Below, piece by piece: positions 1 to 64,000 of a stretch of 64,000 bases of DNA. The translations under genes and the position numbers were made by a program. The DNA is taken from positions 124,001 to 188,000 of the forward strand of contig NC_091277.1 in assembly GCF_042100115.1 (NCBI RefSeq). The letters are read 5' to 3'. The notes under the pieces are model-generated. The model was not told where the DNA came from and did no database searches. It worked only from the letters and a program-made list of their open reading frames with translations. This stretch comes from Alternaria dauci. Lineage: Eukaryota; Ascomycota; Dothideomycetes; Pleosporales; Pleosporaceae. Each line of letters starts with the position of its first letter. Position 1 is the first letter of the stretch.

Positions 1-1559
1 ACACGTCGGTCTCGAACAAGCGCACACGATCCGTCTCAATCTCCGTCAAGGTCACCCACGACTTCGTACCTGAGGAGGTACTTGTCAGTCCGGAACTCCC
101 TGTTGTACCCAAGAATCCGCAAGCGTGCCTCGGCGGTATACCGGAAGAGCTCCTCCTGCACATCATAGGATATCTGCACGCAGAACGTACCGTCCTCGCG
201 AAATTGTGTCTTACAAGCCAGCGCTGCAAACGACTTGCAGAAGAGATGCTCTACAAGAACATAACCAGTCGGTCTCGCGACTATGGAAAAGCAAGATCAA
301 TCGCCAGCAACGCTCTACTCGCCAACCATGTACGCCACTTCGATGCAGCGTTCGGTGTGTACGTCGACGCCGAGGTCTCTCGGCACACATACAACAAGGT
401 CCTTGCCGATGCCCACAAGATCCGGACGTTCGCAGCGGAAGAATACCGTTCGCGCAACTGGCTTAGCGGATGTGATGACTTTGCGCGTGAAATCGGCTGG
501 CTGGAGTTGTTCAACAATGCTGTTGCACAGCCCGTCGACGAACAGATCAACCGGTTCACTCATCTCAACAAGCTCACGATCATCACCCAAGCTCTGTCGC
601 TTGAGGAACTCTCATGTGTGTTTCGTCTCCCGTCTCTGAACTCGCTCTTTCTACAAGACGTTCACCAGACTACGCCTTTCAAGAACTGGTCCATCCCCGC
701 CTCGAGCAGTCCTATCCGGGAGATTGCTCTCAGGAATGCGATGATGGACATCTCCGCCATCGTGCAGATGATCTCTTCAGTGAAGTCTCTTAGCAACTTC
801 ATGTACGACCATAGCACCAAGACTTGGGAGCCATTCGGTGATGCGGACAGTCCAATGTCAGTATGGCCTGAGTACTCCTGGACGCTTCTGGGTGATGCAC
901 TCAGGACACACCGGGATACGCTTGTGGAGCTATATGCGTTCAGTTATTCCGACAAGGCGCTCCTAGACATTGTTTATCCCAACGGTCGAGACGTCGGAAC
1001 TCTAGGATCTTTCCGAGAATTTTCAAAGCTTCAGTACTGCGGTATTCCGATTGAAGCTTTTCTCGGTACTGCAACCGCCGAGGATGATTTCTCGGTGTAT
1101 CTTCCTCCACATTTGAGGCGCTGGTACACTCACCTCACACCAGGAACCCCGAAACTCTTGGAGAGGGGTGTCTCTGCGTTGACATCCTTACGAAACGTTG
1201 TCTGCTTGGGCGAAGATAAGACAGTCCGCGTGATCTTGTTGGACGGTCTACCATTTCAGGCTCTCGAGCTTTCTCGTGCTTTCGCATCATTGGAAGAAGC
1301 TGGCATCAGGCTTGAAATTCGTTATGATTACGATATGATCACCATAGATGAGTTGAAACAATTGGAGGCTCCTTCTGAGGTTGAAGAGTCTGACGAAGAG
1401 TCGATCGACCATCCGGAAGTCGATCTTGACGAGGTAGTAGGCGAGGAACCATCGGACACGACGGAACAGGAGATTACCGACATGACGAACGACATCATTC
1501 CGACCTCTGCTGCCATTCAAGATGTAGTGACAGCCGATCAGTCCGAAGATGATGTGTAG
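1..1559 (+). CDS. F-box domain protein, 5' truncated by window edge
   Basis: The frame is open from base 3 to the TAG at 1557-1559 with no in-frame ATG before the F-box, so the start (or an upstream exon) lies outside the window. An F-box is readable at about 132-260 (GIPEELLLHIIGYL, then a Leu/Cys-rich second helix), the motif by which such proteins bind Skp1 in SCF ubiquitin ligases. The remaining 430 or so residues have scattered leucine-rich stretches but no clear repeat family. The C-terminus is strongly acidic (Glu/Asp clusters from about 1370 to 1540). The target is unknown. F-box genes of this kind are numerous and fast-evolving in filamentous ascomycetes. The reading frame is certain; the function is assigned only at family level. 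Confidence 0.8.
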   Translation, partial: TSVSNKRTRSVSISVKVTHDFVPEEVLVSPELPVVPKNPQACLGGIPEELLLHIIGYLHAERTVLAKLCLTSQRCKRLAEEMLYKNITSRSRDYGKARSIASNALLANHVRHFDAAFGVYVDAEVSRHTYNKVLADAHKIRTFAAEEYRSRNWLSGCDDFAREIGWLELFNNAVAQPVDEQINRFTHLNKLTIITQALSLEELSCVFRLPSLNSLFLQDVHQTTPFKNWSIPASSSPIREIALRNAMMDISAIVQMISSVKSLSNFMYDHSTKTWEPFGDADSPMSVWPEYSWTLLGDALRTHRDTLVELYAFSYSDKALLDIVYPNGRDVGTLGSFREFSKLQYCGIPIEAFLGTATAEDDFSVYLPPHLRRWYTHLTPGTPKLLERGVSALTSLRNVVCLGEDKTVRVILLDGLPFQALELSRAFASLEEAGIRLEIRYDYDMITIDELKQLEAPSEVEESDEESIDHPEVDLDEVVGEEPSDTTEQEITDMTNDIIPTSAAIQDVVTADQSEDDV

Positions 1560-3080
1560 TTATGTCTTGCCCACAGCTTCACACTGCCATGGGTATTGCC
1601 TAGACCAGCATCGTCAGATCGGACAAGCCGGCGGTACTTATGAAATCCGCCGACACCTTCGCAACAGCGTAGTTCTGACATTTGTGTTTGTTTGGTACGG
1701 TTGAATGGCGATTGCGAAGATCGAATCTGCTGTCGGAAATTGTTTTGTGTTTGTACAGAGGCGACGAGTATGATATGGCCGGGATCCGGGTGTCTGTAGC
1801 TTTAGCGTCCCGCCAGAACCATGTTGCTAACGGCGCTCCGTCAGAAGCTTTGGTGGCGACGTCGGCCATGTCGGCTTCTTGTACTTGTTCGATTGATGGA
1901 AAATAACAATGTATCATTTCTGTTAAATCGCGAGTTTTCAGCCTTGCCTGTGCAAATATCGGGTGTGCGGCTCTGCGGGAGTCCAACGACAGCGAGGCGC
2001 GCTGCCACAGATGAGTTGGTCAGCCTGGGCGGCCTCGTCGTGTCAGGTGAAGCAGTGATTGATATTGTCGTGATCTCTAACACTGTGCAGGTTGGTGTCG
2101 TTGTCAACAGCTCGAGAAAGGTGCAGAACAGAAGGGTGACGCGACCGCGCTGAACCCTGACGTCAATTTTTAGCGTCGCTCCACCCAGTCAAGCTCTTTC
2201 TACACAAACTCGCGACACGCCGCGAACACCAACAGTCCGCCTTCACTCGATCATTAATCTTATACTTCATCCCAATGATTCTTGTTAATCACTCCATCAA
2301 TTGATAAGCCGATGATGGCCGTGCGCGGCAAGCGTTGGGAGCAGGCCTCCTGACTCTCGCGACACGCCACTGTTCTGCGGTATTTGGCCACCATTTCCGT
2401 CAAAGTCGCGCACATAACGCATTCATCGCACCCCCCGAGGTCGCGCAACCCAGGGGCACTTGGCAAAGTTGTTTTTCCATCACTCCCGACAGCACGGAGG
2501 CAACAGCTGTTTCCCGCGACTCGATCGCCGAGCGAGACATCCATGAACGACATGCGTAGACTAATTTTGCACATTCCAGTTTCGTAACCTCCTTCCTGTT
2601 ATCTATCTTCTAGAGTCTGGCTGCGAACGCCTCTCGTTCAGATCTTGTATATTGGTCCGCATGCCCAGCCGCCTTGGAGGTTCTTGGTCTTCGTTAGCGG
2701 GCCGTGGCAGTGATAGCCGCGCCCATCCCGACGTCCGTTTCTTGTCATTTCGGGCACCCAAGCCGGCTATGCGTGGCGCACGACATGGTCCCGAACTTTT
2801 GTCGCTTGGCGACAGTAGTCCACTCAGGATTCGTATCATTACCTGCCTGAGTGGGTTAGCCAATTGGTAGTCCTGACCTTCCCCAAGAAGCATAGATGCC
2901 AAATGCTGCCCAGAATATACGACTGTACCAAGACGGTAACATAGTACTGAATGGTCGTGTGGCAACGCGATGGCCGAATGCAAAAGATTACAGTACGAGA
3001 GAATCACAGGCGTATATATACCATTGATCCTTCAGATTAATGTGCTCATTCCAGCTCAATAACTCTCCCAGAAAGCCAAG
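1560..3080. other. Intergenic region, no convincing gene
   Basis: Only short overlapping open frames on both strands, none with a recognisable domain or good splice structure. It probably holds the 3' UTR of the F-box gene and the promoter of the secreted protein gene at 3081. Confidence 0.5.
3013..3020 (+). promoter_or_regulatory. TATA-like element
   Basis: TATATATA lies 61 bases upstream of the ATG at 3081, a suitable distance for a core promoter of the secreted protein gene. Inferred from sequence and position only. Confidence 0.45.
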
Positions 3081-4630
3081 ATGAAGTTCTCGCTCGCTGT
3101 GTTGGCACTCCCGATCGCGGTCCAGGCTGCGCACTACTCCAAATCGGAGTATGCCTCTGGCGCAATTCATCAAAAGTTGATGAAATTGAAGGCTGTACGA
3201 CATACTCTCCTCATCTGTTTACAAGATCCAATACTAACGATTTCCAGGACCAATGGGAGCAGGACGCAGCCGATGGCAAGCAAGACTCTCGTCAATGGCA
3301 GTCTTGGAAGAGCTGGAAGAAGGGATCTTGGGGAAGCAACAAGGACAAGCGCATCAAGTGCAAGGATGGTCTCGCCATCGTCGAGCAAGGCAACGCGAAC
3401 CAGACGTTCAGGTGTAACAACATGGACCTCTACGACTTCGTCAACCATGCCGACATGGGCGGCCCTGAAGGCCAGGGAAGCTCTTCCTGGGGCTGGACCG
3501 CTCGCAACGGCCGCGAGTTTGGTATCGTCGGCCAGTTCTCTGGTGCCGCGTTCGTTGAGATTCTCAAGGACGGTCAGATCCAGTACATGGGTCGTCTTCC
3601 TGCCCAGAGCGTGGGTTCGCGATGGCGCGAGATTCGCGTGCTGAACGACTACGTTATCATCGGCTCTGAGGCTGTTGGCCACAACGTTCAGATCTTTGAC
3701 ATGAAGAAGCTTCTCAGTGTCGACCCTAAGAGCCCTAAGACCTTCGACCCTAAGACCGACCTTGTTGGATTGTGGGACGAGTTGCCCATCGGACGTACCC
3801 ACAACGTAGTTGTTGACTGGGACAACGAGTACATCCTCGCCGTCGGCGCCCAGCCCCGAAACCAGACCTGCAGGGCTGGTCTCCAATACATTGATCTCTC
3901 CAACCCTAGCAAGCCTACCTCTCCCGGTTGCGCCAGCCAGGACGGATACACGCACGATGCTCAGTGCGTAACCTACAACGGCCCCGACCGAAGGTTCCGC
4001 GGTCGCAACATCTGCATTGGTTACAACGAGGACACCGTCACCGTCTACGACTCCACCAACAAGAACGGTAACCCTGCATCTGAGGTCATCTCAACTCTCT
4101 CCTACCCCGGCGCCACCTACTGCCATCAAGGATGGTGGACCGAGCGCAACTGGCACCAGTACGTCCTCTTGAACGATGAGCTCGATGAGCGCGACGCCGT
4201 CGGTCCTGCTGCGTCCGGTCGCCCTGTCACCCACATCATCGATTTCACCGATCTCCGTAACCCCAAGGCTACCGGTACTTTCTACGCCACCGACAGCAAG
4301 GGTATCGACCACAACCTCTACATCGTCGACGGCCTTGCCTACCAGAGCAACTACGGTGCTGGTATCTGGGTACACGATGTCCGCAGCATCAGCAAGGACC
4401 CCACCGGAAAGAGCGTCAAGACCGAGGGCTTCTTCGATATCTACCCTGAGGACGACTCTGTTGGTGGTATTGTTCAGTTCGTTGGAACCTGGTCGCACTT
4501 CTTGTTCCCCTCTGGATATATCCTGGTTAACACCATTGAGCGTGGTGCGTTCACTGTCAAGCTTGCCAGTGGTCGTGGAGCTAAGCGCGGTCCGGGTTTT
4601 GGCGGAAAGTCCAAGGGCCAGGGCAGATAG
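3081..4630 (+). CDS. Secreted choice-of-anchor-B-like beta-propeller protein
   Basis: Two exons, 3081-3194 and 3248-4630, give about 498 residues. The intron (3195-3247) has donor GTACGA, branch point CTAAC and acceptor CAG, phase 0. Residues 1-17 form a typical signal peptide (MKFSLAVLALPIAVQA). The mature protein has repeated segments such as GRTHNVVVD, GYTHDAQCV and GIDHNLYIV, the spaced His/Asp pattern of the choice-of-anchor-B family, with cysteines compatible with secretion. The C-terminus is basic and Gly/Lys-rich. Homologues in fungi are often annotated 'regulatory P domain-containing protein'; no activity is established. It is probably extracellular and may be wall-associated. The codon usage is strongly biased to C-ending codons, suggesting good expression. 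The family call is fairly secure; the role is unknown. Confidence 0.85.
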
Positions 4631-5024
4631 AGATATGCCGAGTAGTATAGCACCAAAATTCCCACTTTCAATGATACTCTGTTCGATGATAGTCAGGCCC
4701 TATTGCTCGCATATGAAGTGCCATATGTACTGATGCATTGCTTCAATCCTTTCTACTCCAGGTACTCCCGTACAACGACGTCTCCATCAGCAACGGCTTC
4801 GGAGATCTTGTACGCATATACACCCATCTTGTCTTGTCGCCACTATCGGCTTTTTGATACCCGTGCTCAACCTTTTACCTTTCATAAGCCTTGCAAACCG
4901 TCAAAAGAGATTGTCGCTTCTTGTGTCTTGCTCGAGGTACACCATTCCTTATACTGAGCTTGATTAAAGTTATTCAACATACAATCCTCGATTATGCACG
5001 ACGCGTACAGAAACGCACCCCCAT
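4631..5024. other. Convergent intergenic spacer
   Basis: It lies between the 3' ends of the secreted protein gene (+) and the GH55 gene (-). No gene is seen; it is expected to contain both polyadenylation regions. Confidence 0.5.
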
Positions 5025-7623
5025 TCATTGCGGATGTGCTTTTGGATGGTGAACATGCCGTCGCTTCACCCCCGGCCGCAGCCTCATCGAGTCAAACCTA
5101 AGAAACGCCGCCACCACACCACCCCAACCTCCCGGGTTCGCCGCCTGCTGAACAGCCGTCGTATCCGCACTCCCGTCCACCGATATCATATTCTGCACGC
5201 TCTTTGTGTTAACACTGTACAGCCTCACCGCACTCTCAGGCTTCAAGTCCTCCAAATCTATGATATTGACCTGACAAATGCCATCAGGTCCCGTACAAGG
5301 CGCATAATTGGGGCCGTTGAAGAAGACCCAGAAACCCATGCCGTACAGCGAAATGGCATGCGTGTCTGAGCCAAGGACACGGACAGACCACGACATGTAG
5401 CACTGGCTGATATTGCCTGAACAACCTTCGAAAGTCGGATCGTGCCACGTCGCATTGGGCGTCCAGGGATACGGCGCCTGTGGCAGAGGCTGCCAGTATG
5501 GTGTTTCGACCTGCATCAATGAGGCCATGACGTTCTGCGCATTGTGTAGTGTGTACCCGTACAGCGTGTGGTGCTCGCTGCCGGTACCGACGAGCCAAGT
5601 CGCTGCGGTGGCTTCGACGAGCACGCCTCTTCCCGTGCCGATGGATGTCGGGTTCGTGCCGTCGAGGTCGTGATCAGCGGTCCAGAGCCAGCTGTTCTCA
5701 ATGTAGGCCGAACTTGTCTCCTTCAGGTGCATGACCAGGAAAGCAGCTTTGCACGGCTCCGTCAGAGACTGACACTCGGCTCTGGTGCGAGAATCTGCTG
5801 CCCCGCCGATGCGCGCATGTGTGTTGTGGAAGGATACGTCGCCTTGGTTGGTGCCTTTCATATTTACTTCGACGAGAATGGCGCCGGGTAAGACGTCGGA
5901 GACGGTAAAGAGCATATCGCTGAACTCGGCCAGTCCTACCTCGCCTGGTTTGCCGACCTGTATCATCGGCCAGGGATTGGCTTCGTCGCTGAACTTATCG
6001 CCTGCAGCGCTGATGACAGACCAGACTTCACCGACGATCCGACTGCCGGGCGGGACGTAGATGGTGTCCGTCACAACGTAGACACCGTGTGGGAAATAGG
6101 TAATCTTGGAGTTTGCATTGCTCTTGAGTGCAGCGTTGATAGCGGCTGTGTCGTCCGTCTTCCCGTCACCTATTTCCAGTTAGTGAACTCGCAACGAGTG
6201 ATTGTAACAAGAAACAGTACCTTTGGCGCCAGCGTCTTTTACAGAAGCGAAGTCGGACGCAGGATGCTGCGTGTACTGCGGCTGAGACTTGGTGAAGTAG
6301 CGTCCCGAATCATCAGCCAGACTACCACGATCAGCATAGGCTTGCTTAGTGGCATTTGAGGCGATAGTTTGACCAGTGCCGTTCCGGTACACGCGTCCGG
6401 AAATGTACGTCTGCCCAACGAGGCTGCCTTGAGCCGTCGTCGTCCCGTTAACACCTAGCAGCGGGCCAGAACGTTTGACATCAATATTCTCCAGCACGAC
6501 GGAAGTAGAGCCATTGACAACCACACCGCAGTTATCACACGAGCTGTCGATAAGGTTGAGCGATCCGAATACTCCCTGCGCACCCACGTCGACGCAGACA
6601 CCAACGTTGATGCAGTTGATTTGCTGCATTGTGATCATGAAACCGTGCGTGATCGCAATAGCTGTCGCAACATTGGTGAACGTGAGATTCCTCATGCTGT
6701 ATTGTTGGTTGTTATATTGTAGTCCGATGAGGCCGCCGGAAAACGTGAGATCTCCCATGAAGAGGCCCGATCCACCGCCGCCGGTACCTCCATTCATCTC
6801 GATACCAATGTGATTGCTACCGGGAGGCATGATGAAATTGACGTTGATCAAGTTGGTCGCCTGGGAGACTGCCCAATTCAACGCAAAGATCGTCTTGGCA
6901 TGGTCCGCAGCGGTAGTATCAATGTTGACGTTGCGCAGGCCGATGTAGAAGTTGGTTGTACTTTGAGTACCTTTATCGAAGCCATCGACCACAACAGTTC
7001 CATTTAAAGCACTTGGGGCAGCTTTCAGCGTTGGCATGTCGATGCCATCTCCGATGATCTGGGTGTTGACGAAAAGCTGGATAGTGGAGTAGATGGCATA
7101 TGTTCCTGGTGGCACATATACGAGGGCAGGTTTTCCAGTAGTGCCGCCAGGACACTGGCCTCCAGCACATCGACTACCGTCTGGGATCTGTAAGCAGTGA
7201 ACACCAAATCTGACATGGCTACGTACAAGTGATTGCGGCATTGAAAGCATCGGTGTCATCGTGGACACCATCTCCTACCGCCCCAAAGTCCCTTACGTTG
7301 CGGTAGATGGAGTAGTTGGGCGCATTGAGCAAGAAAGGACTCGTCCCGTCGTGCGGCACATTCGGAAGCCAGAAGTCCGACTGGGCACTGGGACTCGAGA
7401 CGTTGCACTGTTGGTTGAATGGATAGTGAGGCTGGTATGGTTCAGACTGCCATGGGGCTACAGGACTATTTTCGTCGCTGGATAGATCAGAAATGGCCGA
7501 CGCCGGATCGAGTTGGCGTGCAGACAGTTGTGGCTGGTCCGCACCGGATGGTGCTTTTGCTTCGTACGCGGTCGATACCTGATGGAGTCCGGCCAGGCAC
7601 GCTAAAATTTGTAAAGACTTCAT
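5025..7623 (-). CDS. Secreted GH55-type exo-beta-1,3-glucanase
   Basis: Three exons on the minus strand, 7623-7227, 7180-6221 and 6169-5025, give about 833 residues. The intron at 7226-7181 is placed so that the exons join as AFNAAITYGSRCAGG, the family's conserved stretch; the intron at 6220-6170 has a CTAAC branch point and restores GDGKTDDTAAI. The first 19 residues are a signal peptide. Two copies of the pectate-lyase-like entry motif (FGAVGDGVHDDTDAF and AGAKGDGKTDDTAAI) mark the two tandem right-handed beta-helices of GH55 (laminarinase/exo-1,3-glucanase), which release glucose from beta-1,3-glucan in fungal walls or callose. Length fits the family (about 750-850). Family confidence is high; specificity and wall-remodelling versus nutritional role are inferred. 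Confidence 0.9.
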
Positions 7624-10600
7624 CGCAGCAGCATGTACTTACTCTCCAAGCGCATCCCGGGGATCTAGATATATTTGCAAAGTCGGGAGGCACACGCAGC
7701 ACATAATGTCAGATCCGGGCAAACTTATTGTGCAGCGACACCGAACGTTGCGCCGAAATGAGAAGAAGCAAAACCAATGGCCGCAGCGCTACGCGCCTTC
7801 GTCTCCAGCAAGTACAAAAGCACGTCTCCATCCTCGCGCCGAGTTGACATAGTTTCGGAAATGAAATGTTGCAGTTCTTAACTTCGCACAACGCATAGAA
7901 TCAAGGGGTTTCAACGTTTGAGCTATACACGCTAGGCCGCCTGCATCCACGCCGGCAGACAGTATTTAGTCGCCCAAGAGTCTCGCTGGTAGAGGAGCAG
8001 TAATTGCAGTGGCGGAGGTGGAAGATGAACAAAACTTTAGGAGAGTGTAGATCGGTCAGTGTCGGTTGCGAGGAGCCTTGTGTAGATTGATTGACAGGGG
8101 CTTCGCGTGATTCCGCGTTCGGCTTAGCGCTCACGGATTATAAATTCTGACGTATTTAGGTACCCCGCCTTGGGTATCATCGAAAAGGCATCGAGCGGAA
8201 CGACAGAATTGCTTAAGTCGACGCTGCAGCGGCAGTTCGCTTTATCCGGCGTGCATTACTGACGGATGCTTGTTACGGGCCAAAGAGCGTGCATCGGAAT
8301 CTGCCCCTCTTGGAGTCGTACGGAAGCGTTAGAATAGGGATACGTGCGATCGACTCGATATCCTTACTGCTCACGTGAGCAGCACACGGCACCGTACACA
8401 GTAGACGCATGCACGCGTAGAGCGAAGACTGCCAAGCTGCTGATGGTTCCATACAACAGTCTTATATGAACGACTTCACACAGCTGAGCAAGCGCAACAC
8501 AGCTTCTTTATGCTGACAGCCTGGGTTCTGGTTCAAGCCACAAACGACTTCGGAGAGCTGACCCTTAGGCATTGATTCGGCCAGACAACATCGACGCCCA
8601 ACGGCTACGCAACTCTGAACGTCCGCTCAGGCTCGTTCATGAACTTTCTTACAACAAACACCATGTCTGCCACCGGCACCTCTCAATCTTGTTTCTCAGT
8701 CATTTCCGCCCCAGCTCTCCCTTCCTGGTTCGCCGTGAAGCCGCATTCTGATAAACTGCGCGCTTGTTCAGCTTCGGCAATAAACCCAATTCACTGGTCA
8801 ACGACTTCTGCGTAGTCAGCTCTTGAGAGGCGGTGAGTTTGGCGTGTGCATGCGCGACGCAATGTCAGTTCGATAACCTGCAGCTCAGAGGTTGATGGGT
8901 TGGAAAGGATGGTCGCAGCCGCTGCTGGCGTTGAGCAGGTCGACACCAAGGTACGCGTCATAAAGTCGGTATTGTACGGGCAACAAAGAGAATGCGCTAC
9001 GCTTCATGAATTCTGGACTCTTACCTTACACAACTGCTGTATGTGTACGTACTGTAGTTGCTATCTACATTGTAATCTAGGCTCGCGATAACTCAAAAGC
9101 ATCATGCCACTTACAGTACAACCTCAGCATCATATGTGACACGTACGTTGAGAATTGATGAGTAAGACACGTCGTAAGGATAAACAATCTGAACGTTACT
9201 GCCACTTCTGAGGCCTGCCTGCTGGAGACTACTCCTAATCAGGCAAGGCGCATGAAACAAAAGCTCTTTCCTACTCTGCTCCTCTTCTCCTCTCAGACAC
9301 GTCACGTTCCCCACGCCATCTCTCTGCGCTTACATGACTGTCGCACACAAAACTCCTGGATATGGAGACTTTCTAATATTGTCTGCTTCCTGTGTTCGCC
9401 TGCGCCAGCCCTGGTTCGCCTCACTTCACGCGCCAATCAGACAAGTCCAACCGTCCAGAAGGAGCAGCGGTCATGCACAATGAACAGCGGTCGGTGTTAC
9501 ACAAGACACGGCTTTGTCTCGCGTCTGTGAGACGGAGAACGCCATGTTACCCGACCACCATGTCGGGACGCGGGAGCGTGGGGTGAAGCCAGAGAGTAGC
9601 GGGGACTACGTACGGCTGACGATGATTGCGGCTTGCTCACCGGATGACACGGTCAAACATGCAGGTTTCAGCAATTCCCCCATCTCAGCTTCTTGCTAGC
9701 CGCCAGGCTATCGGCTGCCGTGGTAGCTGGTCAATTGAGCATCAGCGCCAGAATGTTGTGATTGTTGAACAGTACTCGCTACCTCCAGGCAAAACAACCC
9801 GAACGCCACACGGATAGTGAGTGGGTAACACTTCGACTGGCCTATGCGGCTTACTGCAGGTCCCTGACATCCTTGCTGCTATGAATGGTCGCACCCTTAT
9901 TACCAGGCATCGTCTTGTCAACGACGGGCAAAATCATGCTGAGATGACGGCAACTGGCCTGTCCAACCACCCATCCCAGGCGCTTGGGCTTCCATTTGTC
10001 TCGGCCTGTGCGATGTACTATCCGCTGTCGCTTCACTATCTTCATGTTGGTGAGACGTCGTCTGCCTACGGGAGTCGGCACTGAAGCTTTTTAACAATTG
10101 CAAGTCTTGGGATACCCAAAACTGTGGAAGGCAGGTCTGCTGGGCCGGAGAGCGAATCACATGCAACGACTCGTCCCGGCTCTCGGCTGTGGCGGAGAAG
10201 GGTACATTAAGACGTACCGGAAAACCTGCGCCCTCCCTCTTCGCATGGGGGTGCAGCACCAGCTTCTCTACGTCCTACACCGGTACGTGGCTGAGGTGGC
10301 ATGCAATGACAACAATCTCATTACAGTAGCCGCCCGACCCGAGTGAGCAGGACTACCGATAGCATCACCGTCTGATAAACAAGCAGATTACCAGAGCACT
10401 GCATGATCCAGGAGAGCGGTCAGATAAGCATCACATCATCACACAGGCTGTACGACACGTTGAGTCAAGTTTCAGAATTCGTCATTCACGACAACGGCAA
10501 CTACTAACAGGCTAGAAATGCAACTCAGATATCCGCCCAGTCATTGCTATGCGAAAACAAGCGTACGCTACAGGAAAACAAGAGATATTATCGCAAGTTT

Positions 10601-10872
10601 TGAGAACGTTGCACAGGCGCGATCGGTGATGACGACTCCTTGAGTAGAGATTACCAAATTGCTTTTTCCGGCTCGTGCCCAAAGATAACGCTCACGTAAC
10701 TGACAATCAGAGAAAACCATGACATAATCCGGAAAACGCCACTAAGAATATGCAAAAGTGCGCTCAACGCCGAGAGCAATGCGAAACGGTGTTTGGTAAA
10801 AGAGGAAAAGCATGCGCGCCGCGAGAGTCATGAGATCCTTTTTTGTCGAAAGCGTGGAAACTCTGTGTCACC
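7624..10872. other. 3.2-kb stretch without a supported gene
   Basis: Composition is ordinary, with only short frames (under about 115 codons) on both strands and none resembling a known domain. There is no terminal inverted repeat or long direct repeat visible by eye. It contains the upstream region of the GH55 gene and the 3' side of the aldolase gene. A lncRNA or a small secreted protein gene cannot be excluded. Confidence 0.4.
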
Positions 10873-11958
10873 TCAAAGCGAGTTTTCGGTCTTGACGAGC
10901 TCGTCAAAAGCATCTCGCCACTTGCGAACTTCGTCCTTTCCAGGCCTGGGGAGAGGCTTGCGAGCGTAGCCTCCGTATCCGAAATGGGCCATGAGGCCAG
11001 CTTTTGTGCCAATGATGCCGCCTTGGATAGCTGCCCAGTCTCCTCGGGCAACAATGGCCTGGAGTTTGCGGGCTTCTGCGAGTTTGCCAGCCTCGAACAG
11101 CTCGACGAGCTTGACGCATGCCTTGGGTGCGATGTTGGCCATGCCGCCGATGATGCCAGATCCGCCTGCAATCAGCGTTTGCAGTGTGAAGTCAACGGAT
11201 CCGCCCATGCACATGAAGCCAGATCCAGGATCTGAGACAGTTGCAGCACGGGTCGCTGCCGCGATGCGGTTGAGTTTGCCGGTGTTTCCACAGGTCAACT
11301 TGCAGCCGACGATGTTGGGGTGTTGAGCCAACTCAATGATGACATCGGAGTTGAGATCCATTCCAGAGACTGCACCAGGGTAGTTGTAGATGAGAATCGG
11401 GATGGGCGAAGCAGTGGCTACGTCGAGGAAGAACTCTTTGACGGTGTCTTTTGAAAACAAGCCTTGGTAGTACGCTGGTGGGAGCACCAGGGCGTAGTCT
11501 CCGCCAGCAGAGGCTGCCTCCTCGCAGAGTTCGATGGCTTCCCGGGTGGACTGAGCACCACATCCGACGATTATAGGCATGTAACCAAAGCCTGCGTCAT
11601 CGAGAGCCTTGCGGGTGGTGTTGGTGATGAGGTCGCGTTCCTTGTGTGATAGATGAACAGCTTCGCCGTTGGATCCTTGGGTAGTGATCCCGGCAACACC
11701 AGCTTTGGCTAGACGAACGGCGTGGCTGGCGGTCGTCCCGACATCAACATTATCCGATGATGGCTCGAAGAATGCTACGGTAGGAACATAGATGCCAGGA
11801 ACCAAGGATCGTCGGATACCCATGTCGGCAGACTCCATTGAGCTGGTGTCGAAGTTGTTATATTGGCTCATGGTGTAGACGGATTGCACAGGGTGGTGGA
11901 AGTCGGTGTCTTGACTGTAGCTGTTTGCAGGAGAAGGTGCGTCGTGGTGCGGTGACAT
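10873..11958 (-). CDS. DHDPS-family aldolase, probably 2-keto-3-deoxy-L-galactonate type
   Basis: A single exon of up to 361 residues. It is a class I (Schiff-base) aldolase of the dihydrodipicolinate synthase family: GSNGEA (96-101) at the phosphate/carboxylate loop, LIYNYPG with the catalytic tyrosine (Y191), and VGCKLT with the Schiff-base lysine (K220). The fungal branch includes L-threo-3-deoxy-hexulosonate aldolase (LGA1/GaaC), which splits the galacturonate intermediate into pyruvate and L-glyceraldehyde; other members are 4-hydroxy-2-oxoglutarate aldolase-like. Fungi do not use DHDPS for lysine, so a sugar-acid role is more likely. Residues 1-45 are low-complexity and not part of the fold. 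A TATAAAAG box only 35 bases from the first ATG suggests the true start may be Met30 (11871) or Met41/46. Pathway assignment is inferred. Confidence 0.85.
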   Translation of the reverse strand: MSPHHDAPSPANSYSQDTDFHHPVQSVYTMSQYNNFDTSSMESADMGIRRSLVPGIYVPTVAFFEPSSDNVDVGTTASHAVRLAKAGVAGITTQGSNGEAVHLSHKERDLITNTTRKALDDAGFGYMPIIVGCGAQSTREAIELCEEAASAGGDYALVLPPAYYQGLFSKDTVKEFFLDVATASPIPILIYNYPGAVSGMDLNSDVIIELAQHPNIVGCKLTCGNTGKLNRIAAATRAATVSDPGSGFMCMGGSVDFTLQTLIAGGSGIIGGMANIAPKACVKLVELFEAGKLAEARKLQAIVARGDWAAIQGGIIGTKAGLMAHFGYGGYARKPLPRPGKDEVRKWRDAFDELVKTENSL

Positions 11959-11992
11959 GATAAAAAGGTATCAAATGTGGACGTCCCGTCGA

Positions 11993-12000
11993 CTTTTATA
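11993..12000 (-). promoter_or_regulatory. TATA box of the aldolase gene
   Basis: Read on the minus strand this is TATAAAAG, a near-perfect TATA box. It lies only about 35 bases upstream of the first ATG (11958), which favours use of a downstream ATG for translation. Confidence 0.55.
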
Positions 12001-15000
12001 CTAACAAGAGCTTGCAGAGAGAAGCGGTACTTTTGACAAAGAATAAGTGGAACGCAGCAACGACGAACGGAACGAATACGTCAATGGTTGATGGATGTTT
12101 GGTAACACCCCGAGGATAGTACAGGTACTTAAATATCTTCAAACGCCGGACACTTGACCTTGCAATGCGGAGTGTGGGGGTCCAGCTGACGGCGTCGTCA
12201 GGAGTGCTAGTGACGGCAGGCAAAGCAAGGTGCGTGAAGTGCATCAGAGAGGGAGGGACAGGCATCCTTGGTGACGACCAAAGGGGCGGTGACTCCCGCG
12301 GCCTGTTCGAGGTGCTGCATTGCATGTAGCCGATACCAGGCACAGCTGTTTGCGCTTAGCTGACAGGCGTGCGCGCGGCCAATGAACGAGGCGAGGGTCG
12401 CTGATTGAAGCGGCGGTTGCTTTTTTGCTCACGTTGCAGCAAGCGAACAGGGGGCCAGAGGCTGTGAACATCGGATCTTGGCCGGAGGTCAAGGGCAAGG
12501 GGGGCGCGCCTTGTGACGATCTTTTGGAATCCTAGTTGGAAGCTGATAGGGTAATTGTCGCCACAGCTGGCACCATGCGAAGGGTTGGCGGACTCAAAAG
12601 AGCGTTGATGGATACGGTTCGGGGGTGCTAGTGTGGGGGTGGGGGAATCGTGGCCGGCCTATTCGCATCATCTGATGCCGTTCAGCGACCCCGGCTACTC
12701 CGGTTTGCCCTTGGGTAACGTCGTGGTACCAGTCGGTCCAGCAGTCTGGAATCGGCGACCACTGACGACGTGCAGTAGAGCAATGCACAGGGCAAGAGAA
12801 ACGATGGATTCCAGCGGTGATGCAAGACGTGGCAGACAGCAAGAAGCGCATGCTCATCACAAGGCCATGCAATATCCGGGCGGAGACAGTCATCGATATC
12901 CGACATCCGCAGCAGCAGGGCCACCAAGACGGACCAGAATAGCGAACTTATCAGAGGCATCTCATGTCTCATCATCACAATGCCTGGCCAGGATGACGAC
13001 GCCGATCCCTGGCGACATGTCCCCCACGCCCATTACTCTTGGTGGCGGGGTCTGGCCATAGCTCAAACCTTGAGGCTCTTCACAATCTTCACGCGACATT
13101 GTTTCCGCAAGGGGGAGACGGTGTACGAGTCGTGCAGTCGACACGACATCGTCCCATTCGTATATCCACCAATCCGCACATGGAAAGTGTTTGCATCGCC
13201 GCAGGTGCAGACCGGTGACGAGTTCCAGCGCAAAGCATCACGCCTCGAACGAAAGCGTTGGCAGAATGTGCCGAGCGCCGTCCCGGCAATTGCGGTACGC
13301 AGGAAAGTCGTCAGCAGGTTCACCCGTTGCTCCTGTGTCCACAACCTAGGTTCAAACGCAAGAAGGGGAGTGCCTGGTACGACGCGTTCGTCGTACCTGA
13401 TCCTCGGTGGATCTTGGTCGAGCGCCCCCACGCGATGCCGAGGCAGCTCGCTTCGGCACTCATAACACCGCGGAATTTTGCACCGGATGCTGGAACAGAT
13501 CCCCTATAATCGGCACATCTCTTCGCATCCAATCATGTCTCCTGTTATTCACGTGTAGGTGCAATCCTCTTTGTTCAGTCTTTTCGGAATCCACACTCTG
13601 GCGGCACGAGGACGAAAAGTTTTCCTGGCGTTGCCGTAAGCCGTATGCAATCATTTGCGTAGCGGCATACACATATGGATCCCTCGACGACACTCTCTAT
13701 TGCAGAACACGTGTAATGTTCGCGAGGACGCGCACAGCCTCGTCGCAAAGACGAGAGGCGAGCGTGAGCCGACCATGCAGCCATCAGCGACGACGCTATT
13801 ACCCCACAATTTGGCGATCCTGGAGTCTTGTTTCCCCGCCTTCTTACCACGTTGGAACACCAGACCACACACTTTCAACCTGCCGCTGCACCAGGCCTCT
13901 GACTTGCATGACGCCCAGTCTCGCCTGCGATCAAGTCTTGTGTGTCATTTATTGCCTTTTCTGCACTGAGGCCCTGAAATCATGCACGTAATACTGGGTA
14001 CTGCCGGCTTGGATGATGCCCAAAAACTGCCAAATCTCAAGCCATTCGCTCATTTTGCAGGGAATACGTCAGTAACGCCCAGTCTCTGCAGCCCCGCGGT
14101 CTTGCAATCATCATCCTTGAGGTACCTCTTGTACCAACCAGGGTAACGTTGCAGTCACAAGCATCAGGGGATGGCTCCCATCGCCTGTTTCTTGGCCATG
14201 GTTACTTTTCATCTCCACATGTGGATTCTAGTCCCACAAAGACAGCAAAAGAGCAAGGAAAATCTAGAAGCTCCACTCCACCATATGAAAAGTTCACCTT
14301 CAACTACTCCATCCAACAACCCGGCAACAACGCCGCACCACACTTAGTGCTGATGAGGGGTGAGGGGTCAGCCCACATATGCGGGTCATATGGGCAATGG
14401 GATTTACTGGGACCAGGATCTCGCCCCTTCCGAGAGCGATATAGTGAGCGGTGGAACTTGTAGTTTGATCGAAGGCCAGTGTCGTCAGCAGATGATCCTC
14501 CAGGGATGATTCCGGTGGACGTCACTTTGACACCATTCAAATGACTATTCTCTCAAGTCACGGGTTTAAGCAACAGAAGTAAAACTCGGTTGACTAGAAA
14601 CTTGCACACCGCAAGTAAGGTATGTGTGTGTGTGGTAGTGGACATGTCCGCAGCATCAACACATGCATCGTTCAACTCCGCTCTAGCCTCGGTTATATGC
14701 AACGTTTCCAAAAGCGATGAGACAAGGTACGCTTACCGCGCGGTTCACTTCAGCTGTAGTTCGTCGATCTCTTGTCGACCGTGGGGGCCAACTGCTATCT
14801 ACAGTTCACAGCAAGACGCGCCCGTCGTATAGCGGCAGTTGGAAGCGGAACTGGTTCGCCACAACGTGCCGTGCGACCCTGGTCCGGTCTCAAGAGCCTC
14901 AACCGATCAAGTCGAGTCGATCGAGTGGGATGTTGGGCTGGTCTCACGCACGCCTACCTGATGTAGCCATCGGCGTGGGATGCCAAGTATATCCAGACGC

Positions 15001-15262
15001 TTCCAACTCAACCTCAGTTCCGCAGTTGATATCTTCTCGGACACTTTTGCCTCCTCAACATTCTGTCGCGGAAATTGATCGGAGTGCTTGAACGGTGAAG
15101 ACGGCGACTGATCTTGACACCATCCCACGCTTGACGGCCCTCGACGTTCCACGAATTGCGCAAACCGATCTTTCCCGTCTGACGAGGTACCGATACATGT
15201 TGAGTGTCATGGCGAAAGAGCTGGTATTACCTTACATTTACGGGTGTCTTGGCTGTTAGCTT

Positions 15263-15736
15263 CTAGACACGGAAACCTACGTCGTATGCGCGATTTACGA
15301 AGCTGCCCAGCGTCGTGTGCAGTACGAACCAGACGTCACGATACTCTTCGCCGAGGTCGACGGTGAGAAGAGTAATAAGGGTCGCGCGCCTTACGGCCGT
15401 GATAGGAGGACCAGGACGTGGTAATTCTCCATGCCCAGATGAGGCTTGAAGGCTTCCGATTACCTGCATGAAAGCAAAGAGGCAGTGCTCGTTAGGCATA
15501 GGGATCAAGACGGTCGCTCATGGCACGGATCTGCGCGATGCGTTGAGCCGAGACGGGATCTCACGTCTAGCCACGAGCTCGTTGTAGTAAGTCATACGGA
15601 GGTCGTCAGCTGCGTCGCGTGTGCGGCGTGTGTGCGCGTAGAGCGCTAAGGTCGATGGTCGCGATGCATTCCCAACAAGATGCGCATACGCAGTTGATTG
15701 CGGGAGTGCTTGGCTGATCCGCGGCCACGGAGGCAT
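15263..15736 (-). pseudogene. Possible frameshifted coding relic of unknown family
   Basis: Three adjoining minus-strand segments look protein-like but lie in three different frames. 15736 to about 15550 encodes a charged helical stretch (including RRTRDAADDLRMTYYNELVA). About 15550-15492 continues in another frame (AQRIAQIRAMSDRLDPYA, then TAA). 15508-15263 continues in the third (CLFAFMQVIGSLQASS, then EEYRDVWFVLHTTLGSFVN). No splice sites link them convincingly. This is what an old gene broken by small indels would look like. I do not recognise the family; chance open frames are the alternative. Confidence 0.3.
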
Positions 15737-18117
15737 GCTTTACTAGCTTTGAGGTTTCCATTCCTATTGAGAGGAAAGCCCAAGAACGATATGCACGCAC
15801 GAATATCGTCGTAGGTGATTGAGTGTCGGACATTGTGGTAACAAGAAAGCGATACCATGGCGACAGAAACGAACATATGCTCAGCTCCTCAAGATCAACC
15901 TGCTCGCCACTGCAGCTCGCCATGTCCGAAAGCCCATTCTCATGGTTTGGCAATCCACGCCCCGCAATCCACGTTTAGCAATTCGTACACGACACCCTAC
16001 CTCACCAAGAAACCCTATACGTAATCCCGCAGCCAGACCCTCACGATCCCCCTTGATCCTGTTACTCAACCCAAGACTTCTCTAAACAAGATTCCCATTC
16101 TGGCATCTGCGATTACGTGCCGCTTTTCTCAACACCTCTTCTTGCTTCTCTCCTATGACATATTCACGCTAGTCGGTCCGACAACCTCTATATGTTCCAC
16201 CAATCCAGAATATCCCGCCAATCCACTCGCATCGGAAGCTTAACCGAAACGCATATTCCCGCGATTCGCTCGCTTGTCGGTGTTGAGTCTCTTAGCCAAC
16301 AACTGCAGTTCTCTTTACGCAAATCGTGGGGTAGCACACCCTCGTGTCGCGTGTTTGTTGGGATGCGAACAGCGTGTTGGATGCTGGCTCTGCAGGCGGG
16401 CGTTCGTGTTCCTGTGGTGTACGAGGGTGCTGGGTAAGGTGTACTCTATCGGGATCGAGGAGCTGAGGAGGGGTGAGGCTGTTTCTCCGATGTTCTCCGG
16501 TTGGGGGCCTGGTTCTGGGAATGTGAACATGCGATATGAAGACGTCCACGCATGTTTGGCAGGACGCTTCAGGATGGTCGAGCACGCCCTTTCTCTCTTT
16601 TCATACGACGCTAGGTGTACTAGATGTTGTATGTTCTGAGGCTCAATCACCATAATGAGCGTGGTGCCCCTCGATCCAAGCACGCAAGACGCATGAGCTT
16701 GTACACACCACTCATGCGACTGTATTCGCCTATACGTCGTTGGAGATTTTTGAAGACAGCGACTGCACTTTCTTCAAGGATGAGTATGCATCAGTCCTAT
16801 AGTCCGCAAATACCACGGCTTGTATTACCACGACACAAGCCCAGAGCATCTTTGGTCTCTATTTTTCAACGCTATGCTGGCTGTTCTTGTTTGTAAGAAG
16901 GCGATCAACAATACTACAAAGAAGACTTCTTGTCCCTGCTGATTGTTGCAATACCGTCTCATTCGGGTTGTGCGCTTCGACCCCTCTGATTAAGCTCGAA
17001 AAAACTCCAGAACCACGAACTCTCGTCAACGTGACCATCCCTCTCTCGAGGAGAGGTGGCCAATAGTCGCTCACAGAACGAACCACTTTTTGTCTGCCAT
17101 AAGCCAACACACTCTCAAACTCACCAAAGCGATCGCATTCGAGGAGCAGTAGTAAGACCATCACAAGACATACCTGTCGCTCGCATTCCATCGCTATACC
17201 ATGCCGATCCTCACCACCACTCGCAACCTTTCACGTCTCACCCCAAGCCAACCTCACCTAACAATGCCGTCATCCACGCAGGTACAAGGGCCAGAAAGCC
17301 AAACAATCATACCATGCCCGGGGAAGCGGCTCCTCGCCCGTCTCCCAGGACCTTTTAGCGCTTCATAAATTTCTCTCTTATCCCCACGCAGTGGTCATTG
17401 TTCAAGGAAAGTCACGCGAACAGCAAGCATGCAATGCATCCGAACAACTCCATCACACATGTTGCACATCACATGCGATCGATCAGCGGCATACCTAACC
17501 CGCACAGCCTCGCAAACAAGCTAATGTCGCTGCCCGGAACGTGCGGGTTCAGGACCGCGCGTTTAACGGTTTATTAGTAGCGTGGATGACGACGGGTGGT
17601 GATGGCGATGGAGGGCGCGGGTGCGTGTGCGTATGTAGTCGTCATGCTGTGATGCAATGTGTGGGTGGTGCCGAGATGAGACCGTGAGATGTGCGGATCG
17701 CGGTTTGCAGGGACAGGGGGCAGGGGGTAGAAGAGATGGTTTGCTTGTAGTGGGGCGGTGGAGGTGGTGAGCAGCGGTTGGTAGTGTTTGGTTGTAACGA
17801 ACTTGGTGGGTTGGTGTGAGAAGATGATCGCGGAGCTTTACTGTGGTTGCCGTCTGGGCGTACTGCGATGGGTTGATGACGGTGAACGGAATTGCCGCAA
17901 TCTACAGCCTGCTCGTAGAGAACAAGACTCTCGAACGCGACGTGTCGATGCCCAGAGGAACACAGTAGGGCGAGGCATCTCGAGAAGCTTGCATACATAT
18001 CACAAGATGCTGGATTGTAACAGAGAGACCTCGGAGGTAACGCAGACACACACCAAACTCTACACACAACAACCCTCAAGTATCCATTCCACCACCCCCT
18101 CCCTCTCAACTCTACAA

Positions 18118-19265
18118 CTAGCACCCCGCACCCCCCTTCTGCGTCACCAACCCCAACCGCCACGGCAACGCATTATAACTCCCACTCGCCCCTGGATCAA
18201 TCCCCTGATACAAGAACCTCATCCCACACATCTCCACCGTCAACGTCTGATCCACCGCACTCCTCACAACCTCCCCATGACTAATACTATCCGACCACCT
18301 GCCCCCCGGAAACTCCACATTCACCTCTCCCAAAAACGGATGCTCCTGCGTCGCCGCGAGCGCCGTCCAGTTCCCGCTTAGAGAGTTGGATGTCCACGAC
18401 CTGAAATATCGTAATCCGCCCGGTGAATCTCCCACACCGATACATTCCACGAGTAAGAGATATGTACTATTCCCTACAGAATACACATTTGCAGCCTCAA
18501 ACAAATCGTTTTTATTCGGCGCAGACAGCGCAATCACAGGCTCGCTCATGCCCTCTGGAAACTCTGAGACCGCCGTCTGGCTACGATACAGACGCCCGTT
18601 GTCGTCGTGCGAAAAGAGATGGCACAGCGCGGCGTCGCATATAACCCACATGTCGACCCAGTATCCTTGCTGCGGATTCAACAGCCCTTCTGCGATGAGT
18701 GCGGGCGTGCCGTTGGGGTAGAAGACTGAAGGCGCGGTCCAGCCAGCGGGGTTGGAGAGGTTGGTGTTGGTGCTGTATGCTGCGTTGCCGTTTTGGTAGA
18801 TGAGGTACCAGAGGTTTTGGGGGGCGAAGAAGACTGTGAGAAAGGGTGTGTAAGTAAGTAGATCGTCCTGGCATGAAGAGAAGGGTGTCACATACAAACC
18901 TGTGGTGCAGCTCTATACCCCGTACCTATCCCGCTCTGATCAAGATAGTAAAACGGCGCTTCTGACGCTTTCTCGAAATCGGTAAAGTTGAAGTAGACAA
19001 GGTTGTATCCTTCTTCCTTCGCTGTGCTAGCAAAGACGTGGTATACGCCCTCGTACTCGATGATAGACGGGTCCTTGATACCCGCAATGTTTCTACCGTC
19101 GTTCTTGGGCGAGACGAGAATGCCGCTGGAGGTCCAGTTAAAAGAGCCAGGGGGACTTGTATCTTGTCTCGCAGCCAGGGAAGAGGAGGACGGAGATTGA
19201 TGAGGCAGGTTGCGAGATAATGCCGTGGCGACGAGCGCCGCGCCAGCAAGGAGAAGTGAACGCAT
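18118..19265 (-). CDS. Secreted GH62 alpha-L-arabinofuranosidase
   Basis: Two exons, 19265-18896 and 18833-18118, give about 361 residues. The intron at 18895-18834 (donor GTATGT, acceptor CAG) is phase 1 and joins as AAPQVFFFAPQNLWYL, the conserved GH62 stretch. A hydrophobic signal peptide occupies residues 1 to about 18, followed by a Ser-rich linker. GH62 landmarks are present: IAGIKDPSII (catalytic-base Asp), YWVDMWVICD, and LFEAANVY (catalytic-acid Glu). The five-bladed propeller enzyme removes arabinose side chains from arabinoxylan and arabinan. There is no carbohydrate-binding module. With the GH55 and aldolase genes it fits growth on plant cell walls. The assignment is strong. Confidence 0.92.
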
Positions 19266-20662
19266 TGCTCTAGTCGGTGCTCGACAACGGTATCTAGCAT
19301 GTCGAAGCGTTGTCTACACATTCTTTATATCCGTTTTTTTTTTACCAGGTTCCACCAAAGCCGAGGTGTGGACGCGAAAAGCTGGGGAAAGTGCTCGTTG
19401 ACCAGGATCCATAGTAATGGCAATCTATCCGGGGAACCCCCCTCCCGGTTTTTCCGTCTATTTTTCCTCATCGATACGGTTTTATCTGCATGTAACAGAC
19501 ACTAGTCTCTGTATCAGGCTGTTTGCCCAAGATGTGCATACAAAGATTTTCAACGACGATATGTTTCCAGCTCCGTCCTGTCAATGCCATGCGGTGATAG
19601 AAGCGCGTAGCAGCAAACCTTCCCTCCTCACAACGACCGCCCAAACCGCTATACCCACCGCATCTCCACAACGTAAATTGCCAAAATCTTAGGCCACCGG
19701 GTCAATCACGGCATCCGGCGACCAGGTGCGTTTTGGGGAGAAACGTCCGGTCACGTCACGGAAGAGGCCGTTGTTCACCCGGTGGTTAAGAGCCAGCCTG
19801 CCGTGTTGACACTGGGCGACGATGATTGCGAGATGCTCCGGCGATCTTCTCCATGAATATGTGCTAAACATTCCTTCGTGAGCGTCCTTGCAGTGTACAA
19901 ACCTCGCATATCTCGCCAACGCAGACTACGATCAAAATCCAATCATCACTCCATAGAAAAGCCATCACGTCACTCATCAAAGACACAGACTAATCTCACC
20001 ATCTACAGCTTCAATTCTTCTTCTCATCCTACCCTTCCCCCAGGTTGAAAAACCCTCACCTACTTCCACTTTCACCTAGCTACCATGGTATAACGCAGCC
20101 ACAGAAACCCAGGCACAACCCCAGTTAACGGAAACCCAGTGCCCGCCTTATATCACAACGACCCGCAAACCCCATTTTTTGTGAGCAAAAGGAGAGATAG
20201 TCCCTTCACCCATTCCTCCTCCAGAGGAAAAACCGAGTACACCAGAAGTACCGGTATTAAACTTTACGTATACAACAAGCTAAGAAAACCAAACGACAAG
20301 GAAAGGAAACGAAAACACAACAGAACAAGTGGTATAAAGAAAGAAAAGAGAGAGAGATACAAAGGAAAAGTAAAGACACAAACAATGGAAAGGAAAAGAA
20401 AAGAAAGGTAGCTAGCTAGCTAAAAATCAGTACATGGAAACATATCCAAGATGTTTCCTGACCAAACCAAAAAAGAAAAAGAAAAGGATTTGGGGTATGG
20501 AGCAAGCAAGAAAAACGCTTACCACCCCGCAAACCAAACCAAACCAAGGCCATGCGCCAGGCAAGGTGTGTCGTTAATAAAAAAAACGGTGGTGGGTATG
20601 TAGAGAACCAGAAAAAAAAGAAAAAAAGGTCGTGAACACATATACAAGGGCTCCCCTCCCAC
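19266..20662. other. Intergenic spacer with purine-rich tracts
   Basis: No supported gene. The part from about 20270 to 20640 is A/G-rich, with a short AGCT/CTAG run at 20409-20423, and probably includes the 3' UTR of the Sel1-repeat gene. Confidence 0.4.
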
Positions 20663-22966
20663 CTAAACCGCACTCTTCTTCCTCCCAAACATCGTCCTCG
20701 TCCGACTCTTATCCCTCCCCTTCTTCTCCGCACCCGCCACATCCCTCTTATCCCCTCTCCCCACCCTCTCCTTCTCCTCGGACCCATCATCCATATACTT
20801 CTCCTTATAAATCCAACTATTCCCCACCATACTAACGCCCTTCTTCTCCGCCATGCGATAAAACTTGGCCGCCTTCTTCATATTCTTGCGACACCCCACG
20901 CCCTCCGCATAACAATACCCGGCCTCAACAAGCGCATCCGCGTCGCCCCAATTCCCCGCAATCTCATAGCACCGCAGCGCCAAACTCTTGTCTTGCGGCG
21001 CCCCCCATCCATTCCCATAACACTTGCCCAGCTCATAAATCGCAACCGCGTACTGCGCGCGGTGCTGCTTCTTCTTGACCGCATCTGTAGCGCTTGCCTG
21101 TGCCTCGTCGTCGGCGACTTCAAGTTGTCCGCTGTCGACGGCGCGCCGCAGCCATTGTAGGGCTTCGGATTGGTTGACGCGCATGCCCCAGCCGTGGCGG
21201 CACGCGAGGCCGTACCAGAACATTGCTTCGGGGAGACCGGCGCGCGCGGCGAGACGGAGGTGGTAGGTTGATTTGAGGAGTTCGCCGGCTTCGTGGAGTT
21301 CGAGACCCATGTCGCAGTGCTGCTGGGGCGTGACTTCGCCGACGGAGCCAGCGGTCCGCGCGCGGATGGTGCTGTTGCTGGAGGTAAGGGACGGGGCTGT
21401 GTGTTGTTGTTGTTGTTGTTGTTGTTGCTGCTGCTGTTGCTGCTGCTGTTGACGTGCTTGGTCAAACGACCTTGGCGGAGATTCGGGCGAAGGAGGACAG
21501 GCCTGGCTCTGGTTAGGATTGTGCTGGCCTGGTTGATCCCATGTAATCTGGCTTTTGAAAAAGTCCTCGATGCCGACAGACTTGCGGTCGACGGCGCGGC
21601 CGCGGGGCAGGTTGAACCTGGTGTATGTGTAGGAAGGGGCGGGGTTGCTGGAAAAGTCGCCTGACCGACGGAAGTCCTCGCTTACCATGCTGACGGGTGT
21701 GTGAACCTGCTCGTTCGCGTAGTGTGCCGTGGGGCTGTCACTCGAGTCCTGTCGTAGGAGCTGATTGTCAAACGAGGGCCGCATGTTGACGCTCTCGTCT
21801 GACGCTTGTCGTGAGGGCCCGACGTCAGACCGTACGTCTAGCGACGGGCGGACGCTCTGCCGGCTGGTGGGCCGTGAGAAGTTGGGCCTCGAGAAGTTGT
21901 AGGCTGGGCGCGGCAGGCTGGAGCCGTTGGCCGAGTAGTCGGAGGCCGCTGACGGCGAGCGCGGTATCATCGTGGGGCCTGTAGCAGGCGTGAAGGGTGA
22001 CTGCGCCCTAGACAGGCTAGAGCTGGGAGAGAGGTTGCGGTTCTGGTGTATGGAGTCATAGGACCCACTGAGGGACATGTCCTCGACTTCGTCGTATCCG
22101 GCAGCGAGAGAGTGGATGCTGGGTGACTGTCGCGGCGAGCGGTTGGAGTGGAGCGAGCTGGACGAGCGTGGGGGCAGTAGATTAGAGCGTGGCTGCGACC
22201 GCGGCTGCGAATACTGCGAGTGCTCGGAGCCGCCAGACGGCTTCCGCTGCGGGCTGAGGAACATGTGCGAGGCCGGGGCGGCAGCAGGGACGAGGGGGCT
22301 GACGGGCGTGGCTTCGCGCAGGCCAATGTGAGGCTCTACGGAGTCGGGCGAGTGCGACCTGGGAATGTCGAAGTAGCCCTGTGGAGGAGTGGCAGGACTG
22401 GCCTCGGCAATGGTGGCCATGGGACTCTGCAGCGGCCCAATGGCATACTGGGGCTCGGGCTCGTCCATGCCAAACTGCGGGTAGTACGACTGGTGTCGCC
22501 TGTCCGAAGCCACCTCGTGGCGGGGCGAGGCGTCGGGTCGGGGCGACTTGACGGGGCCGGCATCTTCGTTGGGCGAGTTGACGGTCGAGTTGGAGAGGGA
22601 GGAAAAGTAGCCGGGGCGGTTGCCAAACTCGTTCTGGATGGTGAGCGGTGCAATGCGGCTCATGCGGCGGCCGTTCTTGTCCTGCTGCTCGAAGCGCTTT
22701 GCAAGCAGGCGGCCCTGCAGCGCGAGGGCGTCGAGAGGGGAGAGGGCGGGCGGTGCATCGCCGGTGCGCGGGCTGGGCAGGTCGGAGCCGAGCGACAGAT
22801 TGCTCATGCTGGCGCTGGCACTGGCGAGGTTTCCGAGGCCGAGGAGGTTGCCGTTGGTGTTGATGTTGTTGTTGGTGGTGAGTGTCTTGGTCGAGGTGGT
22901 GGTGGGCGGGTCAAAGGACTGGGAGCGGAAGTCGAGGCCGCCCGGGCGCTGCTGTCTGTTTGCCAT
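20663..22966 (-). CDS. Sel1-repeat protein with polyQ tract, Nif1/Dsf2-like
   Basis: A single exon of 767 residues starting at MANRQQRPGG. The N-terminal two thirds are disordered: Ser/Pro-rich with many SP and RSPS sites, likely phosphorylated. A glutamine run of about 16 (residues about 505-521) separates this from a C-terminal domain (about 553-700) of Sel1/TPR-like repeats: EAMFWYGLACRHGWG, AIYELGKCYGNGWG and ALVEAGYCYAEGVG. The tail is very basic (RTRTMFGRKKSAV). Fungal proteins with this architecture include S. pombe Nif1 (an inhibitor acting on the Nim1 kinase in mitotic entry) and S. cerevisiae Dsf2. Sel1 repeats act as protein-binding scaffolds. The domain call is firm; the cell-cycle or morphogenesis role is inferred from those relatives. 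Confidence 0.82.
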   Translation of the reverse strand: MANRQQRPGGLDFRSQSFDPPTTTSTKTLTTNNNINTNGNLLGLGNLASASASMSNLSLGSDLPSPRTGDAPPALSPLDALALQGRLLAKRFEQQDKNGRRMSRIAPLTIQNEFGNRPGYFSSLSNSTVNSPNEDAGPVKSPRPDASPRHEVASDRRHQSYYPQFGMDEPEPQYAIGPLQSPMATIAEASPATPPQGYFDIPRSHSPDSVEPHIGLREATPVSPLVPAAAPASHMFLSPQRKPSGGSEHSQYSQPRSQPRSNLLPPRSSSSLHSNRSPRQSPSIHSLAAGYDEVEDMSLSGSYDSIHQNRNLSPSSSLSRAQSPFTPATGPTMIPRSPSAASDYSANGSSLPRPAYNFSRPNFSRPTSRQSVRPSLDVRSDVGPSRQASDESVNMRPSFDNQLLRQDSSDSPTAHYANEQVHTPVSMVSEDFRRSGDFSSNPAPSYTYTRFNLPRGRAVDRKSVGIEDFFKSQITWDQPGQHNPNQSQACPPSPESPPRSFDQARQQQQQQQQQQQQQQQQHTAPSLTSSNSTIRARTAGSVGEVTPQQHCDMGLELHEAGELLKSTYHLRLAARAGLPEAMFWYGLACRHGWGMRVNQSEALQWLRRAVDSGQLEVADDEAQASATDAVKKKQHRAQYAVAIYELGKCYGNGWGAPQDKSLALRCYEIAGNWGDADALVEAGYCYAEGVGCRKNMKKAAKFYRMAEKKGVSMVGNSWIYKEKYMDDGSEEKERVGRGDKRDVAGAEKKGRDKSRTRTMFGRKKSAV
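21404..21451 (-). repeat. CAA/CAG trinucleotide repeat encoding polyQ
   Basis: About 16 glutamine codons on the minus strand, a mix of CAA and CAG, inside the Sel1-repeat gene. The tract is likely to vary in length between strains. Confidence 0.85.
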
Positions 22967-24158
22967 GATGAAGGCGGACTAGTTCATGGGACTCTCTGCA
23001 ACGGAAGATTGATGACGCTGGGCCGTCATGCGCGCGATCGGGCAAAAGAAGCCGCCTGGGGCTGTGTTGGCCGGGTTTGGCGGGAAAAGCAGTCGCTGGG
23101 TGTGGTTGTGGTGGTGTGCAGGGAGTGTGTCGGGGTGGTGCAGATCGGTGCAGTCGACGGCAACATGGACCAAGAAGAACAAGAAGAAGAAGAAGAAGAA
23201 TGAATTGATTGATTGATGTGCAGCGCAAAGGAGCGGATTCGACAGCAAGCGTCGATTGATGGTGTCTGCAAGGCCCGACAGCAGCTGGGACGGGGGACGA
23301 GTGCGATATGTTCTACAGCGCCTCTAGCTCTTTGTCGCGTGCAATAATAGCCAAACTCGACCTCCTGAAACCCAGACGAGGACCGGGGATGCTCCCTGCA
23401 CGCCAATAGGATCCCCTACCAGCAGTCGGCCCTGCATGGCGTCCTGCGTCGACGACGTTGACCCACCGCGCCGTCGCCCTGACACAAAAGCCCACGCCCA
23501 TGCGCCGCTGCCAGCAATTGGCGGCCCAGCACATGCTGCTCATCTCATCTCATCGCGCCCTGATGCCATTTGCCTTTTGCTTTTCCACAGCGCCCGTACC
23601 AAACTCACCCAATCTCCCTCACCCGTCACCTGCACAACGAGCCACGGCTCCGACTGCCTCCCGTTTCACCTGTACCCCCCCCCCTCTCGGATAGCTTCCG
23701 TTTCGGGCGCTGCCCGTCAATAGAGTGGCACTCGCTTCGCGTCACCTCATCTGCTGCTGGCACGTTGTGGAGCGGAACAGGTTCCAGACTTCTTGCTCAT
23801 TAAACTGCTGCCCGTCCTGCGAACCACTGTTCCCGCAACACTTCCTGCTTGCGTGTGTCAAGAGCTGAGATTTTTGCCTATACACGACTTGTCCACTGGA
23901 CGAGCCTTGTGCCTGCAAATCTAACGCATGCAGGGAACAAGTAGCTGAGACCCTATTGCCAAGACCGCGCTCCAGGGGCTTTTGCGTGATGCCCATCTAC
24001 TGTACTGCTCGCCCTGTGCCAATAACTACTCACCAATACTCGCAAGCTGGCGCCTCGTCAAGTCTCCTCGTAGTCGCTTGTCCTTCGTATTCAGTCGGGC
24101 TATGACGTTGCGTGTCGTGATTCATCTCCACATTCCCAACTACCCTCCCAGCATCACC
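22967..24158. other. Intergenic region with microsatellite
   Basis: It lies between the 5' end of the Sel1-repeat gene and the 3' end of the DUF1776 gene. It holds an (AAG)n run at 23181-23200 followed by (ATTG)n. Open frames here have no domain support. Confidence 0.4.
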
Positions 24159-25600
24159 CTAGACACTCGCATCGATCCTCTCCCACGATTGCAGTTGCAC
24201 GCTATCCTCTAGCCTGGGCTCAGAGGCATCGTCCAGCGATACACGTTTTAACCCCATCATCCACCCCACCAGTCCCGCCGGCACCCAGTTGCCCACAACA
24301 TCATAAGCCACACTGCCGCGCCCAACGCGCCACACTGTCCTCGGCCGCCGCTGCGTCAGCGCATCAAAGACGCCGTTGTGCAGTTCCCGCAGACTGGAGC
24401 CGTGGTGGTGGTTGAGCAAGCCCCGGTTCTGTGCAACGCGCGTCTGGGCCTCGAAGTTGTTTGCGTACAGCGCCCGCGTCGTTGCGGGCCACGCATGGGG
24501 GCTCCCTAGTCCGCGACTCTGAAGGTGATGTTTTGGCCCCACGTTTGTGAGATCAAAGGTGCCGAGATGGAATTGCAAGACTTTGATGCCGAGGGTTCCT
24601 AGTTCTGCGCGCAGCGACGCAAGGAACCCCTCGAGTGCGCTTACAATGGTTGTTTCTACGCTGTGGAAGGGCGGCCGAAGTGACGCAATGATGCTGGGTG
24701 TGAGCATCAGCACCCGCGCCTTGAACTCACAGACGGTCGGGAGCAGCGCTTGCGTCACGGCGATGGTGTTGAGCACCTTGGCATTCAGCGCGTCGGACCA
24801 GAGCTCGGGCGTTACCGTTTCCACGGGGCCTGTAGGGTAGATGAGGTCCGGCACCAGTATGACACCGCTTAGGTTGAGGTTGTGCGGGCTCGCCCCAGCA
24901 AAAGCAACGTGCGGCTTTACGAGAAGCTCGTTGAAGTTGCGGATGGCTTCCTTTGTGCCCATGGTGTCTACGACGTCCAGGTGCAGCGGCCGCACATCTG
25001 CTCTCGACTCGCTGAGGACCTGCTGCTCCTCGTCCATGTTGGAGCACACTATATATACGATGAAGCCGCGTCGCTCGAGGTCTAGAGACAGCGATCGCAC
25101 AATGGGCGAGTTGGGCGGTCCAGCAAGGACTGTCGTCGTTAGCCCATCTGTCGCCTTCCTCAGCAACCACAATACTCACCAACGACTTCCCGCCTCGCTC
25201 CGTTGCTTGCGCGTGGTGCCCGTCGTTTGCGATTGTATTTCTTCTGTTCTCTCCATACCAGAAAACTCCCCGTGCCGACAAACGCGACGATGGCTGCCGT
25301 CAACGCTCGGTTTCTAGACACCCAGTCCTGCAGGCGATGCAGATAGGCACCGGTAATGGGATGCGGGGGCGGAGGGGGTGGCCGTGGTCTTGCACGTTCT
25401 GGCAGCCATCCTTCAGGCAGACTCTTCTTGATGTATCCGGCGACATGCGCAAAGTGCGCATCCGTGGCATCCCATATCGATCCCGTAAAGCTGCGGACGT
25501 CCTTGGTGTACTCGGATATCTACACATGCGTCAGCGAGTCGCAAGTAGATTGCTACGCTGTACTCACCACGCCCAAGATCTGCTGATCGTCACTCGACAT
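24159..25600 (-). CDS. DUF1776 family membrane protein, SDR-like fold
   Basis: Three exons on the minus strand, 25600-25568, 25519-25180 and 25129-24159, give about 447 residues. The introns are 48 and 50 nt, with GTGAGT donors and TAG/CAG acceptors, and phases agree throughout. The first exon codes only 11 residues (MSSDDQQILGV). A single membrane segment (ALTAAIVAFVGTGSFLVW) lies near residues 88-106, followed by a basic stretch and then a Rossmann-like region starting VVVLAGPPNSPIVRSLSLDL, with LHLDVVD and PTGPVETVTPELW. This is the fungal DUF1776 family, related to short-chain dehydrogenases; S. cerevisiae Pbr1 (YNL181W) is a member and is essential. A mitochondrial or ER membrane site is inferred. 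Divergently transcribed from the Wss1-like gene. Confidence 0.83.
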
Positions 25601-26222
25601 GATGGCATAGAAAGAATATATGCTAGAAGATGCCCAGTCCTGTTCTCGCGATGCACAGAGTCTTCAAGGTTGCTGCGGAGGTCATCGCAGTCCGCAGGTG
25701 CACTACGTCAAGCACTGACTCGCGCAATGATCTGCGCAAAATGGACCAAACTCGCCTCCAACAAGGTTGCCTTTGCGCCACCCTCGGTGAACGTATCTAA
25801 CATTAGCATCCATATCGCACCAAATATGCGCGCTTGCTTGCCCTGCAGAGGGATCGCCCTTCATCTCGTTTAAACCCTAATAGCAAGTGATCTGCCTTTT
25901 CCATGAGACAACACTCCTATCAACGCGGCCTTGCCATCATCAACCACCGAATAGCCGCGTGAATAGCTTACGTGGCCGGCGTCGTCGTTTGCCTCTTTTC
26001 CTAGACTTTCGATTGCGAACATTCTCTCCTCTTATCCGCGACGCTGGCGCTCTCACTAATCTCACCCGTGGTCTCCTTCGTGGGTCGCAGCGTTTATTCA
26101 GCCTCGCGCGCTGTTTACAACAACAGACCAACAGAACCACTCTCTACCCAACCACGCAGAGCCAGCCGGCCATCCAGTCCAAACCTGACCCCTCCACCGC
26201 CCCAAGACCCGCCCAAAAAACC
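25601..26222. other. Divergent promoter region, DUF1776 / Wss1-like
   Basis: 622 bases separate two start codons pointing apart. The frame of the downstream gene is open without ATG from 25887 to 26222 (see findings). Confidence 0.5.
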
Positions 26223-27695
26223 ATGAAGGAGATTGACGCCCACTTCGACGCGTACGAGCACTTGAAGCACCTCCCCCGCGATGGCGACGCCCTGCACATG
26301 CTCCGCAAAGCCGCCTCCATGGTCAAACCCATGATGCGCAAGCGCGGGTGGAAAGTGCGAACGCTGGCTGAATTCCTGCCCGACGAGCCGCAGCTGCTCG
26401 GCCTCAACATCAACCGCACAGAGCGCATCTTGATTCGCCTCCGATACCACCACGACGCGCGCCAGTTCCTGTCCATGGAGCAAGTCACCGACACGCTGCT
26501 GCACGAACTCTCGCATATCGTCCATGGACCCCACAACGCGGATTTCAACAATCTCTGGAACGAGCTGCGCGACGAACACCAATCACTCCTGTTCAAAGGC
26601 TACACAGGCGAAGGCTTCCTGTCCCAGGGCCAAAAGCTAGGCGGGCGCCGCGTCCCCCTCGACGAAATGCGGCGCCAGGCCAGGATCGCGGCCGAGAAAC
26701 GCAACCGCACGTCTAGTTCCAGCAGCGCCGCCGGTGCCAAGGACGGAGGACATCGTCTGGGCGGCGCGCGCCCCGTGCAGCGCGGCATCGACATGCGCAA
26801 GGTGATTGCAGATGCGGCGTCGCGTCGGAATAGTATCACGGATGGATGCGCGAGTGGGAGCGCCAACGCGGGGCGATTGGTTAACCAGCAAGAGCAGGAA
26901 GGGTTCCGTACAAAGGCCGAGCAGGACGATGCGAATGATTGGGCGATTGCGCAGGCGCTGCAGGATCTCATGTACGATGAGGAGATGCAGAGGCTGGGTG
27001 CGCCGACGGGGAATGGCGGGTTGACGTGGGATCCTGAGAATGGACTGGGATTCGATCGGGATCCGCCGTCGCGGTCACAGAGTGCGAGTGAGGCGGGAGG
27101 TAGAGGTGTAGGCGGAGCATTGGCGTGGTCGAGAGAAAAGGGATTAACGTTCGACCACCACCCTTCTTCTTCTTCTTCTTCTTCACCTTCGACGCCGCCA
27201 ACGAACCACAATCGTTCCACAGAAAGCACCACGCATCCTTCGCCGGGCCGCCCCTTGTCACGCTCCGTCACGCAGCCACAATCACCACCCGCATCTCTCT
27301 CCTCCCCCCCTCACCACACTCCCCAACACCCCTCTACCAAAAGCTTACCCCCAACCCCACCTCACTCCTCTCCCCCTCTACCCCCAAATACCTGGGCCTG
27401 CCCCCAATGCACCCTCCACAACCCGCTCGACTACCTCGCCTGCGCAGCCTGTACCCTCGAGCAGCCGCCCCAGCCCATCCCCGAGAACCGCCGCTTCGCG
27501 TCCTCGCACATGGGCGGCGGCGTACCAAGTCTCCCGAAACCGCCACCGCAGGTTGGGTTACGAGGGCAGGCGGCGACGACGCCGTTTGAGCCCGCGAGGG
27601 GGAGGTTGGGGTGGAATTGTCTTGAGTGCGGGACGTTTATGGAGACGCAGTGGTGGACGTGTAGTTTGTGTGGGACGATGAAGGCTGAGAGTTAG
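26223..27695 (+). CDS. WLM-domain DNA-protein crosslink protease, Wss1-like
   Basis: A single exon of 490 residues. I start at the first ATG (MKEIDAHFDAYEHLKHLP), since the frame is open further up but has no ATG there. The WLM metalloprotease domain covers about 1-145 with the zinc site HELSHIVHGPH (H94, E95, H98, H104) and LNINRTERILIRLR before it. A long disordered Ser/Pro-rich middle follows. Two RanBP2-type zinc fingers end the protein: WACPQC...CAAC and WNCLEC...CSLC. Wss1 (SPRTN group) degrades proteins covalently trapped on DNA and acts with Cdc48 and SUMO in the nucleus. The two fingers would bind ubiquitin or SUMO chains or RNA/DNA. Family assignment is strong; substrate details are inferred. 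Confidence 0.88.
   Translation: MKEIDAHFDAYEHLKHLPRDGDALHMLRKAASMVKPMMRKRGWKVRTLAEFLPDEPQLLGLNINRTERILIRLRYHHDARQFLSMEQVTDTLLHELSHIVHGPHNADFNNLWNELRDEHQSLLFKGYTGEGFLSQGQKLGGRRVPLDEMRRQARIAAEKRNRTSSSSSAAGAKDGGHRLGGARPVQRGIDMRKVIADAASRRNSITDGCASGSANAGRLVNQQEQEGFRTKAEQDDANDWAIAQALQDLMYDEEMQRLGAPTGNGGLTWDPENGLGFDRDPPSRSQSASEAGGRGVGGALAWSREKGLTFDHHPSSSSSSSPSTPPTNHNRSTESTTHPSPGRPLSRSVTQPQSPPASLSSPPHHTPQHPSTKSLPPTPPHSSPPLPPNTWACPQCTLHNPLDYLACAACTLEQPPQPIPENRRFASSHMGGGVPSLPKPPPQVGLRGQAATTPFEPARGRLGWNCLECGTFMETQWWTCSLCGTMKAES
27164..27184 (+). repeat. (TTC)7 microsatellite coding polySer
   Basis: Seven TTC units inside the disordered linker of the Wss1-like gene, read in the frame that gives serines. 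Confidence 0.85.
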
Positions 27696-28737
27696 GTTTG
27701 GGGTCGGAGTTTTGCTGGTTCTTTGCGTAGGGATGGAATGGCGTTTTTTTGGGGGGGGGAAGGACATGACATATATATATATATACCCGGATAATTGGAA
27801 AGGCGCATGAAGACATGTTCACATGCATATAGATTAGGAGATCTTTCCGTCACTCAACTCACAATACTATTAGTAAATTCTTGCACGAGCGTTGTTTTTG
27901 TACTCGACGGTTACTCTGGTTGTTTGTTGCCACTTACACAAAGCTACGACGGGAAGACGCCAGAAGTCTAGTGCAGCTTCTGTCATCTAACTGTTTGCTA
28001 CAAAAAGAACGTGTAAATATAGTAGCTTGCTTGTCTGCAGCCAGACAACTCTACATCAACGGAGAAACCAACCTCGATAGAAGCTTGTACAAGGTCTTGA
28101 GGACTCTACTCCTCCTTTAACTATATAACTTATCTTACTACATCCCCCACACACACACGTAATTTGCGTTACGTCTAGCATTTTTGTATTGCAAGTCAAC
28201 TATTAATCGTACGAAGAGAGGTACAGTGTAAATAGACAAATTCGTTGCCAAGTCATCACCTTACTTAGCTAGAAAGCTTGATTCAAACAACTAACATGGT
28301 CGCGGGACGAGACATGTAAGATAGTGTAAGAAAGGACCCGCAAACACGACGCGTCAGTAATCCACATCTCCGGTTCCGTTTTTCTAGAAGAGATGGAGAG
28401 AAAGAAGAATTACGAAGCAAGCTTCGTTGACAAGTCTCAAGTAGTAATTGTAGTAAACAAAAATACGTATCAAGCTGTGACTATCCAATTTCAACACCCT
28501 TACAAGTCTCCTATAATCTATACAATTCTATAAACCATCCTATAATATCCATCAGACAGCCAAAAAAGAAAAAAAAAGAAAAAGAAACAGCTATATTTTC
28601 TACACACATTTTCCATGTCCATGCATCTTCTTCCAAGACGCCTCGAAAACAAAAAAAAAGAGCTAGAGATTCATATCTATACACATGTAGTAGAGAATCA
28701 ACTTCTTATCATCGTCGTCGAGCAGAAACCGACCACC
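27696..28737. other. Convergent AT-richer spacer
   Basis: It lies between the 3' ends of the Wss1-like (+) and Mdm38-like (-) genes. Visible items are a (TA)n run near 27774-27785, a short CA run near 28147 and A-rich stretches near 28561. An 80-codon frame at 27881-28120 has no recognisable domain. Confidence 0.4.
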
Positions 28738-30366
28738 CTACTCCTTCTTCTCCCCCTTCCCACCCATCCCCTCCCCCCTCATCGCCCTCTCATCCTGCTC
28801 GACCCTCTCCGCCGACCCCCCCGCCGCATCCCCCACACTCGCCTCCTTCTCGCCACTCTCCTCAGCCGCCTTACCCTCCACCGGCTTCTCATCAATATCC
28901 TCATGATCCTTGGGACTCGCCGCGGCCTTATTCTCCACCGTCTCCGTCTGCTCATTCTCCTCATTAATCAGCTCTTGTTGCTCCTTGAGCACCTCGAGCC
29001 TCTGTTTATTCGTCGCCGCGCCTTCTGCATTGCGCACCTCCAGATCCATCTCGTGATACAGCTCCTCTGGTATCGACGACAGCACAGCCTGGAGCGCATC
29101 AATCTGGGACGTCATTTCCGTTTCCTTACCCTGCGCATACACAAACGCGTTGGAGAGGACGAGCAGCGTAGAGGGGACCCCGTGCTTGAGACGCAGATCG
29201 AGCCAGCTGGTCAGGTCGTCGCGTAGGCGGCCCGGAGACACGCCGTAGGTGCGGAGACCGCGGCTTGCGCAGGCGGTTTGTAGCTCCGGCACGGAGAGCG
29301 ACTCGACGCCTTCGTAGGCGATGGCGCGGTCGTCGCGCTTGATTTGCCGCATGCGCACGCGGACTTGGTAGCGCAGGAAGTTGTCGGTGCCGAACGAGGT
29401 GATGTTCATGTAGCGGCAGATGGACACGAGCTGGGGACGAGACAGGTTGTCGAGCGTCAGGTCGTCCTTGAAGATCTTGCATACTTTGATAATCTCGTCG
29501 GGTGTGGGCTGCTCGCCGGTAGTGCGCACTTTGCGGAAGAACTCGGTGAACTCTTTAGATTGCGCGTTCTCGGCGGAAACAGGGAGACCGGTCTCCTTTA
29601 GTGTTGTGCGGAGGAACTCGCTGACGTCCTTGCGAGTGGCCCGGAGTGTCTGGGCTTTGGTGTCCTTGGCTGACTGGCCCTCGTAGGTGCTGGGCAGCAT
29701 GTTGGGGAAGAGCTTGAGGGCTACGGGGAGCAGCAGCTCGGCAAAGGGGACGATGACGAACGGCAGGAAGGGTACCAGGCGGGCAAGGTCCTGTACGGTG
29801 CGTTGTAGCTGTCGACGCTCACGGCGGGTGAGCTCGTAGCCCGCGGCCATCTTGAGGGCGAGTTTGGAGCTGATGCGGACTTCGAAGCCAAGCAGCTTGG
29901 TGCCGTCCCAGTAGTGCACCAGCTCCTTCTTGACCTTTTGCCAGACGGTCAACTTCTTTTTCTCTTCCTCCTTTTTGGCCAGCACCTTCTTCTCCTCCTT
30001 GGTCTCGGCAGCCGACTTCTCCACCTTGAGCTCGCTTAATGTCTGGACGTCTTGTGCGTGTGTCTTTGGGTTGGCGGTGGCGCCCGACTTGGGGATGAGG
30101 GGGTCGTGTTTGTCGGCGCTCTGTTTCGACTGCTGCTGGTTCTGCTGGAGCAGGTGCTGGCTCGCCTGCTTGGGGTCAAAACCAGGAGGCGGGTAGTTTT
30201 GCGCATTGTTGGATGACGTCGACTCGGTTTGCAGGGCGCGCAGCGGGATGAGGATGCGGATTGCGGGCGAATTGCTGAGCATGGGGCGATGGGCGCGTGT
30301 AGTCGTCCTGATGCCCGCTCTGTAGACTGCGGGCGCTGCCCTCGAAGCAGTGCGACGGGCGTACAT
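28738..30366 (-). CDS. LETM1-domain mitochondrial inner membrane protein, Mdm38-like
   Basis: A single exon of 542 residues from the ATG at 30366 (MYARRTASRAAPAVYRAGIR, an Arg-rich presequence). The frame continues upstream to 30495 without an ATG. A Lys/Glu coiled stretch (about 110-140) precedes VWQKVKKELVHYWDGTKLL, then one membrane segment (about 197-220, LVPFLPFVIVPFAELLLPVAL) and the LETM1 ribosome-binding domain (NMLPSTYEG, FLRYQVRVRMRQI, GLRTYGVSPGRLRDDL). The C-terminal tail is long, acidic and Ala/Glu-rich. Mdm38/Letm1 supports K+/H+ exchange and couples mitochondrial ribosomes to protein insertion. Family assignment is very secure. Confidence 0.93.
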   Translation of the reverse strand: MYARRTASRAAPAVYRAGIRTTTRAHRPMLSNSPAIRILIPLRALQTESTSSNNAQNYPPPGFDPKQASQHLLQQNQQQSKQSADKHDPLIPKSGATANPKTHAQDVQTLSELKVEKSAAETKEEKKVLAKKEEEKKKLTVWQKVKKELVHYWDGTKLLGFEVRISSKLALKMAAGYELTRRERRQLQRTVQDLARLVPFLPFVIVPFAELLLPVALKLFPNMLPSTYEGQSAKDTKAQTLRATRKDVSEFLRTTLKETGLPVSAENAQSKEFTEFFRKVRTTGEQPTPDEIIKVCKIFKDDLTLDNLSRPQLVSICRYMNITSFGTDNFLRYQVRVRMRQIKRDDRAIAYEGVESLSVPELQTACASRGLRTYGVSPGRLRDDLTSWLDLRLKHGVPSTLLVLSNAFVYAQGKETEMTSQIDALQAVLSSIPEELYHEMDLEVRNAEGAATNKQRLEVLKEQQELINEENEQTETVENKAAASPKDHEDIDEKPVEGKAAEESGEKEASVGDAAGGSAERVEQDERAMRGEGMGGKGEKKE

Positions 30367-31136
30367 GGCGCCGCGTCGTGTGTAGGGAGTGACGTGTGTT
30401 GTACAGGAATTAAACGAGATTCGTGGTTTTGATACAGAGTCAACAGCGGACGAAGAAAAGAGATGGTCAAAGTCAGAGGACGTAATTGTGTGCAAGGAGT
30501 GGAATGATGCAGCTCTGAGAAAATGGCTCCGCTGACGTTGCAGCGTCTTCGGTTCGGACTTAGTCTCAGGGACCGCCGGGGGCGATCTGCTGGCCGAAGC
30601 TTGGTCGCCACCAACGGTGCGCGCAAGTCATTGGACTGACACGCATACTCGTCACGGCTAGGAACAAACCGGAGGCCTGTCTAGATGCGCCACGGGACGC
30701 TACAGGCAACAGCACTCGCCTCGGGTGCGCGTATGTGGCCTTGACAAAGTGTTGAATGCGATTACTACAAGTCGGCATGTCATGGGCAGTGGCCGAGGCG
30801 TTGGCGTCTCCGATGGTCGCAGAACAAACCCCAGTGCGAATTGAATGCCATGAATGCTGGGCCGTCCCCTCACCTCCACGCCTATCCGCCGGCAATCCTC
30901 CTCTGCCAGCTTACTAGGTGGAGACTGTACCTTCTCCCGTCACTTGTCTTGCACCTAAATTCCCCGATCCTCACTTGGCGCATTTTTCGCCATGGAATTC
31001 TTCTAACGTCTGCGAGCCTTTGGCGGAGCCTCGAGCTTATTCACGTACCGACTGTACCGACTGTGACTTGAATAAATATCACGGCATATTTAGACCCGCG
31101 ACTACAACCGTCTTCGCGACACGCACATCCTCCATA
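30367..31136. other. Divergent promoter region, Mdm38-like / adenylate kinase
   Basis: 770 bases between two genes for mitochondrial functions transcribed apart. No further gene is seen. Confidence 0.5.
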
Positions 31137-31986
31137 ATGCCTATCCAAAGGCTGTCCAAAGCCGCCAGAATAATACTGGTCGGCGCGCCTGGCGTCGGCA
31201 AGGGCACCCAGACCGAGCGCTTGATGAAAAGATTCACTGAGCTCTCGGCCATCAGCTCCGGTGACCTGCTGAGGAAGAATGTGCGCGAGCGGACGCCCCT
31301 CGGTATGTGTGTCGTTGTCACCATCCGAAAAAGTACTGACTATCGCAGGCATACAAGCCGAACACACGATGAAATCCGGCAACCTCGTCCCCGACGCCAT
31401 GATCCTGCGCCTCATTGTCAACGAGCTCACGACGCGCGGGTGGATACGAGACAACGCCCTGCGCCCGTACGCGCTCAACTTCAGCTCCATGGACATGCCG
31501 GAAACTACCGTAGACGCAGTCATGATTCCCTCCGAGGTACGGGCGCCGCGATACACCTTTTCCAACCGGCCGTCTGCCTCCTTCATACTCGACGGCTTCC
31601 CCAGAACCGCCGTGCAGGCGATCCAGCTCGACAACATTGTGCCCATCAACATGGTGGTCAACCTCAACACGCCGAGCGATATCATTATCGATCGCATATG
31701 CAACCGCTGGGTGCACGAGCCCTCGGGACGGGTCTACAACACGACCTTCAATGCGCCAAAGGTCGACGGCAAGGACGACATCACGGGTGAGCCACTGACG
31801 CGGAGAGCCGACGACGACCCGGAGGTCTGGAAGGCGCGGTTGAGGAAATTTAAAGAGAACAACGAGCCCCTGCTTGAGCATTACGACAAGCTGGGTGTAC
31901 TGTGGACAGTCAACGGGAACAGCAGTGACGAGATTACTCCACGGCTGTTTGACGAGTTCAGCAAGCGCTTCGGCGCCGAGGACTGA
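31137..31986 (+). CDS. Adenylate kinase family, GTP:AMP phosphotransferase (Adk2-type)
   Basis: Two exons, 31137-31302 and 31349-31986, give 267 residues. The intron (donor GTATGT, acceptor CAG, 46 nt) sits in the codon for the glycine of RTPLG, phase 1. The P-loop GAPGVGKGT is at residues 16-24, SSGDLLR follows, then FILDGFPRT, and the LID region has RWVHEPSGRVYNTTFNAPK with DDITGEPLTRRADD. The lid lacks a zinc-binding Cys set. The best fit is mitochondrial GTP:AMP phosphotransferase (Adk2/AK3), which recycles AMP in the matrix. An insert of about 40 residues lies between ELTTRGW and PSASFILDGFP, longer than in bacterial or yeast enzymes. There is no classical cleavable presequence, as is usual for Adk2. 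Confidence 0.92.
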
Positions 31987-32016
31987 TGTAGGATTATGTA
32001 ACAATCAGGTCGGCTG

Positions 32017-32080
32017 GGTATGGCCATGGTTACGGGTATGGTTGCGGTCATGGTCACGGTCGGTTATGGTTCTATGGTTA
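32017..32080 (+). repeat. Degenerate GGTTATGGTCA-type tandem repeat
   Basis: Short imperfect units based on TATGGTTACGGT/CATGGTCACGGT follow the adenylate kinase gene, in its presumed 3' UTR. Confidence 0.6.
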
Positions 32081-32250
32081 GGCCACGTACGATACCTATG
32101 TTTCTCTCATTCAGACACGACGTGTACGCGTGTTTGTGGACAGTCGCACTTTCTCCATTCACCGCGCATGTTTGGCTCGCATAAATACACGGCGGCCATG
32201 CACTCACTATACGCTATTAATCATTTTTTACAAACCACAATCACTGCATC

Positions 32251-33857
32251 ATGGCTGTTACAGAAGAATTCCATCCGCTTTATAGGAGCGCGGACGACTT
32301 TGAAGCCATGTACGAGCGCGTGAGGCATCATGCGCCCGCCACGGACAAGGGCGCTAATGCCGGGTCGCCAACCGACGTCACCGACAACACTCCGAGCTTA
32401 ACACGACGCCCGCCAGCCAGCCCGCAACCGCAGTTTGACGATATACTCGACGACCCCGACTACGACCAGATAAGCGACATTGCCGAGCTCAAACACAGCC
32501 ACCTCATCTACATCGGCGACCCAACGGCTGTGCGCAGACACGCAATGGCGGCCGACTTCAGCGAAGGGCGCCTGGAGACGTTTGTCGGCAGCCCGCTGAA
32601 AGAGCTGGCAGGCACCCAGAACCAATATGTCTCGTACCAAGTAACCACAAAGGTGTGTTGTATCTCGTAGGTGCACGACCTGTAGATGCCCAGGGTCTAA
32701 CAACCCCCCAGTCCGACTTCCAGTCCTTCCAGAAGCCCGAATTCTCCGTCCGTCGCCGCTTCACAGACTTTGTCTTCCTCTGGAAACAGCTCTCCAAAGA
32801 GTACCCGCAATGCGCCGTCCCGCCGCTGCCCGACAAGCACAAGATGGAGTATGTGCGCGGAGACCGCTTTGGCCCGGACTTTACACAGCGACGAGCCCAC
32901 TCACTGCACCGCTTCCTCAAGCGGATAGCGCTGCACCCCGTGCTCCGCAGGGCCGCGCTCGTCATCAGCTTCCTCGAGAGTCCCGACTGGAACCAGCACA
33001 TGAAGGGCCGGCCATCACGAGCAGCAAGCGGGTCCGAACAAGGCAGCGGCGGCTTCGTAGACGCCATCGCAGACACGTTTGTCAACACCTTTACCAAGAT
33101 CCACAAGCCGGACCAGCGCTTCATCGAAGTCAGCGAGCGCGCCAACAAGCTGAGCGAGGACCTGAACAACGTTGAGAAAGTTACTGTGAAAGTGGCCCGA
33201 CGCCAGGGCGACCTGGAAACAGACTACGCCGACCTCGCCACCCAGTGCCAGAAGCTGACGACCATGGAGCCCGCCGTCGAAGGCAATCTGACCTCGTTTG
33301 CTGCGTCGGTAAACACGACGTCGCAGGGCTTCAAGTCGATCCGCGACCACACGGACCAAAACTATCTAACGAGCCTGCGCGACATGGACGCCTACATCCA
33401 GGCCGTCAAGACGCTCCTCCGCACGCGCGAGGGCAAGCAACTCGATTTCGAACAACTCAGCGAGTACCTGGCCAAATCAGCCGCGGACCGCGATGCCCTG
33501 GCCAGCGCGACGGGCGCCGGCATGGGCGCATCGGGCTTCTTGCGCTCCAAGGTCGAAGACTTTCGCGGCATCGATCACGACCAGGCAAGGCGGCAGCGCG
33601 TGCGCAAGCTCGAGGTGGAAATTGAGCGCCTCACGGGCGAGGTGGAGATGTCGAAGAAGGCGAGTGAGGCGTTTGATGAGCATACGGTTAAAGAGGTGTC
33701 GGACTTTGAACGTATCAAGGCGGTCGAGTTTAGGGATACGTTGGGGGATTTGGCGGATGCGCATGTCAGGTTTTTTCAGGGCACGGTGGAGACGTGGGAG
33801 AGGTTTTTGGAGGATATGCGGAGGGAAGAGGAGCAGAGGAAGGGGGTGGGGGCGTAG
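32251..33857 (+). CDS. SNX4: Sorting nexin Snx4 / Atg24
   Basis: Two exons, 32251-32652 and 32712-33857, give about 515 residues. The intron (donor GTGTGT, branch CTAAC, acceptor CAG) is phase 0. An acidic N-terminal region is followed by a PX domain (about 113-235) with the phosphoinositide-binding RRRFTDF and PPLPDKHKM, and a C-terminal BAR domain (about 280-510) predicted as long coiled helices (RFIEVSERANKLSEDL, then RVRKLEVEIERLTGEVEMS). Snx4/Atg24 binds PI3P on endosomes, recycles SNAREs to the Golgi, and is needed for selective autophagy such as mitophagy and pexophagy. Length and domain order match the family. Confidence 0.92.
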
Positions 33858-34370
33858 GGTGATGGTTGGGTTGGAGGGGATAGGCGTAGGCTTGAGCGAG
33901 ATTCTAGTGTGCAGAAGGGCTCGAGTGTGGTAGTGCTGCACGGCATTTTGTTATTGGTACTTGCGAGTAATGATGAACCATTATTACATTTCACTTGAGC
34001 CTCGTTCCCTACACTCCCACGTTCATCAAATTAGATATGTACACTTGTGTAATCTTCACGTGCCAAATGCATTGGAGCTAACACAGCTGCGCCATGACGC
34101 GCCTCGACTAACCTCATCTCGAAGAATCCCTGTCTACCGAGCCGGCGGACCCGTAACCCTTTAGAAGTTTGGACGCCCGCGCGCCAAACAGGAACGCCTC
34201 ATCCCATTTGTTTCATCCCATCCTATTCCACAAGAGACAGGTGCCCGAACCTGGACCTGCAGACGCGACGCATCGATTTCCCCGCTTCCACGCTTTTTCA
34301 GTACATGGCCACGACCCTTATTCTTGTAACTATAAATTAATTTGCCGCTCCCCCCGCGCAACGAAGCTCC
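33858..34370. other. Intergenic spacer
   Basis: Contains the 3' region of Snx4 and the promoter of the phosphotransferase gene. No gene is seen. Confidence 0.5.
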
Positions 34371-36055
34371 ATGTCTTTACCACAGCCCGTCACGTCGCCC
34401 ACTATGCCGCCGAGCAAAGGTATGGATGCAGCCCCTTTGCGCCCTCGAGTCGTGGGATTTAAAGATATTTTTTTTGGTATCTGGCTAATACGATGGAATT
34501 GGACAGAAACTGCGAAACACGAATGTGTCTCGGAAGATGCATTGCAACACCTGCGAACGTACAAATATTCGAGTGTCGATAAATCCTTCATCTCGCGCTA
34601 CATACTCAAACACTACGTACGCACACCTCCTTTGTCCACGCACGCACGCCCAATAACGAGGAGGGGATCTGACATAAGGAAATACAGTGGAATGCGTTTG
34701 TCGAGCTACTGCCGCTGTGGATTGCGCCGAACCTCGTTACGCTACTCGGCTTCTTTTTTATCCTGGGAAATGTTGTCCTGCTCGAGATTTACATACCGGA
34801 TCTCGTCGGTCCGGCGCCGTCGTGGGTATACTACAGCTTCGCGTTTGGCATGTGGATGTAAGAACACGCATTCCCATACAGAGAGACTCAGGGGGTCATT
34901 TTTTTGGTGGTACTAACGGAACTTTTTTTCAAGGTACTCGACCATGGACAACGTCGACGGCAAGCAAGCGCGACGAACCGGCACTTCGAGCCCCCTCGGC
35001 GAACTCTTTGAGTACGTGACATGAGACTATGAGCAGCAAGCCCATAAGCGCCCAAATAAACGAACGTGCGAGTACTGATTGCGAGACACTTGTAGCCATG
35101 GAATAGACTCGTTGAACTGCACGCTCGCGTCGCTCCTCGAGACGGCGGCCGTGGGCTATGGAAGCACAAAGATTGGCGCCTTCACCGCGTTGATTCCAGT
35201 GCTGCCCATGTTCTTTTCGACGTGGGAGACGTATCATACGCATACGTTGTATTTGGGATACTTTAATGGACCGACTGGTGCGTCCTCTCCCCTTCCCTTT
35301 ATCCCTCTCTACCATGACGTATACTGACAACGCGGATCACAACAGAGGGCTTGATCCTCGCATGCACATTTATTTGCATGTCCGGCTACTTCGGCCCCGA
35401 AATCTGGTCCACACCCCTCGCCACCTACTTCCCCTCGTACGCCTCCGAAATCGGCACCACGACGCTCAAAGAGCTCTGGGTCCCCATCATCCTCTTCACC
35501 TTCTTCGTCGCACACCTCCCCGCGTGCATCGTCAACGTCGCAAAAGCGCGGCGCAGCAGGAACCAGCCCCTGCTTCCCTTGCTCAAAGAATGGACGCCCC
35601 TTGTCATCTTTGTGACGTGCACCATGGCCTGGCTCGGATCCCCGTACTCGAAGTTGTTGGAAGATAACCATCTCGTGTTGTATTGTCTGACCATGTCGTT
35701 GGTGTTTGGTCGCATGACGACGAAGATTATACTCGCGCATCTTACGCACCAGCCGTTTCCGTACTGGACGATTATGCTCGCGCCCATGATTGGCGGCGCG
35801 CTCATCGTTAACCATCCCTACCTTACGATTCCTGGAACTGCGCTTTTTGGCCCCGTGTCTGCGGGCTTCGAGCTGTGGTATCTCCGTGCGTACTTTGTGT
35901 TTGCGGCGGTGGTGTATGGCAAGTGGGCGCATCTGGTTATCACGAGTATTTGTGAGTATTTGGGGATTAACTGCTTGACGATTCCGAGGACGAGTGTCGA
36001 GCAGGCGCAGATGAAGAATGGGCATGTGGTTGATGGGAAGGGGAGGACGGATTAG
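34371..36055 (+). CDS. Choline/ethanolamine phosphotransferase (CDP-alcohol phosphotransferase)
   Basis: Six exons, 34371-34419, 34507-34616, 34688-34857, 34934-35011, 35096-35277 and 35346-36055, give 432 residues, with phases consistent at every junction. The N-terminal [19 protein letters not shown] is typical of Cpt1/Ept1. The catalytic CDP-alcohol phosphotransferase signature DG(x2)AR(x8)G(x3)D(x3)D runs from D118 to D140 (DGKQARRTG...GELFDHGID). Seven to ten membrane segments follow (for example [20 protein letters not shown]). It transfers phosphocholine or phosphoethanolamine to diacylglycerol in the ER/Golgi, the last Kennedy-pathway step. Which base it prefers cannot be read from the sequence. 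It is the most intron-rich gene in the window. Confidence 0.93.
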
Positions 36056-37324
36056 AGGGATGTGTGGTTCGTTCTGTTCGACTACGACTACGCATGGAAG
36101 TGATGGGAGCGATGGAAGCGATGGAATGGGGTAGATTCCCTTATCCCACTCATAGACTGGGCGGCACGTCTTATTGGCATTATAGCGCGGTGCGGTGCGG
36201 TGCGGCGCGGCGACAGCTTCACGACTGGTCACGGTTTTTGACGACTTGGTTCTGGATTGATTGCGTATACCTTATTAATAGCTTGTCCTGAGCCCTTCGA
36301 GACCTGGAGGGTTTTTTCTGTTCGTTGTTAGTTGCATAGCGAGTATAGTAGAGCTAGTATAATCGCGTTTTCAACAACGTTTTCTTGGGAGGAGAGGAAG
36401 AAGAAGGTGGGTAATGAGGAGGATGCAGAGTAATGTATGTGGTAGACATAGAGAAAGAGATAGACTAATTGAGAGAGTAATGGAGATGAAGATTGGGGTT
36501 TCGGGGTTCGGCTTTACATGTTTGGTGAGCTTGCGGGATTAGTAGTGCATGATGAGAGTTTGATGATGCAACTTGCATACAGCATTCAACAAGTAACAAC
36601 TCTGTCAACTCGCCGTCTACAACAGCAATACAGAAACAACCCAGGTACTCAGGCAACGGATCTAGGACATGGATAACTACACCCGATAAACAATGTACTT
36701 TGTAGAATAGCAGTTAGTCCCCGCTTCTCGGTCTATCCACTAGGTACGCTTAACAACCTTGTTAACTTTATAGATTTGCTAGTAACAAGACGCAGACACG
36801 ACGCTGTTGAGTTACAGTGCACAGTATCGTGGGAAGTGTGTATTAACAACCTTGATTAAACAGACGCAACCTTTACAGAAGTATAGTAACACTAGTCTTC
36901 TAAGTCAACGTAGCTAGGTTCTGTTGCAAACGTATTGTAAAGCGTGTTCTCGAGGATATACTGCATGCGAAGCAGGGAGCGGTTAAGAGGAGGTGCATGA
37001 TGACTAAGTATTAGACTAACAAAGAAGGGATAAACCTAAGGGAGATATTGGTCGGCGTCTTAGCCTGGTGGAGGGCAGCAACATGTCTAAATGAAATGAA
37101 GTACTGCGTCAAAGTGGTAGCGCTTAGTCTGCTCTTGTCGTACTCTGGGTCACACCTAGCGCACAGGCTCTAAGGTGGGTGAGTTTGCGCTCACTTCGCC
37201 TTTCATTTTTCTGACTCTCCCCCTCGAGTAATCTTGCGAAACTTTTCTTGTCCCCTTTCGACCACCACCACATACTCACTACCTGATACTTCTGCTCTCA
37301 ACTATCTCGTCACTGAACTAAAGC
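36056..37324. other. Intergenic region with simple repeats
   Basis: No supported gene. A GCGGT pentanucleotide run lies at about 36187-36211. From about 36660 to 37000 the sequence is AT-richer and TpA-rich, perhaps an old degraded element, but no repeat ends were found. Confidence 0.4.
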
Positions 37325-38005
37325 ATGGCAACACTTCTGCCCTACCAGATGCCAACGCCTCTGTCACCAGAGGAAGCAGACATCATGTAAGTACCAAAAC
37401 ATCTCAGCCATACGACGACTAACCAGCGTAGCGCCTCACGCAACTACATCCAGTCCCCGCTTCTCCGTCTACCCGGCGAAATCAGGAACCAGATCTACGC
37501 CTACGCTTTCACCGAGCACTGTGTTCAGGTTAACGGATTCCATGAGCCTTCCCTCGTAAGACTGGTAGTGACAGAAAGCTATGCACGCACAGGCAAGGGC
37601 AGCCATTACCCGTTGTCCCAATTCATCTCGAGTACAATGGCGTGTCGGCAAATCTACACGGAGACTTCTTGCTTGATTTATCGTCTGAACGAGTTCCGCT
37701 TCACTTCGGACAGCATAAAAGTAATCGGCAAGGTTACACCGCACGTATGTTTGCAGGCCATCGAGACGGTTGAATTGGTTGCGTTTGAGTACGAAACGTT
37801 CGAAAATATGAAGCTATTCGTTGACATTGCTCTGCTGAAGCTGAGTGGGCTAAGGAAGGTCGTCGTGAACTTGTCGGATTGTTGGGACTGGTGGTATCCT
37901 TCAATGGCTGCACGAGAAGTTTTTGAGAAAATGTTCCTGGGAGTATCGAGGAAGGGAAGTGTACGCCTTGAGATCGTGATTGAGGATGATAGGTTTAAGT
38001 GGTAG
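37325..38005 (+). CDS. Small LPxEIRNxIY-type protein of unknown function
   Basis: Two exons, 37325-37386 and 37432-38005, give about 211 residues. The intron at 37387-37431 uses donor GTAAGT; the acceptor is GTAG at 37431 rather than the earlier CAG, because only this one keeps frame (ADI/ASRNYIQ). The hallmark is SPLLRLPGEIRNQIYAYAF at residues 29-47, seen in very large families of fungal proteins, some grouped as 2EXR or DUF7730 and distantly F-box-like. The rest (TMACRQIYTETSCLIYRLNEF, then a beta/alpha stretch) is also typical. Function is unknown; such proteins are expanded and variable between species. Confidence 0.75.
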
Positions 38006-40491
38006 AGGCCCCAGATGTCGGTTTCTTTTAGTGGAAGCCAAATGACAAGGGATGTGGTAAAGACTCCAACAAGGAGTATGGCGGAACACTGATGGGTTGT
38101 GGGGGCAATTGGATAGCGATGGAGAGGTACATCAGTACGAAGACGCTTGTCTTCTACAAGCCCTACTTTTCATGTTCAATGAACCATACAATCTTTGCTC
38201 AAATGCTCGATAGGAATACTTTAAGGAAATTCCCTCTACCTAGGCAATGCTCCAGGATTTCTGGTGAGTTCGTAATAAAGATGAATTAGAAAGCTACGTA
38301 GACCGCGAACCTGTAAGGTACGCCACGTACAGCAAGACATGGTATCTAGGGAATGCACTTCTACTGTGATGCAATACAATGTGACTTATCAGCACTCTAG
38401 TCACGCATTATGACTAGCAGATGAGTTGAATTAACAAGAGTCATCTTGCAGCTCTATGAGCAACATTGCTCATGTTCTTGCCGGCGCTCAGTCTGCAACT
38501 GCACCATTTACTGCACCTCTCTTGGAGTCACACTGCATTGCTGTCCATCTCCAGTTATAGAGACACCTTGCATGATGAGACGCCGCAGATACTCCTCAGG
38601 AGGCCGGAAAAATAGACATTCTTGGACCAATCTTGCGATTTCATACCTGCTGCTTCTGTTCCTGATTCTGCTGTGGCACAGCAATTGTGCCATAAAAAAC
38701 CAATCAACACAGACATGGCTTGGAAGTAACATTGACCATCTCTAAGGTACTCAAAGCTTCGTCACCACTCCCGAGAAGACGTGTCGACGTTGCTGACCTT
38801 GACTCACAAAGGCTACGTTGGTCTTGTTGTATATTCGTGTATGACAGAGTTGCTAATGACTCTGGCAGTCCATAATGCGCATATAAAGCATTGTTGTTCT
38901 CTAGCAGCGGCTTCCATTAGCTACAATACGAATACATCAGCAGATTGTTCTCCGATCATCCATTGTACTTTAGTCTCCCAAGCTTCGTTCCATATACAGA
39001 CAGCCTCAAACATGTCAGTCCTGAAAGTTCTTGCTACTCAGCCTATAAGATTGGTGAAGAATCTTGATCGTCCGATCAATGTCCGATTTGCATCCCAAAC
39101 TGATGCGTGGGAGCGAACATTTCTGTCAGACGTTGTTAAAGACAAATTCGCTAAAGCTGTGGAGCACGCGGACGTGCCTGACAATGCTACGACCGCAATA
39201 TTGGTATAAGAGTCTCAATATGCCTACAATCCTTATTAGTAATGACTTGTAAACAGTGAAAAACCGCATGCCAACGAGAACGATTCTAAAACTCATTTCA
39301 CTACGCACTGGCATGATGCGAACGGGAAACACCTTTCTACTAAGCATATTTACACCTCCGAATAGACCGGCGTATGCCTGCGGATGTTATAATGTTCTGT
39401 AGAAAGGTGGCTGTTAGTGATTAGTTGATTCGAGGAGCGTCGTAGATCGATGCGAGAACTTGTTTTGTCTCAATATGGCTTGGAAGTATACAGAGCCTCA
39501 ACCTGTTTTATGATACCTATAGAATGCACCTCCATGCACAAAGACCGCTGATACGCTGTGCTCTGAGAGACTGATTATTCCTATGTGCTCCGGAATTCGA
39601 AGTCCAAGTTTCCAATCTGAGGTTGGTTGTTTGTCGCGCAGACTCAGTCTCACTATACTATCTCGCCTTGCACATTATATCGCTTCCCTTCTTGCCTTCC
39701 TTGCTTGACTTGTCTTTTTGCAGTGCAGATTCATTTTCTGAGCCACTGTCTCCAGTCCGGTTGTGGTACATACCTGTGTATTGATAGTGGCTATAACGTG
39801 CGAGGTATCAATGTTTGCTTGGTGGCCAAGTGAATGCTGGATGTGCGACTACGTTTCTCCACCCTTTGTACGCATTTGCTACTCGCTCATGAGTCAATGC
39901 TGTGACGCAGTTACAATGCAAGAGAAGTACAGAGTGAATTTGCAACCTGTTAGGATACGCCATGGCGGGAGAAGTGTGACTCTGCAGCCGCCTCCGCATT
40001 GACGCTTGATACATACCCGTGTCTCAGTAGCGGGCCGCTAGGTTGTGAACATGGCAGGTGCGGTATCTCTGACAGCGGGTTGGAATCATCCTCGGAGAAA
40101 CCCTCATTAAGTACCTGGAAGTGGTGTGCTGAAACCGGCGATCGCGAGTGAACCTTGCTGACAAACCCAACAAGTCAACACCACCTGAAGCCATATAATC
40201 AACCGTTCCCCAAAGCACGGCCCAATGATCATCGCGATACAATGGCTCCACCAGGAGATTGAAAAGAGACTTTACACTCCTGTGGACTCTCGTTGAAGCT
40301 AAACATCAAGTGAGCGCCTACCGTGTCTGTGCGCTAACTTACCGGTACCAGTGAGCTGGCAAAGGCGGGCGCTTAGGCTGACAAAGCATGGGGCACAGTT
40401 CTTGGGAACACCATTCTGCAATTGCTACAAAGCACCTTTAGTTACCGAGACAATCACTCCTCTATATGTTCCCATTATCAAGTCTCCAATC
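38006..40491. other. 2.5-kb region with no strong gene
   Basis: Mostly short frames. The only candidate is the 65-residue frame at 39012-39209, listed separately. Confidence 0.4.
39012..39209 (+). CDS. Doubtful small ORF, presequence-like N-terminus
   Basis: A 65-residue frame with an ATG start. Its N-terminus (MSVLKVLATQPIRLVKNL) is basic and amphipathic, resembling a mitochondrial presequence, and the rest is charged. It ends beside a plausible donor (GTATAA at 39207), but splicing there would give an immediate stop. It could be a fragment of a lost gene or chance. No family is recognised. Confidence 0.25.
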   Translation: MSVLKVLATQPIRLVKNLDRPINVRFASQTDAWERTFLSDVVKDKFAKAVEHADVPDNATTAILV

Positions 40492-41687
40492 ATGCTTCTC
40501 AGTCGTCTAGCTCATCGCATATCCCCGACCCCACGTATCGGCATCAGGTTGTCATCCACTATTGTTGGCAAATCGGGTCGTGAATATATCCAGCGCGAGG
40601 TGCTCTCGGAGCCCAAAGATACCAGGTCGAACATCTTCAAAGCCGAGTATGTTACACAAATTTCACGTGTGTAGTCTCGCTCAACAAAAACGGTTTTAGA
40701 TCCCATGACCAGTCTTTCGTCTCCAAGCGCGTCCCCGAATCATACTATGACGTGTCTTTGCGCCTTGCAGCTGATTTTCCCCATTCCCGTCGGCTTCGCC
40801 TGCATGTTGACTCCAACGATGAGGAAAAGCTCTTAATCTACCCGTACTATCAGAATACCCTGCTTAGATTGCTCCAAGAGGATCCAGTACTCTCTGATGC
40901 GGCACGGAAAAAAGTTTTGCGACACACCGCAGAAGCCATACAAGAACTACATAGCAAGGACTGGATTCACAATGGTACGGTTATCCGTCCAGATTAGATC
41001 TTTCATCATGAGATTCTGATTGACAATCAAACTTGGCAGATGTCAAGCCCGACAATATACTGGTCAACTGGACTTGCGACGACGAGGGTATCAAAACAAT
41101 CACCGATGTCGCTTTGGATGATTTCGACTTATCTTGGCAGTGTCCAACGGGAGCGGTGCTTATGACCCCTCGTGCAATCGGAATCCCCATGTGGCGCAGT
41201 CCAGAAGCACAGACTGGGAGAGGCTTGTCCAAGGCGTCAGACGTTTACTCATTCGGACTGGTTGTAGGTCAACTCGTGTCATTGTTATGGATTATCGTTG
41301 GAGAATTCACGCTAAGCGTTCGCTCAGTGCATATATACCCTAGGGGCTGATGGAATGATACTTCTCGAGAATGACGAGGAGCTCAACAAGCGTAACATAT
41401 ATCCAGAGCATAGAGTATTACTGCAACATTTTGCGTACTTTGGGCCAGCGAACGAAGGTCTTCTCAACCGGATTGCGAACGAAAAATGGACGGTAGCTTT
41501 TAAAGGGGTATCTCGAGATGCTGAGTCGGCGTTAAAAGAGATGCCAGATTTGAGCTTCGAGGTGTGGGGACAAAGGCTAGGCTCTGAAGCACAAAAGATG
41601 ATCGCTGGAACGACTAAAATTGACCAGGGGGCAAGGTCAACGATGGACCAAGTTCTGGCGCATCCGTGGTGGCAGGAGGCTGTTTAA
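40492..41687 (+). CDS. Protein kinase-like protein with DFD in place of DFG
   Basis: Four exons, 40492-40646, 40700-40974, 41040-41263 and 41328-41687, give 337 residues. The last intron's acceptor is set at 41327 because it restores SFGLVCIYTLGAD, the usual continuation in this fungal family. The catalytic loop reads HNDVKPDN (D144, K146, N149), so the catalytic Asp is present although HRD has become HND. The metal-binding motif is D171-F-D173 instead of DFG. An APE-like segment (MWRSPEA) and SDVYSFGLV follow. The glycine-rich loop is not obvious; K61 (FVSKRV) is the candidate ATP lysine. The first 30 residues are basic with no acidic residues, presequence-like. Such kinase-like genes are variable in Pleosporales; activity and target are unknown. 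Confidence 0.8.
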
Positions 41688-42109
41688 GGGGCAGCCGATG
41701 TGGCGAGAAGTCTTCTGCGTTTGCTATTTGGGGGTGGATATAGCGGGACGAAGGATGAGGATCATTCCGGACGTCTTGATCGGGGTTGAATTGTAATAGT
41801 TGTTTCCATGACGCATCTCCTCTCTACTTAGGGTTATAGACCTAGCGAAATGAACAAACTAAATTATCACATGAATAATTTGTTACTTCTATAGCTTGAG
41901 AAGAAGGCTATTTATAAGTATAAGGATGCTCCTTCATGCACCTAGGGACGGTGGCGCCGAATCATTGGTTGGCCCCCACCTCAGCCTGATCACCTGCTTT
42001 ATCGGGCGCTCAACCCGATATCTAAAACCCGCTCTAAAACTTCTCTCTCCATCCCAACAGCTGTTTTTGGTGCGTATGGAGATATCGCGATATCCATTTA
42101 CCGTCGACA
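41688..42109. other. Intergenic spacer
   Basis: Short same-strand spacer between the kinase-like gene and the membrane protein gene. No gene is seen. Confidence 0.5.
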
Positions 42110-44711
42110 ATGCACCAGGATATGATTTCCTCGCCCGAAGGCACGACTGCAAACGGACGAGAACTGGACGAAGTTGAACCTCAAGGGTTAGAAGAGGCTG
42201 AGAAGAGATGGCACAATGAACCCATCCGCTCGAAATTCAGCGTGAACTCAGCTCTTCAGTCAGATCTCGATCCAGTCCTGGCTCCCGCTCCAGACAAAGC
42301 TTCGGAGACGTCAATACACCCTGCGTTCTCCGAACAGACCGGGTCTACAACTTTCCCTTCCCTTCCCTTATTTCTGGGAAGGTTTCGGGGGCTGAAAGAC
42401 ACGTGGAGGGTACCAGCCGCGATATTAGGCTTTTACCTTATATGTAAGGATGATACGCAGAATTCTAGGTTCGCACGCTCTCAGCACTGACAGAGTTCCG
42501 TCAGCATTCCTTTGCGCAGCTGCACATTACTGCTTCTTCGCATATCTCGACGGTCGCATCATCTCTCCAGGCTTTATGCTATCCACGAAAACTACTACGG
42601 TCCCACAAGCCTACGTTACTACAGTGTCGCTAATACTAGTCACCGCATTTCGTGCCGCACTGGTAGCAAGTATTGGGACATGCTATACCCAATATCTTTG
42701 GGCAACATTCAGAAAGCGTGTGCTCAGGGTACTATTATCTTCTGTATAGCTAGGGTAATGCAAGCTTACAATGTACAGGTTAGCCTGATCGAGGATCTTT
42801 TCCAAGTGCAGACAAACCCACTCCGCTTGCTGAACTACCACTTGTATTTCAAAACACCAATACTCGTGGCTGTGGCTATCTTTTGCTGGCTTGTTCCAAT
42901 TGCAACAATCTACCCTCCAGGTACTCTGGTTGTCGGAATACAGCCTTCTGCCATTGATAAAAGCTTCAATGTGTCCGTCTTACACCACAGGAATCGTCTG
43001 GACATTTTTGCAGACAATGTTATAGCTCCTGTAGAGTGTAGCTATAATTGTACAAACCAGGGCTGTGTGGAATGGGCTCCACAATTCCTAGAAGTAGCAG
43101 AAGATGCGCCGTTGCCAGATGATTGCATTCTGCAAGGGTCAGTCTGCCCCATCACATCTAGATCACAGCACTGCCACGGTTAGGTATATTCTGTACTGAT
43201 TTTGATACAGAGCAACACCCGGTTTGGGATACATCACGCGCTCAAACCTGATCGTGGGCGAACTATCCAGGCTGAAGCAAGCAAGTAGAGAAGAGAATAC
43301 ATCATACGAACTCAGTTTCTTCGGAACCACTTTGGACTGCGAGACTACGAATCGCTCCATGGAAAGTACAATCTTGCCAATAGTTTCGAACAGAACGATT
43401 TCCGACCTGCAAATGCCGATCGGATGGATTCAATATCCTGAACCCATCTGTAATTTGAAGTGCAGCAACAGAACACTGACAAGGTTTTCCCTAGAAAATC
43501 GATCCATCATTTATAGTATCGCTCATTACCAAGAAGTACCACGGTACTGGCCATGCTTAGACGAAAAGCAATGGATGCCTAGTCTCGATGATCCGCGACC
43601 CCAAGTTGACCAAGCGGAGGATTGTCCAGGCTCTGGAATCCATGTCATCGTCCCTATAACCGAAACAGTGTGCCATCCCAAGATAGTCAGGTATCACGTC
43701 ACTATCTCGAACGCAAGAGAAGCACAGCATGTGTCTTTTATTATTGAAGACGACAAATCTATACCCCCATACACTGAAGATTTTCCCGCATTCAATGGAA
43801 ATTTCGAGCAATGGACAAAGCTTTCCGACGCTGTAAGAATATACGATGACTTTGCAATGAACCTAAACCAATCTGGGAGCAATTTTTTGATCAATAGGTT
43901 CAATCATTCCGGCATCTCGAATGCAACGACTCCTTACACAACTATAAACGGTACCGTCGAGGAAACATGCGTGCTCGAATCGGAGTTATTGCCAGGGATC
44001 GGGGTTGCTTCTTCATTACACGATATCTGGCCCCTCAGTGTTTTCGAGCAGCGACTTCCCAGAAAGGTTGACGATGGCTGTACATTGTTCGATCCTGACA
44101 TGGCCAACGAACTTCTCATCAACACTACAATCTCTGCATTATCCCTCAACCAGCGATTCGACATGGTCAACGGAACAGAGACCCGCAGTTTCAACGTCTA
44201 CCGCTTCGAAAACAAACTCGCCTTCTTCCTTCCATACGGCCTCTCACTTGCACTCGCCATACCAATCCTGGCGCTAGGATTCATAGCTCTCTATTCCCAA
44301 AATCACGGCGTCTCGGCTATCACTGGAGGTTTCTTGCAACTTCTCATGACAACTACTGGACGCAATTCACTCGAAGCGGTGGTCACAAGAGGGTCTGGCA
44401 CGCTGGGTGGATACGAAAATGTTTCAAAAGAACTTTACGAAATGGAAGTCAGATTTGGAGAGCTGATTGAAGGCAGCGGACATGATATTACGGAGACCGA
44501 CACGCTTCTGAGCGGACATGAGGGGGGTACGGAGGTGCAGGAAGATGATGGCACACAGTCAGGTGTCCAAACCGTATCTGGAACGGAGTGGTGCGAGAAA
44601 AGCGTCTCGGTAGTGCGAAGAGCTGGCTTCGGTACGGTCCATGAAGTGGGATTATTTAGGAAGAAAGGAGAACAGCAGTCAGAATATCAAAGACAAGAAG
44701 GAAAAGTGTAA
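42110..44711 (+). CDS. Large multispanning membrane glycoprotein, function unknown
   Basis: Four exons, 42110-42443, 42505-42728, 42779-43137 and 43211-44711, give about 805 residues. Acceptors at 42504 and 42778 were chosen because they rejoin FYLISFLCAAAHY and KRVLRVSLIEDLF, matching the spacing in relatives. The topology is a hydrophilic N-terminus, three membrane segments (about 105-130, 150-178, 207-225), a large Cys-containing ectodomain of about 420 residues with many N-glycosylation sites (NCT, NRT, NGT, NHS), a fourth segment (about 645-667, ending GFIALYS) and an acidic cytosolic tail. Similar proteins are common in filamentous ascomycetes without a known role. It is tail-to-tail with a HET gene only 60 bases away. 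Confidence 0.8.
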
Positions 44712-44771
44712 TGGTAAGACTAATCTAGAACATACAGAAGCTCAGAACACCTAGTCAAGGCAAACACCTTA

Positions 44772-46730
44772 CTAACACAAGACAAACTCCAGCGATGAAA
44801 CATGTCCGTCACGCTCCTGTGCTAGAATTTCCCCATCCATAAGTTCGTGGATATAGCATTCTCCAACAACTTGATACATGTCGCCACAGTATGGCCTCAG
44901 AACCACTGGACACTTGCAACCTAGTAAGATAGCAACGACATCCCCTCGGCGAACAGCTATCGGAGCCAAGCCCAAATAGCCCGTCTCTGTTGTTACAAGC
45001 GCTCTTTCGTCTAGAGACAGCATGGCCAAACGCATACACGACAAGGTGGTCTTTATATCCAAACTTTTCGTGCTGGATTCCGGGAAAAAGTCCTTGAGAC
45101 GCGTACCCCCAATGCGGAAGTCTTGGTTCAGTTTTCTGAAATGGTCAAGCTGTTCAAAATGCCTTGATTGACATAGTTGCGGCATCGCAAAGTTAGGTTG
45201 AGAGTGACTAGTACTCGCTTCGCAACTTGGTCGCCATGGTATGTCCAGAAGTAATCCTTTAGTTGCTCCGGGATGACCCATGACCAAAGTCTGCTCAAGT
45301 GCTTTGGATAGCGAACTGCTGTATCTGTTCGTGGAATGCTGTTGTGGACTAAAATGACGACGTGAAAGAGGCTTAGCTGTAATGCCATCGACCACATCCA
45401 CTTGGAATCCGTCGCAGACAAGAATGCTTTGTTTGCCTCTGTTGCAAAATTGAAAACTGGCAGCTAGACCTCCGCTTGCCCGACGGGTTTCTAAATACTG
45501 ATTGTGGTTGCGGGCAAATGGCAGTCTGGGGTCGGGCACCCAGGACGGCCAAAGCTGTCTTGTCTCAGTTGGGATTCCTCCATACAGAATCTGATCCAAA
45601 CTTTCCGTGTGCTTGATGACAGCTTTCATGAAATCCGTGTAGACTTGCTGCACCGAAAGGGAATAGTCTGGAACGACATCTGCAGATATCGCGGGATCCA
45701 ACAAGCCAAGTATACTGTAAACTTTGTCCTTTTCATCAGTCGCTTTGGCTTGGCGAACAAGATCCAACAGAGAACTTAGTGTTCCCGCAAAGTCTGAATT
45801 GGAAGTTGGATTTACTAGGCGACGCATACGATCGGCTTTGGACCATGCGACCGGACCCAAATCAAGGCCCTGATCGGATCGATAAGACTGGTCCTCGGAG
45901 ACTTGTATAGATATCCGACAGCAGCGGGCTCCTAAACGTAGCATTCGTCTTGTCAACTTGTATTTCCCGCACAGAAACAGAGTCGAGTTGTGGTTCATAG
46001 CGAGCTCCTGGATGATCCATGCTCGATTCCAATACGGCTTTTGTACAAAGGCCGAAAGGGCGGGCCTTCCGTTGACTAGCAAATCCTCTGGAAGCTGTGG
46101 CGGGTCTCCTGGGCAGGGATTCCAACAAAGATGACGCATCGTGCAGACTGCAATTCCGTCGGTATCTCCGTCTTCACCTAGCCACACTATGACAGCCCGA
46201 GCTCGACTGTAGATTTCTCTCATCCGCTTAACCTGTGCATTTCGCTCTTCTACATCTCCCTGGTTGATGCATAACGAATCCACCCAATACTGCATACCCA
46301 AACGCGTCTCTTGCAGATTTCGTAAAGCTCTCAAGGCTGCCTCGAGATTCTCAGAAACGTCCTTCTGCATTTCGTTTACAATGATGCTCTTTACATTGCG
46401 TTGGCTACCCCACGTATATGACAAAGCTTCGAAGTCGCCCCAGTCATAACGAGAGCTACCCAGACGATCGCGACCCTGACTAAGGCCGACGGTTGTCTCC
46501 TTGTCGATAGTCGTCTGTTCTAGGGTCGCGTCTCTCAGATCGATACATTTTGTGAACTTGTCCCAAGCTTTTGGGCACTTTTGAGTCGGCAGGTGAGAGG
46601 GACGTTCTTTGAGCGAGACATTCCTGATAGAGCATTGAACGAGGTCTTCCGTTGAAATTGGGCTGGAAGGATCAAGAAATTCGAGAATGCGGATTCCATT
46701 CTTCGTGCTGTCAAGAGGTTGGTACTGCAT
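44772..46730 (-). CDS. HET (heterokaryon incompatibility) domain protein
   Basis: A single exon of 652 residues from a good ATG (MQYQPLDSTKNGIRILEF). The HET domain is clear: FEALSYTWGSQ (about 100-110), YWVDSLCINQGDVEERNAQV (about 148-167) and AVIVWLGEDGDTDGI (about 179-193). The C-terminal half has the usual variable part, ending with a RGDVVAILLGCKCPVVLRP stretch that resembles the common 'GD.v.ll.G...P.vLR' tail of these proteins. HET proteins trigger cell death after fusion of genetically different hyphae, and many paralogues are of unknown specificity. There are no WD40 or NACHT partner domains. Confident for the domain, not for an actual het locus. Confidence 0.92.
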   Translation of the reverse strand: MQYQPLDSTKNGIRILEFLDPSSPISTEDLVQCSIRNVSLKERPSHLPTQKCPKAWDKFTKCIDLRDATLEQTTIDKETTVGLSQGRDRLGSSRYDWGDFEALSYTWGSQRNVKSIIVNEMQKDVSENLEAALRALRNLQETRLGMQYWVDSLCINQGDVEERNAQVKRMREIYSRARAVIVWLGEDGDTDGIAVCTMRHLCWNPCPGDPPQLPEDLLVNGRPALSAFVQKPYWNRAWIIQELAMNHNSTLFLCGKYKLTRRMLRLGARCCRISIQVSEDQSYRSDQGLDLGPVAWSKADRMRRLVNPTSNSDFAGTLSSLLDLVRQAKATDEKDKVYSILGLLDPAISADVVPDYSLSVQQVYTDFMKAVIKHTESLDQILYGGIPTETRQLWPSWVPDPRLPFARNHNQYLETRRASGGLAASFQFCNRGKQSILVCDGFQVDVVDGITAKPLSRRHFSPQQHSTNRYSSSLSKALEQTLVMGHPGATKGLLLDIPWRPSCEASTSHSQPNFAMPQLCQSRHFEQLDHFRKLNQDFRIGGTRLKDFFPESSTKSLDIKTTLSCMRLAMLSLDERALVTTETGYLGLAPIAVRRGDVVAILLGCKCPVVLRPYCGDMYQVVGECYIHELMDGEILAQERDGHVSSLEFVLC

Positions 46731-47636
46731 GTTATATGAAGCAGAGTTGAAAAATGATCAGAGCAAGACAAGTCTGGTTAGTCAGTACGAATGTGGTTCA
46801 AAATGTGTCTCAATGTGCCGAAGACAAAGATATAACAGCGCGCGGCTTGTCGCATTTCACAGTAATTTTGGTTCCCGAAAGACGTAGAACCTCGTTCCCT
46901 CCTGCTATTTACCAACAGGTTCTCGGAACCGGTGAGAGCTGAGGAGGGTGGGAGAGTCGCCATCATAGGTTCGAGAGTCAATGCAGTTGCATATGCATGC
47001 GAGGATCGAGATGCAGATGACACCTAATTGGACCCTATACAGGATGTGGCGCACATGAATCTTCTGGCGCTTAGCCAGATGTCCTCTTGTGAATCCTGCA
47101 GGTTGATTGGATCTGGCGAGCAGCAATGGCAGAAAACCAATCATGGTGCAGTACATGGCAGCGTTTAATATCTTGACTGTGCCTCCCACTCACCGGAACG
47201 CCTTCTCCAGACGCGGGGTGACTCGTTGCAGGAACGTGTCATTGGAGATACGCTCGTTATGAACCAATGAAATTGTGGAAATCAACGGAAATTGTTGCGC
47301 AGAGTGCATGTGTTTGCTGGGTGCGACAGGCAGGGCTGTCTTTATACTTGACGTAGTTTATGCGTTCTTGAAGGATATAGACCTATGTTCATGTCATTCT
47401 GAGAGCGATCTGGTGTAGCAATTTGAGTGCAATGCAGTGGACGATAAGAAATTCCGCGATAGATGACAAAATTTAGAAAACGGAGCGCTTGGTAGGATCT
47501 GAGTGATGTTTCAGTGAGTGTGGGTGAAGGTGCGTTGAGGTTGGCCGCGGGGTAGGAATTTCGTTTCGTTAGCGCCAACTCTGACTGCCCACATAATTTC
47601 TGTGCGGCAACAACCACGTCCCGTCACTAACACAAA
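46731..47636. other. Divergent promoter region, HET / eIF3d
   Basis: 906 bases between a HET gene and the eIF3d gene transcribed apart. Small frames here (for example 46905-47189 -) have no support. Confidence 0.45.
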
Positions 47637-49464
47637 ATGGCACCCGCATCACTACTGGACCTCGTGTCCGCGCTGCCCGAGACCGCAGCATGGGGCCCGC
47701 CCGTGACGTCCGAGTCGATGCTCGACGGCGTGCCGTTTGCGCCCTACTCCAAGGCGGACAAGCTGGGTCGCATGGCCGACTGGACTGAGGGCAAGGACCG
47801 CGAGCGGGGAGGGCGCCAGCAGTACGGCAACCGCAACTACCGGGGTAGGGCTGAGTTTATGCTACAAAGAAAGAGCAGGGAGCTAATATTTCATAACAGA
47901 CCAACAGGTGTACGGCGCAAACCAGCAGACCAACCCCTTCGCCATCCAGGCGGCCGAAGAGGAGGCGACCTTCTCCGTCGTCGACAACACACGCACATCA
48001 GCCCGCGGCCGGGGCTTCGGACGAGGCGGCGGCACCGTCTTCCGTGGACGAGGAGGCGCGCGGGGCGGACAGGCGCAGCGCGGCGGGCGGGGCACCTTCC
48101 AGCGCGTGGGCGGCCGTGGTGGAAACCAGTACGACAACCAGCGCGGCGGACGCGGAGGCCGGGGAGGACGCCGTTTTGGCTGGCGCGACGACAAGCCCCA
48201 GCGCAACCGCGATGCCTCGGTGCAGGTCAAGCCCGAGTGGAACGTCATGGAGGAGATTGACTTCTCGCGTCTCAGCAAGCTCAACCTGGACACCCACGAG
48301 GGCGAGGACATTGACAGCTACGGCTTCCTCTACTACTACGACCGCAGCTACGACAAGCAGCCCGGCGCGAGGACCTCGGAGCGCAAACTCAACGTCCTCG
48401 ACCGCGCCGCCTACAATGTCACCACCTCGAGCGACCCCATCCTGCAGGAGCTGGCCGACAAGGACGAGGCGACCGTCTTCGCCACCGACGGCGTCCTGTC
48501 CATGCTCATGTGCGCCACCAAGTCGGTCTACTCGTGGGACTTGGTCTTCACCAAGCGCGGCAACAAGGTCTTCATCGACAAGCGCGACGGCTCAAGTCTC
48601 GACATGGTCACCGTCAACGAGAACGCCGCCGACGCGCCCCTCGAAATCTCCGAAGGCAACAAGGACTCGATCAACAGCCCTGGCGCCCTCATGCTCGAAG
48701 CCACCCACATCAACAACATCTTCCCCCTGCAGGTCGTGTCCGAGTCGGAGACGCAAAAGGTCAACATGCCCCACGAGCACCCCTTCTACAACGAGGAGGT
48801 CGAGACGGACCCGCCAGCCTCCAAGGCATACCGCTACCGCCGCTTCGATCTGTCGCTCGACAAGGACGAGGAGCCGCTGCACCTTGTTGTCCGAACCGAG
48901 CTCGACGCTGTTGTCAAGAACAACATCAATGGCGAAGACCAGTACCTGACCATCAAGGCCCTGAACGAGTTTGACAACAAGGCACAAGGCGCCGGCGGTG
49001 CCCTCGACTGGAGGTCCAAGCTCGCCAGCCAGCGTGGTGCCGTCCTCGCCACGGAGATGAAGAACAACTCTTGCAAGCTTGCCCGCTGGACTGTGCAGAG
49101 CATCCTCGCCAAGGCCGACACCATGAAGCTTGGGTATGTATTTCCGCCATTTCGCGTTGATCCTGGCTAACATGATGATAGTTTCGTGTCCCGCACCAAC
49201 CCCAAGAACAACAACGACCACGTCATCCTCGGTGTCCTTACCGCCAAGCCCCGTGACTTTGCTGCGCAGATGGCACTTAACCTCAATAACGGATGGGCTA
49301 TTGTGCGCACGATCGTTGACATGGTGCTTCGCATGGACGAAGGCAAATACGTACTCGTCAAGGACCCGAACAAGTCCCTTCTCCGACTCTACTCCGTGCC
49401 CATGCACACCTTTGAGGAGGAGGATGTCGAGGAGATGCAGCCCGTTGAGGAGGATGAGGAGTAG
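47637..49464 (+). CDS. Translation initiation factor eIF3 subunit D
   Basis: Three exons, 47637-47844, 47900-49133 and 49182-49464, give 574 residues. Introns of 55 and 48 nt have consistent phases. The N-terminus AAWGPP...[18 protein letters not shown] is typical, followed by an RGG-rich segment (about 95-155), then the conserved cap-binding domain ([65 protein letters not shown]) and an acidic tail. eIF3d (Moe1 in S. pombe) is a peripheral subunit of the 43S-recruiting eIF3 complex and can bind the cap on selected mRNAs. It is absent from S. cerevisiae, so its presence fits a filamentous fungus. Codon bias suggests high expression. Confidence 0.95.
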
Positions 49465-49902
49465 TCTTCTCGCAAGAGGAATCAAAAGTGGTGGGGATCG
49501 GTTTTTTCTTCAGCGATAACTCTGTAGGGATGGTTTATATGATAGACGACATACCATTGAATGATGATGGACACGTGTTGTCCTTGAGCTGATTGAGGGT
49601 TCTGTCGGCGATGTGATATCAATGTCTTGGTCTAGGATGTTTTTTTTTGTGTCCTATGCTGTCACGTGCGACCTGAAGATCTGATCACATGTATTGATCT
49701 CCTATGTAAGACTGTGCACAGACTTATAGCTGCCAAGTAGCGCCGGAGATTACTAGCCTAAACCCTTGCTCGCGCCAACACCTGACTTCCATCATTCTCT
49801 CATGTAACAACAATTCACTTGCGCCTTCTCTTGGACCGGCTCTACATTTTTCTACGACGATGGATATTGAACAACACTACCTCTACTCGCCTGCACTCAA
49901 CC
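49465..49902. other. Intergenic spacer
   Basis: The 3' region of eIF3d and the promoter of the next gene. No gene is seen. Confidence 0.5.
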
Positions 49903-51612
49903 ATGGTCCATGAGGAGCACGAACTCTTAGTTCACATCTCCGCACCCGTCACCCGCCAAAACGACACACTATATCGTTCCTTGGCCGACGCTTATCTTGA
50001 CTTCGAGCCTGGAAATATAATACCCGGACATGCGTCATCACAACGCGGTGCAGATGCGTCAAGCCCGGATGCGGAGACGATCCGGATGAGCGATCCGGCG
50101 CTACTAGATCCTGGTTATTCGTTCCGCTCCGACATCGATATCTCGATCTTATCAACGGGGAGAGATTCTTACGGCAGTTTTCCTTCGGGCGTGTCGCAGA
50201 CGCAGGATAGTCTTGCGCCGCCGTCTAGTCGGCTTGCGCGGCTGGAACAGATTCAGAGGAATTGGAAGGCGCAAGTGAGGACGACGCCCCGGTCAAGTGG
50301 TGCTAGTAAATCACGGGATGCAGAGGGTTGTGATGTCGAGGAAGAGGAGGAGTATGATGATGTCGACACGGCGTTTATCGAAGACACGCAAGATGCGATA
50401 TCGGCGCTGCAGAGCCAGATGCCGGAGAGCTTTGACATGACTGACGAGGATATTACGGAAGACGGGTTAGACGAGGGGCATGTGGAATTTGATGGAGATG
50501 CTGGTATTTTCACGCAAGAGGTTTCTTTGGGCGATGCTGAGTCGACTGGACGGATGGCTGCTGCTGCGACGGAAGAGCCGCTGCAGAGCGAGCTTGAGAG
50601 CAGCTCTCCGTTATCTTGGGAAGATTCAGATGAAGGAGAGCTGGAGGCTGGGAATGTCGCGCAGGAAGTTGCCCCGTCTTTTGATACACCAGACAAGCGT
50701 ATGCCTGCTGGTATAGCAGAGGATACGGTTTCGCCGCTACCTACGCCCTTGCCGAAAGAACACGCTGCAGTTACCGGTCGTCGGAAGAGTGCGCGCCCTC
50801 AAGGGAGCAGAGAAGCAGAAGTTACAGCGCCTGGCCATCCAAAAGTCCGGCCGGAGTCAGAGTTCCATGGTCTACTTCCAGGAGTAAAACGAAGAAGCTC
50901 GCGCTTAAACAACGCGTCGAAGCTATCAGCTCCCTTCAAAATACCCACCGCAGTCACAAGTCGTCATAAGAGTCCACGCACAGAAGACACTGGCGCACCA
51001 GCAGTCCCTTCACATATCCCCACAAACCCGCTTCCCGCGCCCACCCGCGCTGTCGCAAAACCACAGAAAGTCTCTCGCTCGCACGAATCGCCAAGACCAG
51101 CACTCTCACCACCTCACCATCTTACCTCTAACCCAGACGACTCCATCGACTTTTCTCACCTCCCATACAGCGTCCTAGCCCCCGAACCTGAAATCGGTAT
51201 CGAGACCCCTCCGTCCTGGCCCTCGCAAATAACTCCGTACCTCGCCGAGCTCAAAACTTTACACCCGAGTCTCTTCCGACCACACAAACAGCTGGATACA
51301 CCGGCACCCGATACACGAGGGTTTTGGTCTATAAACTGTTCGGCATGGCCTGCGCGGAATCAGAAACTTTTTTGGGATAACTTGGTTGAGAGGCTAGGGG
51401 ATGGGAGGTTGGGTTGGGCGACGAGTTTGCATCGCGAGATTGGGGGAGAGGACGGGGGGAGGAGGGGGTTGGGGGTCGTGAGAGTGTTTTGTTGGGGCGA
51501 GTTGGTGGAAGGTATGTGGGTGGTGTTGTGGGAGTGTTCGGGGGGGAGGGTGAGCGGGGTTGGGGGGAAGTGGGTGGATGCTTGGGGGAGGGTGGTTGTT
51601 GAGATGGAGTAG
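49903..51612 (+). CDS. Conserved fungal protein of unknown function
   Basis: A single exon of about 569 residues. The frame is open from 49819, but the first ATG is at 49903 (MVHEEHELLVHISAPVTRQNDTLYRSLADAYLDFEP). The N-terminal block and the last 130 residues look folded and conserved: YLAELKTLHPSLFRPHKQL, then FWDNLVERLGDGRLGWA, then GVVRVFCWGELVEGMWVVLW and GGKWVDAWGRVVVEME. Between them lies a long acidic and then Ser/Pro/Arg-rich disordered middle with an EEEEEYDDVD stretch. I recognise the ends as typical of an unnamed ascomycete family but know no function. The base composition of the last 250 bases is strikingly G-rich. Confidence 0.7.
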   Translation: MVHEEHELLVHISAPVTRQNDTLYRSLADAYLDFEPGNIIPGHASSQRGADASSPDAETIRMSDPALLDPGYSFRSDIDISILSTGRDSYGSFPSGVSQTQDSLAPPSSRLARLEQIQRNWKAQVRTTPRSSGASKSRDAEGCDVEEEEEYDDVDTAFIEDTQDAISALQSQMPESFDMTDEDITEDGLDEGHVEFDGDAGIFTQEVSLGDAESTGRMAAAATEEPLQSELESSSPLSWEDSDEGELEAGNVAQEVAPSFDTPDKRMPAGIAEDTVSPLPTPLPKEHAAVTGRRKSARPQGSREAEVTAPGHPKVRPESEFHGLLPGVKRRSSRLNNASKLSAPFKIPTAVTSRHKSPRTEDTGAPAVPSHIPTNPLPAPTRAVAKPQKVSRSHESPRPALSPPHHLTSNPDDSIDFSHLPYSVLAPEPEIGIETPPSWPSQITPYLAELKTLHPSLFRPHKQLDTPAPDTRGFWSINCSAWPARNQKLFWDNLVERLGDGRLGWATSLHREIGGEDGGRRGLGVVRVFCWGELVEGMWVVLWECSGGRVSGVGGKWVDAWGRVVVEME

Positions 51613-51923
51613 GGGAGATGAATAGTTTTCTGGATATTCAACTAGACGGGGATTTGAATTTGGTTCTAGAACATGGCATATGTGGATAGTTATCTTCAGA
51701 CAACCTATTCATGTCCAGTTCTTTGAACAAGGGGTTTAGTGATTACTGAGTCCATTACCGAATTAAGGCCATACGAACGTCGCATTCCTGCACGTGTGAA
51801 ACATGGACGCCAAGAGCCACGTCTGAGGGCGCTGACCCCCAACCCATCGAGCACCACAGCGTGCGCGCAACGTGTTTCCCGGCCCACCAAGCGATGTGAT
51901 AACATCACCCGAAAACCGCGATC
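51613..51923. other. Intergenic spacer
   Basis: Short promoter region of the nucleotide pyrophosphatase gene. No gene is seen. Confidence 0.5.
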
Positions 51924-54169
51924 ATGTCTGCGCAACCGCAACTGCAATCGCAACGGGTCGCTAGCTTCGACGCAGGCACAGACGACCGCACCCTCTACGA
52001 CCACACCTCCGACGACAACGACGACGCCTACGACGGCCGACCATCCGGCGACCTCGACGAACGCGATCGCGATATTTTGGATTCGGAGGACGAGCGCGAG
52101 CGGCTGCTTACGCGCGACGATGGCGGGAAAGGGATTTTAGGGCGCACAGGCTTGGGGGTCAAGGTCGGGAAGTGGGATAAGAAGGAGACGAGCGGGCGCA
52201 AGAAAAGCGGTAATGAAGAAGCGAGTGCGCTCATGTATGAAATGGAAGAAGGCATCGGCGCATCGAGTACGAGTTTCAGGTCACGCAGGAGTTCGCAGAG
52301 CGACGAGCAGCGGTTACTTGCGAGCGAGCTGCAGAGGAAGGTATGCGAGAGGCTTACGAATGCGCAAATCAAAAGTGCTAATCTATATCACAGACACGCA
52401 AAAAAAGTCTCTACCGACGGATAGCCATCTACACATCCATCATCATCCTCTTCGTCGTCCTCCTCACAGCCACATACAACCTCTCCACCCCAAAACCCAC
52501 CACGAGCGCCGTCCCCCTAGTCTCAAACGGCACCTCGCTCTTCGCCCCAACCACAATCCTCATCTCCCTCGACGGCTTCCGCGCAGACTTCCTATACCGC
52601 AACCTCACGCCCACGCTCAACCAGTTCGTCCGCGAGGGCATATCGCCAAAGTACATGATGCCCAGCTTCCCCAGCGTCACATTCCCAAACCACTACACAA
52701 TGGCCACCGGCCTGTACCCGGAGGCGCACGGCGTCGTCGGAAACACATTCTGGGACCCGGACTTGCGGAAAGAGTTTTATTATACGGATCCAGAGCGTAG
52801 TTTGCAGGCGCACTGGTGGGGCGGCGAGCCGCTGTGGGTGACGGCTGAGAAACAGGGTGTGCGGACGGCGGTGCACATGTGGCCTGGTTCTGAGGCAGAT
52901 ATTTTGCATCAGAAGATTGCGTATGTGGATAAGTATAATGGGTCCGAGGTGCTGGGTAGCAAGGTCGATCGCATAATGGCGCTGCTGGATGTACCGGGTC
53001 CAAAGGATGTTGGTGCGAAGGCGGAGAAGCCGAGGCCCCAACTCATTGCAGCGTATGTTCCTGATGTGGATGGCGACGGGCACCGCTATGGGCCTAATAG
53101 CACTGAGATCCGCAAGACGATTGCAAACGCCGATGCGATGGTGGGTGGTATCTTGTCTGGCCTGCAAGCACGGAATCTCACGGGCATTGTCAACGTGATC
53201 ATTGTGAGCGACCACGGTATGGCGACGACGGACGTGACGAGATTGATCCAGTTGGAAGACTTGATCGATCCGCAGGAACTGGAACATGTAGATGGCTGGC
53301 CACTCTACGGATTACGTCCCAAGGACCCTTCGTCCCTCCACCGGCTATACAACCAGCTCAAAGAACGCACAAAAGAGAATCCAAACGTAGACGTCTACCT
53401 CCGCGACGAAGATATGCCGCCACGGTACCATTTTAGTCAAAACGCGAGAATCGCACCGCTCTGGATCGTGCCCAAGACGGGCTGGGCCATTGTAACAAGA
53501 GACGAATTCGACGTCGAAGCCGGGAAAAAGAATGGCGACGTGTATCATCCGCGGGGCCTGCACGGCTACGATTTTGAACATCCGTTGATGAGGGCGGTTT
53601 TTATTGCAAAGGGACCTGCGTTCCCGCATGTGCCGGGGAGTAGAATGGACCCGTTTCAGAATATCGAGTTGTATAACATTGTATGCGATACCATCGGGCT
53701 GACACCGGCGCCTAACAACGGGACGTTACGCTTACCGCTGAAACCCGTCGGACTCCACGATGACAACGAGGATATCCCCGGAAACGAGAATCATACACCC
53801 GCGGACCCTGTTCCTGCTTACATCATCTCTTCTTCTTCTTCATCCGCTATACCGTCATCATCGAACCTCGCATCCATGGACCTCACATCCCTATCCTCCA
53901 TCGCCGCATCCGCATCCGGAATGGAAGATACGTCTCCGTCCCTCCATGACGAAGTTCCGCCTCGACCCACACCGGCGGATGGAAGCAAAGACGAGCTCAA
54001 GAACAAGCAGGGCGACGCAGAAGCGAGTAAGGGGGCGGAGAAGGAGAAGCAGAGTTGGTGGGAGTGGTTGACGCATAAGGCGGATGGGGTTAAGGATTGG
54101 GTGGATGGGTTTATTCATGATCATGTTCCAGGGGAGGAGGAGAGCGAGAAGAAGAAGGGTGGTGGTTAG
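51924..54169 (+). CDS. Type II membrane nucleotide pyrophosphatase/phosphodiesterase (NPP)
   Basis: Two exons, 51924-52340 and 52394-54169, give 730 residues. The intron (donor GTATGC, acceptor CAG) is phase 0. An acidic cytosolic N-terminus (139 residues) is followed by one membrane anchor (about 149-168, SIIILFVVLLTATY) and an extracellular or lumenal catalytic domain of the alkaline-phosphatase superfamily. Metal and catalytic residues are visible: D199 (LISLDGFR), the nucleophile T235 (SVTFPNH), VPDVDGDGHRYGP, VSDHGM, and RGLHGYD. Like yeast Npp1/Npp2 it would hydrolyse extracellular nucleotides and sugar nucleotides, possibly to gain phosphate. A Ser-rich stretch and a Lys/Glu-rich C-terminus extend beyond the usual family length. 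Confidence 0.9.
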
Positions 54170-54481
54170 TAGGGGGAGAAGTGTTGATGGAGATTTGCGC
54201 GGGGTCTTGGGTGTTTGGTTCTGGTGGAGATGGAAGAGCTTTGGTAAGCGCTTGTCGGACATGATTCTTCGTGAGTTTATTTGTTGTTAACTCTTGATTC
54301 TAGAAAGCAGTTGTGGAAGCAATGATACCCAATGTCTTGTTCTGCGAACTCTACTTTGTCCATCACATGTTATCAGTATGCTTCGATCCGATTGTAATAA
54401 GTTGGTTATTATTTCATTCCATTCATGTCGCTGCAATCTAAAAAAAAACTAGAAAGAAGAAGAAGAAAAGCCAGGCAAAGT
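54170..54481. other. Convergent spacer
   Basis: It lies between the 3' ends of the NPP gene and of the extended reading frame of the flavodoxin-like gene. A-rich and AGA-rich runs at 54440-54470 are the likely 3' UTR of the latter. Confidence 0.5.
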
Positions 54482-54685
54482 CTACATGATATCGCACTTT
54501 GCAGGTAATCCACACGGACCACCCTCCTTCTCCGCATCTTCTCCCGTCTTCTGCTGGGGTTGCGAGGATGTAGCAGGAGCAGAAGCAGGCGCAGCAGCAG
54601 CAGAAGTATTACCGTTTGTCGCCGCCACCCCATTCCCTACCACCTTCTTCTCACCAACATCACCAGCAGCCTTCCCATCATCTAG
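54482..54685 (-). other. In-frame readthrough extension ending in a CaaX box
   Basis: Directly after the TGA stop (54688-54686) the same frame continues CTA GAT GAT GGG and stays open for 67 codons to TAG at 54484-54482. The product would be a Gly/Ala/Thr-rich, then Glu/Lys-rich linker finishing PCGLPAKCDIM. The last four residues, C-D-I-M, fit a farnesylation CaaX box, and an upstream cysteine could be palmitoylated. TGA followed by CTA is the established high-readthrough context. I found no intron that would bypass the stop: skipping it from the GT at 54689 would need an AG at codon positions 1-2 downstream, and none exists in this extension. See findings. Confidence 0.75.
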
Positions 54686-55520
54686 TCACGGATGCGCCTT
54701 AGCAACCGCCTCATAAAACGCCTTACCCTGCGCCTGCGCAATACTCAACTCCAACTCCGTCGGCTGCCTCGACCCATCGGCACCCGAGAACGTACCCGCG
54801 CCCCACGGGCTCCCGCCATGAATCTCTTCCAGATTCGCCAACTGGGCAAACGCCGTCTTGTACCCCAAAGGCACATAGATGAACCCGTGGTGCACAAGCG
54901 TGCTCATACTAGTAATCGCGGTTGTCTCCTGGCCGCCGCCCATGGTACCCGTGGACACAAAGACGCCGGCGTATTTACCCCAGAAGGAACCTTGTTGCCA
55001 TTGCTTGCCCGTCTTGTCCCAGAAGGTCTTGAATTGCGCGGGGAAGTTGCCGTAGCGCGTGGGGATGCCGAAGAGGATGCCGTCGAATTCTTCGAGCACG
55101 GAGGGGTCTTCGAGGACGGGGACGGAGGATTCTTTGGGTGGGGCGTGCATCTTGGTGAGGACTTCTTGGGGGAGGGTCTCGGCGACTCTGTGGGTGGTGG
55201 GTTAGTGAGGGGGTTCGTTGGGTTGGGGAGAGGGGATGAGGGGGGTTGGTTATGATTGCGAGCTGGAGATTGGAGTGTTAGGTGCTGGATAGAGGGACTT
55301 ACTGGAACAGCTTGGCATCACCGCCAGCCTCTTGGATACCCTTTAGCTCAGCGTCGGCCTGTTGTAACCATGTTAGCAGAAGTACTCAATCGAGGATGGG
55401 AGAAGTAAGTGGGGAGCCGTTGGCAAACAGCATCTCCCACAAGACAACAAAGCATCAACCTACCAGCTTCTTGATGTGGCCGTACATGGAGTAGTACACA
55501 ATCGCAATCTTGGGAGCCAT
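54686..55520 (-). CDS. Flavodoxin-like NAD(P)H:quinone reductase (Alt a 7 / Pst2 / WrbA family)
   Basis: Three exons on the minus strand, 55520-55464, 55358-55303 and 55187-54686, give 204 residues up to the TGA. Introns are 105 and 115 nt. The start is MAPKIAIVYYSMYGHIKKLA, with the FMN phosphate loop (S11-M12-Y13-G14-H15). Further FMN-site motifs are FGIPTRYGNFPAQFKTFWD, FVSTGTMGGGQETT and SPWGAGTF. WrbA/Pst2 enzymes reduce quinones by two electrons and protect from oxidative stress; in yeast, relatives sit on the plasma membrane at eisosomes. Length equals the known Alternaria allergen Alt a 7. The stop is TGA-CTA and is followed by a long in-frame extension with a CaaX end, so a minor membrane-bound isoform is predicted. 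Confidence 0.95.
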
Positions 55521-56855
55521 CTTGCACAAATCAGGGTATCAAACAACGACAACAGAGAGAGGGATAGAGCAAGTAAAGCAGTGTGTATATGTCGAAGACA
55601 AAGGAAGTAACTTGACAACCATCCAAGGCGGGGTGTCCCCTTCCTCTTTATACCCTCCACCCACCTACTATATTTAACCCTGTCTGTTCCAACTTCCGGT
55701 TCTCTCCACCCATTCTTGCGTCCACCCCCTGGCCCCGATCTCCAGCTTCTCGAAATACATCATGCCATACTGTGCCCGGTCCAATAGCACCGAGACCACT
55801 TGCATACAGTACAGTCCAGCAAGGTAGCTAAGCTTGCATAGCAGTTGGCTAGCAGCTTTGCGCCATTCTGCCGCACGCCTATCCTGCATGCGGTATCGCG
55901 GCACGGCTAGCGCCCCACATATCCCCGACGCAGTAGCGTCATTGATCATTTCCAACGATTACATGAGCCTTTGGTAAGGTGATTAACTGCCAACGGGGCA
56001 GGGAGATTTTTTTTGCTCTTCGCTAGCAAGAATACGATCATGCAGCCGGGCATTTTTCTTGTTTCGAGAACCCGGCATACCTGCCACCAACTCTGCTTTG
56101 GCATCTGAGTTCCCGGGACCCGAGATACGAGATTCAGCAAAGCACATCATTCGGTATCCGGCATACTGTGCCAGCTCTGTATCCTTACTACTTACCACAT
56201 CGAGTCGCTAGCACACAGCACATTCACTTAGGTAAAGCTGATAAGCTCAGATAGAGAAAGAGGTCGGCATCCGGAGTACAGCTGCTGCAAAGGATGACTA
56301 TGCGGTGTGTAAGCAGAGCACTGCGGAAATGTACCTTGCGCTTGTCCGCTTTGGGAGAGTCTGGGTGCATGGGCTGCAGGTGCGGGGTGGGCGATTGCCA
56401 AGCTGAGGAGCTGTTTGGCAAATTTAGAGCAGAGGTTTCGCGAACTTTCTTTTATCGCAAGGTGTCTGCGTTGCTCGATGCACTGTCGGTGATCATGTAT
56501 GCGTTAGGATGGACGGAGCACAGCTGAGCCAGAGACGACGCCAGATGAGTGTGACAAGTTGATTCATTATGTTGGTTGAGGGCCAGACGCTAAAATGCTA
56601 ACAAGATGCAAAGACAAAAAACAAAAAGACACCCCACCATCCCAACGGAAATGCACCCAGTAGTCGCTTTTGAGACATGGCCATGCTCTCGTTTATCAAA
56701 TCCTCCAAATGCATGAATACAATGTGGCTGCTCCAGCCTGGTATCTTTTTGGCTCCAGGCCTGTCGCTCATGCATGTGGTCGTAATGTCGTAAGTAAAAA
56801 GGTTGGTGATAAAGGGTACAGGTTGAAGTGAAGTTTCGGCCGTCATCTGTCGCAG
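55521..56855. other. Intergenic region
   Basis: Upstream of the flavodoxin-like gene and downstream of the F-box/LRR gene. Short frames only; none has support. Confidence 0.45.
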
Positions 56856-58350
56856 CTAAGTCTGAATGGAGAGGAGCCTCCTGCGAACACCAGCCAAAAA
56901 ATCGGCTTCGTCGATGCGCTGGAATTGCGCCTCTTCTTCTTTTCCGTAGAGACCGGTGCTGCCATATGGTCCCTTGCCGCTGAAGTCGACGTTCTGCGGC
57001 CAGTGTCCATCCGACGAGATCTGCGCCAGCGAAAAGTCGCCATGCACGGATCGGAAGCCGGGCTCGAAGATGCACTCTGCGAAGAAGAGCTCGACGTACA
57101 GATCGCGGGGGATGGCGCTCTCCGCGCGGAGGCGGATGAAGCGACGAGCTTGCTCTAGGAGCTTCTGCAGGGCGTCGGTAGCCTCCTGGGTGGAGCGACC
57201 GTCTTCGTGCTCGCACAAGTGCAAAGCACGTACCTGCAGGTCGCCGGCAAACTTTGCATCGTCGTTGGAGAAGAGGTGGGAGCATACAGAAGGCAGCGAG
57301 ATGGAAAGCGTCTCGAGCTTGGGGCAGTTTCGGAACGTGTCGCACAGATGCTCAGAGTCGCTCGGAGATCCCGGGTGCGGGTGCCAGAAGCCATCTTGTG
57401 ACCGCGGGCTGTGCTCTAGAACGCGGAGAGTCTTGCGAGACGCCTTGACAATGGCCATGACACCGTCGATGGTAATGGACGAGTTGCAGGTCAAGTGGAA
57501 TTCTTCCAGCTGAGTGGCAGTGCGCGCAATGGCGAAGAGATCATTGTCGGTGATGGGCATGAAGCTAGTGTCGCCAAAGATCTTCAGCCGTCGCAGCTGG
57601 CTAAAGTTGACCGACTGCAGCGGCTCCAGATCGACGAGATTGTCCTTGTCTGTTGCCTGCTGCGAGGTAGGGTCGACACATTGGAGTTCCAATGACTGCA
57701 GTGGCTTGCCAGTACCAGTGAGCACAGTCCGCCAGGCCTTGGCGTCCACGTGACGGATGGTCGTCCACGGAAGAGACAGTGAAGTGATGTTGGTGCAGTT
57801 CCTGAGCGACTGGAACACGAGACGGTCGGTTTCGGCGGTATAGAAGCCGTGCACCCACATGCGCTTGATCTTGGCAGCCACCTCGGGGTAGTCGTTGCAG
57901 ATGCTCACCGTCCGCTTGAGAGAGGCGAAAGGGTCGCGGTACACAGCTGTGCCGGTCGGACGGTCAATGAGTTCGTAGAGCGGGTAGCTCTCTCGCCTGT
58001 TGGACAGTTCGGCCCATCGCTGTGTTGGTTAGCATGGTAATGACGGCAAGTAAGTCGAGCGTGCTCACCTCTCCGCCCTTCCAGCGACGGATGTAGACGT
58101 CCTTGATGGAGTGCTCCAGCGCCCACTCGTGCCACTTCCAGCAGACGGATCGCAGTGTGGCAGTCGCGTCCCACTTGAGGAGCTCTGGCGGAACCGGGCC
58201 TCTCACATAGCGCTGGAGCTTGGCCCTCTCGAGCGGCAGTGGTGCTTGCTGGAGGCCGAATGTATACGTGGGGCCATCACGTATGTTGGCCTTGGTAACC
58301 TCCTCAAGGATCTGGGAAAGGACTTCGTAGGGAAAGTCGTTGATGTGCAT
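56856..58350 (-). CDS. F-box / leucine-rich-repeat-like protein
   Basis: Two exons, 58350-58069 and 58019-56856, give 481 residues. The intron (58068-58020) has donor GTGAGC, branch CTAAC and acceptor CAG, phase 0. The N-terminus (MHINDFPYEVLSQILEEV, then ATLRSVCWKWHEWALEHSI) is a good F-box, the Skp1-binding part of SCF ubiquitin ligases. After it come irregular leucine-rich repeats (ITSLSLPW, LQSLELQCV, LRRLKIFGD, LEEFHLTCN, LETLSISL) that would bind the substrate. The C-terminus (GFRSVHGDFSLAQISSDGHW) has no known fold. Substrate unknown. A TATA-like palindrome lies about 78 bases upstream. Confidence 0.85.
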
Positions 58351-58427
58351 TGAATGTTTGACGGTGGTGTGACGGTAAGGTGACTCGTGTCTGGGTGTTA
58401 TTGTTGACGGCAGCAGATGTACCTAGG

Positions 58428-58435
58428 TATATATA
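58428..58435 (-). promoter_or_regulatory. TATA-like element of the F-box/LRR gene
   Basis: TATATATA within a near-palindrome (ACCTAGGTATATATAGGT), 78 bases upstream of the ATG at 58350. Confidence 0.45.
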
Positions 58436-58881
58436 GGTGAGGCAGCGGAAGTCGTGTTAGCCAGGTGTGGTTTCTCTCGTGAATCTCGCAAGGCTTCCAA
58501 GGCTCTTATAGTCGAGGGCAGAGATTTATTCATTACAAAGAGCACCATGGTTCATTGTTAGTCAGACGTCTTGTGTCTTCCCCAGCTCCTTGCACAAGCG
58601 CCAACGACTCGGACGCTGGGCCGGCATGGCCCATGAGCTAGAAGGATCAATTCTCAGCAGCGGCGAGCCAATAGGGTGATTGGCAGCACGTTGCACGCGT
58701 ATAGTTTTGCAGTGGAAGGCGGTTGTGAGGTTAGTTTCTCCTTACGTCACGGTGGCTTGGCAGGCTCGGGTTTGCTGGGGCGGCGATGCAAAGCAGAAAA
58801 TTGGCTTCACGTGGCTCGTGGCTGGCGTTTCGATTACCCCCAGGAAATTCAATCCGCTGCCCACCTGACCTCCAATGACAC

Positions 58882-59790
58882 ATGGAAATCTCTGACGAGA
58901 CCCTCCGACCATCTTTCACCATCCCCGTGCCTGCATGCCGCCTTTCTGCTGGGTCACTCCGAGTCCAACCTCCACTGCTTCCATGCCGTCGCGTCCGTCG
59001 CGTCGTCGCAGCGCCGCCTTCACGCATCGTCTCACGACACTCGAGCATGGACGGCGAGCGTTGTGGCTTGTTGTGCCAGAGTGCATCCGGCGCACTGGTC
59101 ACCTTCACAGTCTCCGCTTCTCCAGACGGCTGCGTGTGTCGCCATCCAAGTCATGTCTCGCACCTTCTGTCGTCAAATTGCCAACGTCTGACGCATCACG
59201 GCGCCATACACAACCAGCCTTGCAACACCATGTCTACCATGGTCACGATGATTCCGAGCGTATTGGACCCCTCGTTTGCCCTCTCTCCCTCCAATAATGC
59301 ACCGAACGTTATGCAACCTACGCAGCATTCATGTCATGACCATCCACCAAACACAAACACCACACGTTGGGAGTGGATCTGCAAAATCTTCAATGCATGG
59401 GCTCCTCCTCCTGGTGACACGTATTTTCCGGTCTGTTGCATCAAATTTGAGCTTAGGCCTCTCACCATCGTGTTGGACGCGACTTTATTTGGTAATATCT
59501 TACGTCTTCGAAACTTCCCCGCTATGCGACTTCTCCACAACCAAGAATGCAAATACCGTTACGGGAACTACTCTAGCTCACGACGTGAGCCGAGCGCACT
59601 ACACAGCGATCCCCAAAGAGGACGAGCAGAGTCGTGTAATAAGGTGCTGACATTGATTAGAGTGATGATGATGACAATGACGATGATGATACAACCACGA
59701 CACAGCCCGACCAAGTTCGACAAGTCGCCTTGCGCAAGCAAAGCACACCCGCCCGACTACGATATCGCCTGTGCCTCCGAGCACCCCTAA
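58882..59790 (+). CDS. Doubtful 302-codon open frame
   Basis: An unusually long ATG-started frame for non-coding DNA of this composition. The translation is Cys/His/Pro/Arg-rich, with no recognisable domain, signal or repeat, and a Met/Thr run (MMMTMTMM) from a GATGAT-type microsatellite. Other frames in the same stretch are also long (59276-59650), which suggests low stop density rather than a gene. It is kept because it cannot be dismissed. Confidence 0.2.
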   Translation: MEISDETLRPSFTIPVPACRLSAGSLRVQPPLLPCRRVRRVVAAPPSRIVSRHSSMDGERCGLLCQSASGALVTFTVSASPDGCVCRHPSHVSHLLSSNCQRLTHHGAIHNQPCNTMSTMVTMIPSVLDPSFALSPSNNAPNVMQPTQHSCHDHPPNTNTTRWEWICKIFNAWAPPPGDTYFPVCCIKFELRPLTIVLDATLFGNILRLRNFPAMRLLHNQECKYRYGNYSSSRREPSALHSDPQRGRAESCNKVLTLIRVMMMTMTMMIQPRHSPTKFDKSPCASKAHPPDYDIACASEHP

Positions 59791-61206
59791 TTTCCTTTCT
59801 CGGTTTCCGTGAGCTAACAAAATACGCTACCCCGCAAAAGATCTCAAAAGACCCCTGACAACCACGCTCGCTTCCATCAGAGTCCATCCATCTAGCCCAG
59901 AGACGATCACACCGGCAAGCTAGCGCAGCGGGATACACATTCCGTTTCCCACAAAGGCCGTCGGGGCGTGCAGTGCCGCTGCAAGGCGAGCACATGCACC
60001 ATGTCCGGCTTCGCTGTTCGTCCGCCGGACTGGACGTGGGCCGCTGAGAGTCACGGGGCTGGACCGCTCAGCTGACATGGTTGCTTTGCCTCTCCTACCA
60101 TGGTGCTAGGGAGCCGCAACACCACCGAGAAAGTATCGTGACCTTCCTTTTTCGCCGCGGCGGATGTACGTGGGTAAGGCGAGGCGAGACTGTGCGCTGG
60201 CTGGCTGGCTGGCGGTGCCTTCCGGATGCGGGCTTGTGAGATGTGTCTGTGCTTTCCGCGAGGTTGCGGTGTGCGAAGCGTGTGGATGTGATCACACGAT
60301 GTGTGGGCGATCAAAATAGCAAGGTGATGTTCGTCCTTTAGGGGGTAAACATGGTTTGGTACACGTATGTCCGAGTTTATTCCCAACTGACTGTCGGACT
60401 GGGTACGGGTGGCATCTTGGGCTCTCGAGCTTGCTGGACAACGCATCGCATCGCATCCTGTCTTGAACGAGATGCCACGTTCCGCGCACGCAACGCTGTG
60501 GGAGAAGGAGATTACGTGGTAAGGAACCCAGCGCATAGCTCAATGGGCTTGCGACCTCACTATCAACTGAACGTTTCTATCGATGGCACACTAACCTTTC
60601 ACAACCATCTCATCCCCGTCTTAAGGCTACCAGGTCGGATGGAAATCTATACTGTCACCACACTTCGTGACGCGATAGGGGTAGCAGCCACGACGTACCG
60701 CCTTCTCTGCGGCTCGTGAACACATCTCCATCACGCCCGTGATGGTGCAACATGAGATAGGGATACTGGGCGCGGGGTGCATGCAAGAGCCTCATGTACA
60801 CCTTTTCCCGTGGTTGCCGCTGTATCACATGAGATAGGGGGATCAAGACAAGGGAGCACGGAAACGCTCCGTGTACACGTATAGTTGTTGTTGACTTGGT
60901 GTCACGCGAGATATGGATGTTTTGTTCGTGTGGGTTCACGGCTAGTTGTTCGTACTCTCATTGGTCTCCTGGAATTGCAATACTAGATGACGAATGTGGA
61001 AGTAGAAGGTGCGCGGTAGGTTTGATGCGAGCCTGTCTTTCCCTCTACCTGAGAGTCAAGTCGGAGCACAAGAAACAAGAAGCCAGGCCTGTAGCTAAGC
61101 AAGAAATCATCATTGGGGTATCTAACCTATTCAAACCAAATCAAAAAAAACCATCCCCTCCCTTGCCCTCACATCTCTTTTCTCCACCCCGACTCCACCT
61201 ACCCAC

Positions 61207-62925
61207 CTACCTCCTCCTCACCCCCATACTCTCCACATTATTCGCATGCGCAAGCAAATACTTACAACACGTCAACGTATACTTGCACGCCTTAGTCCAC
61301 CCCTCATCCTTATTCAACGCCAACTTGATACTCTGATCATGAATCCGATCTTTCCGAATCTCATACGGCATCTTGACACCCTGCGGCCCACCAGGCAGCG
61401 CTCCCAGATTACTCTGACCAGGCGGTGTCTGAGTAGTAGTATTAGTAGTCGCAGAGTTCTCAACAAATTCCCCCAACTGGCGCAAACACTCGAGAAACGC
61501 AACCATGGCTGTATCAAACTTGCGATGCAAGAACCCAAAATTAATCGGGAAATCGCCCGACGAATACAACTCGAGTCTATGTTTCGAAACCTGAGGTGAA
61601 TTCGCACTCGTCGTTTCGCCAGCCACCGTCGTTGCTGTCATCGTAGTCGTAGTCGTAGTCATGGCACCCAAGTTCCCCCCACCAGCACCACCACCTTTCA
61701 CTTCCAACCTCGTAATCGTACTCGTCGACCCCATAGGACACAACTCGTACCCCTCAAACTTGTACCCCAACCTCTCCGCCAGCGTAGCAAGCAGCAAGCA
61801 CGTCTGCCCCCACGCCGCATTAATCTCTGGCCAATCCACATACGGATTCGGCAGACGACCGAGCCTCAGCCCATTAATCGTCGCAAAATGGTTGTCGTGA
61901 GTGATGTTAAACGTATCATTATACACACTCCTCCTCTGCAACTGGTTCAGCACCAGCGCATCATGCGCATACCGCGTCGCCAGCGCATCCCGCTCATTCT
62001 GCACATCCGTCAAGAGCGTATTAAACTCATTCCGCGCCTTCCAGAATTCGCTTTCTTCGATATCGAGGCTGCGCGACTCTGCTTCGAGCGCGGCGAGCTG
62101 GTTGTCAAGTTCTGCTTTTTCGTGCTCGAGCGCTTCGAGCTGCGTGATGGCTGTTGCTTCGGCTTTGCGGGCGGATAGCAGCGCGGCTTCGGCGAGTCGG
62201 ACTTCCTCGGCGGAGGGCACGTCGGTGTTTGCGCGGCGCAGGTAGTCGACGTAGGCGTCGCGCTCGCGGGTGGCGACGGCGAGACGTTTCTGCAGGCCGT
62301 CGAGGAGGAGGTCGGTGCATTCTGTGCAGATGGGGTGGTCGATGTCGGAGCGGGCGGAGAGGATCTCGAAGAGGCGGTTCGTGGTTTCTAGGCCGTCGGC
62401 TAGGCTTGGGCTGCCTGGTACGTTGCTGAGACAGTTTGTGACGCTCTTCCGTCGTGCCTTGTCGTTCGCGCTCGGCTTGTCGCTGCTGGTTGGGGCTTTG
62501 CGAGCTGGGCTGCGGGAAGTGGACGCGGGCGGGTCTATCATCGACTCGGACATGTGGACGTCGATGAAGGACATGGCGGGATTCTGGGGGCCTTTTGCGT
62601 GTCCCGAGGGCGGTGGGCCTTGTATGTTGCGCTTGAAGGTAGGGTTTCTGGCGTCCTTGGCTGCATCTTGATACGTCTTGAGGTGTTCGGGAGGGTTGGG
62701 AGGGCGCGACTGGCGGTTGGGCGATATTCTTGCCGCCGGCTGTTGTCCTGATACCGCCGAGTCTGCTGTATGTTAGTGTGATGCGCTGTAGTCTCCGTGG
62801 CATAGAAAGGTACCCGTCAGTAGCTTGAAGGCAGCCGGATTGAGCTGGTCAATAGAGGCATCGATGTCGATGGGCGTCCGGCATTTTTGGCAAGCCAGGC
62901 CCGTCTGTTTCTTGTCGTTGGCCAT
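61207..62925 (-). CDS. ATG6: Autophagy protein Atg6 / Vps30 (Beclin 1)
   Basis: Two exons, 62925-62814 and 62762-61207, give 555 residues. The intron (62813-62763) has donor GTACCT and acceptor CAG, phase 1. Two CxxC pairs are present (C12/C15, ACQKCRTP; C183/C186, PICTECTDLL), as in fungal Atg6. The BH3-like region is at MSFIDVHMSES (from residue 101). A coiled coil (about 190-310) leads into the BARA domain (NTFNITHDNHF-like: YNDTFNITHDNHFATINGLR; EINAAWGQTCLLLATLA; FPINFGFLHRKFDTAM). Atg6 is a subunit of the Vps34 PI3-kinase complexes I and II, for autophagosome formation and vacuolar sorting. A Thr-rich insert (TTTTTTMTATT) interrupts BARA. Confidence 0.94.
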
Positions 62926-63177
62926 GTTGTTATGACTCGTGGTCCTTCATGTTTCTATGAGAGACGATGGGTGTTGGTGAATGACGGTGTTGCGGTTCAC
63001 GGCGATCACCTGCGGGCAAGTGGGGCCCGGGCTGGGTGCCTGCCGAGGAAGTCGCGTCGCGTCTCGCGTCATTCTCCCCGATTGCACGCACATTGTCTCG
63101 AGTGCAAACACACCCCGCCAATCCGCCCACGACCTGTCAACACATGACCCCTATCAGAGCAGTCGCCGACACGCGCC
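62926..63177. promoter_or_regulatory. Short bidirectional promoter, Atg6 / Scm3-like
   Basis: Only 252 bases separate the two divergent start codons, so the genes must share regulatory DNA. No TATA box is obvious. Confidence 0.5.
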
Positions 63178-64000
63178 ATGGAGCCGCCGAGGAAGCGCAT
63201 GCGCATACTTCAACCGGTCGAAGTCGACGAAGACAATGTTGAATACATCAAGGCGAAGCAACAACAAGAGCAAAAGCTCAAAAGCCGGTTCGAGTCCATA
63301 TTCGAGAAATTTGGGAACATGCACGAGTCCCAAAGTGATGAAATCGACTTCACCACGAACAGAGTGGTGGTGGATAGAGGGCATCTGCGGAGAATAAAGC
63401 GCCGGTTCAATGGCAAAGAGAAAGGATTGGTGGATACGATGCTGATGTCGAGCATGGACAACCTGGGATATTCTGAAGATGAGGAAGCAGGCGAAGGCGA
63501 TTCAGAAGACGAATTGGCACTCCCGCAGTTGGCAAAGTCAAAGACAACTGTGCCACCAGAGCAAGACATGAGCAAACGACAAGTGGAACTTACGCCAACA
63601 AACGCGCACCAATATCCGTCATCCCCATTGGGTGTCCTAGCAAGAATCGCACCGCACATAGGCACACCGCAAATACCAAATGCGCCAAATCCTCTCGCAA
63701 ACCTACCATATCTTCAGTTTCCACAAACGCCTGCTCAACACGAGGACCAGAAGGCTTTCTACACCAACTTGGCCCAAGCCCTGGCCCCATTCATTACCGC
63801 TCAGAACACGCCAAACACCCCATTAGCCATCGCAAACGCAGCTCCCGCGCCAGTTACGCCGACAATAACAAGTGACAAAGTGGCGCCTGCTACGGATCCG
63901 AAGTGGTACTTTCCAGCGTTGCCCGCAGAACCGCGCCCATGTCCAGTCGCCCAGTCGAGCCCCCTCCCGAGCCACACCAGAGCGCTTACAGAGAAAGAGG
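63178..64000 (+). CDS. Probable Scm3 (HJURP-type) CENP-A chaperone, 3' truncated
   Basis: Open from ATG 63178 to the window end (274 codons, no stop), so the C-terminus is missing. The start MEPPRKRMRILQPVEVDEDN is basic. Residues about 36-73 (RFESIFEKFGNMHESQSDEI, then TTNRVVVDRGHLRRIK) match the Scm3/HJURP domain, which binds the CENP-A/H4 pair through the ESIFEKYG helix and the DEID...VVDxGHLR segment. An acidic Glu/Asp/Ser stretch follows and then a Pro/Ala/Thr-rich disordered region. Scm3 loads CENP-A at centromeres. In filamentous ascomycetes the protein is long and ends with DNA-binding modules that would lie outside this window. The assignment rests on this motif alone. Confidence 0.65.
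   Translation, partial: MEPPRKRMRILQPVEVDEDNVEYIKAKQQQEQKLKSRFESIFEKFGNMHESQSDEIDFTTNRVVVDRGHLRRIKRRFNGKEKGLVDTMLMSSMDNLGYSEDEEAGEGDSEDELALPQLAKSKTTVPPEQDMSKRQVELTPTNAHQYPSSPLGVLARIAPHIGTPQIPNAPNPLANLPYLQFPQTPAQHEDQKAFYTNLAQALAPFITAQNTPNTPLAIANAAPAPVTPTITSDKVAPATDPKWYFPALPAEPRPCPVAQSSPLPSHTRALTEKE

Follow-up and report, generated by a model that had tools for sequence, protein, structure and literature searches.

The window analysed here, a 64,000-nucleotide stretch of the Alternaria dauci genome (contig NC_091277.1, positions 124,001 to 188,000), carries a minus-strand gene at 55520-54482. The gene starts with an ATG at 55520, comprises three exons and has 204 codons before its first stop (Table 1). 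Intron 1 is 105 nt long and starts with GTAGGT, intron 2 is 115 nt long and starts with GTAAGT; both end with ACAG and contain a CTAAC that begins 18 nt before the end. Beyond the first stop the same frame continues, and the extension ends ...GGPCGLPAKCDIM followed by TAG, the final residues being PCGLPAKCDIM. Re-reading of the sequence reproduced exactly what the initial annotation had recorded: a 204-residue frame, TGA followed by CTA, 67 open codons, this C-terminus and a TAG.

Table 1. Features of the quinone reductase gene and its extension (positions in the window)
Feature	Position	Strand	Basis or remark
Exon 1, flavodoxin-like quinone reductase (MAPKIAIVYYSMYGHIKKL)	55464..55520	-	ORF/splice reading
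Exon 2	55303..55358	-	ORF/splice reading
Exon 3 up to the first stop	54689..55187	-	Completes the 204-aa NAD(P)H:quinone oxidoreductase, WrbA/Pst2 type
First stop codon TGA	54686..54688	-	Also kept in the second copy
Codon CTA after TGA	54683-54685	-	Sequence
CTA G after the stop, giving the leaky context UGA CUA G	54682..54685	-	Identical in the second copy; context as in the passages used of PMC4207609 and PMC4359377
In-frame extension, 67 codons (linker and conserved end)	54485..54685	-	Open frame
Conserved C-terminal motif GPCGLPAKCDIM	54485..54520	-	CGLP, 1-2 residues, C, 3 residues, end
CaaX sequence CDIM	54485-54496	-	Within the motif GPCGLPAKCDIM
Second stop codon TAG	54482..54484	-	Sequence
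Rival 45-nt in-frame candidate intron, GTAAGG...GACTAG, spanning the TGA	54682..54726	-	Yields P0002 when removed

The 204-residue protein scored 196 bits against TIGR01755 (cut-off 132.5) and 208.6 bits against NF002999 (cut-off 141), and the nearest solved structure by sequence was 5mp4, Protoplast secreted protein 2 (E 9.1e-75). These scores and this match support the Pst2/Ycp4-type enzyme proposed earlier; judged by the curated cut-offs it exceeds, the product is an NAD(P)H:quinone oxidoreductase of the WrbA/Pst2/Ycp4 type. Orthologues are named minor allergen Alt a 7 (Alternaria) in the source records. Prokaryote relatives, 43-48% identical and all with prokaryote titles, accounted for at least 80 loci among 561 related stretches, and a search of viral contigs confirmed no relative.

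The open frame after the TGA was compared with chance expectation. When the bases of the extension were shuffled 100,000 times, 3,609 of the shuffles remained open and only 26 of these also ended in C-x-[ILVM]-x, odds from which the TGA CTA itself is excluded. A background of ORFs was taken from 264 kb, consisting of the window and 200 kb of the same genome. Of the 83 ORFs with 200 or more codons, one ended in TGA CTA, as did 1 of 123 at 150 codons, and this single ORF belonged to another gene and stayed open for just one codon past its stop. The window gene is absent from both ORF sets, its last exon being 171 codons long and overlapped by a longer antisense frame. Extensions of at least 50 codons after the stop were found in 11 of 82 background ORFs, a rough figure in that many of these ORFs may end in introns. 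The codon score of the extension was 0.078 in frame, against -0.152 and -0.115 in the other two frames; the domain itself scored 0.165.

Separate initiation at an ATG was considered as a source of the tail. It was ruled out, as the only in-frame ATG within the extension is its last codon.

Tails of the same kind were sought in other fungi with a query alignment of nine tail-bearing proteins, and were counted among 176 proteins from the matches listed. The count was limited to proteins shorter than 300 aa; matches of 300 aa or more, including dinoflagellate-named and other matches of 388-454 aa, were dropped. Among the matches listed, at least 42 fungal proteins below 300 aa carried CGLP near the end, all of them NCBI entries annotated from genomes; this figure is not a frequency, since the query itself was built from tail-bearing proteins. 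By name, the tail-bearing genera were Alternaria, Pyrenophora, Phyllosticta, Teratosphaeria, Penicillium, Aspergillus, Paecilomyces, Colletotrichum, Fusarium, Neocosmospora, Podospora, Lachnellula, Rutstroemia and Halenospora, together with a Wetmoreana genome.

All 42 listed tails shared one C-terminal pattern, namely CGLP, 1-2 residues and a C-x-[IVM]-[LQMSV] end, whereas the linker between domain and motif varied freely in length and sequence. At the a2 position of the CaaX sequence, I occurred 28 times, V 11 times and M 3 times; at the X position the counts were L 18, Q 10, M 9, S 4 and V 1. Judged from the aligned sequences, this pattern fits a prenylation signal under selection. The CDIM of the window gene has its cysteine fourth from the end, an aliphatic a2 and an X residue that prenylation accepts. 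In the structure model of the A. alternata protein P0001 (249 residues, mean pLDDT 69.9), pLDDT fell below 50 at residues 210-239 and secondary structure was absent after residue 209. The C-terminus is thus predicted to be flexible and accessible, as a CaaX sequence requires, in this model of P0001 rather than of the window protein. A search of solved structures with the A. dauci protein P0002 added nothing on the tail.

A second cysteine, that of CGLP (54512-54514 in the window), lies 5 or 6 residues before the CaaX cysteine in 42/42 listed tails. From its position, it is a possible palmitoylation site.

A second copy of the gene occurs in the same genome at C8:2643152-2643717 (locus L006), on a contig of 2,749,198 bases and roughly 105 kb short of its end. 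Its exon 3 is identical to that of the window gene at 130 of 166 residues. Four-fold sites are alike at only 20 of 68 positions, which indicates saturation, and third positions at 62 of 166. At the place of the window stop the second copy reads CCG TGA CTA G, followed by 52 open codons and, in frame, a tail ending CGLPSKCDIM TAG. The 10-nt stretch CCGTGACTAG is identical in both copies (10/10), and 4 of 163 in-phase 10-nt windows within the domain are likewise fully identical; by this yardstick such identity would arise by chance in a few per cent of cases and is by itself not overwhelming. Over the last 11 codons, the two copies differ by four synonymous changes and one non-synonymous change.

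UGA CUA G and the extension are therefore conserved in one diverged copy, the sole relative compared at the DNA level. Of the features that had been read from the window alone, the tail with its CaaX end proved real, conserved and not a matter of chance, given its recurrence in all 42 listed tail-bearing proteins, and the proposal of a leaky TGA CTA gains from the retention of TGA CTA G in so strongly diverged a copy.

The second copy is closer to a protein of Paraphoma chrysanthemicola, P0057, with which it shares 160 of 166 residues and pairs at 100/99 support in a 75-row tree whose bootstrap was not fully settled. Given this identity, the comparison between the window gene and the second copy probably crosses families; given the pairing with P0057, two lineages would keep the arrangement of stop and tail. 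The pattern suggests either horizontal transfer or the retention, in both lineages, of an ancient second gene, and the contrast between 160/166 residues shared with Paraphoma and 130/166 with the window gene makes horizontal transfer probable. Under either origin, the two copies have been separated for a long time.

The 5' part of the second copy contains a stop in exon 1 and an intron 2 with no in-frame acceptor findable by eye; this part has probably become a pseudogene only recently. In exon 3, the second copy also contains a likely 56-nt GC-AG intron (donor GCAAGT, acceptor AATAG) that has no counterpart in the window gene.

RNA folding was compared with shuffled sequences at both loci. 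After the window stop, no unusual structure was found (z 0.75 versus shuffles). In the second copy, the 120 nt that begin one base past the stop (L006:1168-1287) fold more stably than shuffles (z -2.51). With such different values, a shared stimulating RNA structure is not claimed.

Public gene models treat the stop in several ways. The A. dauci protein P0002 (257 aa) corresponds letter for letter to the window gene minus a 45-nt in-frame stretch, and P0010 of A. arborescens shares its junction over the stop. As judged from the proteins only, P0001 of A. alternata departs after KAH and P0021 of Pyrenophora after FYEA. The four annotations cross the stop by three distinct jumps, as though the gene finders had been seeking out a conserved tail. 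A donor at the stop itself (CC/GTGACT), suggested by P0001, was rejected for the window, in which the extension has no AGN codon that could serve as in-frame acceptor.

To characterize the messages of relatives, transcript-like clusters were defined as jgi, lgn or ena contigs shorter than 3.3 kb, which gave 55 clusters among the 120 matches listed. Of these, 46 matched the N-terminal motif and read across both intron positions, which would mark them as cDNA. None of the 55 carried the tail, and none is known to be from Alternaria; 33 end in KAHP or KAHQ, at the position of the TGA in the window. The absence of the tail from these clusters, together with the KAHP and KAHQ ends, suggests that the common transcript in relatives ends at the place of the window TGA and that the short form is the usual reading of the mRNA. 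This argument rests on relatives, because any Alternaria short forms may be hidden inside the P0010 cluster, which has 56 members. For A. dauci itself, RNA-seq is described in PMC9114375.

A different short end was also seen: 21 of the 120 listed matches end in KVNFA (25 end in VNFA), and many long forms diverge after the same Lys/Arg. As VN would be encoded by GTNAAY, the KVNFA form may reflect a retained intron in those fungi, which would then have a different way of arriving at the same two proteins.

Alternative splicing is the rival explanation that bears most directly on the stop. In it, the 45-nt candidate intron would be removed from part of the mRNA, joining ...IAQAQ to DDGKAAG...CDIM, and the CaaX form would arise without readthrough. 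An intron over the TGA had been named at the outset as an observation that would tell against readthrough, and the evidence on it is divided. Its product is the annotated A. dauci protein itself, with the same junction in A. arborescens; it has GT and AG ends, preserves the frame and contains a CTAAG that begins 21 nt before its end; and the KVNFA endings make an alternative intron near this position plausible in other fungi, as far as proteins can indicate. However, the second copy does not preserve these sites: there the donor GTAAGG of the window is replaced by GCAAGG and no CTRAN branch motif occurs at the corresponding site, yet the tail is kept. A GC donor is no strict exclusion, as the second copy has another likely GC-AG intron. 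The two genuine introns of the window gene contain CTAAC, whereas the candidate has only CTAAG. Its removal would also delete about half of the last helix (residues 182-209 in the P0001 model, mean pLDDT 69.9), the sequence of which is kept in 36 of the 42 listed long forms, and the models P0001 and P0021 bypass the stop at other points. Taken together, we regard splicing as the sole source of the tailed form as unlikely, though a serious contender.

Readthrough of the main mRNA could also be combined with occasional splicing, given that a leaky context and a usable intron co-occur at this locus. Fungi reportedly reach peroxisomal enzyme isoforms by either route; Freitag et al. in 2012 are reported to have found cryptic targeting signals that fungi expose through alternative splicing and others that depend on readthrough. 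Of that study, the portion of PMC3840789 consulted mentions only the readthrough cases. The weaknesses of the intron in donor, branch motif and helix apply here too, and we consider the operation of both routes improbable. A third view holds that the tail is a relic: an ancestral sense tail before which a stop arose, now untranslated and decaying. The wide occurrence of the tail in related fungi and the poorly conserved linker (67 versus 52 codons) are compatible with this. Nevertheless, the frame, CGLP..CDIM and TGA CTA G are retained in two copies despite saturating synonymous divergence, and most changes in the final 11 codons are synonymous. The retention of such features would be surprising in a decaying tail, and this view is accordingly given little credence. 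Finally, an error of assembly or base calling could have turned a sense codon into the TGA, in which case the enzyme would always be tailed. A single-base mistake is conceivable, but the same TGA CTA G stands at the second, diverged locus, and 33 of the 55 transcript-like clusters among the matches listed end in KAHP or KAHQ at the same place, which leaves such an error highly implausible.

Readthrough at this type of stop is known from other systems. According to the passages of PMC4207609 available here, UGA CU suffices for efficient readthrough in Ustilago maydis and is also active in HeLa cells, where a following A helps; in the excerpt of PMC4359377, the highest basal readthrough in human tests accompanied UGA CUA G. 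The readthrough reading of the window gene is held on the strength of these reports. Known UGA CU(A) readthrough isoforms named in the same passages of PMC4207609 are those of Ustilago maydis Tpi1, Rpe1 and Art1 and of mammalian LDHB and MDH1. In common with the window gene, they involve UGA followed by CU(A), a metabolic enzyme and an in-frame extension with a known or predicted C-terminal targeting signal; they are conserved across species, as the arrangement in the window may be. They are dual-located enzymes, as is proposed for the window gene, but have a peroxisomal PTS1 end, whereas the extension in the window has a CaaX end and 67 codons.

The tail itself can be compared with that of Candida albicans Ycp4, which is likewise a flavodoxin-like quinone reductase with an extension ending in CAAX. 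As described in the excerpt of PMC4556627, about 90 residues extend this protein at its C-terminus, read in the ordinary frame and with a CAAX end, and GFP-Ycp4 gives a plasma-membrane signal. Fusions of the tail-less Pst1, Pst2 and Pst3 of C. albicans are likewise at the plasma membrane in that excerpt, and the membrane location may therefore not depend on the tail. Tailed Ycp4 has its own gene in C. albicans beside Pst1-3, for which the same excerpt describes no such extension; at the window locus, in contrast, one gene seems to give both forms. For yeast, the part of PMC5364179 used here names Ycp4 among the substrates of Erf2, a palmitoyltransferase that has Ras as a substrate too, and a table of PMC3929663 places the palmitoylation site at Cys 243 on the basis of UniProt annotation and predictions, not experiment.

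The proposed addition of a prenylation signal by readthrough has a predicted counterpart in Drosophila. The Syx17 readthrough extension carries a predicted farnesyltransferase signal and has a PhyloCSF value of 290.83 (PMC3840789, Table 2), and a prenylation signal among Drosophila extensions is noted as well in the accessible part of the review PMC4973966. Syx17 resembles the window gene in its readthrough extension with predicted farnesylation, which, with its positive PhyloCSF, may be conserved too; it differs in that the case is a prediction only and concerns a syntaxin instead of an enzyme. The novelty initially claimed for a readthrough that adds a prenylation motif therefore goes slightly too far, a farnesylation signal having already been predicted in Syx17. 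For the particular arrangement of readthrough and CaaX described here, no report was found in titles or abstract starts of the open-licence literature, which misses most subscription papers, and the same literature yielded no paper on Alt a 7 together with readthrough.

We favour, with a probability of about 0.57, the reading that one mRNA gives two proteins and that leaky readthrough of UGA CUA G yields a minor, CaaX-anchored form. Most ribosomes would stop at the TGA and release the 204-residue quinone reductase, the structure of the gene being plain from its exons and the amount of product being presumed. A minority would decode the UGA as an amino acid and continue for 67 codons, at a rate that is likewise presumed. 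The resulting product would gain a flexible linker and the end GPCGLPAKCDIM, the frame and conservation of which are observed directly. The CaaX cysteine of CDIM would then be farnesylated and the conserved upstream cysteine perhaps palmitoylated. By analogy with Ycp4 of yeasts, the lipid-fastened fraction of the enzyme may reduce membrane quinones at the plasma membrane.

From the sequences compared, the conserved leaky stop appears to be followed by an old CaaX tail, whose production is best, though not conclusively, explained by readthrough. A broader proposal, for and against which we see the balance as even, is that readthrough lets one Pleosporales gene do the work that Candida divides between separate genes, with a programmed leaky stop setting the ratio of free to anchored enzyme. 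In other fungal classes the same tail would then arise through splicing or in the ordinary frame.

Among conserved enzyme isoforms made by readthrough, the best-known ones are, to our knowledge, peroxisomal. If readthrough is confirmed at this locus, it would be a conserved case in which a prenylation signal is added to an enzyme in this way, and a lipid-anchored isoform would widen the known uses of readthrough. Annotations that omit the tail, or that bypass the stop by way of doubtful introns, would also be corrected. The same pair of enzyme forms would then be reached in two ways, through separate genes or through a leaky stop.
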